DNA of 44,598 nt, taken from the NCBI GenBank assembly GCA_945787125.1, contig CALZHW010000009.1, positions 1 to 44,598 on the forward strand, in the 5' to 3' direction. Below the pieces are notes generated by a model that made no database searches, was not told the DNA's origin, and was given only the letters and a program-made list of their open reading frames with translations. Position numbers and translations under genes: made by a program. Positions within the stretch are counted from its first letter, which is position 1. Every line of letters begins with the position of its first letter. Of this stretch, positions 1 through 44,598 are shown one piece after another. Source of the stretch: an uncultured Ectothiorhodospiraceae bacterium. GTDB taxonomy: Bacteria; Pseudomonadota; Gammaproteobacteria; S012-40.

Positions 1-2
1 AT

Positions 3-240
3 CCTAGAATCCGCAGTTGAGCAGCCTGTAGTGTGCGTCATTTTGTGCTGAATTGCGTAATGAAATATTTCCCAAATGGTTGTTCCCTTTGGGAAATATT
101 TCATATAGTAAAGCAGTGCAAAAGGGTGTGCAATACAGGTTGCAGTGACTCACCGAAAGGGTGAGCCGTGATGCAGTTGATATATTCAATAAATTCACAA
201 TGTTATATTGACCTGTAAACGTTCAATTGCGGAATCTAGG
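3..240. repeat. MITE-like palindromic element with CCTAGA ends, copy 1
   Basis: The two ends form an imperfect terminal inverted repeat: CCTAGAATCCGCAGTTGA on the left, and TCAATTGCGGAATCTAGG on the right. Inside is a perfect 15-bp hairpin (62-76 with 88-102, GAAATATTTCCCAAA). A second copy lies at 9510-9745 plus 9907-9908. No transposase is encoded, so this looks like a non-autonomous element. The CCTAGA-TTC ends recall IS1380-family ends such as ISEcp1, but that link is from memory and tentative. The 64-codon reading frame inside is not treated as a gene. Confidence 0.8.
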
Positions 241-260
241 ATCATCATACTCTGTCTCGA

Positions 261-1781
261 TTAGTGCCCCAAATGTCTGGCTTGCCGTTGGGGCACGAAA
301 TTTTTCTTTTTCTGCTGTGAGGGTCTTGATTGGATCGTGAGTGTTGGTAAAAAACTGGGATGGCCTTTTAGCCCGGTTTTTTCATGATCCATGCAGAGCA
401 GCTCTGTGATCTTTTCTTCTGGCAAATCGAAGTGTTCGGTCAGGCAAGTAAATAATAATTCAAACAAACGCGGTAAGGCGATTCGATGGGTTTGTCCAGT
501 ATGGGAAAATAGCCAGTCCGAGAGTTTGAGAAAATTATCGAACGTTTGATCGGCGAGAATTATAGGCAGAATATGGCTGAATCGACCAGAGTTTCCAATC
601 ATATCCCAGTAGCGTGAAAAGCGTGACAAGCGCTGCATCGTCGGGAAATCAATGAGACTGGTGCTTAATATGTTGTATGGGGGAGTCGGGTTATATCGCA
701 TTTCGAAATCTTGCGTGTGCCGCAAAATGGGTGTTCCCTTGAGTCTTTTTAGTACACCCACTTGAATCTCATGAGGTTTTAGCGAAACCAGTCGATTAAA
801 ACTTTCGCCAATGCTGTTAATATCTTCGCCAGGCAATCCGACGATTAAATCAGTGTGCAGGTGTGCTTGAGTTTGCTCGCGCAACCATGCGATATTTTGT
901 GCGGATTTTTCATTGTTTTGCTTGCGACTGATTAACTGTTGTACTTTAGTATTGAAGCTTTGAATACCGATTTCAAACTGTAATGCGGCAGCAGGAAATT
1001 TTTTAATAACGTCTTTTAATTTGTCTGGCAAATGATCGGGTATCAGCTCAAAGTGAACAAATAAATCATCTTGTAGTTTATTGAGGAAAAACTCCAATAT
1101 GTTAATACTTGCCTGTACTTTCAAATTAAATGTTCTATCAACGAATTTAAATTGTCGTGCACCACGTTGGTAAAGTGTGTTTAATTCATTTAAAAAGCTT
1201 GGTTGATCGAATGCAACGGCCGTTTTATCCAATGCAGAAAGGCAAAACTCGCATTTGAATGGGCAGCCACGTGAGGCTTCGACATAAATTACCCGATTCG
1301 CAATATCTTCGTCAGTATAATAGGTATAAGGCAATTGTAGAGCGTCCAGCGCTGGCGGTGGACAATTGATGAATTTGCCGACAGGTTTTTCGCCATGTAA
1401 TATTTGCTGGCAAAGTTCGGCAAACTGCAAATCCGCTTGACCAGACAGCGCGTAATCTGCTGCTGTGCAAATCGGTAATAGCAGGTTTTCATAGCTGACT
1501 TCAGGTCCCCCTAACACGATGATAGTCGCTGGGCTAACTTGTTTGATTATCCTGACAAGTTCCGTCGTTTGCTCAATATTCCAGATGTAGATACCGAGGG
1601 CGATTATTGTCGGCGAATCACTTAACAGCTGTTCGGCGATATCTATTGGGCGTTTATCGATTACAAATTCACGGATTTGTGCCTGTGATTGGTTCTCGCC
1701 TAAATTTGCATATAAATAGCGTAATCCGAGAGAGCAGTGAATATAACGTGCGTTGAGTGTACTGAGTATGATTGATGGCAT
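261..1781 (-). CDS. B12-binding domain radical SAM protein (DUF4080-like C-terminus)
   Basis: This 506-residue protein has an N-terminal cobalamin-binding Rossmann-like domain (about 1-140, with VLGGPEVSY near 89-97). A radical SAM core follows, with the 4Fe-4S motif CPFKCEFC (Cys173, Cys177, Cys180). The C-terminal region of about 150 residues looks like the DUF4080 domain that accompanies this class. Such proteins use cobalamin and SAM, and most have no known substrate. The function here is therefore unassigned; methyl transfer or another radical rearrangement is possible. It lies downstream of cmoA-cmoB on the same strand, but a PAL-1 element (1819-2147) separates them, so co-transcription is uncertain. 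The start has only a weak ribosome binding site. Confidence 0.88.
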   Translation of the reverse strand: MPSIILSTLNARYIHCSLGLRYLYANLGENQSQAQIREFVIDKRPIDIAEQLLSDSPTIIALGIYIWNIEQTTELVRIIKQVSPATIIVLGGPEVSYENLLLPICTAADYALSGQADLQFAELCQQILHGEKPVGKFINCPPPALDALQLPYTYYTDEDIANRVIYVEASRGCPFKCEFCLSALDKTAVAFDQPSFLNELNTLYQRGARQFKFVDRTFNLKVQASINILEFFLNKLQDDLFVHFELIPDHLPDKLKDVIKKFPAAALQFEIGIQSFNTKVQQLISRKQNNEKSAQNIAWLREQTQAHLHTDLIVGLPGEDINSIGESFNRLVSLKPHEIQVGVLKRLKGTPILRHTQDFEMRYNPTPPYNILSTSLIDFPTMQRLSRFSRYWDMIGNSGRFSHILPIILADQTFDNFLKLSDWLFSHTGQTHRIALPRLFELLFTCLTEHFDLPEEKITELLCMDHEKTGLKGHPSFLPTLTIQSRPSQQKKKNFVPQRQARHLGH

Positions 1782-1818
1782 CGGCGAATTTTACTGCAAG
1801 CAGCTATTAAATGGAATT

Positions 1819-2147
1819 TATAACTCATAATCGGAGTTCAAAATATTTCCCGTAATCAGAGCGCGCGTAGCGGCAAAACCTTACAGAGAGTGTTGGCAGC
1901 AAGGATGCTGCCGTCAAGCCTTGTATGATCAAATTCAGTAACCAAAAGGTTATGCGACAAGACTAATCCGGTCATTTAAAGTACGATGAAGAAGTATCTG
2001 GGAAGGCCGCTCAAGCCTTAAGCCATGAGCTTGTCTTTGTAGATTGGCCTACATGGACTTATTCACGGCGTCTCTCGGTAAGGTTTTGCCGCTATGGGTG
2101 CTGGAAGGTGGCTCTTTTTCAACTTTGAACTCCGATTGTGAGTTATA
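1819..2147. repeat. PAL-1 palindromic element, copy A (long form)
   Basis: The ends are 24-bp inverted repeats with one mismatch: ATAACTCATAATCGGAG on the left, matched by CTCCGATTGTGAGTTAT on the right. The arms carry the family hallmarks: a GTAGCGGCAAAACCTTA-type arm, the central hairpin GGCAGCAAGGATGCTGCC, and GTAAGGTTTTGCCGC. This copy is about 329 bp against about 200 bp for the others. It contains an extra segment of roughly 130 bp at about 1922-2050. It separates cmoB from the radical SAM gene. Confidence 0.85.
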
Positions 2148-2178
2148 ACTTTCAATCGGTGATTCTTAGCTTATTGCT

Positions 2179-3150
2179 TTATTTATTAGCAATAATAATA
2201 GCGCGTCGAGGTGCGGGATAGTTTTCGGTGGTGAAATCAGGGTTGTCAGGGTTCAGAAAGTCAGCAAGTGATTCAAAGTTCATCCATGGTGTGCTTCGTT
2301 GCTCTTTTATCGACGTTTGATTCATATCGACACAACGAACATTTTTAAAACCACAGCGTTGCACCCATTTTATCAGTTCAGGTACGCTGGGAATAAACCA
2401 GACGTTACGCATTTTGGCGTAACGATCACGGGGAACAAGCACCTGATTTTCTCCGCCTTCTATAATCAGGGTTTCCAGGACTAATTCACCGTTTGGTTTA
2501 AGTAAGTTCTGCAATGACAGCAAATGGTCAATGGGTGAACGCCGATGGTATAGGACTCCCATGGAAAATACGCTGTCAAAGCAGGGGATATTTTTCGGCA
2601 TTTCTTCGAGCGAAAAGGGAAATACAAATACCGGGACATTCGGTGCGTATTTCTTTACCGCTTGGTATTGCATAACGAAAAGCAATGACGGGTCAATGCC
2701 CATCACTAACTTTGCACCCTCTCCCGCCATGCGCCAACTGTGGTAGCCGCTGCCGCAACCCACATCAAGTACCAGCTTATTCTTTAGCGGTGCGATGTGC
2801 GGTGTTAGTCGATCCCACTTCCAATCTGAGCGCCATTCGGTATCAATGTCTATATCGAAGAGTTTATAGGGTCCTTTGCGCCAGGGTTTCAGGATTTTAA
2901 GTTGCTGCAGTATCTGTTCTTGTTGTTGCAGCGTCATGTCAGTTTGCTTGCCAATGCTGACATGGCTTGTATCCAGTCTAATATGCTTTGTCTGGACATC
3001 CGGTAAATTGGCATAAGCCTCACGCCAACGTTGTAAATTGCCATTATTGCGTTGGTTAAATGCGTAGTCGACTTTTTGTTGCAGTTCTGTGGCTACGTCT
3101 ATTAATGGAGTCTCATCTATTAGTTTAAAAAAATCTTGATAAAGTTTCAT
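2179..3150 (-). CDS. cmoB: tRNA U34 carboxymethyltransferase CmoB
   Basis: CmoB transfers the carboxymethyl group of carboxy-SAM to 5-hydroxyuridine at tRNA position 34, giving cmo5U, which widens wobble decoding. The 323-residue length matches the E. coli protein. The SAM-binding motif LVLDVGCGSGYHSWRM is near residue 126, and the N-terminal helical region specific to CmoB is present (KPWRKGPYKLF, DTEWRSDWKWDR). The gene overlaps the upstream cmoA by four bases (ATGA at 3147-3150), so the two should be translationally coupled. cmoA makes the cofactor that CmoB uses, which makes the assignment firm. Confidence 0.96.
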   Translation of the reverse strand: MKLYQDFFKLIDETPLIDVATELQQKVDYAFNQRNNGNLQRWREAYANLPDVQTKHIRLDTSHVSIGKQTDMTLQQQEQILQQLKILKPWRKGPYKLFDIDIDTEWRSDWKWDRLTPHIAPLKNKLVLDVGCGSGYHSWRMAGEGAKLVMGIDPSLLFVMQYQAVKKYAPNVPVFVFPFSLEEMPKNIPCFDSVFSMGVLYHRRSPIDHLLSLQNLLKPNGELVLETLIIEGGENQVLVPRDRYAKMRNVWFIPSVPELIKWVQRCGFKNVRCVDMNQTSIKEQRSTPWMNFESLADFLNPDNPDFTTENYPAPRRAIIIANK

Positions 3151-3875
3151 TTTACGGCATAAAAAGATGCAAAATTAAGGCATTGAAACCACATTTGGCT
3201 TTGCTTAAAACCAGCCTCGCGCAAGCGAGATTCATGGGTCTCTTGAGATTCAGGGACGAGTACATTATCTAACGCACTGCGTTTTTGGCTAATTTCTAAG
3301 TCACTATAACCTTGGGCTTTCTTGAACGCATGGTGTAGCTCGGTTTGCAGGGTGTTGAGTTTGGTATTTTCAGCACAGATTTTTTCAGATAAAATCAATA
3401 CACCGCCGGGTAGTAAAGCATTGTAGATTTTTGTCAGCAAAGGAAGTCGTTCCAGCGCTGGAATAAATTGCAATGTGAAGTTCAATACAATGACTGAAGC
3501 TGGTTTAAATGTTATCTCTCGAATATCTTCACACTGCACCGTATAGTTGTTGCCAAGATTAACCTGTTTTAAATTTTGGCGGCAGCGCTGCGCCATGGAG
3601 ACTGATTTATCGATGGCAATAACCTGGCAGTTTTTTGTGTCCAGGTTGGCTAATATTGCGATAGTAGAAGCCCCCAGGGAGCATCCTAAATCGTAACAGT
3701 GGGTGTCCGGCTTGGCGTGTGCCTGAGTAAAGACACCAATCATGGTTATGATCGCTTCGTAGCCGGGTACTGAACGTTTTATCATATCGGAAAAAACGCT
3801 CGCTACAGCGTCGTCAAATTGAAATGCTTCAACTTTTTCTTGATAGGTCGAGTATATTTGATCTTTGGCTGGCAT
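3147..3875 (-). CDS. cmoA: carboxy-SAM synthase CmoA
   Basis: CmoA converts SAM and prephenate to carboxy-S-adenosylmethionine, the donor used by CmoB. The 242-residue protein has a class I methyltransferase fold with YDLGCSLGASTIAIL near residue 59, then a VIAIDKS strand and VVLNFTLQFI, all typical of CmoA. It is the first gene of the cmoA-cmoB pair and overlaps cmoB by four bases. The region upstream (3876-4250) separates it from a divergent small gene and must hold both promoters. Its start has a weak ribosome binding site. Confidence 0.95.
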   Translation of the reverse strand: MPAKDQIYSTYQEKVEAFQFDDAVASVFSDMIKRSVPGYEAIITMIGVFTQAHAKPDTHCYDLGCSLGASTIAILANLDTKNCQVIAIDKSVSMAQRCRQNLKQVNLGNNYTVQCEDIREITFKPASVIVLNFTLQFIPALERLPLLTKIYNALLPGGVLILSEKICAENTKLNTLQTELHHAFKKAQGYSDLEISQKRSALDNVLVPESQETHESRLREAGFKQSQMWFQCLNFASFYAVK

Positions 3876-4145
3876 GAACTTTGGTAAATGAAAATAGTAT
3901 AAAAAACGAAGTGATGGGGATTGTACAGAAATTTAACGGCATTTAAACCAAAAACATCAGTTGTACGATGTGTAGTGTGCTCATCCTTAATTAGTGAAGA
4001 TGGAAAGAGTACGATCATTCTATAACACCAAAACTTTATTTTTGATTCGAAGTGCTCAACTGATCAATCTAAATATAGTGCCTAAATTTGTCAATACTGA
4101 CATTTTACGTCACCCTCCTTGTCGGTAAACGTTGTGAGTGTGTAA

Positions 4146-4191
4146 AGTTTTGTGAAAATACACGCAAGTGTGAATCAAATTACACAAAACT
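4146..4191. promoter_or_regulatory. nested palindrome upstream of the small acidic gene
   Basis: The perfect 9-bp inverted repeat AGTTTTGTG (4146-4154) and CACAAAACT (4183-4191) encloses a second palindrome, ACACGCAAGTGT. It ends about 60 bp before the start of the 77-codon gene. It could be an operator or an RNA hairpin. It lies in the 375-bp divergent region 3876-4250, where I see nothing else that is firm. Confidence 0.4.
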
Positions 4192-4250
4192 CCGGTATCA
4201 TTTGCTTTAATGGTATCTAGATTCATCGCAAATACAGGAGAGGCAGGAAA

Positions 4251-4484
4251 ATGGGCTCACAATACAGAATACCGGCAGCAAGTAGTGGTAGTAATGTTAT
4301 CCCGCTAAATAAAAATACTTATTTGAAGGATTTTTTCCAGGATGAGACGCAGGTAACGAATGAGGATGAGTATGATGAATTCATCGATACGCTTTCAATT
4401 GATGAGGAGTCGATACTGGATCAATTTGGCTTATCAGAACAATGGGATGATCTGATGCAAGATAGCGGCTTTCTCATTTTCTAA
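4251..4484 (+). CDS. small acidic hypothetical protein (77 aa)
   Basis: I do not recognise this protein. It is supported as a gene by a clear ribosome binding site (CAGGAGAGGCAGGAAA just before ATG), by its own intergenic space on both sides, and by a strong hairpin 25 bp after its stop. The 77-residue product has no signal peptide and no membrane segment. After a Ser/Gly-rich N-terminus it is very acidic, with runs such as DETQVTNEDEYDEF and SIDEESILDQ. It ends in a hydrophobic SGFLIF. The composition suits a small cytoplasmic adaptor or inhibitor, but that is only an inference. Confidence 0.65.
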   Translation: MGSQYRIPAASSGSNVIPLNKNTYLKDFFQDETQVTNEDEYDEFIDTLSIDEESILDQFGLSEQWDDLMQDSGFLIF

Positions 4485-4509
4485 TGTTCTAAATTTTTTC
4501 GCTTGCCAA

Positions 4510-4533
4510 GCGCCCCCTCACTTGAGGGCGCGC
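4510..4533. terminator. hairpin between convergent genes
   Basis: The stem GCGCCCCCTC / GAGGGCGCGC has one mismatch and an ACTT loop. It lies between the stop of the small acidic gene (4484) and the stop of the convergent fimV-like gene (4540). No T-run follows on either strand, so it may terminate both transcripts weakly or only protect their 3' ends. Confidence 0.5.
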
Positions 4534-4539
4534 GAAAAC

Positions 4540-5988
4540 CTAATCACCCTTTAAGTTTGTAAACATTTCTTTTATCTGCTCTTTCTTGCGCGCTAGCAGC
4601 AATACCAGTAATAGTAGAGAAATCGCCCCAATAGCAATGGCTGTTTGATGTTTTTCGATTTTCTGCATGAGTGGGATTTTTCGGTCTTCCGGTAAAGCAA
4701 AGTTCGTACTGGTGACAACCAGGTTGTCGGTTTGTTGGCTGCCCGATGTTTCTTGGGGTGCCGACGTGGGAACTTGCCCATCAACTTGTATCAATCGCAA
4801 TGCTATTTCATCCATCCTGGCTTCTAAAACGGCGATTCGATCTTGTAATTCCTGATTCTCAAGCTGTATTACAGACGCTAGTTCTTGAGCAAATTTGAGC
4901 TCTTCTTCCGTTGATGCAATTTGTTCTTGTTTAAGTTTTTCCAATGCCTCAGGTGAGTTCGCTTCATCAGCTGTACTTGCAATTTCCAGTCGAGCCCCTT
5001 GCCCTTGATTTGGCGCAGGCATTACGCTGTCTTGTGGCGTCGCTGCAGCGACGCTGGTTGCCGTGTTTTCGGCAGTCTGGTTATTGTTTAAATATTGTTG
5101 TGCGAGTAAAAGCGCTTCACGTCGGGTTTTTTTCTTGAAATCATTTATATCTTTAATCGTTAGCGTGCTGCCGGCTTTGAGCAAGTTAATGTTGTTATCA
5201 ACAAAAGCTTCAAGGTTTTGCTCATACAAACTTACCATGACTTGATTGATAGAAACACTTTCATCATTGCGCATTTCCCTAGCAATTTGGGAAAGGGTTT
5301 GTCCGCGTTCCACCGATGCGTATTGTGCGCCATTTGTACCAAAACTCTTTATTTTAGATGTTGGCGGTGCTGTTGGTGCTCTTCTCTGTTTTTTTGCCCG
5401 TGCTGATTGGTCTCGCGCGGCAGGCGTTGGCCCAGGATTAAGCGCTGCTACGGTTGAGGGAGCGGTTTTCTTTGGAACGGCTGGTTCGGTGGTTGCGGTC
5501 GCTGTGGTTTCAGCGTCTTCCACACCGACGACGGCTGTATCAATTTCTGCCAGTTGTTCATGCATTAACTGCTCTTCGCGCAGCTCTGTGATGGCTTCTG
5601 GGGTCAATAGGATGTGATAATCCTTGATGATCTTACCGCCCAGCCAGCTAGCTTCGATGACGTAACTGATGGAGAGTTCTTTGAGAGGTTTTAAGGTAAA
5701 GACCTTGATAAAAGGTTTGCCATTGGGTTTAAGCTCTACCTGAAAAAAAAATGTTTTCAGATAAGAGGGAGTTTCCAAACCCATTGTTGCAAACTTTTCT
5801 GGATCGGCTAAAGTTACTTTCAAGCTTTCCAATTCATCACTGGTATAGGAAGGAATGTCTATTTCTGCAAAAAAAGGCTGTGCAAAACTCGACTTTACTT
5901 GTATTTCCCCCAGACTCAATGCGTTGCTAGTGATTGGAAAAAGCAGTGTAAGTCCTAAAAAGGTTGTGAGTGTACGATATTTAAACAT
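4540..5988 (-). CDS. fimV: FimV-like LysM peptidoglycan-binding membrane protein (short form)
   Basis: FimV/HubP proteins sit at the cell pole and link peptidoglycan to polar machines such as type IV pili or chemosensory arrays. This 482-residue protein has a signal peptide (cleavage near SNA-L, residue 23). Next comes the conserved N-terminal FimV domain (LGEIQVKSSFAQPFFAEI, about 26-130), then a low-complexity linker rich in Thr, Ala and Pro. It continues with a LysM domain (about 225-290), a coiled coil (about 355-400) and one membrane helix (GAISLLLLVLLLA near 455). It ends about 20 residues later. The long acidic TPR-containing cytoplasmic tail of classical FimV (about 900 residues in Pseudomonas) is absent. 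The start has AGGA three bases upstream. Confidence 0.85.
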   Translation of the reverse strand: MFKYRTLTTFLGLTLLFPITSNALSLGEIQVKSSFAQPFFAEIDIPSYTSDELESLKVTLADPEKFATMGLETPSYLKTFFFQVELKPNGKPFIKVFTLKPLKELSISYVIEASWLGGKIIKDYHILLTPEAITELREEQLMHEQLAEIDTAVVGVEDAETTATATTEPAVPKKTAPSTVAALNPGPTPAARDQSARAKKQRRAPTAPPTSKIKSFGTNGAQYASVERGQTLSQIAREMRNDESVSINQVMVSLYEQNLEAFVDNNINLLKAGSTLTIKDINDFKKKTRREALLLAQQYLNNNQTAENTATSVAAATPQDSVMPAPNQGQGARLEIASTADEANSPEALEKLKQEQIASTEEELKFAQELASVIQLENQELQDRIAVLEARMDEIALRLIQVDGQVPTSAPQETSGSQQTDNLVVTSTNFALPEDRKIPLMQKIEKHQTAIAIGAISLLLLVLLLARKKEQIKEMFTNLKGD

Positions 5989-6105
5989 TTTTCCTAAACT
6001 ATTTTTGTCCTACATGGTTAGCGGTAATTATCACAGTTTCTTAAATAATCCGTCAGTATATATTAATAGCGGGTTAAATTGTGAAAATCGAGAAATATCT
6101 GATAT

Positions 6106-7725
6106 TTATTGAGCACTTCTTTCTGCTTCTGTCGAATATAGATCAAAATGTGTTATGTCGATTTGTTCAGGTAATAGGTGATTTTCTGCATATTCCAGGT
6201 AAACTTTTTCATTAATAAAAAACTCGAATAATTTGGAGTCAATATGTCGATCATCACGCATTTTGCTTAATATACCCAGTGCCACAGAGAGCGGCATGGC
6301 TTTTTTATAGGGCCTATCAGCGGCAGTCAATGCTTCAAAAATATCGGCAATACACATTATACGTGCTTGCAATGACATGTGCTCGCCTTTAATACCGTTG
6401 GGATAGCCTTTACCGTCTATGCGTTCATGATGGTTACCGGCTATTTCTGGAACATTTTTCAGGTGTTTTGGGAAAGGCAGGGCTTCCAACATTTTTTGTG
6501 TCATGACAATATGGTTGTTGATGATTGTCCGCTCTTCCGCCGTTAGTGTGCCTTTACTGATACTCAAATTATAGACTTCATCAGGATTTAAAAGAACTTG
6601 TGCTTCGTTGTTGTGATCCAGCCATTTTTGTTCAGCGATTGTAGAAATGCGATGTTTGTCTTCTTCGCGCATAAACTCACTGCCTTTATTCGCCGTTTCG
6701 AGAAATCTTAAGTCTTCATCCAGCTGTTGTGATTTTGCCCGATATTCCGCCTGGGCTTTCTCTACTTGTAGGGGGTTACGTTCTTCCAGTAATGTTTCCA
6801 ATAATTGAATTTTTGCGTCTTTTTTGCTGCATAAAATACGTTGTTTGACGACTTCTAAGCGGTCATAAATACATTCGAGTTTGGTGGCTTTGTCTACTAT
6901 ATGTACTGGCGTAGTGATTTTGCCGCAGTCATGCAGCAGGGCTGCAATATTAATTTCGTATAATTCTTGTTCACTAAAGTTAGTTTGCGCTAATGGGCCA
7001 TGCTGCACATTATTGATGGATTTCGCGAATAAATTTGCTATAGCAGGCACTCGGCGGCAATGCCCGCCCGTATAGGGTGATTTTTCATCGATAGCTGAAG
7101 CGATAACTTCAATGAACTTTTCGAGTAAATTTTGCAAGTCTCCCGTTAATTGAAAGTTATTTAACGCGATTGCCGCTTGTGAGGCAAGAGATTCAGCCAT
7201 TTTTTGTTGGTCGATAGAAAAAGGTATGGGTTTACCGTTTTCAGGGCCTTTGGCATTAATGAGTTGCAATACACCAATGGTTTGATTTTGATGATTTTTA
7301 AGTGGAACAGTGAGAAATGATTTGGAATGGTAGTTATTTGATTTATCGTAATGTTTGGTGCCCTGAAAATTAAATCCATCAGCTTTATAGGCATCATGGA
7401 TATTAACGGTCTGGCCAGTGACTGCTGCAAATGCAGAGACATTCTTGCTGTTGGCTTGGCCGTCCTCGAAATACAGTGGAATTGGCGCAAATTCTATTGT
7501 TTGTTCGGTGGTACCACCCAAGGCTAAACCCAGTGAGTCAGTATGCACGATCTCAAAGTGCAAGCTGTTACCTTTAACGCGATATAAGGTTCCGCCGTCA
7601 GCATTCGTAATTTCTTTGGCGCCCAGCAGTATTTTTTCCATAAGTGCAGCAAGATTTTTTTCGCTGGATAAGGAAATCCCGATGGAGGTAAGTTTTTCAA
7701 TTTGTTGACTGAGATTATTGGCCAT
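6106..7725 (-). CDS. GAF domain HD-GYP phosphodiesterase (c-di-GMP)
   Basis: This 539-residue cytoplasmic protein is predicted to hydrolyse c-di-GMP. An N-terminal GAF sensor (about 10-190; FLTVPLKNHQNQTIGVLQLI) is followed by an HD-GYP domain. The metal-binding HD motif is in ALLHDCGKITTP near residue 265, and the signature HHERIDGKGYP is near 430, followed by ADIFEALTAADRPYK. Between them is a charged helical insertion of about 100 residues, seen in a known subfamily of GAF-HD-GYP proteins. There is no signal peptide or membrane helix. Just upstream on the same strand is the remnant of a GGDEF gene, so this may once have been a cyclase-phosphodiesterase pair. Confidence 0.9.
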   Translation of the reverse strand: MANNLSQQIEKLTSIGISLSSEKNLAALMEKILLGAKEITNADGGTLYRVKGNSLHFEIVHTDSLGLALGGTTEQTIEFAPIPLYFEDGQANSKNVSAFAAVTGQTVNIHDAYKADGFNFQGTKHYDKSNNYHSKSFLTVPLKNHQNQTIGVLQLINAKGPENGKPIPFSIDQQKMAESLASQAAIALNNFQLTGDLQNLLEKFIEVIASAIDEKSPYTGGHCRRVPAIANLFAKSINNVQHGPLAQTNFSEQELYEINIAALLHDCGKITTPVHIVDKATKLECIYDRLEVVKQRILCSKKDAKIQLLETLLEERNPLQVEKAQAEYRAKSQQLDEDLRFLETANKGSEFMREEDKHRISTIAEQKWLDHNNEAQVLLNPDEVYNLSISKGTLTAEERTIINNHIVMTQKMLEALPFPKHLKNVPEIAGNHHERIDGKGYPNGIKGEHMSLQARIMCIADIFEALTAADRPYKKAMPLSVALGILSKMRDDRHIDSKLFEFFINEKVYLEYAENHLLPEQIDITHFDLYSTEAERSAQ

Positions 7726-7848
7726 AACAGTAGTGCATAATGTAAGTTATAGGTTTTATCGAAACAAGCAACTTTAAACTTGAGTGTACTTTGAAAGTTT
7801 GCTCGAATTTCTTAAAGGACGCAACAATTGCCAGGTGATTATTGTTTT

Positions 7849-8000
7849 TCAGCAGGTACGTGTGCTTTTGCCTTTGTTTTTAGGGTAATACATTGCATTG
7901 TCGGCGGACGGTACCCACTCGTTAAGTGTTTTTCTGTTGACAAGATAGGCGCAAATACCGATGCTCACCGAGGTAATGTATCTATCTAACAATCGTCCAG
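7849..8000 (-). pseudogene. C-terminal remnant of a GGDEF (diguanylate cyclase) gene
   Basis: Reading the minus strand from about 8000 to a TGA at 7849-7851 gives an open frame of about 48 codons with no start. It contains ITSVSIGICAYLV, SADNAMYYPKNKGKS and then a stop. These match the final strands and helix of GGDEF domains (usual form VTVSIGIA...ADKAMYxAKxxGRN). The catalytic GG[DE]EF part is missing, and an in-frame TAA lies just upstream. This appears to be the tail of a decayed cyclase gene. The rest of the 7726-8033 gap shows nothing I recognise. Confidence 0.7.
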
Positions 8001-8033
8001 CTGATTATTTTAGCATCATCGTTTTCGACCTGA

Positions 8034-8143
8034 CTAGACATTATGTATTGACCTATCCAACCTCAAGCGACGTGGGTTATGCTGAGGTTGGAAACCGGCA
8101 CAGAGCCATAATTGAGGAGGATAGGTCAATACATAATGTCTAG
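8034..8143. repeat. 110-bp palindromic element with 25-bp perfect ends
   Basis: A perfect 25-bp inverted repeat (8034-8058 and 8119-8143) starts with CTAGACATTATGTATTG. Just inside it is a second one, CCAACCTCA / TGAGGTTGG. CTAG at both outer edges could be a 4-bp target duplication; TA is an alternative. It is a MITE-like element with no coding capacity. Its right end contains the stop codon of apaG. Confidence 0.8.
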
Positions 8144-8511
8144 TGCAGGGCGTGAGGCGTGCTTAAACTGAAGGCGGGAATTTGTGCATCGAACATTGTT
8201 TCGTCATCGGCTTTCATTTGATAGCTGCCTTCCATGCTACCAACCGGTGTTTCCATGACGGTGCCACTGGTGTATTCGAAGCTTTCGCCGGGTTCAAGAT
8301 GTGGGTGTTCACCAATAACGCCCATGCCTTTAACCTCCTGGGTGTTACCCATCGCGTCAGTAATGATCCAATGGCGGCTGATTAATTTAGAGCCAATTTC
8401 ACCATTGTTTGTCATTCTTATTGTATAAGAAAAAATATAGCGGTTATTTTCACTGTCCGATTGTTCTTCGATGTAATTGGTTTTTACATTCACGTCTATT
8501 TGATACTTCAT
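8140..8511 (-). CDS. apaG: ApaG domain protein
   Basis: ApaG is a small fibronectin-III-like beta-sandwich protein whose exact role is unsettled (linked to Ap4A and cobalt/magnesium phenotypes). The 123-residue length is typical. Motifs seen are YTIRMTNNGEIGSKLISRHW, GMGVIGEHPHLEPGESFEY and MEGSYQM. The gene overlaps glk by four bases (ATGA at 8508-8511), so it is coupled to glk rather than to the more usual ksgA/apaH partners. Its TAG stop (8140-8142) lies inside the terminal inverted repeat of the 110-bp element, yet the C-terminus (STPHALH) looks full length. Confidence 0.94.
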   Translation of the reverse strand: MKYQIDVNVKTNYIEEQSDSENNRYIFSYTIRMTNNGEIGSKLISRHWIITDAMGNTQEVKGMGVIGEHPHLEPGESFEYTSGTVMETPVGSMEGSYQMKADDETMFDAQIPAFSLSTPHALH

Positions 8512-9506
8512 TTTAAACTACCTGTTTGTAGGGCGTATTGTTCTGCCCCGATTAAGCCGAGTTCTGTATTAGTGATTAATTTCACTGGAATGTCTTTGAG
8601 TATGGATTGCATTCTACCCTTGGCTAGAAAAGCGTCAAGGAATTGTTTTGAGCGAAGCAGCGATTGATTTTTGGCGGCTATGCCGCCGGCAATATAAAGC
8701 CCACCATACGGCAAGCAATTTAGTGCCAGATTACCCGCTTGTGCGCCGTAGATTTTGCTAAACAGCACCATTGTTTCACTGGCAATGGTGAGTGTTTGTT
8801 GTTGTGCCAGCATGGAAATTTTCGCGGCAGGATCGTTGTGTTCACTGATTTTGCGAAAGTCTGAGGGATTCAGCTGGTGGTGCTCGATGAGAAATTGAAA
8901 CAAATTCCATATTCCGGTTCCTGACAGAATTCTTTCATAAGAAACATGTGACCATTGTAAATTCAGATATTGAAATAGTTGAATTTCCAGCGCGTTTTTT
9001 GGGGCAAAATCCACATGCCCGCCTTCTGTGCTAAGCACTTGCTGGTGATTTTTGGAATAAGGGATAATCGCCTGACCCAGGCCTGTACCAGCGCCGATAA
9101 TCGCTTTTGTTGCTGTGGCGCGTGATTTTCCCTCTTGCAGCGTGATCCAATCATTGTTGGTTAAGGCGGCGATGGCATAACCATTTGCCTTAAAATCGTT
9201 TATTAAGGTGCAATGTTTGATGTTGAATGTTTGCTGTATCGCGTTTCGATCTATGGTCCAGGGTAAATTTGTCACATTCGCAATTTGGTTTTTTACGAGT
9301 GGTGTGATCGGGCCTGCGATGGCCAGACAGGCTGAATCCAACGCTTGATCTGTGCTGAGGATTTCTGCCAGAATTGACTCGATATTCGAATAGTTTGCAT
9401 TTTCAAAACGTTTTTTCATTAACGTCTGGATGTTTTTACCGTCGGATTCAAACCAGTGAATGAGTGTTTTTGTCCCGCCAATATCAGCAGCTAAGTGTCG
9501 TGTCAT
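8508..9506 (-). CDS. glk: glucokinase
   Basis: This is the ATP-dependent hexokinase of the bacterial Glk family, phosphorylating glucose to glucose-6-phosphate. Seen are the phosphate-binding LAADIGGTKTLIHW at the N-terminus, IIGAGTGLGQA, and the glucose-binding STEGGHVDFAP. From the ATG at 9506 the protein is 332 residues, close to the family norm. The frame stays open for 40 more codons upstream, but those lie inside the repeat at 9510-9745. The sequence MTRHLAADIGG is therefore the natural N-terminus. The gene follows pgl on the same strand with two nested elements between, and overlaps apaG by four bases. Confidence 0.93.
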   Translation of the reverse strand: MTRHLAADIGGTKTLIHWFESDGKNIQTLMKKRFENANYSNIESILAEILSTDQALDSACLAIAGPITPLVKNQIANVTNLPWTIDRNAIQQTFNIKHCTLINDFKANGYAIAALTNNDWITLQEGKSRATATKAIIGAGTGLGQAIIPYSKNHQQVLSTEGGHVDFAPKNALEIQLFQYLNLQWSHVSYERILSGTGIWNLFQFLIEHHQLNPSDFRKISEHNDPAAKISMLAQQQTLTIASETMVLFSKIYGAQAGNLALNCLPYGGLYIAGGIAAKNQSLLRSKQFLDAFLAKGRMQSILKDIPVKLITNTELGLIGAEQYALQTGSLK

Positions 9507-9509
9507 AAT

Positions 9510-9908
9510 CCTAGAATCCGCAGTTGAGCAGCTTGTAGTGTGCGTCCTTTTGTGCTGAATTGCGTAATGAAATATTTCCCAAATGGTTGTTCCCTTTGGG
9601 AAATATCTCATAGTGCAATTCAGCACAAAAGGACGTGCAATACAGGTTGCAGTGAGTTACCGAAAGGGTGAACTGCGGTGCAGTTGATATATTTAATAAA
9701 TTCATAATGTTATATTGACCTGTAAACGTTCAACTGCGGAATCTAGGAGCCTGTCCGAGAATGGAAGCCGTAGCGAGGGAAAGTAATTTTAGAGCAGTTT
9801 TTTCGTTCATTTGAGGCGAATAGTCATTCTATTCAACGAAAATGAACGGAAAAAATGGTCAAAATAACAATCCGCAGTAGGCTTTCCATTCTCGGACAGG
9901 CTCCTAGG
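9510..9908. repeat. CCTAGA-ended palindromic element, copy 2, interrupted near its right end
   Basis: This copy is closely similar to 3-240, with ends CCTAGAATCCGCAGTTGA and TCAACTGCGGAATCTAGG. It keeps a better inner palindrome, CTTTTGTGCTGAATTGC / GCAATTCAGCACAAAAG. It is split by the 159-bp element at 9746-9904. Removing that element and one TA copy rejoins AATCTA with GG (9907-9908), exactly the right end of copy 1. It starts three bases upstream of the glk ATG. Confidence 0.85.
9746..9904. mobile_element. 159-bp MITE with TA target duplication, nested in another repeat
   Basis: The ends are perfect inverted repeats, GGAGCCTGTCCGAGAATGG and CCATTCTCGGACAGGCTCC. The element is flanked by TA on both sides (9744-9745 and 9905-9906). 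A TA duplication is characteristic of IS630/Tc1-mariner type transposition. There is no coding capacity, so a transposase would have to act from elsewhere. It sits in the right end of the CCTAGA element. Confidence 0.85.
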
Positions 9909-9960
9909 ATGATGGTGTCTTGTATGCTAGTTGGATGAGGGATGGGGTGTTATCCCATTT

Positions 9961-10695
9961 TCACGTTAATTTTTTGGTAGCGGCCTCGTCAATAAACCAG
10001 GACATTCTACCTGCCGGTTTAATGCGCTGCACGGGATAACGTGTCGTGTCTTTTTCGGTGATCAACAAGTCATACACGATGTTAGCTTTTCCTTCCCCCT
10101 CGCTCAACAATAAAATTTCTTTTGCGGCATTAATGATGGGATATGTCATTGTGATACGCCAACTATTAAATTTCTCCACGAATACAGCCGTGCATATTTT
10201 GTCCATTTCTTTAAGCGCCAGCGTGTCAGGAAAAAGTGACGCGGTATGCCCGTCCGGTCCCAAGCCCAGCAAGATCAGATCAAACTCATGTCTACCCTGC
10301 GAGTTTTTTGGCAAATGGGTTGTCAACGTTTTGCTATAAAAAGCCGCCGCCGTTTGTGCTGAGTCCACTGCTGTATCGATAGGGTGAATATTTTCGGGTC
10401 TACAAGGCACGTTGTCCAAGAGCGTATCTTTTGCCATTTTATAATTGCTGTCATTATGATTATGCGGCACAAACCTTTCGTCGCCAAAGTAAACATGGAC
10501 GTTCTCCCAGTTGATTTGTTGGCGATATTCCATACTTGCCAGTAACCTGAAAAGTGCTTTGGGTGTAGTGCCGCCGGATAAGGCCAAGTGAAAAGCCCCT
10601 TGCGTCGCAATGGCTGCAGAACAGCGATTTACGCAGAGGTCGGCTGCTGCATGATGGAGATGTTCAGCGGTTGCAAAAATTTCAGGTTTTAGCAT
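9961..10695 (-). CDS. pgl: 6-phosphogluconolactonase
   Basis: The enzyme hydrolyses 6-phosphogluconolactone to 6-phosphogluconate in the oxidative pentose phosphate or Entner-Doudoroff route. The 244-residue protein is of the DevB/Pgl type: LALSGGTTPKALFRLL (31-50), NVHVYFGDERFVPHNHNDSN, LGLGPDGHTASLFP and ITMTYPIINAA. It lies upstream of glk on the same strand, so glk and pgl would act two steps apart (the dehydrogenase zwf is not in this window). Nested repeats fill the 454-bp gap between them. Confidence 0.95.
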   Translation of the reverse strand: MLKPEIFATAEHLHHAAADLCVNRCSAAIATQGAFHLALSGGTTPKALFRLLASMEYRQQINWENVHVYFGDERFVPHNHNDSNYKMAKDTLLDNVPCRPENIHPIDTAVDSAQTAAAFYSKTLTTHLPKNSQGRHEFDLILLGLGPDGHTASLFPDTLALKEMDKICTAVFVEKFNSWRITMTYPIINAAKEILLLSEGEGKANIVYDLLITEKDTTRYPVQRIKPAGRMSWFIDEAATKKLT

Positions 10696-10847
10696 TTAAG
10701 GTAGTTCCGATAGCAGGGTAAGATCAACCCGAATATAGTAGCATAATTTCACTACGCAGTTCTGCTGGGTGAATTGCACGTCACCCAAATCCATAGAGAG
10801 TCACTATGGAAATGAGTCCATTATAACGCTTTATTTAACCAAATAAA

Positions 10848-11056
10848 TTACTCACTATCGGAATTCAAAGTTGCAAAAGTACCACCTTCCAGCACCCGTA
10901 GTGGCAAAACCTTACCGAGAGACGCCGTGAATACGTCCTTGTAAGCTTGACGGCAGCATCCCTGCGGGCACATAGGACAACACTCTCGATAAGGCCTTGC
11001 CACTACAAGCGCTGATTACGGGAAATAGTTTGAACTCCAAAACTTGAGTAAGTTAT
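10848..11056. repeat. PAL-1 palindromic element, copy B (inverted orientation)
   Basis: The left end is TTACTCACTATCGGAATTC and the right end TTTGAACTCCAAAACTTG. The arms GGCAAAACCTTACCGAGAG and CTCTCGATAAGGCCTTGCC appear in the opposite order to copies A, C and E. It lies in the 523-bp gap between pgl and tal. The rest of that gap (10696-10847) shows only the small palindrome CCATAG/CTATGG near 10790. Confidence 0.8.
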
Positions 11057-11057
11057 A

Positions 11058-11132
11058 ACACAATCGCAGCCAAACTATTTCCCATAATCAGTGTTGCAAT
11101 TGTAAGACATTATCGAGGGTGTTGACGGCATG
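11058..11132. repeat. PAL-1 partial copy directly abutting copy B
   Basis: ACAATCGCAGCCAAACTATT, then CATAATCAGTGTTGCAAT and CATTATCGAGGGTGTTGACGG match the left arm of PAL-1 in A/C/E orientation. The sequence breaks off at the central hairpin. It is a degraded half element joined tail to tail with copy B. Confidence 0.6.
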
Positions 11133-11143
11133 GAGCTTTGAGG

Positions 11144-11175
11144 CACAGGAGCCGATAAAAGAATCAGCTCCTGTG
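11144..11175. terminator. hairpin downstream of tal
   Basis: The perfect 9-bp stem CACAGGAGC / GCTCCTGTG lies about 45 bp beyond the tal stop. No T-run follows on the tal strand, so factor-independent termination is not certain. Confidence 0.4.
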
Positions 11176-11218
11176 TTTATGAAATCGTTTATGAAATTAT
11201 ATGCTGCGGGTTAGAAAG

Positions 11219-12352
11219 TTAGGCGGCACCCTGCACTGAGCTATCCAGGTTATGCAATTTATCATCGATGGCAGTCAGTAGATTATCAAATGACTTTGCA
11301 AAGGACGCGACGCCGTCTGCTTCGAGTTTATTCATTAGTGCGCTTACATCAATGCCTAAGTCATGCAGTTCGGTGAATTCTTTCTCAGCGGTTTCAATAC
11401 CTGAGGATAATGTTTCGCTTGCTGTGCCATGGTCTCTGAAAGCATCCGCAGTAGCAGGAGGAATGGTATTGACTGTGTTCTTGCCAATCAAGCCATCAAT
11501 ATAGAGTACATCACTGTATTCTGGGTTTTTTACACCTGTGCTGGCCCATAGTAAGCGTTGTGGTTTTGCGCCTGCAGTCGCAAGTTGCTTGAACTCATCT
11601 GATTCAACTAATGCCAGATATTCTCTATAAGCGACTTTTGCATTCGCGATGCCCATCTTGCCTTTAAGATGCATTCCTGCCGCACCTTTGTCGTCCAGTG
11701 CGGCGTCCAGGATAGCGTCTACCCGACTCACAAAAAAACTGGCTACGGAGGAAATGTTATCAATCGGCAAGCCGCGTGTGTGTCTGGTGGTCAAACCTCT
11801 AATGTACGCTTTAGCCACTTCAACGTAACGTTCCACAGAAAATAGCAAGGTGGCGTTGACACTTATGCCATCTGCAATAAGCTGTTCAATCGCCGGGATG
11901 CCTGCTTTAGTGGCAGGGATTTTGATCATTACATTGGGTCGTTTCAGGCGCAGATATAATTGCTGCGCTTCCTTGACACTTGCCGCTGTGTCATGCGCCA
12001 GGTCAGGAGATACTTCCAGGCTGACATAACCATCAACCCCATTGGTTGTTTGGTATACGGGCAGTAACATATCTGCGGCCGCTTGTATGTCTTGAATCGC
12101 TAACTCAAAGAATGCAGCGCGAGTATCAACCGTCGGGTTTTGCGTTTTTGCGTAATCAAGCAGAGATTGATCATAGTCACTGCTGCCGGTGATTGCTTTT
12201 TCAAAGATGCTAGGGTTTGAGGTAATACCTCGCAAGCCATCTTGTTGAATCATTTTTTCGAGGTCGCCATTTTTCAGCATCTTGCGCTGAATATTGTCGT
12301 ACCAAAAACTTTGGCCGAAGTCAGTGAGTTGGCCTAGTGGGTTTTTTGACAT
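11219..12352 (-). CDS. tal: transaldolase (long type)
   Basis: Transaldolase moves a dihydroxyacetone unit between sugar phosphates in the non-oxidative pentose phosphate pathway. The 377-residue length and sequence fit the longer subfamily rather than the 317-residue E. coli TalB. Seen are the N-terminal ITSNPSIFEKAI motif, VSLEVSPDLAHD, and the Schiff-base lysine in NVMIKIPATKAG (Lys144), followed by VNATLLFSVERY. A good ribosome binding site (GGAG, 6-7 bases before ATG) supports the start. It is upstream of pgl and glk on the same strand, but copy B of PAL-1 lies in between. Confidence 0.95.
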   Translation of the reverse strand: MSKNPLGQLTDFGQSFWYDNIQRKMLKNGDLEKMIQQDGLRGITSNPSIFEKAITGSSDYDQSLLDYAKTQNPTVDTRAAFFELAIQDIQAAADMLLPVYQTTNGVDGYVSLEVSPDLAHDTAASVKEAQQLYLRLKRPNVMIKIPATKAGIPAIEQLIADGISVNATLLFSVERYVEVAKAYIRGLTTRHTRGLPIDNISSVASFFVSRVDAILDAALDDKGAAGMHLKGKMGIANAKVAYREYLALVESDEFKQLATAGAKPQRLLWASTGVKNPEYSDVLYIDGLIGKNTVNTIPPATADAFRDHGTASETLSSGIETAEKEFTELHDLGIDVSALMNKLEADGVASFAKSFDNLLTAIDDKLHNLDSSVQGAA

Positions 12353-12757
12353 GTTGTTGCTCCATGAGAGTTGGTTTTGGATTACGAATTAAATGTTTAA
12401 AACCAATATACGATAATTATATGACAAGAACAGCTTTTCTTCATTGAAATTTACACGACTATTCATATAGTTTGCTTTTAACGACCCTAAGTTCAGTTTC
12501 TTTAGCCTTTAACTCAGAGTTGATTGAGTTGATTGATTTATTAAAGGATTTAAAAATATTGTTAACAATTCAAGTCGCTATATCGATAAAGCAAGATGCA
12601 CAAGTCTTGCCGGGTGTGCGTATCCGCAGCATTGACGCGTTGCCGTGAATTATTGCATCAGAGTAAGCCCTCATTAGATTAATATCGTGAAAGAACGAAA
12701 TGGGCGTTTTTTAAGAGAGCGACCCGTCAGCAGGCGCACGTGAGAGTTTTAGGGCTA

Positions 12758-12786
12758 TTGTCGCCTCGGCATTTACTTGCTATTAT
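12758..12786 (+). promoter_or_regulatory. sigma70-type promoter for the first lipoprotein gene
   Basis: TTGTCG (12758-12763), a 17-bp spacer and TATTAT (12781-12786) fit a housekeeping promoter. Transcription would start about 25 bases before the ATG at 12817. The rest of the 464-bp gap 12353-12816 shows only AT-rich sequence with a TTGTTAACAA palindrome and no gene. Confidence 0.55.
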
Positions 12787-12816
12787 GACTATCTGATCTT
12801 TTTTTAACCACTTCTC

Positions 12817-14472
12817 ATGGCGTATTTGCTGTGTTTAACGAGTGATAATGTGATTACAACCCCATTTCAGTGGAATTGTCTATTAAAGACCCGCATCGCC
12901 ACTATTTTCATTGTATTTAGTGTGTCTTTGCTCGCCTGTACTGAGCAATCGCCTGTGTGGGTCACCCAGCTTGAAGTGATTCCGCCCGTTTTTAGTATTA
13001 AATCCAGTCAATACAATTCTAAGCCCTTTATTGCACGGGTAAAATATTCAGATGGTAAAACCGAGAATGCTTCCAATGCAGTTACCTGGCACAGTGAAAA
13101 TACGGCATTGTTAACCGTCTCGGTGGCGGGTGAGTTGGAAAAACAGGGCGAATGTTTATTAGCGCGATGTATTGTGAGCTTGATTGCCACCCATCCTGAA
13201 TCGGGTCAAAGTCAACGAGTTGAGGTTCAAGTATTTCCTGCAGAAGTCGAAATCCCAGTTGCCAAAAAAACAGCGACAAACGAGGCTGCAGAAGCGCACG
13301 TTGACAGTGACGCGGTTGTTGATGCCACGGAAACCTTGGATGACTTTGAAGATCTGGTGGATGTCAACGAGCCAGCGCGAGCTCTTCAAAATGAATCGAC
13401 AATAATGCTCGACTCATTTGAGAGTGAAACGTCATCGATTCCAATAGAGCAAACTTCAACCCACTCAGCTAATGTGCTTAATACTCAGGCATTGCAGTTC
13501 AATCAAACCAATGTGGTGGTTGAATCAGGCGACTTATTTCTGCCGTCAATTGTGTTTAGCAGTGCAACTTCACAGCAACCAGTGGCCAGTGATTATGACT
13601 GCCAAATTGAATATTCTGATGCTGATACGGTCTCAATAACAGCAGGGTGTGTCGTGCACCCGCAGGTGCCAGGAAATGCACGTATCAAACTATTGGCCAA
13701 ATCCACGAATTATTCTGCCACCAATTCGGTGTTGGATATTCGTGTTATCGCTAAACCGGTTGAATATACATTAGCCAACGGATTCCGCTTAAACCTCGCG
13801 GAAGCACAGGGCCAAACCTGGCTACAGTTAAACAATATCCCGGCTCACTTAGCACATCGGTTAACAGTCCATGGTTTACAGGGATTGGGTGCGCAATTTG
13901 CTGTTTTTCAGTCGTTTGAGAATAGTCTCGGAGCCTGTTTAAATACTGTGCCAGGCGATAGCGCAGAAGTTTCATGTATCATTAAACCAGTGAGTAATCA
14001 GTTATATTTAACCTTGTATAAACCTGCGGCTATTCGTAATGTTGTAGCACTTCAGCTATCGCCGGTAGCCGATCATTTATTCGCTTATACCCGCTTGAGT
14101 GATTCTCAGAACCCACAGCTTCTTACTATGAATAATTCTTTTCAGGCCTACCTATTGGCCAATGAATATGGGCTGCATAATAGACATTATTACAGTTTTA
14201 CATTGCCCAACAATATTGAAGAAAGTTCGACTCTCAGAGTGGTTTTAAAGGATTTTGATGAAGTACCTGGGATTGAAATAAAATGGGACAATGGCTCTTG
14301 TTCGCCTGCCAATCTGGCAATTACGGCTCAACAACTAGTTTGTGACTTACCCAGTGATGTTATCGGTAATCTACAAATAGCGATTAAGAGCGATTACTGG
14401 GAAAACACTGTCAGTAGTTTTATCGCCAAAAGTGGTGGAACTTATTATAGTGTTTTGGTTACCCAACAATAA
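12817..14472 (+). CDS. Ig-like repeat lipoprotein of unknown function (paralogue 1)
   Basis: A signal peptide ends in the lipobox VSLLAC (Cys41 from the ATG), so the product should be a lipoprotein. I do not recognise the family. The first 120 residues after the Cys look like a bacterial Ig-like (Big-2 type) beta domain: ARVKYSDGKTENASNAVTWHS. A long acidic Ala/Thr/Glu linker follows. The C-terminal half has two modules of about 85 residues, each with a Cys pair (LGACLNTVPGDSAEVSCIIK; WDNGSCSPANLAITAQQLVC). These are related to modules in the next gene. The ATG lacks a ribosome binding site. A GTG at 12850 with GAG seven bases upstream is an alternative start. Confidence 0.75.
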   Translation: MAYLLCLTSDNVITTPFQWNCLLKTRIATIFIVFSVSLLACTEQSPVWVTQLEVIPPVFSIKSSQYNSKPFIARVKYSDGKTENASNAVTWHSENTALLTVSVAGELEKQGECLLARCIVSLIATHPESGQSQRVEVQVFPAEVEIPVAKKTATNEAAEAHVDSDAVVDATETLDDFEDLVDVNEPARALQNESTIMLDSFESETSSIPIEQTSTHSANVLNTQALQFNQTNVVVESGDLFLPSIVFSSATSQQPVASDYDCQIEYSDADTVSITAGCVVHPQVPGNARIKLLAKSTNYSATNSVLDIRVIAKPVEYTLANGFRLNLAEAQGQTWLQLNNIPAHLAHRLTVHGLQGLGAQFAVFQSFENSLGACLNTVPGDSAEVSCIIKPVSNQLYLTLYKPAAIRNVVALQLSPVADHLFAYTRLSDSQNPQLLTMNNSFQAYLLANEYGLHNRHYYSFTLPNNIEESSTLRVVLKDFDEVPGIEIKWDNGSCSPANLAITAQQLVCDLPSDVIGNLQIAIKSDYWENTVSSFIAKSGGTYYSVLVTQQ

Positions 14473-14566
14473 TGCATTGAAAATAAATTATTTCATACAT
14501 GTTCCTTACCTACATTTTTCGGGGAGAAATCATTTGGGTGGTTTTACAGTGAAAAGGCGTTATTGG

Positions 14567-16639
14567 ATGCTGACTAAATTCCTGCTTATCATTGCATCGC
14601 TGATAATGTTGGCTGCCTGCGGCAACGACGACAGCAGCAATGATGAGCCTGCACCGCAAATAGTCAATTTTTCAAGTGACACCACGAGTGTTAGCGTTAG
14701 CAAATCAAGCGATAGCAGCATTCAGCTAACGCTGCGATTTGATTTTGATGATCAAAGCACTGCTAATCGAATGTTAAACCTTGATTGGAATTCAACGCTG
14801 CAACAATTTGATATCAGTCCTGCTGACGGTGAAAAGTATCAACTCGAATTATTGGGTATCTCTGATCCTGATGTGGCCGATGAGCTGTGGATTACTGACC
14901 TCGAAGCAGAGAAAACCATAAATATTCCGGTCGATTTAGTCACTAGCCCAGCATTGATTAGTGCTATCACTTTTTCATTGCAGAAGACTGAATATACTGT
15001 GGGAGATGTTATTACCCCCATATTCACTTTCTCTTACACTCAAGGAGCATCGTCAAACGATATTCCACCAACAGTGGATTGCATCATTCAAACGGGTGAG
15101 TCAGTTTTAGCGGAAAAAGATAAATGTAGTTTTGAGGTGGTAGCACTCGGTCAGGCGCAAGTAGGTTTAACCGTGCCGGCAGATTTACTGGCTGAGAATG
15201 TTAGCTTACCGCAGATTGATATTGTTGCAACGACTCCACCTGTCCCACAAAGACTAAATTTAACTAACACTTCCGGAGCTGATTTAACGACTTTGCAAGT
15301 CGCATCCGATGTTTCAATTGAGCAATCTGCAATTTTACAAACCGAATATGATAAAGGTTTGCCAACAGCAGAAAACATCACGATTCAATGGCAACACAGT
15401 TCACTGAGCTTTAACGTCATCGACGCAGAGCAAACTGTTTACCCATCACAGTTTGACACAGCCACCGAGCAGCTAACGATTACTGATCCGGTATCTCAAT
15501 TAACCATTGTTATTGAAATATCAACGTTAGTGAAGGTTTTACGCTTTGATGTTGCTGAGATGACACTTTTATCGGGTCAGTCACGACAACTCGACAGTAT
15601 TGCAGAATTCGAGATTTTTGGGAAACAAGCCTCATTTAATGATGATGTGGAATGTTCGGCTGAAGCATCGGAAATGAATTTGATTAAAGTCAGTGAGAAT
15701 TGTGAAGTTGCAGCCTGGCTTCCAGGTGTGTATACCATTGAAGTCAACTTGCTCGATCCAACGCTTGCCGCTGTGGACTACCAGACTCAATCGTTACAGT
15801 TGACAGTAAGTCCGGTTAATTTGGGTAGTTTAAGTAATAGCTCTACGTTTATCCTTGATCAAACTGTTAATACCTCATTGATTACCTTTGAAATAGATGG
15901 CGCCACCGTTGATGAAATTTATAAAGTAACACTTAACACCGTTGGCGAGAGTTCATCGCTTAGCAACATATCGCTGGATGTATTTTTTGACTGGAATGTA
16001 CTGGGCTGTAAGGCATCGGGTATCGCATCGGAAACATCCCTTGCTTGCGGCATAAAAGCTATTCAAAGTAAGCTTTATTTAATTTTAGAAACCACTAATT
16101 TGAATGATTTCGGTGTGTTTAATTATACTTTGACGGTTGAGCCTGATATCGATATTTTAAATTTGGATGGTGATTTATCCACTTCCCCTGTTGCGTATCA
16201 AGTGCTTACCGTGGGCCCTAGATTTCTGGGTCACGTTCCGGCTAACGAGCATAATTTCAATAACATAAGTTTGTATAAAACAGATGTGGCAAATGGAATG
16301 AATCCAACGCTCGATCCCGGCGATTATCGAGTGAAAGTTGAATTCCAATCCCGTTTTTTCCAAGAAAATACAGTCGTAGTTCGTTGGGACAGTTCAGTCG
16401 CGCCGGGTGATTCAATTCGTTCTTGCTCGGTGTTTAACCCAACTGACACGGTCACAGGTATGCAGCTCTTTTCTTATATGAACGACAATGTCAGTCGCAC
16501 CATCGAATGTATTGTGCCTAACGCGGAGCAGCCACAAAACATCGTTGTTGAGATTTATGGCAATGGTCTTGACTCTAATTCCCCTAGCATTACCGGTGTA
16601 GAAGGCGAAGTTTCCTACGAAATAACCATTACTCAATAA
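14567..16639 (+). CDS. Ig-like repeat lipoprotein of unknown function (paralogue 2)
   Basis: The signal peptide MLTKFLLIIASLIMLAAC carries a clear lipobox (Cys18). The ATG at 14567 has AAGG nine bases upstream. A GTG at 14549, adding VKRRYW, is also possible, and longer frames starting inside the previous gene are unlikely. The mature protein of about 670 residues is almost all beta-strand-like, Ser/Thr/Asp-rich, with several Cys pairs. Its last 200 residues hold the same Cys-pair modules as the preceding protein (LGCKASGIASETSLACGIKA; VVVRWDSS...CSVF...IECIVP) and a similar ending (YEITITQ versus YSVLVTQQ). Function is unknown. The TAA stop is the first codon of PAL-1 copy C. Confidence 0.78.
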   Translation: MLTKFLLIIASLIMLAACGNDDSSNDEPAPQIVNFSSDTTSVSVSKSSDSSIQLTLRFDFDDQSTANRMLNLDWNSTLQQFDISPADGEKYQLELLGISDPDVADELWITDLEAEKTINIPVDLVTSPALISAITFSLQKTEYTVGDVITPIFTFSYTQGASSNDIPPTVDCIIQTGESVLAEKDKCSFEVVALGQAQVGLTVPADLLAENVSLPQIDIVATTPPVPQRLNLTNTSGADLTTLQVASDVSIEQSAILQTEYDKGLPTAENITIQWQHSSLSFNVIDAEQTVYPSQFDTATEQLTITDPVSQLTIVIEISTLVKVLRFDVAEMTLLSGQSRQLDSIAEFEIFGKQASFNDDVECSAEASEMNLIKVSENCEVAAWLPGVYTIEVNLLDPTLAAVDYQTQSLQLTVSPVNLGSLSNSSTFILDQTVNTSLITFEIDGATVDEIYKVTLNTVGESSSLSNISLDVFFDWNVLGCKASGIASETSLACGIKAIQSKLYLILETTNLNDFGVFNYTLTVEPDIDILNLDGDLSTSPVAYQVLTVGPRFLGHVPANEHNFNNISLYKTDVANGMNPTLDPGDYRVKVEFQSRFFQENTVVVRWDSSVAPGDSIRSCSVFNPTDTVTGMQLFSYMNDNVSRTIECIVPNAEQPQNIVVEIYGNGLDSNSPSITGVEGEVSYEITITQ

Positions 16640-16833
16640 CTCACAATCAGAGTTCAAATTATTTCCCGTAATCAGCACTCGTAGTGGCAAGGCCTTATCG
16701 AGAGTGTTGGCAGCAGGGATGCTGCCGTCAAGTTTCTATAGGGATATATTCTCGGGTAGGCTCCAGCTAAGGTTTTGCCGCTACGGGTGCTGGAAGGTAG
16801 CACTTCTTCAAATTTGAACGCCGATTGTGAGTA
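16637..16833. repeat. PAL-1 palindromic element, copy C
   Basis: The left end TAACTCACAATCAGAGTTC pairs with the right end GAACGCCGATTGTGAGTA. The central hairpin is GGCAGCAGGGATGCTGCC, and the arms are GTGGCAAGGCCTTATCG and GGTTTTGCCGCTACGG. It begins exactly at the stop codon of the upstream lipoprotein and separates that gene from the chemosensory operon. Confidence 0.85.
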
Positions 16834-16898
16834 TTTACGTAGGTACGTGCACATTCCTTAGGAGGTGTTTTGAGCTGTTTAGCAGCAAAACTTGAGGC

Positions 16899-16926
16899 TC
16901 AAGTTAATGATTCAAGCAGCCGTAAA
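16899..16926 (+). promoter_or_regulatory. possible flagellar sigma28 (FliA) promoter
   Basis: TCAAGTT (16899-16905) and GCCGTAAA (16919-16926) resemble the sigma28 boxes TAAAGTTT and GCCGATAA. The TCAA-to-GCCG gap is 16 bp, one longer than ideal. It lies 70 bp before the receptor gene, and many chemoreceptor genes use this sigma factor. No flagellar gene is in the window to support it. Confidence 0.3.
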
Positions 16927-16996
16927 CCAATTAATGAAGTGATGCAATGCGTTTAACAACTCGGATAAACGGAAAAAACAACAGTAATGGTCAATC

Positions 16997-18976
16997 ATGT
17001 TTAAAAAATTCTCTCTGCTGGCGAAAGTCAATCTTATTGTTGCCTTCGTGTTTTTATTTGTCACGGCGGTAGAGACTTTTTTGAGTGTTAAAAATGAACG
17101 TGAAAGTTATTTGCGGATTGCGGAAGAACAAGTTACTGATTTAACCACCTGGTATTTTGATAGTTTGAATACCATGATGCTAACCGGCACGATGAACCAG
17201 CGAACAATACTACGTGATAAGTTGCTCGCCAGGCCGCAGGTGCTCGAGGCACGAGTGATACGCGGCCAACCCGTGAAGCAACAGTTTGGCGTCGGTTTCC
17301 CAGAAGAGCAGCCGATCGATGAAATTGACTTCGCAGCCCTGGACGGAAAATCAGCGGTTATTGTGACTGAAAACTTTAAGGGACGAGAGCTTACCGTAGT
17401 CACTCCCTTTAAAGCCACAGAAAACACTCGAGGAGTTAATTGCTTGCGTTGCCATCACGTAGATTCTGGCGCGGTGAATGGTGCCATCCGAGTCACGTAT
17501 TCGCTGGCGCATTTAGATGAAGAAATTAAATCTCAATTGCTGACCAAATTGGCCACAAATTTTACCATGTATGCGTTGGGTATGGGTTTAATCAGCTTAA
17601 TGCTGATTCGTTGGTTCTCCAAGCCTATTAATGAGTTGATGCAAATCGTAAAAAAACGTGCGAGAGGTGATATAGCGGCAAGGGTCAATATAGAATCAAA
17701 AGATGAACTCGGTCGGCTAGGTGATGCTTTTAATACGATGGCGGGCAATGTGAATGCCATCGCCGACCGAGAGCATAATACAGCAGTTGAACTGCAGGCA
17801 AAAGTGGACGCTTTGCGCTCTGTTATGAAGAAAGTCACCGAGGGGGATTTTAGTGTCAAGGTCGGATTTAGTGGTGATGGCGCGATAGGTGAGCTTGCCT
17901 TAAGTTTACAAACTATGATTGATTATTTGAAACATTCATTAGATGAAAAGCATATTGCAGTGGAAACGCTGCAACAAAAAGTCGATAAAATTTTAGCAGT
18001 TACTCAGCATGTGTCCGCTGGAGATTTGACAAAATCCGTTGCTATACCTGGTAAAGATGCGATTGCACATCTATCTCAAGGAGTGCAAGGCATGGTTGGG
18101 AGTCTTGGTTCGCTAGTTGCGCAAATTCAAAATTCTGGTGCGAAAGTCACCTTGTCGACCGAAAAATTGGCAAAATGTATGAGTGAAGTTGAGGAAGTGG
18201 CGGCAAGACAAGCGACAGCAACCAGTGACATATCTGTTACCGTGACGGAAATTTCCAGCACAACTTCAGAGCTTTTAGTCACCATGAATGAAGTCGCAGA
18301 ATTAGCCGATAGCGCGACTATTTCCGCTGTTCACAGTGAAACTGGTTTGAAAAAACTGCAGGTTATGATGGAAAATGTCATACGATCATCGGCGCTGGTG
18401 GCCGAAAAACTCGAGATTCTTGACGAGCGCGCACAAAATATTAACTCGGTGGTGACGACGATCGGAAATGTCGCCGATCAAACCAATTTACTATCAATGA
18501 ATGCTGCGATAGAGGCAGAAAAAGCCGGTGAGTATGGGCGGGGATTTGCGGTAGTTGCCACAGAAATTCGTCGTTTGGCTGATCAGGCAGCGATTTCTAC
18601 CCTGGATATTGAGCAGATGATTAATGAAATGCAAGAGTCTGTTTTATCAGGGGTTGATACAATGAAGCAGTTTACCTTGCAAGTGCGTGAAAGTGTGGCT
18701 GAAGTGCAGTCGGTCAGTAAAGAGCAGAGTGAGATTATTTCACAGGTGGGAACCATGGGGCCGAGATTCGAAGTCCTGCATCAATCTATGCAATTCCAAA
18801 CCACCGGTGCCGAGCAAATCCATGTTTCCATGCTTAAACTCGATAATGATGCAAAGAAAACGATGGAGTCGCTAAAATTCTCATCAAAAACCATTCGCGA
18901 TCTCGAAGATTCAGCTGACGATTTACAAAATAGTGTTTCCAAATTCAAAGTCTCAGATAAAAAGTGGACGAGCTGA
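16997..18976 (+). CDS. methyl-accepting chemotaxis receptor with periplasmic c-type haem motif
   Basis: This 659-residue transmembrane receptor has TM1 (about 10-27), a periplasmic domain of about 160 residues, TM2 (187-206), a HAMP domain (207-258) and further HAMP-like units (about 265-385). It ends in a methyl-accepting signalling domain whose tip contains NAAIEAEKAGEYGRGFAVVA near residue 510. The periplasmic domain carries CLRCHH (Cys149, Cys152, His153), a c-type haem attachment motif, followed by SGAVNGAIRVTYSL. This fits the Tll0287-like/DUF3365 type of c-haem sensor, and Geobacter receptors with c-haem PAS-like domains are a known parallel. It probably senses redox state or a small haem ligand. 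The start is only weakly supported by a ribosome binding site. Confidence 0.92.
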   Translation: MFKKFSLLAKVNLIVAFVFLFVTAVETFLSVKNERESYLRIAEEQVTDLTTWYFDSLNTMMLTGTMNQRTILRDKLLARPQVLEARVIRGQPVKQQFGVGFPEEQPIDEIDFAALDGKSAVIVTENFKGRELTVVTPFKATENTRGVNCLRCHHVDSGAVNGAIRVTYSLAHLDEEIKSQLLTKLATNFTMYALGMGLISLMLIRWFSKPINELMQIVKKRARGDIAARVNIESKDELGRLGDAFNTMAGNVNAIADREHNTAVELQAKVDALRSVMKKVTEGDFSVKVGFSGDGAIGELALSLQTMIDYLKHSLDEKHIAVETLQQKVDKILAVTQHVSAGDLTKSVAIPGKDAIAHLSQGVQGMVGSLGSLVAQIQNSGAKVTLSTEKLAKCMSEVEEVAARQATATSDISVTVTEISSTTSELLVTMNEVAELADSATISAVHSETGLKKLQVMMENVIRSSALVAEKLEILDERAQNINSVVTTIGNVADQTNLLSMNAAIEAEKAGEYGRGFAVVATEIRRLADQAAISTLDIEQMINEMQESVLSGVDTMKQFTLQVRESVAEVQSVSKEQSEIISQVGTMGPRFEVLHQSMQFQTTGAEQIHVSMLKLDNDAKKTMESLKFSSKTIRDLEDSADDLQNSVSKFKVSDKKWTS

Positions 18977-18980
18977 AAGA

Positions 18981-19697
18981 ATGGCTGGGGTTAAAATTTC
19001 ACAAAATCAATCTAAAGATTCTGCGTGCTGGCGTCTGTATGGTATATGGAGTGCAGAACCAAGCTGTGAAAAACTGACTTACGTCAAACATTGTCGTAAT
19101 TGCGATGTCTTTGGAAATGCAGCGAGGCAATCTCTAGATGCAAGCAGTGCTGAGTCACCACCCAAGGGTTTTGGTGCGTTTTCTATTGAAGAACTTATTG
19201 AAAAAGAAAAAGTGGCCGGAGATAACTCTGCGTTGCCCTTTCGAGTTAGGGGTAATTGTTTCGCTGTACCAAGCGAAAGCATTGTAACGATTACTGACAC
19301 AGTTGCTGTGCATTCTATTCCGCATAATAAAAATCCTGTATTAAAAGGTCTGGTGGCAATAAATAATGAAATTTATTCTTTAATTGATATTGCACTATTG
19401 TTAGGGGTTAAAACGGCACCGTTGACGGTAACCAATACAGCGAAGAAGGGCCTTTTCAAGCGTATTTTAGTAGTAAACCTCGGGCAGCGTTTTGTGGCAT
19501 TCTATGTGGATGAGGTCTACCAGATTCATCGTTATTTTGCGAAATATTTACAAGCCGTGAAAAGTCAATCATCGAGTCAGGCTAATGACGAAGTTTTGCC
19601 ACATGGCATATTGGGTAATTTTGGCCAATGGGAAAGTGATTGTATGTTGTTGAACTTACAGACTTTACAGTCTACCTTTGAGAAAAGTCTAAAATAA
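18981..19697 (+). CDS. CheW-like coupling protein with N-terminal Cys cluster
   Basis: CheW proteins link receptors to the kinase CheA. The ATG at 18981, five bases after the receptor stop, is preferred. The frame also opens at 18933, inside the receptor gene. The first 45 residues hold CWRLYGIW, PSCEKLTYV and KHCRNCDVF, four Cys in a pattern that I recall from WspB/WspD-type CheW proteins of Wsp clusters. A CheW domain follows (about 80-235: LPFRVRGNCFAVPSESIV, VLKGLVAINNEIYSLIDI, RFVAFYVDEVYQI). It is the second gene of the operon, with tight spacing to both neighbours. Confidence 0.88.
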   Translation: MAGVKISQNQSKDSACWRLYGIWSAEPSCEKLTYVKHCRNCDVFGNAARQSLDASSAESPPKGFGAFSIEELIEKEKVAGDNSALPFRVRGNCFAVPSESIVTITDTVAVHSIPHNKNPVLKGLVAINNEIYSLIDIALLLGVKTAPLTVTNTAKKGLFKRILVVNLGQRFVAFYVDEVYQIHRYFAKYLQAVKSQSSSQANDEVLPHGILGNFGQWESDCMLLNLQTLQSTFEKSLK

Positions 19698-19700
19698 ATA

Positions 19701-21983
19701 ATGGCGAGTGAAGACTACAATGACTTGAGTAACCTTTCCATGCTGGAATTGTTTCGCATGGAAGTTGAGACTCAAACAGCTGTGCTCAATCAAGGATTAC
19801 TTGAAATGGAGCATATCAAACCGGTACCAGAGATGCTGGAGAACTTGATGCGTGCAGCGCATTCCATCAAGGGCGCTGCGCGCATGGTTAATGTGGATGC
19901 CATCGTAAAATTGGCTCATGTTATAGAAGACTGTTTTGTGGCTGTACAAAAAATAGATTTACAGCTCAGCGATAGACATATTGATACCTTGCTGGGCGGC
20001 GTGGATTTAATATTACAGATCTCACAGGTGGAAGATGCCAGGATTGAAACATGGACTGATGAAAACGGTATTGAATTACAGCACATGGAAAGTGCATTAA
20101 GAGCGATTAATCCTGAAAACCAAAGTGTTCAAGAGAAAGATGTCGATCAAATAGAAGCAATACCTCTTAAAGAAGGTGATTTATTGAATCTGCAGGAAGT
20201 ATTGCCGGAAGTAAAAACTGCGGCGCAATCAACAATCCGAATCGGTGTCGATCGTTTAGATAAAATTCTCAGTTTGGCTGGAAAATCGTTGGTTGAAACT
20301 CATCAGCTGAGTGCGCTTTTGCCGGCATTTTGGCAAATTAAGCATAAATACCAACGCATAATTTCTGAAGTCAGTAGTTTACAGGAGTTGTTATCACAAG
20401 ATATTGATAAACAGCAAGTTAAAAATGATGTAAAAGATATTCTGACGAATTTAAACTTGCTACGTCATCAGGTTGCAGAAAATGTTGCTCAGCTTGATGC
20501 AATTGACCGCAGAACATCTACCATCTCAGACCACCTGCATCGTGAAATTATGAGTAGCCGGATGCGACCTATTTCAGAAATTGTCGGTGGTTTACCACGC
20601 ATGGTGCGAGATTTGGGTCGACGACTGGATAAAGAAGTACGGCTGCGAATGTCAGGCATTTCCATGTTGGTTGATCGTCATGTATTGGAGCGGATAGATA
20701 CCCCGATTAAACATTTAGTCCAAAATGCGATAGACCATGGCGTTGAGTTTCCTCATGAGCGAGAGCAGGTGGGAAAGTCGTCAGTTGCGACTATCAACAT
20801 CTCAGTCAGTATGAGTGGCGGCATGTTATATATCATTGTCGAAGATGATGGCCGTGGTGTAGATTTTGAAAAACTGAAAAAAAGTATTTTATATAAGAGA
20901 TTGGCAACGCCTGAGCAACTCGTGAACTTGGAAGGTTCTGAATTGCTGGACTATATTTTTTACCCTGGATTCACAACTCGTAAAGAAGTGAATGATATTT
21001 CTGGACGCGGCGTGGGCCTGGATCTGGTAAAAGAAGCGGTGGTTGGTCTTAATGGTTCTGTACAAGCTGTCGCTAAAGTAGGGCGGGGCATGCGATTTCA
21101 AGTGATGTTACCCTTAAATATTTCAGTGTTAAGGGTGATGTTGGCGTCAGTCCATGGTGAGTCCTATGCCTTTCCTATGTCGTCTATAGATAGAATGATT
21201 TATGCAGGCAAGAACGAAGTTGTGGAGATGAGTGCAGGCTATTATTTGAAAATGGAAAATGAAGAAATTCCTTTAATTCATGCCAACGAGATTTTTGGCA
21301 GAAGCCTACCAAAACATTTGCCGCCGCAGTTAGCTGTTATTGTCTTGGATAATAATGATAAAAAATATGGAGTAGTGGTTGAAAAAATTGATGGTGAACA
21401 GGAAGTGTCGCTGCATAAGCTATCGAGCGAGCTGGGAAAAATTCGGGGAATTAATGCGGCAGCAATACTCAATAATGGGGCATTATCCTTGATTGTAGAA
21501 ATCGAGGAAATTATTACCACGGTTGATATTTTTCTGAAAAATAGTGCGAAAGTTAATCTTAGTCAGGAAAGCAATATTATTATGTGCGAGTTAATTCATA
21601 CGTTGGTCGTCGATGATTCACTTACCGTTCGGGAAATGGAAAGGAAATTGATTTCCAGTTTACATCACAAAGTCAGTGTCGCTGAAGATGGACAAGAAGC
21701 GTTGGTTATATTGGCGAATAAAACGATTGATTTAGTGGTGACGGATATTGATATGCCAAATATGAACGGCATTCAGTTGGTTAATGAAATACGTTTTCAA
21801 CCCAAATTGGAGCACTTGCCGATTTTGATAGTATCAAATCGTGATAAATCCTTTATCGAGAAAAGTGTAATTTTAAATGATAAAACCGTGTATTTGGCAA
21901 AAGATCAATTCACTAAAAAAGAATTTTTAAGTATTGTGGAAAGACTTGCCAGATCTGTAAGCACCGTTTCTGAAATAGGCTAA
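19701..21983 (+). CDS. hybrid chemotaxis histidine kinase CheA-REC (WspE-like)
   Basis: In its 760 residues this protein has an HPt domain with the phospho-accepting His54 ([12 protein letters not shown]) and a dimerisation region (about 175-280). The HATPase domain shows an N box ([13 protein letters not shown]), G1 ([12 protein letters not shown]) and G2 ([13 protein letters not shown]). A CheW-like domain follows (about 470-610), and then a C-terminal receiver (about 635-755; [23 protein letters not shown] with Asp near 683, and YLAKDQF). It would autophosphorylate under receptor control and pass phosphate to its own receiver or to the next gene's receiver. The CheA-REC layout is that of WspE. 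It starts three bases after the CheW stop. Confidence 0.94.
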
Positions 21984-21988
21984 CGATA

Positions 21989-23038
21989 ATGTTTACCGAT
22001 AAAACAATAAACAAAGAATCGCATAAAATGATGCGAATTTTAGTAATCGATGACCAGCGGATGGTAGTGGAAGGTGTGCGGCGTATGCTGCAGACTGAAG
22101 CAGATATTGAATTCTTTTATTGTACTGAACCGAGTAAGTCAGTGGAAACCGCCATAACTGTTAAGCCAACCATCATCTTGCTAGATTTATTAATGCCTGA
22201 AATGGGTGGTATGACGTTACTGAAATTTTTCAAAGAGAACGAGAAGACGCAAGACATTCCACTGATTGTGTTATCAAGCATTGAAGATCCTGTTGAAAAA
22301 GAAGCCGCTTTTAGAGCCGGTGCCAGTGATTATGTGGTTAAACTGCCTGATAAAATTGAACTAATTGCCCGCATCCGGGCACATGCACGCAGTTACTTGA
22401 ATAAAATGGAGCGTGACGAAGCGTTTCAGGAATTGCGTCAGTTAAAAGCGGAACTCGAAGAAAGCAATCGCGCATTACAAGCATTGTCTTGTTTGGATGG
22501 TTTAACGGGTATTGCCAATCGTCGTCGTTTCGACGAGTATCTCGTTCAGGAATGGAAACGTGCATTACGTGAAAGCTCAGTAGTTTCACTCGTTCTTATT
22601 GATATTGATTACTTCAAACCCTACAATGATAACTATGGTCATCAGCAAGGTGACGACACTTTAAAGTCAGTTGTTAATGCACTGGCTAGCGTCGTTAATC
22701 GGCCTGCAGATTTATTGGCACGCTATGGCGGTGAAGAGTTTGTTCTAGTTTTGCCAGATACCAACCTGGATGGTGCTGCAAAGCTAGCTGAGTTGTTAAG
22801 AGTGACGGTTAGTTCATTGGAAATCAAACATGATTTCTCCAAGGTCACCGATCATGTCACCCTAAGTATTGGCGTTGCCTGCTGCGAGCCAGAAAAACAA
22901 TACTGCCTGCCAGATCAATTAATTGAAGTAGCAGACAAAGCACTTTATGCCGCAAAGCATGAAGGTAGAAACTGTATTCGTCTAGCCAGTGGTTGTGATG
23001 GCAAATGCGAACTTAATCAAGTATCAAGTAGTAACTAA
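21989..23038 (+). CDS. response regulator diguanylate cyclase (WspR-like REC-GGDEF)
   Basis: The receiver domain has the acidic pair Asp21/Asp22, phospho-acceptor Asp66 (LLDLLMPEM) and Lys118. A coiled coil (about 135-165) leads into a GGDEF domain with an intact active site, RYGGEEF (247-251). It also has the RxxD product-inhibition site (RPAD, 238-241), so it should make c-di-GMP and be feedback inhibited. The order REC, coiled coil, GGDEF is that of WspR. It ends the operon five bases after the kinase. The ATG pair at codons 14-15 ([10 protein letters not shown]) is an alternative start. The TAA stop is the first codon of PAL-1 copy D, and the last 15 residues include GCDGKC, an unusual tail. 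Confidence 0.94.
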
Positions 23039-23240
23039 CTCAAGATTCGGAGTTCAACAATTGCAACAGTGCCACCTTCAAGCGCCCGTAGCGGCAGACC
23101 TTACCGACAGACGCCGTGATACGTCCCTGTCTGTGGCTTGGCGGCAGCATCCATGTGGCACATGGGGCAACACTTTCGTTAAGGCATTGCCACTACGGAC
23201 GCTGATAATGGGGAATAGTTGAACTCAAAAACTTGAGTAA
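23036..23240. repeat. PAL-1 palindromic element, copy D (inverted orientation)
   Basis: The element runs from TAACTCAAGATTCGGAGTTC to GTTGAACTCAAAAACTTG. Arms GCGGCAGACCTTACCGAC and CGTTAAGGCATTGCCACTAC are in the B/D/F order. It starts at the stop codon of the GGDEF gene and fills most of the gap between two convergent genes. I see nothing else in 23241-23395. Confidence 0.82.
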
Positions 23241-23395
23241 CTAAGACATTTAGCAATACTCATCCTGTAATAGATTCCTAAGTCCTATCCTATTGTTTGA
23301 CTCAAGAAATTGGCAAAAGGAAGGAGTTGATGAAGTGTTCATCGACTGGATGGCGTGGTAGCGTTTGTTTTTTCGTTAAAACTATTTTCACGAGC

Positions 23396-24667
23396 TTATT
23401 TTTTTTTACGTAACGCGGGGCTAATGCGTGCTGTTTTAACGATAGAGCCATTGATTTGCACAATTTCTATCGGATAGCCGTTTACTAACATGCTGGTGCC
23501 GGGTTCGGGGATGTTTTCTAAATGTTCCAGAATCAAGCCATTAAAAGTTTTTGGGCCTTTAGTTGGAAGATTCCATTTCATCAAACGGTTGATTTCTCGA
23601 ATGTTGGCGCTGCCATCAACAAGAAATGAGCCATCTTGCTGTGGATGAATGTCTTTGATTGATGTCGCTGGATCGGTAGTGAATTCACCAACAATTTCTT
23701 CCAAAATATCTTCCAAGGTTACCAGGCCTTCAATGTCGCCATATTCATCCACAACCAAACCGATGCGGCGTTCTTGACGCTGGAAGTTTAATAACTGGGT
23801 ATTCAGTGGCGTTGCTTCAGGAACGAAATAAGGTTCACGTATCATTTCTTCCAGATTTTCCATGTTAAATCTTTTTTGCGCCAGCAAATTTAATACATTT
23901 CTAATGTGAATAAAGCCTTTTATTTGATTGATGTCATCTCGGTAAACCGGCAAGCGTGTATGCTGGCTGTGAGTCAGGACTTCGATAATCTCATGCCAGT
24001 CGTCATTCAGGTCGATACCGTTTATCTCATTGCGCGGTACCATAATATCTTCAACAGTGACCTTTTCCAGATCCAGAATACTCAACAGCATGGATTGATG
24101 CCGTTTGGGAATTAGTGCACCAGCTTCATTAACAACGGTACGGAGTTCCTCGGCGCTGAGATTTACATTGCTTTCGGCATCCATTTTTACCCCGGCGATG
24201 CGTAAAACGCCGTTTGCCAAAATATTGACAACCCAGACGATTGGGTACAATAATTTTAGTAAGGGATAATAAATCAGCGCCGCCGGAAATGCGATCTTTT
24301 CCGGGTAGAGCGCCGCCACGGTTTTCGGTGCGACTTCTGAAAATATAAGCACCACTAGCGTCAACAGGCCCGCGCCAATCGCAATTGCCCCTTCGCCGCC
24401 GATTCGAAGCGCAATAATCGTGGCAATTGATGAAGCGAGGATGTTTACAAAGTTGTTGCCGAGCAAGATAAGCCCAATCAAGCGATCGGGTTTTTCCAGC
24501 AGTTTGCTTGCCTTGACAGCGCCGTGGTTTTTTTTGTTTTTCGCCAGGTGTCGTAAACGGTAGCGATTAAGCGCCATGAGCCCGGTTTCTGAGCTGGAAA
24601 AGCAGGCCGAAAGTAATAAAAGTAAAAACAGCAGGGCAAATAAGCCACTCAGGGGTATATCTTGCAA
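23396..24667 (-). CDS. CNNM/CorC-family membrane protein (DUF21-CBS-CorC)
   Basis: This is a 423-residue inner-membrane protein of the HlyC/CorC (YfjD/CorB, CNNM) family, linked to magnesium or cobalt transport and resistance. An N-terminal DUF21 domain with about four membrane helices (residues 1-190, with SACFSSSETGLMALNRYRL) is followed by a CBS pair (about 205-330; DIMVPRNEINGID, RIGLVVDEYGDIEGLVTLED). A C-terminal CorC/HlyC domain follows (about 335-423). The start codon is TTG at 24665-24667, supported by AGGAG ten bases upstream. With ypjD and ffh nearby it follows a common gammaproteobacterial order. Confidence 0.93.
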   Translation of the reverse strand: MQDIPLSGLFALLFLLLLLSACFSSSETGLMALNRYRLRHLAKNKKNHGAVKASKLLEKPDRLIGLILLGNNFVNILASSIATIIALRIGGEGAIAIGAGLLTLVVLIFSEVAPKTVAALYPEKIAFPAALIYYPLLKLLYPIVWVVNILANGVLRIAGVKMDAESNVNLSAEELRTVVNEAGALIPKRHQSMLLSILDLEKVTVEDIMVPRNEINGIDLNDDWHEIIEVLTHSQHTRLPVYRDDINQIKGFIHIRNVLNLLAQKRFNMENLEEMIREPYFVPEATPLNTQLLNFQRQERRIGLVVDEYGDIEGLVTLEDILEEIVGEFTTDPATSIKDIHPQQDGSFLVDGSANIREINRLMKWNLPTKGPKTFNGLILEHLENIPEPGTSMLVNGYPIEIVQINGSIVKTARISPALRKKK

Positions 24668-24760
24668 CTAAGCAGTGCTCCTAAATTCTCAACACGGTAT
24701 GATTGAAAGTCATTACAGCCTGTCGCGGCCTTGATCTCACAATTGATTTTTTTGTCTTAC

Positions 24761-25093
24761 TAACCCGGATAATTCATGAATTACACGATTTCTCGCTTGA
24801 TCTTCGCTTACATGGAAGTAAGCGAGGGGCGAAAGCAGGACGCGGTAGCTTTGATTCTACAGAAGATTATCTTCTGCAAGCTGCTCCTCGATAACTGCTC
24901 CTGCGTTATTCTAATTACGGGCATCCTTGCCCTAATGCATTGTTCTACCTTCATCCATCCATGGGCTCGTATCTCCTGCATCCATGCAGTCGTCAATCGA
25001 CCGTACGCGCGAGTACGGCGCTCAATCAGATAATCTTCTGTAAAATCAAATCTCTTTGCGACAATCTCGTGAATTCATGAAATATCCGGGTTA
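24761..25093. repeat. AATTCATGAATT-ended palindromic element, long copy
   Basis: The ends are inverted repeats of about 30 bp: TAACCCGGATAATTCATG on the left and CATGAAATATCCGGGTTA on the right. The shorter relative at 28301-28460 aligns in opposite orientation. This 333-bp copy carries two extra internal blocks, about 24803-24850 and 24880-24995. It fills the gap between the CNNM gene and ypjD, and has no plausible gene. Confidence 0.83.
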
Positions 25094-25123
25094 AAAAATA
25101 AAGTTTTTGCTATTGTTTGTCGC

Positions 25124-25927
25124 TTAACGTCCCAATATGATTTCAATAACATACTTGCTCCCGAAATAAGCGAGCAGCAAAATAAGAAATCCGCTTGCTG
25201 TCCAGCGCACGACAGTACGACCGCGCCAGCCAAATTTCCAGCGGCCGATAAGTAAAATGCCGAATACTGCCCAGGCTGAGATGGAAAGTACAGTTTTATG
25301 CACCATTTTTTGGGCAAACATGTCATCAAGATAAACAAAGCCACTCAATAAGGAAGTGGTTTGTAAGGCAAAACCAATGGTGATCATTTGTATTAATAGG
25401 GATTCCATGGTCTGCAATGGTGGCAGGGTACGGATCAGGCCGCCTGGGTGGCGATTATGCAGATTACGCTCTTGGATCGATAATAGCATGGCTTGTACGA
25501 CGGCAAGTCCGAATAAGCTGTAGGCAAGTATGGACAGGATAATATGGATACCAAGACCAGATTGTGCATGCGTGCTGACCAAGTGGCTAACCGGGAAAAA
25601 GTATTCTACGATTAGGCTGAATGCAGCGATGGGTAAAATAATTAAGCCGAGATTTTCAACCGGTTTTTTAATCGCCGCGAGCAATAGCAGACAGGCAATA
25701 AACCAGGTTGCCAGAGAGGCGACGTGAGTTATGCCCATTTGCAAGCCTTCTTGGGTGAATATATGGCGTGCCAACATATCAGCATGGAAAACGACTGCGG
25801 CCAACATGAGCCCGAGAATCAGTTTTTTGTTTTTTTCTTCCTGTTGAGTGGGAAGTTGTTTAACTAATACGATGGTAGTTGCGATATATAAACACGTACC
25901 GACAGTCGTAATAACGATATCAAGCAT
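25124..25927 (-). CDS. ypjD: cytochrome c assembly (CcsA/HemX-like) membrane protein YpjD
   Basis: The product is a 267-residue inner-membrane protein with about eight hydrophobic segments. It belongs to the CcmC/CcsA/HemX haem-handling superfamily (GLGIHIILSILAYSLFGLAVVQAMLLSIQE, quoted in part: HIILSILAYS; and HKTVLSISAWAVFGILL). The histidines in these two segments are the candidate haem ligands. The gene is divergent from the phosphodiesterase and ffh, the usual YpjD location in gammaproteobacteria. Its precise role is not established. A link to maturation of the c-haem receptor upstream would be speculation. Confidence 0.9.
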   Translation of the reverse strand: MLDIVITTVGTCLYIATTIVLVKQLPTQQEEKNKKLILGLMLAAVVFHADMLARHIFTQEGLQMGITHVASLATWFIACLLLLAAIKKPVENLGLIILPIAAFSLIVEYFFPVSHLVSTHAQSGLGIHIILSILAYSLFGLAVVQAMLLSIQERNLHNRHPGGLIRTLPPLQTMESLLIQMITIGFALQTTSLLSGFVYLDDMFAQKMVHKTVLSISAWAVFGILLIGRWKFGWRGRTVVRWTASGFLILLLAYFGSKYVIEIILGR

Positions 25928-26075
25928 AGAAACCGGTTACTCTCCGTTAAATAATGTTAAATGATGTCATATTGACACCCAGCATTGAAGAGTAATTTTA
26001 AATAAATTAGATTCTTACGTTATAGTAAGCGCAGAGCGATGATTAAATAAACAAAATGATGCAAAGGAAAAGCAG

Positions 26076-26840
26076 GTGAAGCTAAGAGTACTAGGATGCA
26101 GCGGCGGTATTGGGCCAGGACGCAGAACTACATCATTGCTGATCAATGACAATATTCTGATCGATGCTGGTAGTGGAGTGGGAGATTTAACGCTGGATGA
26201 AATGATTAAGATTGAGCATATATTCATCACTCACTCGCACCTGGATCATATTGCCTTTTTACCATTGATGATTGACAGTATTTTTAGCGACATAACTTCA
26301 CCGGTTATAGTGCATGCACAGCAAGTCACTATTCAAGCACTTAAAGATCATATATTTAATTGGATTATCTGGCCTGATTTTTCCAAATTGCCAAACCCCA
26401 ATAAAGCGGTATTACAATTTAAGGCTATGGCGCCCGACGAGACGTTACTGATTGAAGATGTCCTGTTTCAGATGATTGAAGTCAGTCACTCGGTGCCAGC
26501 GGTTTCTTATCGGGTGGAAAAGGGTGGCAAAAGCATTGCGTTTAGCGGTGATACTTCCAGCAATGATAACCTTTGGCATCGTTTAAATGCATATGGCGGG
26601 TTGGATGTTTTAATTATTGAAAGCGCTTTTTCCGACAACTACTACGATCTTGCACTTGCCGCTCGCCATTATACGCCCTCGCTGCTGCTGGAGGATTTGA
26701 AAAAGCTTCGTTACCAGCCTGAAATCTACATCACGCATTTGAAACCCGGTGGTGAGGATGAAATCATCAATGAGCTAGAAGCCCTTGGCTCAGACATCGA
26801 CTTTAAAATATTACAGAACGGCACAGAGTTTACGCTATAA
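26076..26840 (+). CDS. class II 3',5'-cyclic-nucleotide phosphodiesterase (metallo-beta-lactamase fold)
   Basis: The 254-residue product has the metal-binding signature THSHLDHIA (His53, His55, Asp57, His58), then EVSHSVPAVSYR, SGDTSSND and ITHLKPGG, in the order seen in class II cAMP phosphodiesterases (CpdP/PDE1 type). It would cut cAMP or cGMP to the 5' monophosphate; other MBL-fold hydrolase roles are possible. The start is GTG at 26076, with AAGGA seven to eight bases upstream. It is inserted between ypjD and ffh, which are often direct neighbours. It has no signal peptide. Confidence 0.85.
   Translation: MKLRVLGCSGGIGPGRRTTSLLINDNILIDAGSGVGDLTLDEMIKIEHIFITHSHLDHIAFLPLMIDSIFSDITSPVIVHAQQVTIQALKDHIFNWIIWPDFSKLPNPNKAVLQFKAMAPDETLLIEDVLFQMIEVSHSVPAVSYRVEKGGKSIAFSGDTSSNDNLWHRLNAYGGLDVLIIESAFSDNYYDLALAARHYTPSLLLEDLKKLRYQPEIYITHLKPGGEDEIINELEALGSDIDFKILQNGTEFTL
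26812..26840 (+). promoter_or_regulatory. possible ffh promoter overlapping the upstream stop codon
   Basis: TATAAT near 26835 matches the -10 consensus exactly and includes the TAA stop of the phosphodiesterase. The best -35 (TTACAG, about 19 bp upstream) is weak. A hairpin CCCCGA/TCGGGG at 26866-26889 would lie in the ffh leader. Confidence 0.4.
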
Positions 26841-26913
26841 TATCCCCATCTTAATGCTCATAAGCCCCCGAAGTCTGTCTGTCTCGGGGTGCCTCATCCA
26901 CAAGGTTTAATCG

Positions 26914-28275
26914 ATGTTCAACAATTTGAGTGATCGTTTGACGGCCACATTGCGTAATATTCGTGGTCAGGGTCGTATTTCAGAAGACAATATTAAAGAA
27001 ACACTGCGTGAAGTCAGAATGGCATTGTTGGAAGCTGACGTTGCATTGCCCGTGGTGCGCGAATTTATCACCCGGGTTAAAGAAAAAGCACTTGGCTATG
27101 AGGTTATTAAAGATATTTCCGCTAGTCAGGCATTCATTAAAATCGTCAATGACGAACTCGTGCATGTTATGGGTGAAGCGAATGAAGCATTAAATCTCAA
27201 TGTCCAGCCGCCAGCGGTGATTTTGATGGCAGGTTTGCAAGGTGCTGGTAAAACCACCACAGTTGCTAAATTAGCCAAATATCTTAAAGAAAGCCAAAAA
27301 AAATCCGTGATGGTCGTGAGTGCCGACGTATATCGGCCAGCAGCGATTGACCAGTTGCAAACCCTGGCAAAAGAAGTGGATGTGGCGTTCTTTCCCAGTG
27401 ACAGCACACAAAAACCGGAAAAAATTGCTAAAGCGGCAATAAAAGAAGCAAAGCGTCAATTTATTGATGTGTTATTGCTGGATACCGCTGGCCGTTTGCA
27501 CATTGATGACGAAATGATGCAAGAGATCAAAACGCTGCACAAGTCAGTCAATCCGGTAGAAACCTTGTTTGTGGTGGACAGCATGACGGGCCAAGATGCT
27601 GCTAATACGGCCAAAGCCTTCAATGACGCTTTGCCGCTAACCGGCGTAGTATTAACCAAAACCGATGGTGATGCGCGTGGCGGTGCGGCTTTGTCAGTGC
27701 GTTACATAACCGGCAAGCCAATAAAATTTATCGGTATCGGTGAAAAAGTTACCGCGCTGCAACCGTTTCATCCTGAACGTATAGCGTCACGTATTCTGGG
27801 TATGGGTGATGTTTTAAGTCTGGTTGAGGAAGCCGAACAAAAGCTTGATCAAAAAGAAACGGAAAAGTTAGCCAAAAAGCTTAAAAAAGGTAAACCCTTT
27901 GATCTGGAAGATTTCCTGATGCAAATTCAGCAAATGAACAAAATGGGCGGCATCTCAAGCTTGATGGATAAGTTGCCTGGCATGGGGCAAATCCCGCAAA
28001 ATGTTAAAGAGCAGGTCAATGGCAAAGAGATGAGTCGGTTGGAAGCCATTATCCAATCGATGACCCGGCAGGAAAGGCGGCGCCCTGATATCATCAAAGG
28101 CTCGCGTAAACGCCGCATTGCCACAGGTTCGGGTACCCAGATTCAGGACGTTAATAAATTGCTCAAGCAATTTACCCAGATGCAAAAAATGATGAAAAAA
28201 ATGAATCAAAAAGGTGGTATGTCTAAGTTAATGAAGCAATTTAAAGGTGCAATGCCTAAAGGCATGCCTTTTTAG
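26914..28275 (+). CDS. ffh: signal recognition particle protein Ffh
   Basis: Ffh is the SRP GTPase that binds 4.5S RNA and signal sequences and delivers nascent membrane proteins to FtsY. The 453-residue length is standard. The N domain is followed by the G domain with GLQGAGKTTTVAKLAKYL (about 105-122), DTAGRLHIDD, and TKTDGDARGGA. The Met-rich M domain occupies the last 150 residues and ends in MKQFKGAMPKGMPF. It precedes rpsP as in other gammaproteobacteria, but a palindromic element and a promoter lie between. Confidence 0.97.
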   Translation: MFNNLSDRLTATLRNIRGQGRISEDNIKETLREVRMALLEADVALPVVREFITRVKEKALGYEVIKDISASQAFIKIVNDELVHVMGEANEALNLNVQPPAVILMAGLQGAGKTTTVAKLAKYLKESQKKSVMVVSADVYRPAAIDQLQTLAKEVDVAFFPSDSTQKPEKIAKAAIKEAKRQFIDVLLLDTAGRLHIDDEMMQEIKTLHKSVNPVETLFVVDSMTGQDAANTAKAFNDALPLTGVVLTKTDGDARGGAALSVRYITGKPIKFIGIGEKVTALQPFHPERIASRILGMGDVLSLVEEAEQKLDQKETEKLAKKLKKGKPFDLEDFLMQIQQMNKMGGISSLMDKLPGMGQIPQNVKEQVNGKEMSRLEAIIQSMTRQERRRPDIIKGSRKRRIATGSGTQIQDVNKLLKQFTQMQKMMKKMNQKGGMSKLMKQFKGAMPKGMPF

Positions 28276-28300
28276 CCTTTTTCGACGAGAGAAAACAAGC

Positions 28301-28460
28301 TCGGATATTTCATGAATTCACGAGATTATCACCAAGAGATTTTGATTTTACAGGAGATTATCTGATTGAGTGCCGTACTCGTGTGTACGGTCGATTGAAG
28401 ATAATCTTCTGTAGAATCAAAGATCAAGCGAGAAATCGTGTAATTCATGAATTATCCGGG
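28301..28460. repeat. AATTCATGAATT-ended palindromic element, short copy
   Basis: The ends are TCGGATATTTCATGAATTC and GTAATTCATGAATTATCCG. The inner stems include GATTATCTGATTGAGTGC and AGATAATCTTCTG. It is the reverse complement of a shortened version of 24761-25093. It sits between ffh and the promoter of the rpsP operon. Confidence 0.83.
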
Positions 28461-28470
28461 CAAGTAAAGT

Positions 28471-28500
28471 CTTTTATTTGAACGGCAATTTGTATATAAT
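28471..28500 (+). promoter_or_regulatory. rpsP operon promoter
   Basis: A perfect -10 TATAAT (28495-28500) lies 18 bp after CTTTTA (28471-28476), 71 bp before the rpsP ATG. A leader with a GGCCGGGACACATCTCGG segment follows, which may form a small hairpin. Confidence 0.6.
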
Positions 28501-28571
28501 CCGCCGCTCATTTTAGGCCGGGACACATCTCGGTAAACAGGTCAGTAAACAGGATAGTTGAGGAATACAAC

Positions 28572-28814
28572 ATGGTGACAATTCGTTTGGCACGTGGGGG
28601 AGCAAAAAAGCGTCCCTTTTATCACATGGTCGTAACTGACAGTCGTAATCGTCGTGATGGTCGTTACATCGAGCGCCTGGGATTTTTCAACCCTCTCGCA
28701 AAAGGCCAGGAAGAACGTTTAAGATTCAACCAGGAACGTATCGATTATTGGATAGGAACTGGCGCACAGACATCTGACCGCGTTGCAAAATTGCTAAAAA
28801 GTCAGCAAGCTTAA
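28572..28814 (+). CDS. rpsP: 30S ribosomal protein S16
   Basis: S16 is a small 30S subunit assembly protein; 80 residues is the normal size. The N-terminus [20 protein letters not shown] and [20 protein letters not shown] are diagnostic. It is first in the rpsP-rimM-trmD-rplS operon and has GAGG eight bases before the ATG. Confidence 0.98.
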
Positions 28815-28836
28815 TTTTGGGGCTTGGGCGATCTGA

Positions 28837-29361
28837 ATGAACACTGCTCATTCAAGCGAGAAATCTGCAAGTCTCATACTTGGCCAGATAAGTGGAGTTT
28901 TTGGGGTGAAAGGCTGGGTCAAAGTCCATTCTTTTACCAGCGATATTGAAAGTATCCTGAAATACAAAACCTGGCAGCTTGAAAGTGATGGCAAGATCTC
29001 GGAGATCAAATTAGAAGCAGGTCAAAAGCATGGTAAAGGCATCATCGCCAAATTAGCGGCAGTCGATGACCGGGATGACGCCGCCAAGTTAATAAAAGCA
29101 AATATCGTCATTTTGCGCGAAGCGCTTCCGGAGTTAAGTCAGGGTGAATATTACTGGCATGACTTGCAAGGTCTTGAAGTGTTTAATGCAGATGGTAAGC
29201 GTTATGGCGTGGTGGATCATCTGTTTGAGACCGGGGCCAATGATGTTATGGTCGTTAAAGGCGAAAAAGAAATATTGATACCTTTTGTTCAGGGGCAATA
29301 TATTCAGCAAATTGACCTGGAAAATAAAACCATCCGGGTGGATTGGCCAGAAGAGTTATAA
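28837..29361 (+). CDS. rimM: ribosome maturation factor RimM
   Basis: RimM helps assemble the 30S head and binds S19. The 174-residue protein has the N-terminal domain (LILGQISGVFGVKGWVKVHS) and the PRC-barrel domain (YYWHDLQGLEVFN, GANDVMVVKGEKEILIPFV). It follows rpsP by 22 bp and precedes trmD by 6 bp. Its ribosome binding site is weak, which suggests translation partly coupled to rpsP. Confidence 0.97.
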   Translation: MNTAHSSEKSASLILGQISGVFGVKGWVKVHSFTSDIESILKYKTWQLESDGKISEIKLEAGQKHGKGIIAKLAAVDDRDDAAKLIKANIVILREALPELSQGEYYWHDLQGLEVFNADGKRYGVVDHLFETGANDVMVVKGEKEILIPFVQGQYIQQIDLENKTIRVDWPEEL

Positions 29362-29367
29362 AATGAC

Positions 29368-30105
29368 GTGCGGATAGATGTCATTACCGTTTTTCCGCAA
29401 ATGTTTACTGCCATCACCGAATACGGGGTGGTTGGAAGAGCGGTGCAGAATCAGCGGCTAAGTGTTAATACGTTTAATCCACGTGAATATGCGACAAATA
29501 AGTATCAGAGCGTCGATGATCGGCCCTACGGCGGTGGGCCGGGCATGGTTATGCAATTGCAGCCTTTGCAGGCAGCCATAAAGGCCGCCAAGGCAGTTAA
29601 TCAGAACGCTAGAGTGATTTACTTATCACCGCAAGGAAAGCCGCTAAACCAGGCATTGCTTGGGATTTTGAGCTGCCTTGATGGATTGATTTTACTGAAC
29701 GGGCGTTACGAAGGCGTTGATGAGAGGCTCTTGCAAGCCGAAGTTGATGAAGAAGTCTCGATTGGAGATTACGTACTCAGTGGCGGCGAACTGGCTTCGA
29801 TGGTGTTAATTGACGGCGTTGCTCGGCTAATGCCCGGCGTTTTGGGTCATGAGGATTCTGCAGAACAGGATTCGTTTGTTAATGGCTTGCTAGATTGTCC
29901 ACATTACACTCGGCCAGAAGAAATAAACCAGCAGCGTGTACCCAACGTGCTGTTAAGTGGTGATCACGCCGCAATAGAAAAGTGGCGATTAAAACAAAGT
30001 TTGGGTCGTACCTGGCAGCGCAGGCCGGATTTGCTGGCTAAGCTGGAATTGTCAAATGAACAGCAACGGTTACTGGATGAGTATATTCAGGAATCTAAAG
30101 AGTAG
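29368..30105 (+). CDS. trmD: tRNA (guanine-N1)-methyltransferase TrmD
   Basis: TrmD makes m1G37 in tRNAs, preventing +1 frameshifts. The 245-residue SPOUT-class protein shows [13 protein letters not shown], the knotted SAM site ([34 protein letters not shown]), and HPHYTRP-like CPHYTRPEE. The start is GTG at 29368 ([13 protein letters not shown]). The nearby ATG at 29363 runs into a stop after four codons, so GTG is the only sensible start. Confidence 0.97.
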
Positions 30106-30163
30106 GAATGGGTGCGTGATAGCATTTCTATTCCTTATAAGACTTAAGTAAACGGAGTGAGTC

Positions 30164-30508
30164 ATGAGCAACATTATCGAGCAGCTCGAAAAAGAGCAAA
30201 TTAAAGCAAACTTCCCTGAGTTCAATCCAGGTGATACCGTCGTTGTTCAGGTTAAAGTCATTGAGGGTACTCGTGAGCGTCTTCAGGCTTTCGAAGGTGT
30301 CTGCATTGCTAAGCGTAACCGTGGATTAAATTCTTCGTTTACCGTGCGTAAGATATCACATGGCGAAGGTGTTGAGCGGGTTTTTCAGGCACACAGCCCA
30401 TTGATTGAAAGTGTTGCAGTCAAGCGCCGTGGCGCGGTTCGTCGAGCCAAGCTTTATTATTTACGCGAGCTTCGTGGACGTGCTGCAAGAATTAAAGAAA
30501 AATTGTAA
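30164..30508 (+). CDS. rplS: 50S ribosomal protein L19
   Basis: L19 lies at the 30S-50S interface; 114 residues is standard. The sequence contains [39 protein letters not shown] and [22 protein letters not shown] lies six bases before the ATG. It is the last gene of the operon and is followed within 30 bp by a strong terminator. Confidence 0.98.
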
Positions 30509-30533
30509 CGGACTTTCTTTTCTGGTTGTAACA

Positions 30534-30563
30534 ATAAAAAAAGGCGCTTCGAGCGCCTTTTTT
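30534..30563 (+). terminator. rho-independent terminator after rplS
   Basis: The stem GGCGCT/AGCGCC with a TCG loop is preceded by a run of A (about 30536-30542) and followed by seven T (30557-30563). It should also work in reverse. It cleanly ends the rpsP-rimM-trmD-rplS operon. Confidence 0.9.
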
Positions 30564-30646
30564 TATTGCGCTACCGTAAGAAATGCGGGTTAATTCTAAC
30601 TCACTCTACAAACCGTCCAACTGATGATTTTAGGATAACGTTTCGC

Positions 30647-31129
30647 ATGAATACCGACACTAAAAATTTCGATGCTGTATTCGCTTGTCCGTTTGGGGGT
30701 ATCGGCATTCATTTACGGGATCTTTGTATTGTTGAACTTGAATTTTTATATCAGCCCGTCAACAAGAATTATTTCGCATCCGAGCAGGCTGAAAGAATAG
30801 CGGCTGATATTTTGCTCTATTTTACTAACCCGCAGCACGATTTTGAAAGTGAGTTGTTGGCAAAAGGCACTGCGTTCCAAAAAAGAGTTTGGGATCAATT
30901 ATGTAGGATTCCTGTAGGTGAGGTTCGCACTTATGGTGAAGTTGCCGCCACATTAAATTCGAGCGCCAGGGCGGTGGGAAATGCCTGTCGGAAAAATCCG
31001 TTACCATTAATGGTGCCGTGCCATCGGGTGGTTGCCAAAAATGGTCTGGGCGGTTTCGCTGGAGAACGTGAAGGGCAAACCATTAGTCTGAAAAAATGGC
31101 TATTGGATTTTGAGGCAAGCAGTGTATGA
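30647..31129 (+). CDS. ogt: methylated-DNA--protein-cysteine methyltransferase
   Basis: The enzyme removes O6-alkyl groups from guanine onto its own Cys, a one-shot repair. From the ATG at 30647 it has 160 residues. The frame opens earlier (30566), but that part overlaps the terminator and has no conserved sequence. Motifs: FQKRVWDQLCRIPVGEVRTY, NSSARAVGNACRKNPLP, the active-site PCHRVV, and GLGGFAGE. It resembles Ogt rather than Ada, as no Ada N-terminal domain is present. It overlaps xerD by four bases (ATGA at 31126-31129). Confidence 0.93.
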   Translation: MNTDTKNFDAVFACPFGGIGIHLRDLCIVELEFLYQPVNKNYFASEQAERIAADILLYFTNPQHDFESELLAKGTAFQKRVWDQLCRIPVGEVRTYGEVAATLNSSARAVGNACRKNPLPLMVPCHRVVAKNGLGGFAGEREGQTISLKKWLLDFEASSV

Positions 31130-32031
31130 GTCAGACTGAAGACGAAGATAAAAAACGCATTGAGCAGTTCATTGATTATTTGTGGCTTGAGTCTGGTTTA
31201 AGTAAGAATACACAGGCCGCGTATAAAAATGATTTACAGTTATGCGCGCAGTGGTTGGCGCAAAACAACGTATCTTTACTTCAGGCGCAACGCGCAAATT
31301 TACTGGAATTTTTGGCAAGCAAGATTGCTGCGGGTGCAAAAGCACGAACCTCTGCTCGAGTGCTATCAACCCTAAAGCGTTTTTATCAGTATTTAAATCT
31401 ACAAAACTTGCGTGCAGACAATCCGAGCGCGCTCATAGAAAGCCCCAGGCTTGGGCGCAGTTTGCCGGCATCATTGTCAGAAAAAGACGTTGAAGCATTA
31501 CTCGCTGCACCGGATGGTTCTACAATGCTGGGTATTAGGGATTTGGCGATGCTGGAGTTGCTTTATGCAACGGGCTTGAGGGTTAGCGAGTTGGTCAATC
31601 TTCAGTTAGCCCAAGTCAACTTAAACCAGGGTTTGGTTCGTATTGTGGGCAAGGGTAACAAAGAGCGGTTAGTGCCTATGGGTGAGCAGGCGCAGGCGCA
31701 GATAATTCATTATCAGCAACAGGCGCGGCCTGATATTCTGCAGCAGCAAGTGTCTGACTATTTGTTTGTTACCCGCCGTGGCAGCGCGATGACGCGTCAT
31801 GCTTTTTGGCATATCATGAAGAAATATTCGCAAACTGCCGGTATAATACATACCTTGTCACCGCACACCTTACGGCATGCATTTGCAACCCATTTACTAA
31901 ATCATGGCGCTGATCTGCGGGTAGTACAAATGCTGTTGGGGCATTCTGATTTATCCACAACGCAGATTTATACTCACGTAGCGCAGGAGCGGCTGAAAAG
32001 CCTGTATGAGAAACATCATCCTCGCGCGTAA
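31126..32031 (+). CDS. xerD: site-specific tyrosine recombinase XerD
   Basis: XerD, with XerC, resolves chromosome dimers at dif. The 301-residue length fits (E. coli 298). The catalytic residues are visible: Arg in YATGLRVSELV, Lys in GKGNKERLVP, HTLRHAFATH, GHSDLSTTQIYTHV with the tyrosine nucleophile. The SAM-like core-binding N-terminal domain is present. The ending HHPRA is the usual XerD end. A 16-bp tandem duplication covers the last codons and stop (32017-32048). It precedes dsbC, a frequent neighbour. Confidence 0.96.
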   Translation: MSQTEDEDKKRIEQFIDYLWLESGLSKNTQAAYKNDLQLCAQWLAQNNVSLLQAQRANLLEFLASKIAAGAKARTSARVLSTLKRFYQYLNLQNLRADNPSALIESPRLGRSLPASLSEKDVEALLAAPDGSTMLGIRDLAMLELLYATGLRVSELVNLQLAQVNLNQGLVRIVGKGNKERLVPMGEQAQAQIIHYQQQARPDILQQQVSDYLFVTRRGSAMTRHAFWHIMKKYSQTAGIIHTLSPHTLRHAFATHLLNHGADLRVVQMLLGHSDLSTTQIYTHVAQERLKSLYEKHHPRA

Positions 32032-32048
32032 CCATCCTCGCGCATAAC
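32017..32048. repeat. 16-bp tandem duplication at the xerD stop
   Basis: CATCCTCGCGCGTAAC is followed directly by CATCCTCGCGCATAAC, with one mismatch. The first copy contains the last xerD codons and stop; the second is untranslated. Confidence 0.85.
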
Positions 32049-32198
32049 AAAGTAATGTAAATTGAATTGTGGTAGTATTTCACGTTTTCGGCATGATTTT
32101 CGGATCATTATTCATATGACGTTGTCGAACCTTTATCCCGTGGTTTTTATCGGGGTTCTATTAACTAAATATTTAATTATCTGTTCGGGGGTTAAAAC

Positions 32199-32936
32199 GT
32201 GTATAAGCGACTATTCGCCAGCCTTTTTGCATTAATTCTGAGTGCGCCTCTCGCACTAATTGCGGGAGAGAAAGAGGATGTTAGTGCAATTAAAACAGCA
32301 TTAGCTAAAATTATGCCTGATTCTACTCCGGATAGCATTAGTCCTGCAGCCCTAACGGGTTTGTATCAAGTGGTATTTGGGGCGCAAGTGCTTTATTTAT
32401 CACCTGACGGACGATATGTGATTCAAGGTGATCTAATTGATCTGGATAAGCAGGAAAATATTACTGAGTCCGCCCGGTCTATCCAGCGCGCTAAACTGGT
32501 TAAAAATATTGATGATAGTACAGCGATAATTTTCAAGCCCGCAGACGTTAAGTATTCAATTACGGTATTCACTGATATTGATTGCGGCTATTGTCGTAAG
32601 CTTCATCAGGAGATCGAACAATATTTGGCAGAGGGCATCCAGATACGTTATCTTGCTTTCCCCCGTTCCGGCGTCAATACCAAATCTTATTTTAAAGCGG
32701 TGAATGTTTGGTGTGCTAAAGATCAGCACAAAGCAATGACTGATGCGAAAGCCGGCATTCCCCAAGAAAAACAAGAGTGTGATAATCCGGTGGAAAGTCA
32801 TTTGAAACTTGGTGAGCAATTTGGTGTTACCGGAACACCGACCCTGGTACTAGATTCGGGTGATGTAGTGCCTGGCTATGTGCCAGCCCCTCGCTTGAAG
32901 CAGATGTTGCAAAAAATGAAAAGTGCAGCGCTTTAA
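32199..32936 (+). CDS. dsbC: thiol:disulfide interchange protein DsbC
   Basis: DsbC is the periplasmic disulfide isomerase. The 245-residue precursor has a signal peptide (about 1-22), the N-terminal dimerisation domain (GLYQVVFGAQVLYLSPDGRY) and a thioredoxin-like domain with active site CGYC near residue 128. It also has the cis-Pro loop GVTGTPTLVL. The start is GTG at 32199, after CGGGGG seven bases upstream. It follows xerD with a gap of 167 bp. Confidence 0.94.
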   Translation: MYKRLFASLFALILSAPLALIAGEKEDVSAIKTALAKIMPDSTPDSISPAALTGLYQVVFGAQVLYLSPDGRYVIQGDLIDLDKQENITESARSIQRAKLVKNIDDSTAIIFKPADVKYSITVFTDIDCGYCRKLHQEIEQYLAEGIQIRYLAFPRSGVNTKSYFKAVNVWCAKDQHKAMTDAKAGIPQEKQECDNPVESHLKLGEQFGVTGTPTLVLDSGDVVPGYVPAPRLKQMLQKMKSAAL

Positions 32937-32961
32937 GTCACCGGTGCGCACGATGTGATTC

Positions 32962-32992
32962 ACATTATTGGAGTTTATAACTCCAATAATGT
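32962..32992. terminator. perfect 14-bp palindrome between convergent dsbC and fabB
   Basis: The stem ACATTATTGGAGTT / AACTCCAATAATGT has a 3-base loop and lies between two convergent stop codons (32936 and 33011). It has no flanking T-run. A bidirectional terminator is likely but not certain. Confidence 0.5.
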
Positions 32993-33010
32993 TGTTCGCT
33001 GGTTATGCAC

Positions 33011-34237
33011 TTATGACTTGGATTCAGGATATCGCTTAAACGCCAGGCAGGAATTTGTACCGCCAAAGCCAAAGCTATTGGATATTACGACATTTAGATT
33101 GGCGTCATCGATACGTTGCGTAGCGATTGGCATGCCTTCCGCTCTGGGATCCAGCTCAGTAATATTGACGGAAGCGGCAATAAAATTATTCTTTTGCATG
33201 ATTAAGGAATAAATTGCTTCGTTAACCCCGGCAGCACCCAGTGCGTGACCGGTCAATGACTTGGTCGAACTTATATATGGAGCCTGGTCACCAAACACTT
33301 CTCTTATTGCTTCCAGCTCTTTGGTGTCGCCTACAGGGGTGCTGGTGCCATGTGCATTGATGTAATCAACGGGTGCATCAATCTGCTCCAGTGCTTGGTG
33401 CATACAGCGTATAGCACCTTCTCCAGAAGGTTGCACCATGTCATAGCCATCAGAAGTTGCACCGTAGCCGACAAGCTCAGCGTAAATTGGTGCCCCGCGA
33501 TTTAAAGCATGCTCTAATTCCTCGAGCACCAATAGACCGCCGCCGCCAGAAATCACAAAACCATCACGTGTGACATCATAGGCACGTGATGCAGTCTGTG
33601 GTGTATCGTTATATTTCGAAGACAGCGCACCCATGCCATCGAATAGTACAGATTGTGTCCAGTGGAGTTCTTCAGCGCCACCGGCAAACATAACATCTTG
33701 TTTGCCCATTTGAATGAGCTCAGCGGCATTGCCTATGCAGTGCGCGCTGGTCGCGCAGGCTGAGCTAATTGAGTAACAGGTGCCTTTAATTTTATAGGCG
33801 GTAGAGAGACACGCTGAAGTGGTGCTGCCCATGGCGCGGGTGACCATATAAGGGCCAACGCGTTTCACGCCTTTTTCGCGTAATATGTCGGCTGCTAATA
33901 CCACATTTGCATTTGAAGCGCCGCCGGAGCCAGTGATTAAACCGGTACGTGTGTTTGATATATGCGCTTCTTGCAGTCCGGCATCTTCAATGGCTTCTTT
34001 CATTGCGAGATAGTTATAGGCTGCAGCGTCTCCCATAAATCGAAACAATTTGCGTTCAATAAGTGCTTTGGTATCGATGTTTAATGGACCATGAACATGG
34101 CTGCGAAAGCCCAGTTCAGCGTATTCTTCGCTGTAGGCGAGGCCACTTTTACCTTCATAGAGCGATTTGCGCACTTCTTCCTGGTTATTTCCTATGCTGG
34201 ATACTATGCCCAAACCTGTTACAACAACCCTTTTCAC
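33011..34237 (-). CDS. fabB: 3-oxoacyl-ACP synthase I FabB
   Basis: FabB elongates unsaturated acyl-ACP intermediates. The 408-residue protein has the nucleophile Cys in [14 protein letters not shown] (about 163) and the two catalytic His in [12 protein letters not shown] and [11 protein letters not shown]. The start is GTG at 34237 with AGAGGAA six bases upstream. It lies 11 bp downstream of fabA; the pair forms the anaerobic unsaturated fatty acid operon. Confidence 0.96.
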
Positions 34238-34248
34238 TGTTAATTCCT

Positions 34249-34764
34249 CTAAAAGTTGTCCGTTGAGGTGAATAATCCGACACGTAAGTTGTGCGCACTG
34301 TATATTTCTTTGCCATCAACTTCCATTCGTGCATCGGCGATTCCCATGTAAAGCTTTCGCATAATAACGCGTTTCAAATCTATAATGTAAGTCACTTTTT
34401 TGTTTTTTGGGGTGACTTGGCCACTGAATTTCACTTCACCTGCGCCTAAAGCCCGACCACGGCCAGGTCCGCCACGCCAACCTAAATAAAACCCTACCAA
34501 TTGCCACATGGCATCGAGCCCAAGACAGCCCGGCATGACCGGATCATTTTCAAAGTGACAATCAAAAAACCACATGTCCGGCTTTATATCGAGTTCAGCG
34601 ATAATTTGGCCTTTGCCATGGCTACCACCGTCTTGCGTAATACTGGTAATACGATCAAGCATTAACATCGGTGGTAGGGGCAATTGAGCGTTCCCTGGTC
34701 CAAACAGCTTGCCATGCCCGCACTCAATCAAATCTTCGTAACTATAGCTATTTTTATGTGTCAT
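34249..34764 (-). CDS. fabA: 3-hydroxydecanoyl-ACP dehydratase/isomerase FabA
   Basis: FabA dehydrates and isomerises C10 intermediates, committing them to unsaturated fatty acids. The 171-residue length matches E. coli FabA. The catalytic His70 is in [14 protein letters not shown], and the second catalytic residue (Asp) is in [17 protein letters not shown]. Directly downstream is fabB. It is divergent from sucA across 273 bp. Confidence 0.97.
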
Positions 34765-34953
34765 TACTTACTCTGGCGTTGTTTATATGGTTCATCATTA
34801 GGCTTTTACAAAGTTTAAATGTCTTGAATTATAAAAGCGCATAAACTATCACAAATGGACGAAGATTTTAATGCTCAAGTTAAAATCAGGCACTTTAATT
34901 CAATAAAATCATAATTCGGTATTACAATTGCTTAGCTTTTGCAAAAAAAAGAT

Positions 34954-34977
34954 GTAATTCATGAATTATCGGGGTTA
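34954..34977. repeat. solo end of the AATTCATGAATT element
   Basis: GTAATTCATGAATTATCGG then GGTTA matches one terminus of the elements at 24761-25093 and 28301-28460. No partner end is seen. It lies 60 bp before sucA in the fabA-sucA divergent region; the rest of that region (34765-34953) is AT-rich with no feature I can name. Confidence 0.6.
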
Positions 34978-35037
34978 GGGTATGCGTACGTAAGATATAC
35001 GAATTGAGTCGTTAAGGGAATTAAACAACGAAAAACT

Positions 35038-37887
35038 ATGGATAAAAAAAACTCAGCAACAGATTTACACTCATTATGGTCGAATTCTGGTCTAAATGGT
35101 GCCAGTGCGACCTACCTCGAAGCACTTTATGAAGACTATATTGATGACCCGAATAGTGTTCCCGATGATTGGTGTCTGTATTTTGCTTCTATAGTCTCTG
35201 ATTCCAATGTTGCCCTCGAACAAAGGCATTCTGCTGTGCGGCAAGCTTTTAAATCACTTGCCAGGCACGCAGCAACACCTGCAGTAGCATCACAAGCTGA
35301 TATAGAGCACTTTAAAAAGCAAGTTGCGGTGCAAAATCTAATACATGCCTATCGTTTTGGTGGTCATCAGAAAGCCGATTTTGACCCCTTGACTAATAGG
35401 AACGAGATTCACGTACCATCGTTGGAATTGTCTCAGTACGATTTGAGTGACGCTGATTTAAATACAGAGTTTTTAACGAATGATTTTTACGGTTTGGAAA
35501 AAGCTACCCTGGCACAAATCATCAGTGCATTGGAGCAGACGTATTGCGGTAATATTGGTGTCGAATATTTGCACAGTACAACCATGGCCGAGCGAGCTTT
35601 TATCCGCGAACATCTTGAAAAAGAACAGGGCAAGCCGACATATTCTGCCAATCGAAAAAAATATTTATTGCGCAAGCTTACCGCTGCCGAAGGGCTAGAA
35701 CGATTTCTGCATAATAAATATGTAGGTCAAAAACGTTTTTCATTGGAAGGCGCAGACAGCCTCATTCCTTGTTTGGATGAATGCATCCACCAAGCCAGCA
35801 AGTTGGGCGCGAAAGAAGTATTGATTGGCATGGCTCACCGTGGCCGACTCAATGTTTTGGTTAATACGATGGGTAAAAAACCTGCTGATTTATTTCGGGA
35901 ATTCGAAGGTAAAGTCAACAGTAACGTCAGTGAAAACACTGGTGATGTCAAATATCACATGGGGTTTTCCAGTAATATTAAAACCACTGCAGGATCGGTG
36001 CATGTAGCCTTGGCATTTAATCCATCGCATTTAGAAATCGTCGGACCCGTGGTGGAAGGTTCAGTGCGTGCTCGCCAGCAGCGTCGACTGGATAAAAAAG
36101 GTGATCAGGTCATTCCTGTGATCATACATGGTGATGCCGCATTTGCCGGCCAAGGCGTGGTCATGGAAACACTGAATATGTCGCAGTCCCGCGGTTATTC
36201 AACTAAAGGAACGCTGCACGTAATTCTCAACAATCAAATTGGCTTTACCACCAGCAATCAGCAGGATTCGCGTTCTACGATGTATTGTACGGATGTGGCA
36301 AAAATGGTTAATGCGCCTATATTTCATGTCAATGGCGATAATCCTGAAGCGGTGCTTTTTGTTACCCGCCTAGCGATGAATTATCGTATGAAATTTCACA
36401 AAGACGTGATTATCGATATTGTTTGTTATCGTCGCCATGGACATAGTGAGGCCGATGAGCCGTCAGCCACCCAACCGATGATGTACCAGCTTATTAAGAA
36501 GAAAAAAACGCCACGCGAGTTGTATCTGAATAAATTGCACGAGCAAGGCGTTGTTAGCGCGGAAGAAGCACAGTCTTTGATGGGTGAGTATCGCGCTGTT
36601 TTAGAATCAGGGCGCGGTGTGTTAGACAATCAAATCAGTGACGATGAAGCCCGCTATACCTACAAACAAGATTGGCAGCCTTATCTGGAAAAACTCTGTT
36701 TTGTCGATTTGGATACCACGATCAAGCAGGACAAACTCGCAGCGCTCTGCGAACAAGCGACGGTAGTGCCGGATGATTTTAATTTACATTTCAGTGTGAA
36801 AAAAATCTATGACAACCGCCGTAAAATGGTCGCCGGTGAGATACCGCTAGACTGGGGTTGTGCTGAGATGTTGGCATACGCCAGTTTGATCAATGAGAAC
36901 TATAGTGTTCGCTTGTCGGGGCAGGATTGTGGCCGAGGAACTTTTTTCCACCGTCATGCTTTAGTGCTGGATCAAAATACGGGTGATAACTATATCCCGT
37001 TGCGTAATATACATGAGCATAAAAATAAATTTCTGGTGATAAACTCACTGTTGTCAGAAGAAGCGGTACTTGCTTTTGAGTATGGTTACTCCACCACAGA
37101 CCCTAAGACATTAACAATTTGGGAAGCGCAATTTGGTGATTTTGCGAATGGAGCGCAGGTGGTTATAGACCAGTTTATCAGTGCCGGCGAACAAAAATGG
37201 AATCGTCTTTCTGGCTTGGTGATGTTATTGCCACACGGTTTTGAAGGGCAGGGTCCAGAGCATTCATCAGCACGACTTGAGCGATATTTACAGTTGTGCG
37301 CCCAAGATAATATGCAAGTTTGTGTGCCGACCACCGCCGCTCAGATTTTTCATTTGTTGCGCCGGCAAATGCTGCAAAACTGCCGCAAGCCTCTTATTAT
37401 ATTTTCTCCCAAAAGTCTATTGAGGCACAAGCTTGCAAGCAGTGATATTAAAGAGCTGGTCGAAGGTACTTTTCAGCCGATTATCCCTGAGATTGATGAG
37501 CTGGATGATGACAAAGTCAAACGAATAGTGTTGTGTCACGGTAAAGTTTATTATGATTTGTTAGCTAAGCGACGAAATTTCAAACGTGATGATGTCGCGA
37601 TAATCCGTATGGAACAGTTATATCCATTTCCCTCGCACTTAATGGTAAAAGAAATCAAACGTTACAAGAATGCAACAGAGTTTTACTGGTGTCAGGAAGA
37701 GCCAAAAAATCAGGGTTCCTGGTTCACCAGCCAACATCATGTGCGTAGCATTCTGCAAGCCCCACATTATCTCGAATATGCCGGACGGCCATTTTCTGCA
37801 GCCCCGGCAGTCGGCTATTCCACTTTGCATGCTGAACAATTGGAAGAATTACTGAACATTGCACTGGGCGAACCCAGTGCAGAATAA
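35038..37887 (+). CDS. sucA: 2-oxoglutarate dehydrogenase E1 component
   Basis: The thiamine-diphosphate enzyme decarboxylates 2-oxoglutarate in the TCA cycle. The 949 residues compare with 933 in E. coli. Seen are the N-terminal E1 helix (LHSLWSNSGLNGASATYLEA), MAHRGRLNVLVN, the ThDP/Mg site HVNGDNPEAV with YRRHGHSEADEP, and LLPHGFEGQGPEHSSAR near residue 735. First gene of sucA-sucB-lpd, with GGGAA about 15 bases upstream of the ATG, which is farther than usual. Confidence 0.97.
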   Translation: MDKKNSATDLHSLWSNSGLNGASATYLEALYEDYIDDPNSVPDDWCLYFASIVSDSNVALEQRHSAVRQAFKSLARHAATPAVASQADIEHFKKQVAVQNLIHAYRFGGHQKADFDPLTNRNEIHVPSLELSQYDLSDADLNTEFLTNDFYGLEKATLAQIISALEQTYCGNIGVEYLHSTTMAERAFIREHLEKEQGKPTYSANRKKYLLRKLTAAEGLERFLHNKYVGQKRFSLEGADSLIPCLDECIHQASKLGAKEVLIGMAHRGRLNVLVNTMGKKPADLFREFEGKVNSNVSENTGDVKYHMGFSSNIKTTAGSVHVALAFNPSHLEIVGPVVEGSVRARQQRRLDKKGDQVIPVIIHGDAAFAGQGVVMETLNMSQSRGYSTKGTLHVILNNQIGFTTSNQQDSRSTMYCTDVAKMVNAPIFHVNGDNPEAVLFVTRLAMNYRMKFHKDVIIDIVCYRRHGHSEADEPSATQPMMYQLIKKKKTPRELYLNKLHEQGVVSAEEAQSLMGEYRAVLESGRGVLDNQISDDEARYTYKQDWQPYLEKLCFVDLDTTIKQDKLAALCEQATVVPDDFNLHFSVKKIYDNRRKMVAGEIPLDWGCAEMLAYASLINENYSVRLSGQDCGRGTFFHRHALVLDQNTGDNYIPLRNIHEHKNKFLVINSLLSEEAVLAFEYGYSTTDPKTLTIWEAQFGDFANGAQVVIDQFISAGEQKWNRLSGLVMLLPHGFEGQGPEHSSARLERYLQLCAQDNMQVCVPTTAAQIFHLLRRQMLQNCRKPLIIFSPKSLLRHKLASSDIKELVEGTFQPIIPEIDELDDDKVKRIVLCHGKVYYDLLAKRRNFKRDDVAIIRMEQLYPFPSHLMVKEIKRYKNATEFYWCQEEPKNQGSWFTSQHHVRSILQAPHYLEYAGRPFSAAPAVGYSTLHAEQLEELLNIALGEPSAE

Positions 37888-37899
37888 AAGGAAATTACG

Positions 37900-39087
37900 A
37901 TGACAACTGAAGTTAAAGTACCGAGCTTTCCAGAATCTGTAAGTGACGGGACTATCGTTGCGTGGCATAAAAAAGTCGGCGATGCGGTGAGTATGGATGA
38001 AGTCATCGCGGATATAGAAACGGATAAAGTGGTATTTGAAATTCCTGCACCAGCCAATGGCGTTATCACTGAGATAGCGCAGGCAGAAGGTGCAGTCGTA
38101 TTAGCACAACAAGTGATTGCACAAATCGATGAGACAGCGACAGTTGCTGAAGCAGTGCCCGTTGTGGTAACAACGCCTGTAGAAAGTAAACAGCCTGCCC
38201 CGCAAGATATGCCTGTTGCGGCTATTGCAAAAGCTAATATTAAAGCGAATCCAGCAGCAAAAAAACAGGCGCAACAAAGCGGGATTGAGTTATCCAGTGT
38301 TGCTGGTTCCGGCAAAGCAGGGCGAATTCTTAAAGACGATGTTCAGGCGGCTGTCCGAAGCATTTCTAACGTTGAAGTGACTGGCGAGCGCCCGGAAAAA
38401 CGCGTGCCCATGACGCGTTTACGCAAGCGTATCGCTGAGCGTTTGGTAGATGCGCAACATACCGCCGCCATGCTGACAACATTCAATGAAATCAATATGC
38501 AACCGGTTATGGATGTGCGTAATAAATACAAGGATCAGTTCGAAAAAACCCATGATACCCGGCTGGGTTTTATGTCATTTTTCGTCAAAGCGGCTGTAGA
38601 AGCCTTGAAAAAGTTTCCAGAAATCAATGCATCGATCGACGGTGATGATATTGTTTACCATGGATTTTTTGATGTAGGTATCGCCGTCAGTTCGCCGCGG
38701 GGACTCGTGGTACCGATTTTACGCGATGCTGATACGATGAGTCTGGCAGACGTTGAAGCGAGTATTCGTAGTTTTGGCGCCAAAGCACAAGAAAATAAAC
38801 TCAGCATTGAAGAGATTACAGGCGGCACGTTTTCGATTACCAATGGTGGTGTATTTGGTTCGATGTTATCAACACCGATATTAAATCCGCCACAGAGTGC
38901 CATCTTGGGTATGCATAACATTGTGCAACGGCCGGTGGCAGAAAATGGTGTCGTGGTTATCAGACCCGTGATGTATGTTGCGTTAACGTATGATCATCGA
39001 GTCGTGGACGGTCGTGAAGCGGTGCAATTTTTGGTTGCTATCAAAAATTCACTGGAAGATCCTGTCAGAATGTTGTTAGATCTTTAA
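37900..39087 (+). CDS. sucB: dihydrolipoyllysine succinyltransferase (E2)
   Basis: E2 core of the 2-oxoglutarate dehydrogenase complex, 395 residues. One lipoyl domain (Lys43 in [12 protein letters not shown]) is followed by an Ala/Pro/Thr linker, an E3-binding domain (about 105-145: [20 protein letters not shown]) and the catalytic domain with [13 protein letters not shown] (His and Asp). GGAAA lies seven bases before the ATG. It follows sucA by 12 bp. Confidence 0.97.
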
Positions 39088-39098
39088 AAGGGAAGTTA

Positions 39099-40538
39099 AT
39101 GTCAAAACAATTTGATGTTGTAGTTATTGGGGCGGGTCCCGGTGGTTATGTCGCAGCGATTCGTTGTGCGCAACTCGGGCTGAAAACCGCCTGTATAGAC
39201 GATTGGGTGAATGCAGATAACAAAGCCTCACCAGGCGGCACTTGTTTGAACGTTGGTTGTATTCCATCAAAAGCACTTATTGAATCCTCTGAACTTTATG
39301 ACCACGCGTTGCATGAGTTTGCCTCACATGGGGTAGAAATCAAGGATGTGAAACTTGATTTAAAAACCATGTTGCAACGCAAAGATAAAGTGGTTTCTGA
39401 GTTAACCTCAGGGGTGGCTGCTTTGTTCATGGCCAATAAAATCACATTTTTTCATGGTAAAGGTCGCTTAGGTGTCAATAAGCAGGTGTCGGTTGAATTG
39501 AAAGATGGCGGCACAGAGCAATTGACGGCTAATCACATCATTATTGCCACCGGTTCGTCGCCGACAGAAATGCCAGTCGCACCGTTTGATCAGCGCTACA
39601 TTGTAGATTCAACTGGCGCTCTGGAGTTTGGCAGCGTCCCGAAAAAATTAGGTTTGATTGGCGCAGGTGTTATCGCGCTGGAACTCGGCAGTGTGTGGCG
39701 GCGCTTGGGTTCAGAAGTCACCTTGTTTAAATCGAGTAAAAGTTTTCTCCCAACAATGGATCAGCAGCTTGCCACAGCAGCCTTGAAACAATTTGAATCC
39801 CAGGGTTTGCAATTTCAGATGGGTGTCAAGATTACCGGTGTTACCCTGAAAAACAAGCAAGTCGTGGTCGCTTACGAAGATGAAAGCGGAGCGCAGACGC
39901 AGACATTTGATAAGCTCATTGTGGCTATTGGCCGTCGACCAAATTCCGCCAATGTATTAAGTGCGGAATCGGGTATTAATGTCGATGAGCGCGGTTTTGT
40001 CGCAGTTGATGAATTTTGTGAAACCAATGTCCCCGGTGTTTATGCTATTGGTGATGTGGTGAGAGGGCCAATGTTAGCGCACAAAGGTTCCGAAGAAGGT
40101 GTGGTGGTCGCAGAGCGAATTGCGGGGCATAAGCCATTGCCCATTAATCTGGGTACTGTACCGTCTGTGATTTACACGGCGCCTGAAGTGGCTGTTGTTG
40201 GGCAATCTGAAGAACAGGCAAAGCAGGCAGGCATCAATGTGAAAACCGGCATGTTTCCTTATTCAGGCAATGGCCGCGCACGTGCCATTCAAGCAACAGA
40301 TGGTTTTATTAAAGTTGTGGCAAATGCGGATACTGACCGTATTTTGGGTGTTCATATTATTGGTGCGCAAGCATCAGAACTCATTGCACAAGCAAAAATA
40401 GCGATAGAATTCGACGCCAGCGTGGAAGATTTAGCCATGACGATGTTTTCTCATCCGACCTTATCTGAAACATTACACGAGGCGGTTTTGTCAGTCGACG
40501 GTAGAGCGATTCATGCAATGCAGGCTAAAAAACGTTGA
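39099..40538 (+). CDS. lpdA: dihydrolipoamide dehydrogenase (E3)
   Basis: FAD enzyme that reoxidises lipoamide and reduces NAD+. In 479 residues: FAD motif GAGPGGYVAAIRCAQLG, redox disulfide Cys49/Cys54 in GGTCLNVGCIPSK, NAD-binding GAGVIALELGSVWRRLG, and the C-terminal active His in SHPTLSETLHEAV. Third gene of the cluster, 11 bp after sucB. PAL-1 copy E then separates it from sucC. Confidence 0.97.
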   Translation: MSKQFDVVVIGAGPGGYVAAIRCAQLGLKTACIDDWVNADNKASPGGTCLNVGCIPSKALIESSELYDHALHEFASHGVEIKDVKLDLKTMLQRKDKVVSELTSGVAALFMANKITFFHGKGRLGVNKQVSVELKDGGTEQLTANHIIIATGSSPTEMPVAPFDQRYIVDSTGALEFGSVPKKLGLIGAGVIALELGSVWRRLGSEVTLFKSSKSFLPTMDQQLATAALKQFESQGLQFQMGVKITGVTLKNKQVVVAYEDESGAQTQTFDKLIVAIGRRPNSANVLSAESGINVDERGFVAVDEFCETNVPGVYAIGDVVRGPMLAHKGSEEGVVVAERIAGHKPLPINLGTVPSVIYTAPEVAVVGQSEEQAKQAGINVKTGMFPYSGNGRARAIQATDGFIKVVANADTDRILGVHIIGAQASELIAQAKIAIEFDASVEDLAMTMFSHPTLSETLHEAVLSVDGRAIHAMQAKKR

Positions 40539-40570
40539 GCAGTATGACTATTTGTAAAAAAGTTGTTTTG

Positions 40571-40765
40571 TAACTCACAATTGGAGTTCAAACTATTTCC
40601 CATATTCAGCGCTCGTAGCGGCAAGGCCTTATCGAGAGTGTTGGCAGCATGGATGCTGCCGCCAAGCCTACAGGGAGGTATTCACGGCGTCTCTCGGTAA
40701 AGTTTGGTCACTACGAGCGCTGGAACGTGGCACTTTTGCAACTTTGAATTCCGATTGTGAGTTGT
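40571..40765. repeat. PAL-1 palindromic element, copy E
   Basis: The left end is TAACTCACAATTGGAGTTC and the right end GAATTCCGATTGTGAGTTG. The hairpin core GGCAGCATGGATGCTGCC and arms GCGGCAAGGCCTTATCG are clear. It fills the 264-bp gap between lpd and sucC, inside an otherwise continuous TCA-cycle gene cluster. Confidence 0.88.
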
Positions 40766-40802
40766 AAAAACTATAACCGGTGTATTAATCAGGAAAGAAA
40801 TC

Positions 40803-41975
40803 ATGAATCTTCACGAATACCAGTCGAAAGAATTATTCAAACAATACGGCGTGGCCGTGCCGGAAAATTATGTCGTTGCAAATGCGACTGAAGTCGATGC
40901 TGTATTGGCCAAGCTACCGGGTGATCGCTATGTTGTGAAAGCCCAGGTGCATGCGGGTGGTCGCGGTAAAGCCGGTGGTGTCAAACTCACCAACTCCAAA
41001 GCAGAAGCCACTGCGGCAGTCAAAGCGATGTTAAATACTCGCTTAGTGACGTTTCAAACAGATGCCAATGGTCAGCCTATCAATCAAGTCATGATTGAAG
41101 CACCTTGTGATATTGAACGAGAACTTTACCTGGGCGCTGTATTGGATCGCAGTCTGCGCCGTGTTGTGATCATGGCATCTACCGAAGGCGGTATGGATAT
41201 TGAAAAAGTGGCTGATGAAACACCTGAAAAAATTCTTAAATCCGCCATACATCCATTGGTGGGGTTGCAGCCCTATCAATGTCGCCAGTTGGCGTTTGGT
41301 TTAGGTTTGCAGGGTACCCAAATCAAACAGTTCAGTAAAATTCTTGCAGGTTTAATGAAATTATTTCATGAAAAGGATTTAAGTCTGCTTGAAATCAATC
41401 CTTTGGTTGTGACAACGCAGGGTGATTTACTTTGCCTTGATGGTAAGATTAATATCGATGAGAGCGCGCTGTATCGGCATGCGGATATTGAAGCCTTGCG
41501 CGATACCCGTCAAGAAGATGAGCGTGAGGTGCGAGCGAAAGAATGGGATTTGAATTACATCGCACTGGAAGGTGAAATTGGCTGCATGGTTAATGGCGCA
41601 GGTTTGGCAATGGCGACGATGGATCTCATCAAGTTGCATGGTGGCAGCCCGGCCAACTTTCTCGATGTTGGTGGCACGGCAACCAAGGAGCGTGTGTCAG
41701 AAGCGTTTAAAATAATTTTGTCGGACAGCAATGTCAAAGCGGTACTGGTGAATATTTTTGGTGGCATCGTGCGCTGCGACATGATTGCCGAAGGCATCAT
41801 TGGTGCGGTGCAGGATGTCGGAGTGCAAGTTCCGGTGATTGTGCGCTTAGAGGGGAATAATGCAGAGCGTGGCCGAGAGTTACTGTCTGCGAGTGGACTT
41901 GATATCATTGCCGCTGCAGGATTAAAAGAGGCGGCTGAAAAAGCGGTAGTCGCCGTTAAGGAGGCAAAAGTATGA
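40803..41975 (+). CDS. sucC: succinate--CoA ligase (ADP-forming) beta subunit
   Basis: SucC forms, with SucD, the enzyme that converts succinyl-CoA to succinate with ATP or GTP formation. The 390-residue protein begins [17 protein letters not shown] and has an ATP-grasp fold ([16 protein letters not shown]), LEINPLVVT and [24 protein letters not shown] precedes the ATG. Its stop overlaps the sucD start (ATGA at 41972-41975). Confidence 0.97.
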
Positions 41976-42844
41976 GTGTACTTGTCAATAAAAACACAAA
42001 AGTTATTTGCCAGGGTTTTACCGGTAAACAGGGTACGTTTCATTCTGAACAAGCCGTCGCTTATGGCACCAACATGGTGGGCGGTGTCACACCGGGCAAA
42101 GGTGGGCAGACGCATTTGAATTTGCCAGTGTTTGATACTGTCAAGCAAGCGGTAGATACAACAGGTGCTGAGGCGAGTGTGATTTATGTGCCGGCTGCGT
42201 TTTGTAAAGATGCGATTCTTGAGGCAGTTGATGCCGGAATAAAATTAATCGTCTGTATTACCGAAGGCATTCCTACCATGGATATGCTGGAAGCCAACAT
42301 GATTGTGCACGAAGCGGGCGCTCGTTTGATCGGCCCAAATTGTCCAGGCATCATTACGCCAGGTGAGTGTAAAATTGGAATCATGCCGGGCTCAATTCAC
42401 TTGCCTGGCAAGATCGGTGTGGTATCACGATCGGGCACATTGACCTATGAAGCGGTTAAACAAACCACGGATTTAAAATACGGGCAAAGCACATGCATCG
42501 GTATCGGTGGTGATCCGATTCCCGGCACAACATTTATTGATGCACTGGAATTATTTGAAAACGACCCACAAACCGAAGCAATTTTGATGGTTGGCGAAAT
42601 CGGTGGTACCGCTGAAGAAGAAGCGGCAGAATACATTCAATCGAATGTGAGCAAGCCTGTAGTCGCTTATATCGCCGGTGTTACCGCACCAAAAGGTAAG
42701 CGTATGGGACATGCTGGTGCGATCATAGCGGGTGGCAAAGGCACCGCTGCTGAAAAATTCGCAGCTCTTGAGGCGGCGGGTGTGAGCACTACCAAATCAC
42801 CCGCTGATTTGGGTGCTGCTTTGCAAGAACGTATTGGTGTTTAG
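41972..42844 (+). CDS. sucD: succinate--CoA ligase alpha subunit
   Basis: The 290-residue alpha subunit binds CoA ([18 protein letters not shown]) and carries the phosphorylated His near residue 247 ([13 protein letters not shown]), with [14 protein letters not shown] between. GGAG lies nine bases before the ATG. Translationally coupled to sucC by a four-base overlap. PAL-1 copy F follows 20 bp after the stop. Confidence 0.98.
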
Positions 42845-42863
42845 CGCATAATTTGTTGTCAAC

Positions 42864-43060
42864 TTAACCTCTCACAACCGGAACTCAAAGTTACATAGTG
42901 CCACCTTCGAGCACCCGTAGCGGCAAAACCTTACTAAGAGACGTCGGTGAAACGTCTCTGTAGACTTGACGGCAGAGTCCATGCTGCAAACACTCTCGAT
43001 AAGGCCTTGCCACTACTAGCGCTGATTATGTGAAATAGTTTGAGTCCGATTGTGAGTTAA
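42864..43060. repeat. PAL-1 palindromic element, copy F (inverted orientation)
   Basis: The left end TAACCTCTCACAACCGGAAC and right end GAGTCCGATTGTGAGTTAA pair, and arms GCGGCAAAACCTTACTAAG and CTCGATAAGGCCTTGCC are in B/D/F order. It lies between convergent sucD and the UPF0114 gene. Confidence 0.83.
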
Positions 43061-43063
43061 CAT

Positions 43064-43097
43064 CATCAGTTGGATGGTATGTGTCATCCAGCTGATG
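43064..43097. terminator. hairpin between convergent sucD and UPF0114 genes
   Basis: The stem CATCAGTTGGATG / CATCCAGCTGATG (13 bp, one G-T pair) with an 8-base loop lies just after PAL-1 copy F and just before the stop of the convergent gene. It has no T-run. It may terminate either side. Confidence 0.5.
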
Positions 43098-43100
43098 CTC

Positions 43101-43670
43101 CTACTCATCGTGTTGCGTATTTTTTGTGTGATAAATTTCGGTTTCGGTTTTCTTGGCTTGCGCGGCCACTTTATCCATGTATGTGAATAATAGTCCCGAA
43201 ACGACAAAGGTCAGATGAATACCTACGAGCCACGCTAGATTCTCGTTGGTGTGATTTTCAATCGTCATGAAAGCTTTGAGCAATTCAATGCCGGAAATTG
43301 CGACTATCGAACCAAAGAGTTTGATTTTAAGTCCGGAGAAGTCAATTTTACCCATCCAAGCAGGTCTATCTTCGTGATGCTTGTTGTCTATTTTAGAGAC
43401 GAAGGTTTCATAGCCTGAAAAAACGATAATCAATAATAAATTGGCGATCAAGGTGAGATCTACCAGAATTAAAACCATGAGAATCATACCCTTCATATCG
43501 ACTTCTAAAATCATTGGGATGAAGGTGAAAAATTCCTGGAAGAACTTAATCAAGAGAAATATAATTGAAACAACCAGGCCACCGTAAAAAGGTGCAAGCA
43601 ACCAGCGACTTTTAAACAGTAAATCTTCCAGGAAGGTTTCAATCGATTTGGATTTGTTGCTATTTGACAT
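43101..43670 (-). CDS. UPF0114 (YqhA) family inner membrane protein
   Basis: A 189-residue membrane protein with four hydrophobic segments: WLLAPFYGGLVVSIIFLLI, MILMVLILVDLTLIANLLLI, a segment with IVAISGIELLKAFM, and a final HLTFVVSGLLFTYMD. The motifs FSGYETFVSKID and WMGKIDFSGLKIKL are typical of the YqhA/UPF0114 family. No function is established. E. coli YqhA is about 164 residues, so this is slightly longer, with a charged C-terminal tail. Monocistronic as far as the window shows. Confidence 0.88.
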   Translation of the reverse strand: MSNSNKSKSIETFLEDLLFKSRWLLAPFYGGLVVSIIFLLIKFFQEFFTFIPMILEVDMKGMILMVLILVDLTLIANLLLIIVFSGYETFVSKIDNKHHEDRPAWMGKIDFSGLKIKLFGSIVAISGIELLKAFMTIENHTNENLAWLVGIHLTFVVSGLLFTYMDKVAAQAKKTETEIYHTKNTQHDE

Positions 43671-43771
43671 AACCCATTACTCTCTGTTTAAGCAATACTC
43701 AATATTACACCAATAAATAAGTTTTGCAGTAAATAGTTTGAATCGGGATGGAGAAACACAGCACGAGTGAA

Positions 43772-44598
43772 TTAAAACATAGCCCCAATACTGAGACTCA
43801 TACCCGTCCTGCGCTTCATTTGAATGCCGTTCAAATCCTGGTAAAGCGGTATAGCAACTTCGCCTGTAAAATAAGCAAACGAAACTGGTAGGCTAACACT
43901 TAAACTCAACTCAGCCAACGTGCCACCTGAGTTTGAGGCGAAATTGGTGGGGGAAGGCAGCATGCTTACGGGTAGACCACCGTCGCCTGATCGAGTGACT
44001 GAAGCGGTATTCATTTTCTCATCCTCACCGTTGATCGTACCTCGCCGAATGAAGTTTAATTCCCCTGAAAAAGTAGCACCAAACGCCGGTTTGCGTAACC
44101 ACATAGTAGCGTTCGCTTCATCGCCCAAGCTATAATTATTATCATTTTCACCAATACGATATTTGTAAGATATCTGAGCGCCGTAACGCCAGTCAAAATA
44201 AGCCCCAAGATAAGTAATCGACGGCGCCAAATCATAGGTGCCTGAACCCAGTTGCATGCCATAAGGTGCATGCATTGTATGCGTCATGCATTCGGCCCCC
44301 ATCAACATTTGCATTTTGGTTTTTCCATTGATGCTACCGGTGGGAATGTTGAGTTCCATGCTGACAGCAAATTGCTCATCGGTAAACTTATGGCTGAGGC
44401 TTACTTGGGTATCCGCCCAACCGCTGGTTGACATGGTTGATTGGCAAAGACCATCCATAGGCATTTTATTATTTAGGTAATTCAACATCAACATGACACT
44501 GGTTTCTTTGCTGAAGTTATACATAGGCATTAACATCAACATATCCATCGTCATTTTAGTCGGCACTAACATGTATCCACCGTCTGTGATGGAAGTGG
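43772..44598 (-). CDS. Met-rich outer-membrane beta-barrel (MetA-pathway/transporter-like) protein, 5' end cut
   Basis: The frame stays open to the window edge. Upstream of the first in-window ATG (44572) the codons read TSITDGGY, as in relatives, so the true start is outside. The visible 275 residues have the alternating pattern of a beta-barrel and end in a C-terminal Phe (SIGAMF), as outer-membrane proteins do. Very high Met content near the N-terminal side (VPTKMTMDMLMLMPMY) and PTGSING, QLGSGTYDLAPSITYLG, PLYQDLNGIQM match a family commonly annotated as transporter or phenol-degradation MetA-like. Its substrate is unknown. Copper or other metal binding by the Met residues is only a guess. 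Confidence 0.75.
   Translation of the reverse strand, partial: TSITDGGYMLVPTKMTMDMLMLMPMYNFSKETSVMLMLNYLNNKMPMDGLCQSTMSTSGWADTQVSLSHKFTDEQFAVSMELNIPTGSINGKTKMQMLMGAECMTHTMHAPYGMQLGSGTYDLAPSITYLGAYFDWRYGAQISYKYRIGENDNNYSLGDEANATMWLRKPAFGATFSGELNFIRRGTINGEDEKMNTASVTRSGDGGLPVSMLPSPTNFASNSGGTLAELSLSVSLPVSFAYFTGEVAIPLYQDLNGIQMKRRTGMSLSIGAMF

Follow-up and report, generated by a model that had tools for sequence, protein, structure and literature searches.

The window analyzed here is the whole stretch of 44,598 nucleotides from an uncultured Ectothiorhodospiraceae bacterium. On its plus strand, a set of four genes occupies positions 16997-23038, and all four open reading frames are intact. A preliminary description of the locus had read them as a receptor with a CLRCHH motif, a CheW, a CheA-REC hybrid and a REC-GGDEF protein with GGEEF and RPAD sites, and this is confirmed at the coordinates below. 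It had missed two genes for exported Ig-like proteins, possible parts of the system, that lie upstream. Throughout, G000 is the source genome, other G-labels are sampled genomes and L-labels are fetched loci.

12817-14472, plus strand: exported Ig-like protein (paralogue 2), possible envelope partner, with homologues upstream of wspA in G004 and L010
14432-16639, plus strand: exported Ig-like lipoprotein (paralogue 1) directly upstream of the receptor gene, with a C-terminal tandem beta-sandwich
16997-18976, plus strand: wspA-type receptor (TM, sCache_heme, TM, HAMP repeats, WspA-type signalling domain)
17177-17179, plus strand: Met61, predicted distal haem ligand, aligning with Met60 of GSU0582/GSU0935
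17441-17458, plus strand: CLRCHH (C149, C152, H153; residues 149-154), predicted covalent c-haem attachment motif
18152-18232, plus strand: decayed methylation helix 1 (receptor residues 386-412), marked by loss of conserved positions
18981-19697, plus strand: wspD-type CheW, with an N-terminal CW...HCRNC motif as in WspD
19701-21983, plus strand: wspE-type CheA-REC (Hpt with His54, HATPase, CheW, REC), key residues intact
21989-23038, plus strand: wspR-type REC-GGDEF diguanylate cyclase, with RPAD I-site and GGEEF

Pfam domains are HAMP and MCPsignal in the receptor, CheW in the second protein, Hpt-HATPase-CheW-REC in the kinase and REC-GGDEF in the cyclase, whose RPAD and GGEEF sites span residues 238-241 and 247-251 (within 22700-22741). 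Both sites are intact, as are the Hpt histidine, the N, G1 and G2 boxes and both REC aspartates with their phosphorylation pockets. The spacers inside the set measure only 3-5 bp, so that no gene can be hidden between the four frames; for the CheW gene, ATG 18981 is a more likely start than GTG 18933, which overlaps the receptor gene. Promoter and terminator scans of the locus gave nothing above shuffled sequence. All four products have Wsp proteins as their best matches and do not belong to the Pil-Chp class. Among solved structures, the cyclase is matched best and over its full length by Pseudomonas aeruginosa WspR (3bre, E 2e-103), the next full-length match outside WspR being PleD (1e-46). 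A search of other genomes for the same gene order, suggested in the preliminary description, found it in four other genera of the same family (G001, G004, G006 and G009); chance, assembly error and gene-calling artefact are therefore set aside.

The Wsp system of Pseudomonas and relatives has a homologous receptor signalling domain, WspD, WspE and WspR, in a like order and with c-di-GMP as output. The source operon differs from it in lacking WspB, WspC and WspF, in the periplasmic c-haem Cache sensor predicted for its receptor, and in the decay of the methylation helix. It shows the WspR-type output, WspE-type CheA-REC and WspD-type CheW that are features of Wsp; as its operon has no B, C or F, it falls outside the wspA-wspF synteny definition (PMC8552884). 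Because the main Wsp survey was defined by that synteny, reduced forms were excluded from it by design (PMC8552884).

The kinship with Wsp goes beyond the likeness in logic that had been noticed at the outset. In the tree, systems without CheR form one clade (support 1.0 with FastTree, 99% SH-aLRT in a 24-taxon IQ-TREE), nested within Wsp systems and placed at an orthologous locus; its sister, G012, is a member of the same family, in which wspC and wspF are still present at that site. CNNM and cytochrome-assembly genes lie downstream in G000, G004, G002 and G012 alike, and in G000, G004 and G012 the match runs on through MBL and Ffh. The flanks shared with G012 indicate that wspC and wspF were lost in place. 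On sequence grounds, the source operon is a descendant of a Wsp operon by gene loss. Within the family, WspB was lost before WspC and WspC before WspF; on the tree, WspC was lost once and WspF at least twice, or more often if it was never regained. Since the reduced clade is a single lineage, the traits that its members share are not independent. In G002 and G009 the REC domain of the kinase is degenerate, in G001 and G006 partly so; that of the source is intact.

Of 369 genomes sampled from the class, 55 have a match to the sensor profile. Complete wspA-B-C-D-E-F-R operons with an orthologous haem receptor occur in 25 sampled Gammaproteobacteria, the gene assignments having been checked by comparison with annotated Azoarcus and Mesorhizobium operons. 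The receptors of such operons (for instance in G033, G034 and G092) are alike in architecture to that of the source, at ~45-51% full-length identity, whereas the operons themselves keep the WspB, WspC and WspF that the source operon does not. WspB is missing from G112 and G012, WspB and WspC from G002, and WspB, WspC and WspF from G000, G004, G001, G006 and G009. Most Wsp operons with this haem receptor retain wspC/wspF; haem input and missing methylation are therefore separate traits, and not the single package that they had been taken for. In the literature searched, we found no description of a haem form of Wsp. Wsp is a model of surface sensing; this widespread haem-sensor form offers an input that can be tested chemically, and the graded series of operons (complete; without B; without C; without C and F) amounts to a natural experiment on the role of methylation in c-di-GMP control.

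Several observations were made beside this series. L112 (G310) carries a haem wsp operon with wspC and without wspB and wspF, the opposite of G002. Although Wsp has been reported from beta- and gammaproteobacteria exclusively (PMC8552884), a complete wspABCDEFR operon is carried by L104, the conjugative plasmid pMLb of the alphaproteobacterium Mesorhizobium japonicum. In several families, complete haem wsp operons are preceded by a divergent gene for a REC-REC-PAS-GGDEF-EAL protein, possibly a counter-enzyme (L057:11166-13733 and L109:914-3475; also L110, L114 and L116). In the window, positions 6106-7725 (minus strand) encode a GAF-HD_5 protein, likely a c-di-GMP phosphodiesterase of the HD-GYP type, and a protein of matching make-up is encoded divergently upstream of haem wspA in G045 (L059:11819-13432).

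The source periplasmic domain has no meaningful Pfam match and no single-sequence match in the PDB. CXXCH and Met61 are invariant across 58 of 58 receptor relatives. A profile of these relatives has GSU0582 (3b47) as its best solved match, a weak one (E 0.03), and PF11845 (Tll0287-like) weakly matches 24 of the 58 (best E 4e-4) and not the source receptor. The best Foldseek match of a sensor model built from six sequences (pLDDT 84) is GSU0935 (3b42, E 8e-6). With strands at 120-126 and 129-139, a helix at 147-152 bearing CXXCH and a strand at 160-169, the model fits a Cache fold with the CXXCH helix between beta strands 3 and 4; the motif occupies the family position of sCache_heme (DUF3365/Tll0287), a name given in a 2026 preprint (PMC12889525). 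The profile alignment pairs Met61 with the first Met of LMM in 3b47, which has chain number 26. Counting from His143, which has chain number 109, this residue is Met60, the ligand displaced by CO and NO in GSU0582 and GSU0935 (PMC8396549) and shared by the source receptor with this Geobacter pair. CcmE, for c-haem maturation, is encoded in the source genome. We conclude that the sensor is a divergent sCache_heme domain, of a subfamily below Pfam detection, and that the receptor almost certainly carries c-haem, as the preliminary description had read from its sequence.

GSU0582, GSU0935 and the sCache_heme protein of P. azotoformans (PMC12889525, PMC8396549) share with the source receptor the Cache fold, CXXCH, two TM segments and HAMP; for none of them is a c-di-GMP cyclase described as the target. 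A HAMP-linked member of the family releases NO slowly and forms no stable oxygen complex (PMC12889525). The signal reaching the haem may be a gas or a redox change; the closest published counterpart binds NO.

Within methylation helix 1, the CheR-less clade has lost 9 of the 15 positions conserved in CheR-bearing haem receptors, compared with 14 of 158 such positions elsewhere in the receptor (p = 8e-6; clustering was equally strong in 2 of 500 permutations). Significance is confined to this regional clustering: taken together, Glu/Gln columns show no more loss than the remaining conserved columns (p = 1), and pair residue 405 is still Gln. Neither a strict nor a relaxed methylation consensus occurs in the source receptor. 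Outside the operon, the genome encodes five CheR and three CheB proteins; profile searches of an assembly ~95% complete, in which ~71 kb of contig C3 reads as N, found none of WspC type (best ~173 bits with the WspC profile, versus 245-595 for true WspC) or WspF type (best ~267 bits with the WspF profile, versus 402-546 for true WspF). These CheRs and CheBs group outside the WspC and WspF groups, and the CheRs lack the TPR part of WspC. A 24,158-residue open frame with a CheR match on contig C3 was rejected as an artefact of the N stretch. The claim that the pathway is adaptation-free is thus upheld in part: the missing wspC and wspF and the decayed helix speak for it and the stand-alone cheR and cheB genes against it. 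Dedicated methylation is probably gone, to judge from the absent genes and the state of helix 1, and methylation in the cell may well be absent too.

The exported proteins upstream may be part of the system. Where paralogue 1 starts is uncertain; translation from ATG 14567 yields a signal peptide that ends in LAAC. One family lies directly upstream of wspA in G000 and L010 (two copies each), G004, G001, G006 and G008, and hhalign matches its C-terminal half, at low probability, to the proteins encoded upstream in G002 and G009 (E 0.003 and 0.001), which makes 6 to 8 of 8 reduced loci. None of 33 other wsp loci with readable upstream sequence has a match. The association with reduced loci, which we regard as new here, has a Fisher probability of ~1e-5 (31 loci, relatedness ignored). 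In the 29 genomes searched, the C-terminal half is all but confined to the neighborhood of reduced wsp operons, the remaining matches being to the Ig-like part save for one marginal, partial match in G045. In G001 and G006 the downstream neighborhood is unlike that of G000 and G004, and the exported family is still present; the SpoT genes adjoining wspR in these two genomes were rejected as system members, being part of another chromosomal context and absent in the source. A model of paralogue 1 (pLDDT 72) has the tandem collagen-binding domains of ColG as its best fold match, a generic beta-sandwich signal with TM below 0.5 that serves as a hint only.

The computed features of the locus, namely homology, domain order, intact catalytic residues, the in-place loss of wspC and wspF and helix 1 decay, lead us to read it, with a probability of roughly two thirds, as a reduced Wsp descendant in which a c-haem (sCache_heme) receptor makes a non-adapting, haem-gated c-di-GMP switch, most likely gated by NO or redox; haem binding, the ligand, the direction of the response, phosphotransfer and the lack of methylation in the cell are what we infer. 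In this scheme the periplasmic haem would be held by CXXCH with His153, and Met61 would probably be the sixth ligand. Met61 would be displaced by NO (or CO) or by a change in haem redox state, and the movement would pass across the membrane and through the HAMP repeats to the signalling tip. The tip, via the single WspD-type CheW, would set the activity of the WspE-type kinase, hence WspR phosphorylation and c-di-GMP output. With WspB, WspC and WspF lost, the receptor would no longer adapt by methylation, and would therefore sense a level and not a change. The nearest precedent for losing methylation, from another class, is Flm of Comamonas testosteroni, which has lost CheR, CheB and an extra CheW, has a receptor without methylation sites and controls biofilm (PMC6391922). 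Flm differs from the source system in being of the Pil-Chp class, with CheY-like outputs, no GGDEF and no haem receptor reported (PMC6391922).

A tentative alternative that deserves real weight is that the haem responds to redox in the periplasm or respiratory chain instead of to NO, with oxidation freeing Met61 and so activating the receptor, as proposed for Geobacter. The invariance of the Met60 equivalent and the redox-linked ligand release of the Geobacter model (PMC8396549) agree with this; however, in the sole family-wide functional comparison the signalling type, represented by one protein, releases NO slowly, as NO sensors do (PMC12889525). One could also envision a receptor that still adapts, being methylated in trans by the CheR/CheB of a motility or pilus-type chemosensory system. 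Such genes are at hand, and two residues at or beside sites of the methylation helices, Gln405 and Glu399, are retained, but the receptor has no consensus site and its helix 1 is decayed, the CheRs stand apart from WspC and lack its TPR part, and WspF is gone as well in most of the clade. Methylation in trans is best called distinctly unlikely.

An unlikely reading, though less so, makes surface or mechanical contact the main input, through the upstream Ig-like protein, the haem being modulatory or structural. Canonical Wsp responds to surfaces (PMC8552884), the exported family goes with reduced wsp loci, and the fold of its C-terminal part is like that of beta-sandwich domains that bind matrix; yet the invariance of CXXCH argues that the haem matters, the association may reflect shared ancestry, and the fold model is of modest confidence. 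It is very improbable that the operon is a decaying remnant without function: branches are long and the kinases of G002 and G009 have a degenerate REC, but in G000 and G004 frames are open and catalytic residues intact across ~60% identity, and WspR is intact in all members with complete sequence. To return to the haem-gated switch, a doubtful extension would be a five- or six-gene circuit from envelope to c-di-GMP, a Wsp system rebuilt so that one or two exported Ig-like, matrix-binding-like proteins and the non-adapting, haem-gated receptor form a steady-state detector, responding jointly to contact with a surface or matrix and to NO or redox. What most merits further work is the exported partner, together with the wider haem-Wsp group.

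Two copies of a dispersed foldback repeat bracket the wsp operon:

16635-16829, minus strand: ~190-bp foldback repeat between the lipoprotein gene and the receptor gene
23043-23242, plus strand: second copy, just 3' of wspR

The repeat is imperfect and intergenic, and has no family in Rfam. It recurs in the window at 1819-1921 and 2047-2140, 10853-11052, 40569-40759 and 42873-43060, with about one copy per 6-7 kb of source genome sampled, and is also present in L065, L066, L067, L068, L070, L149 and L046.
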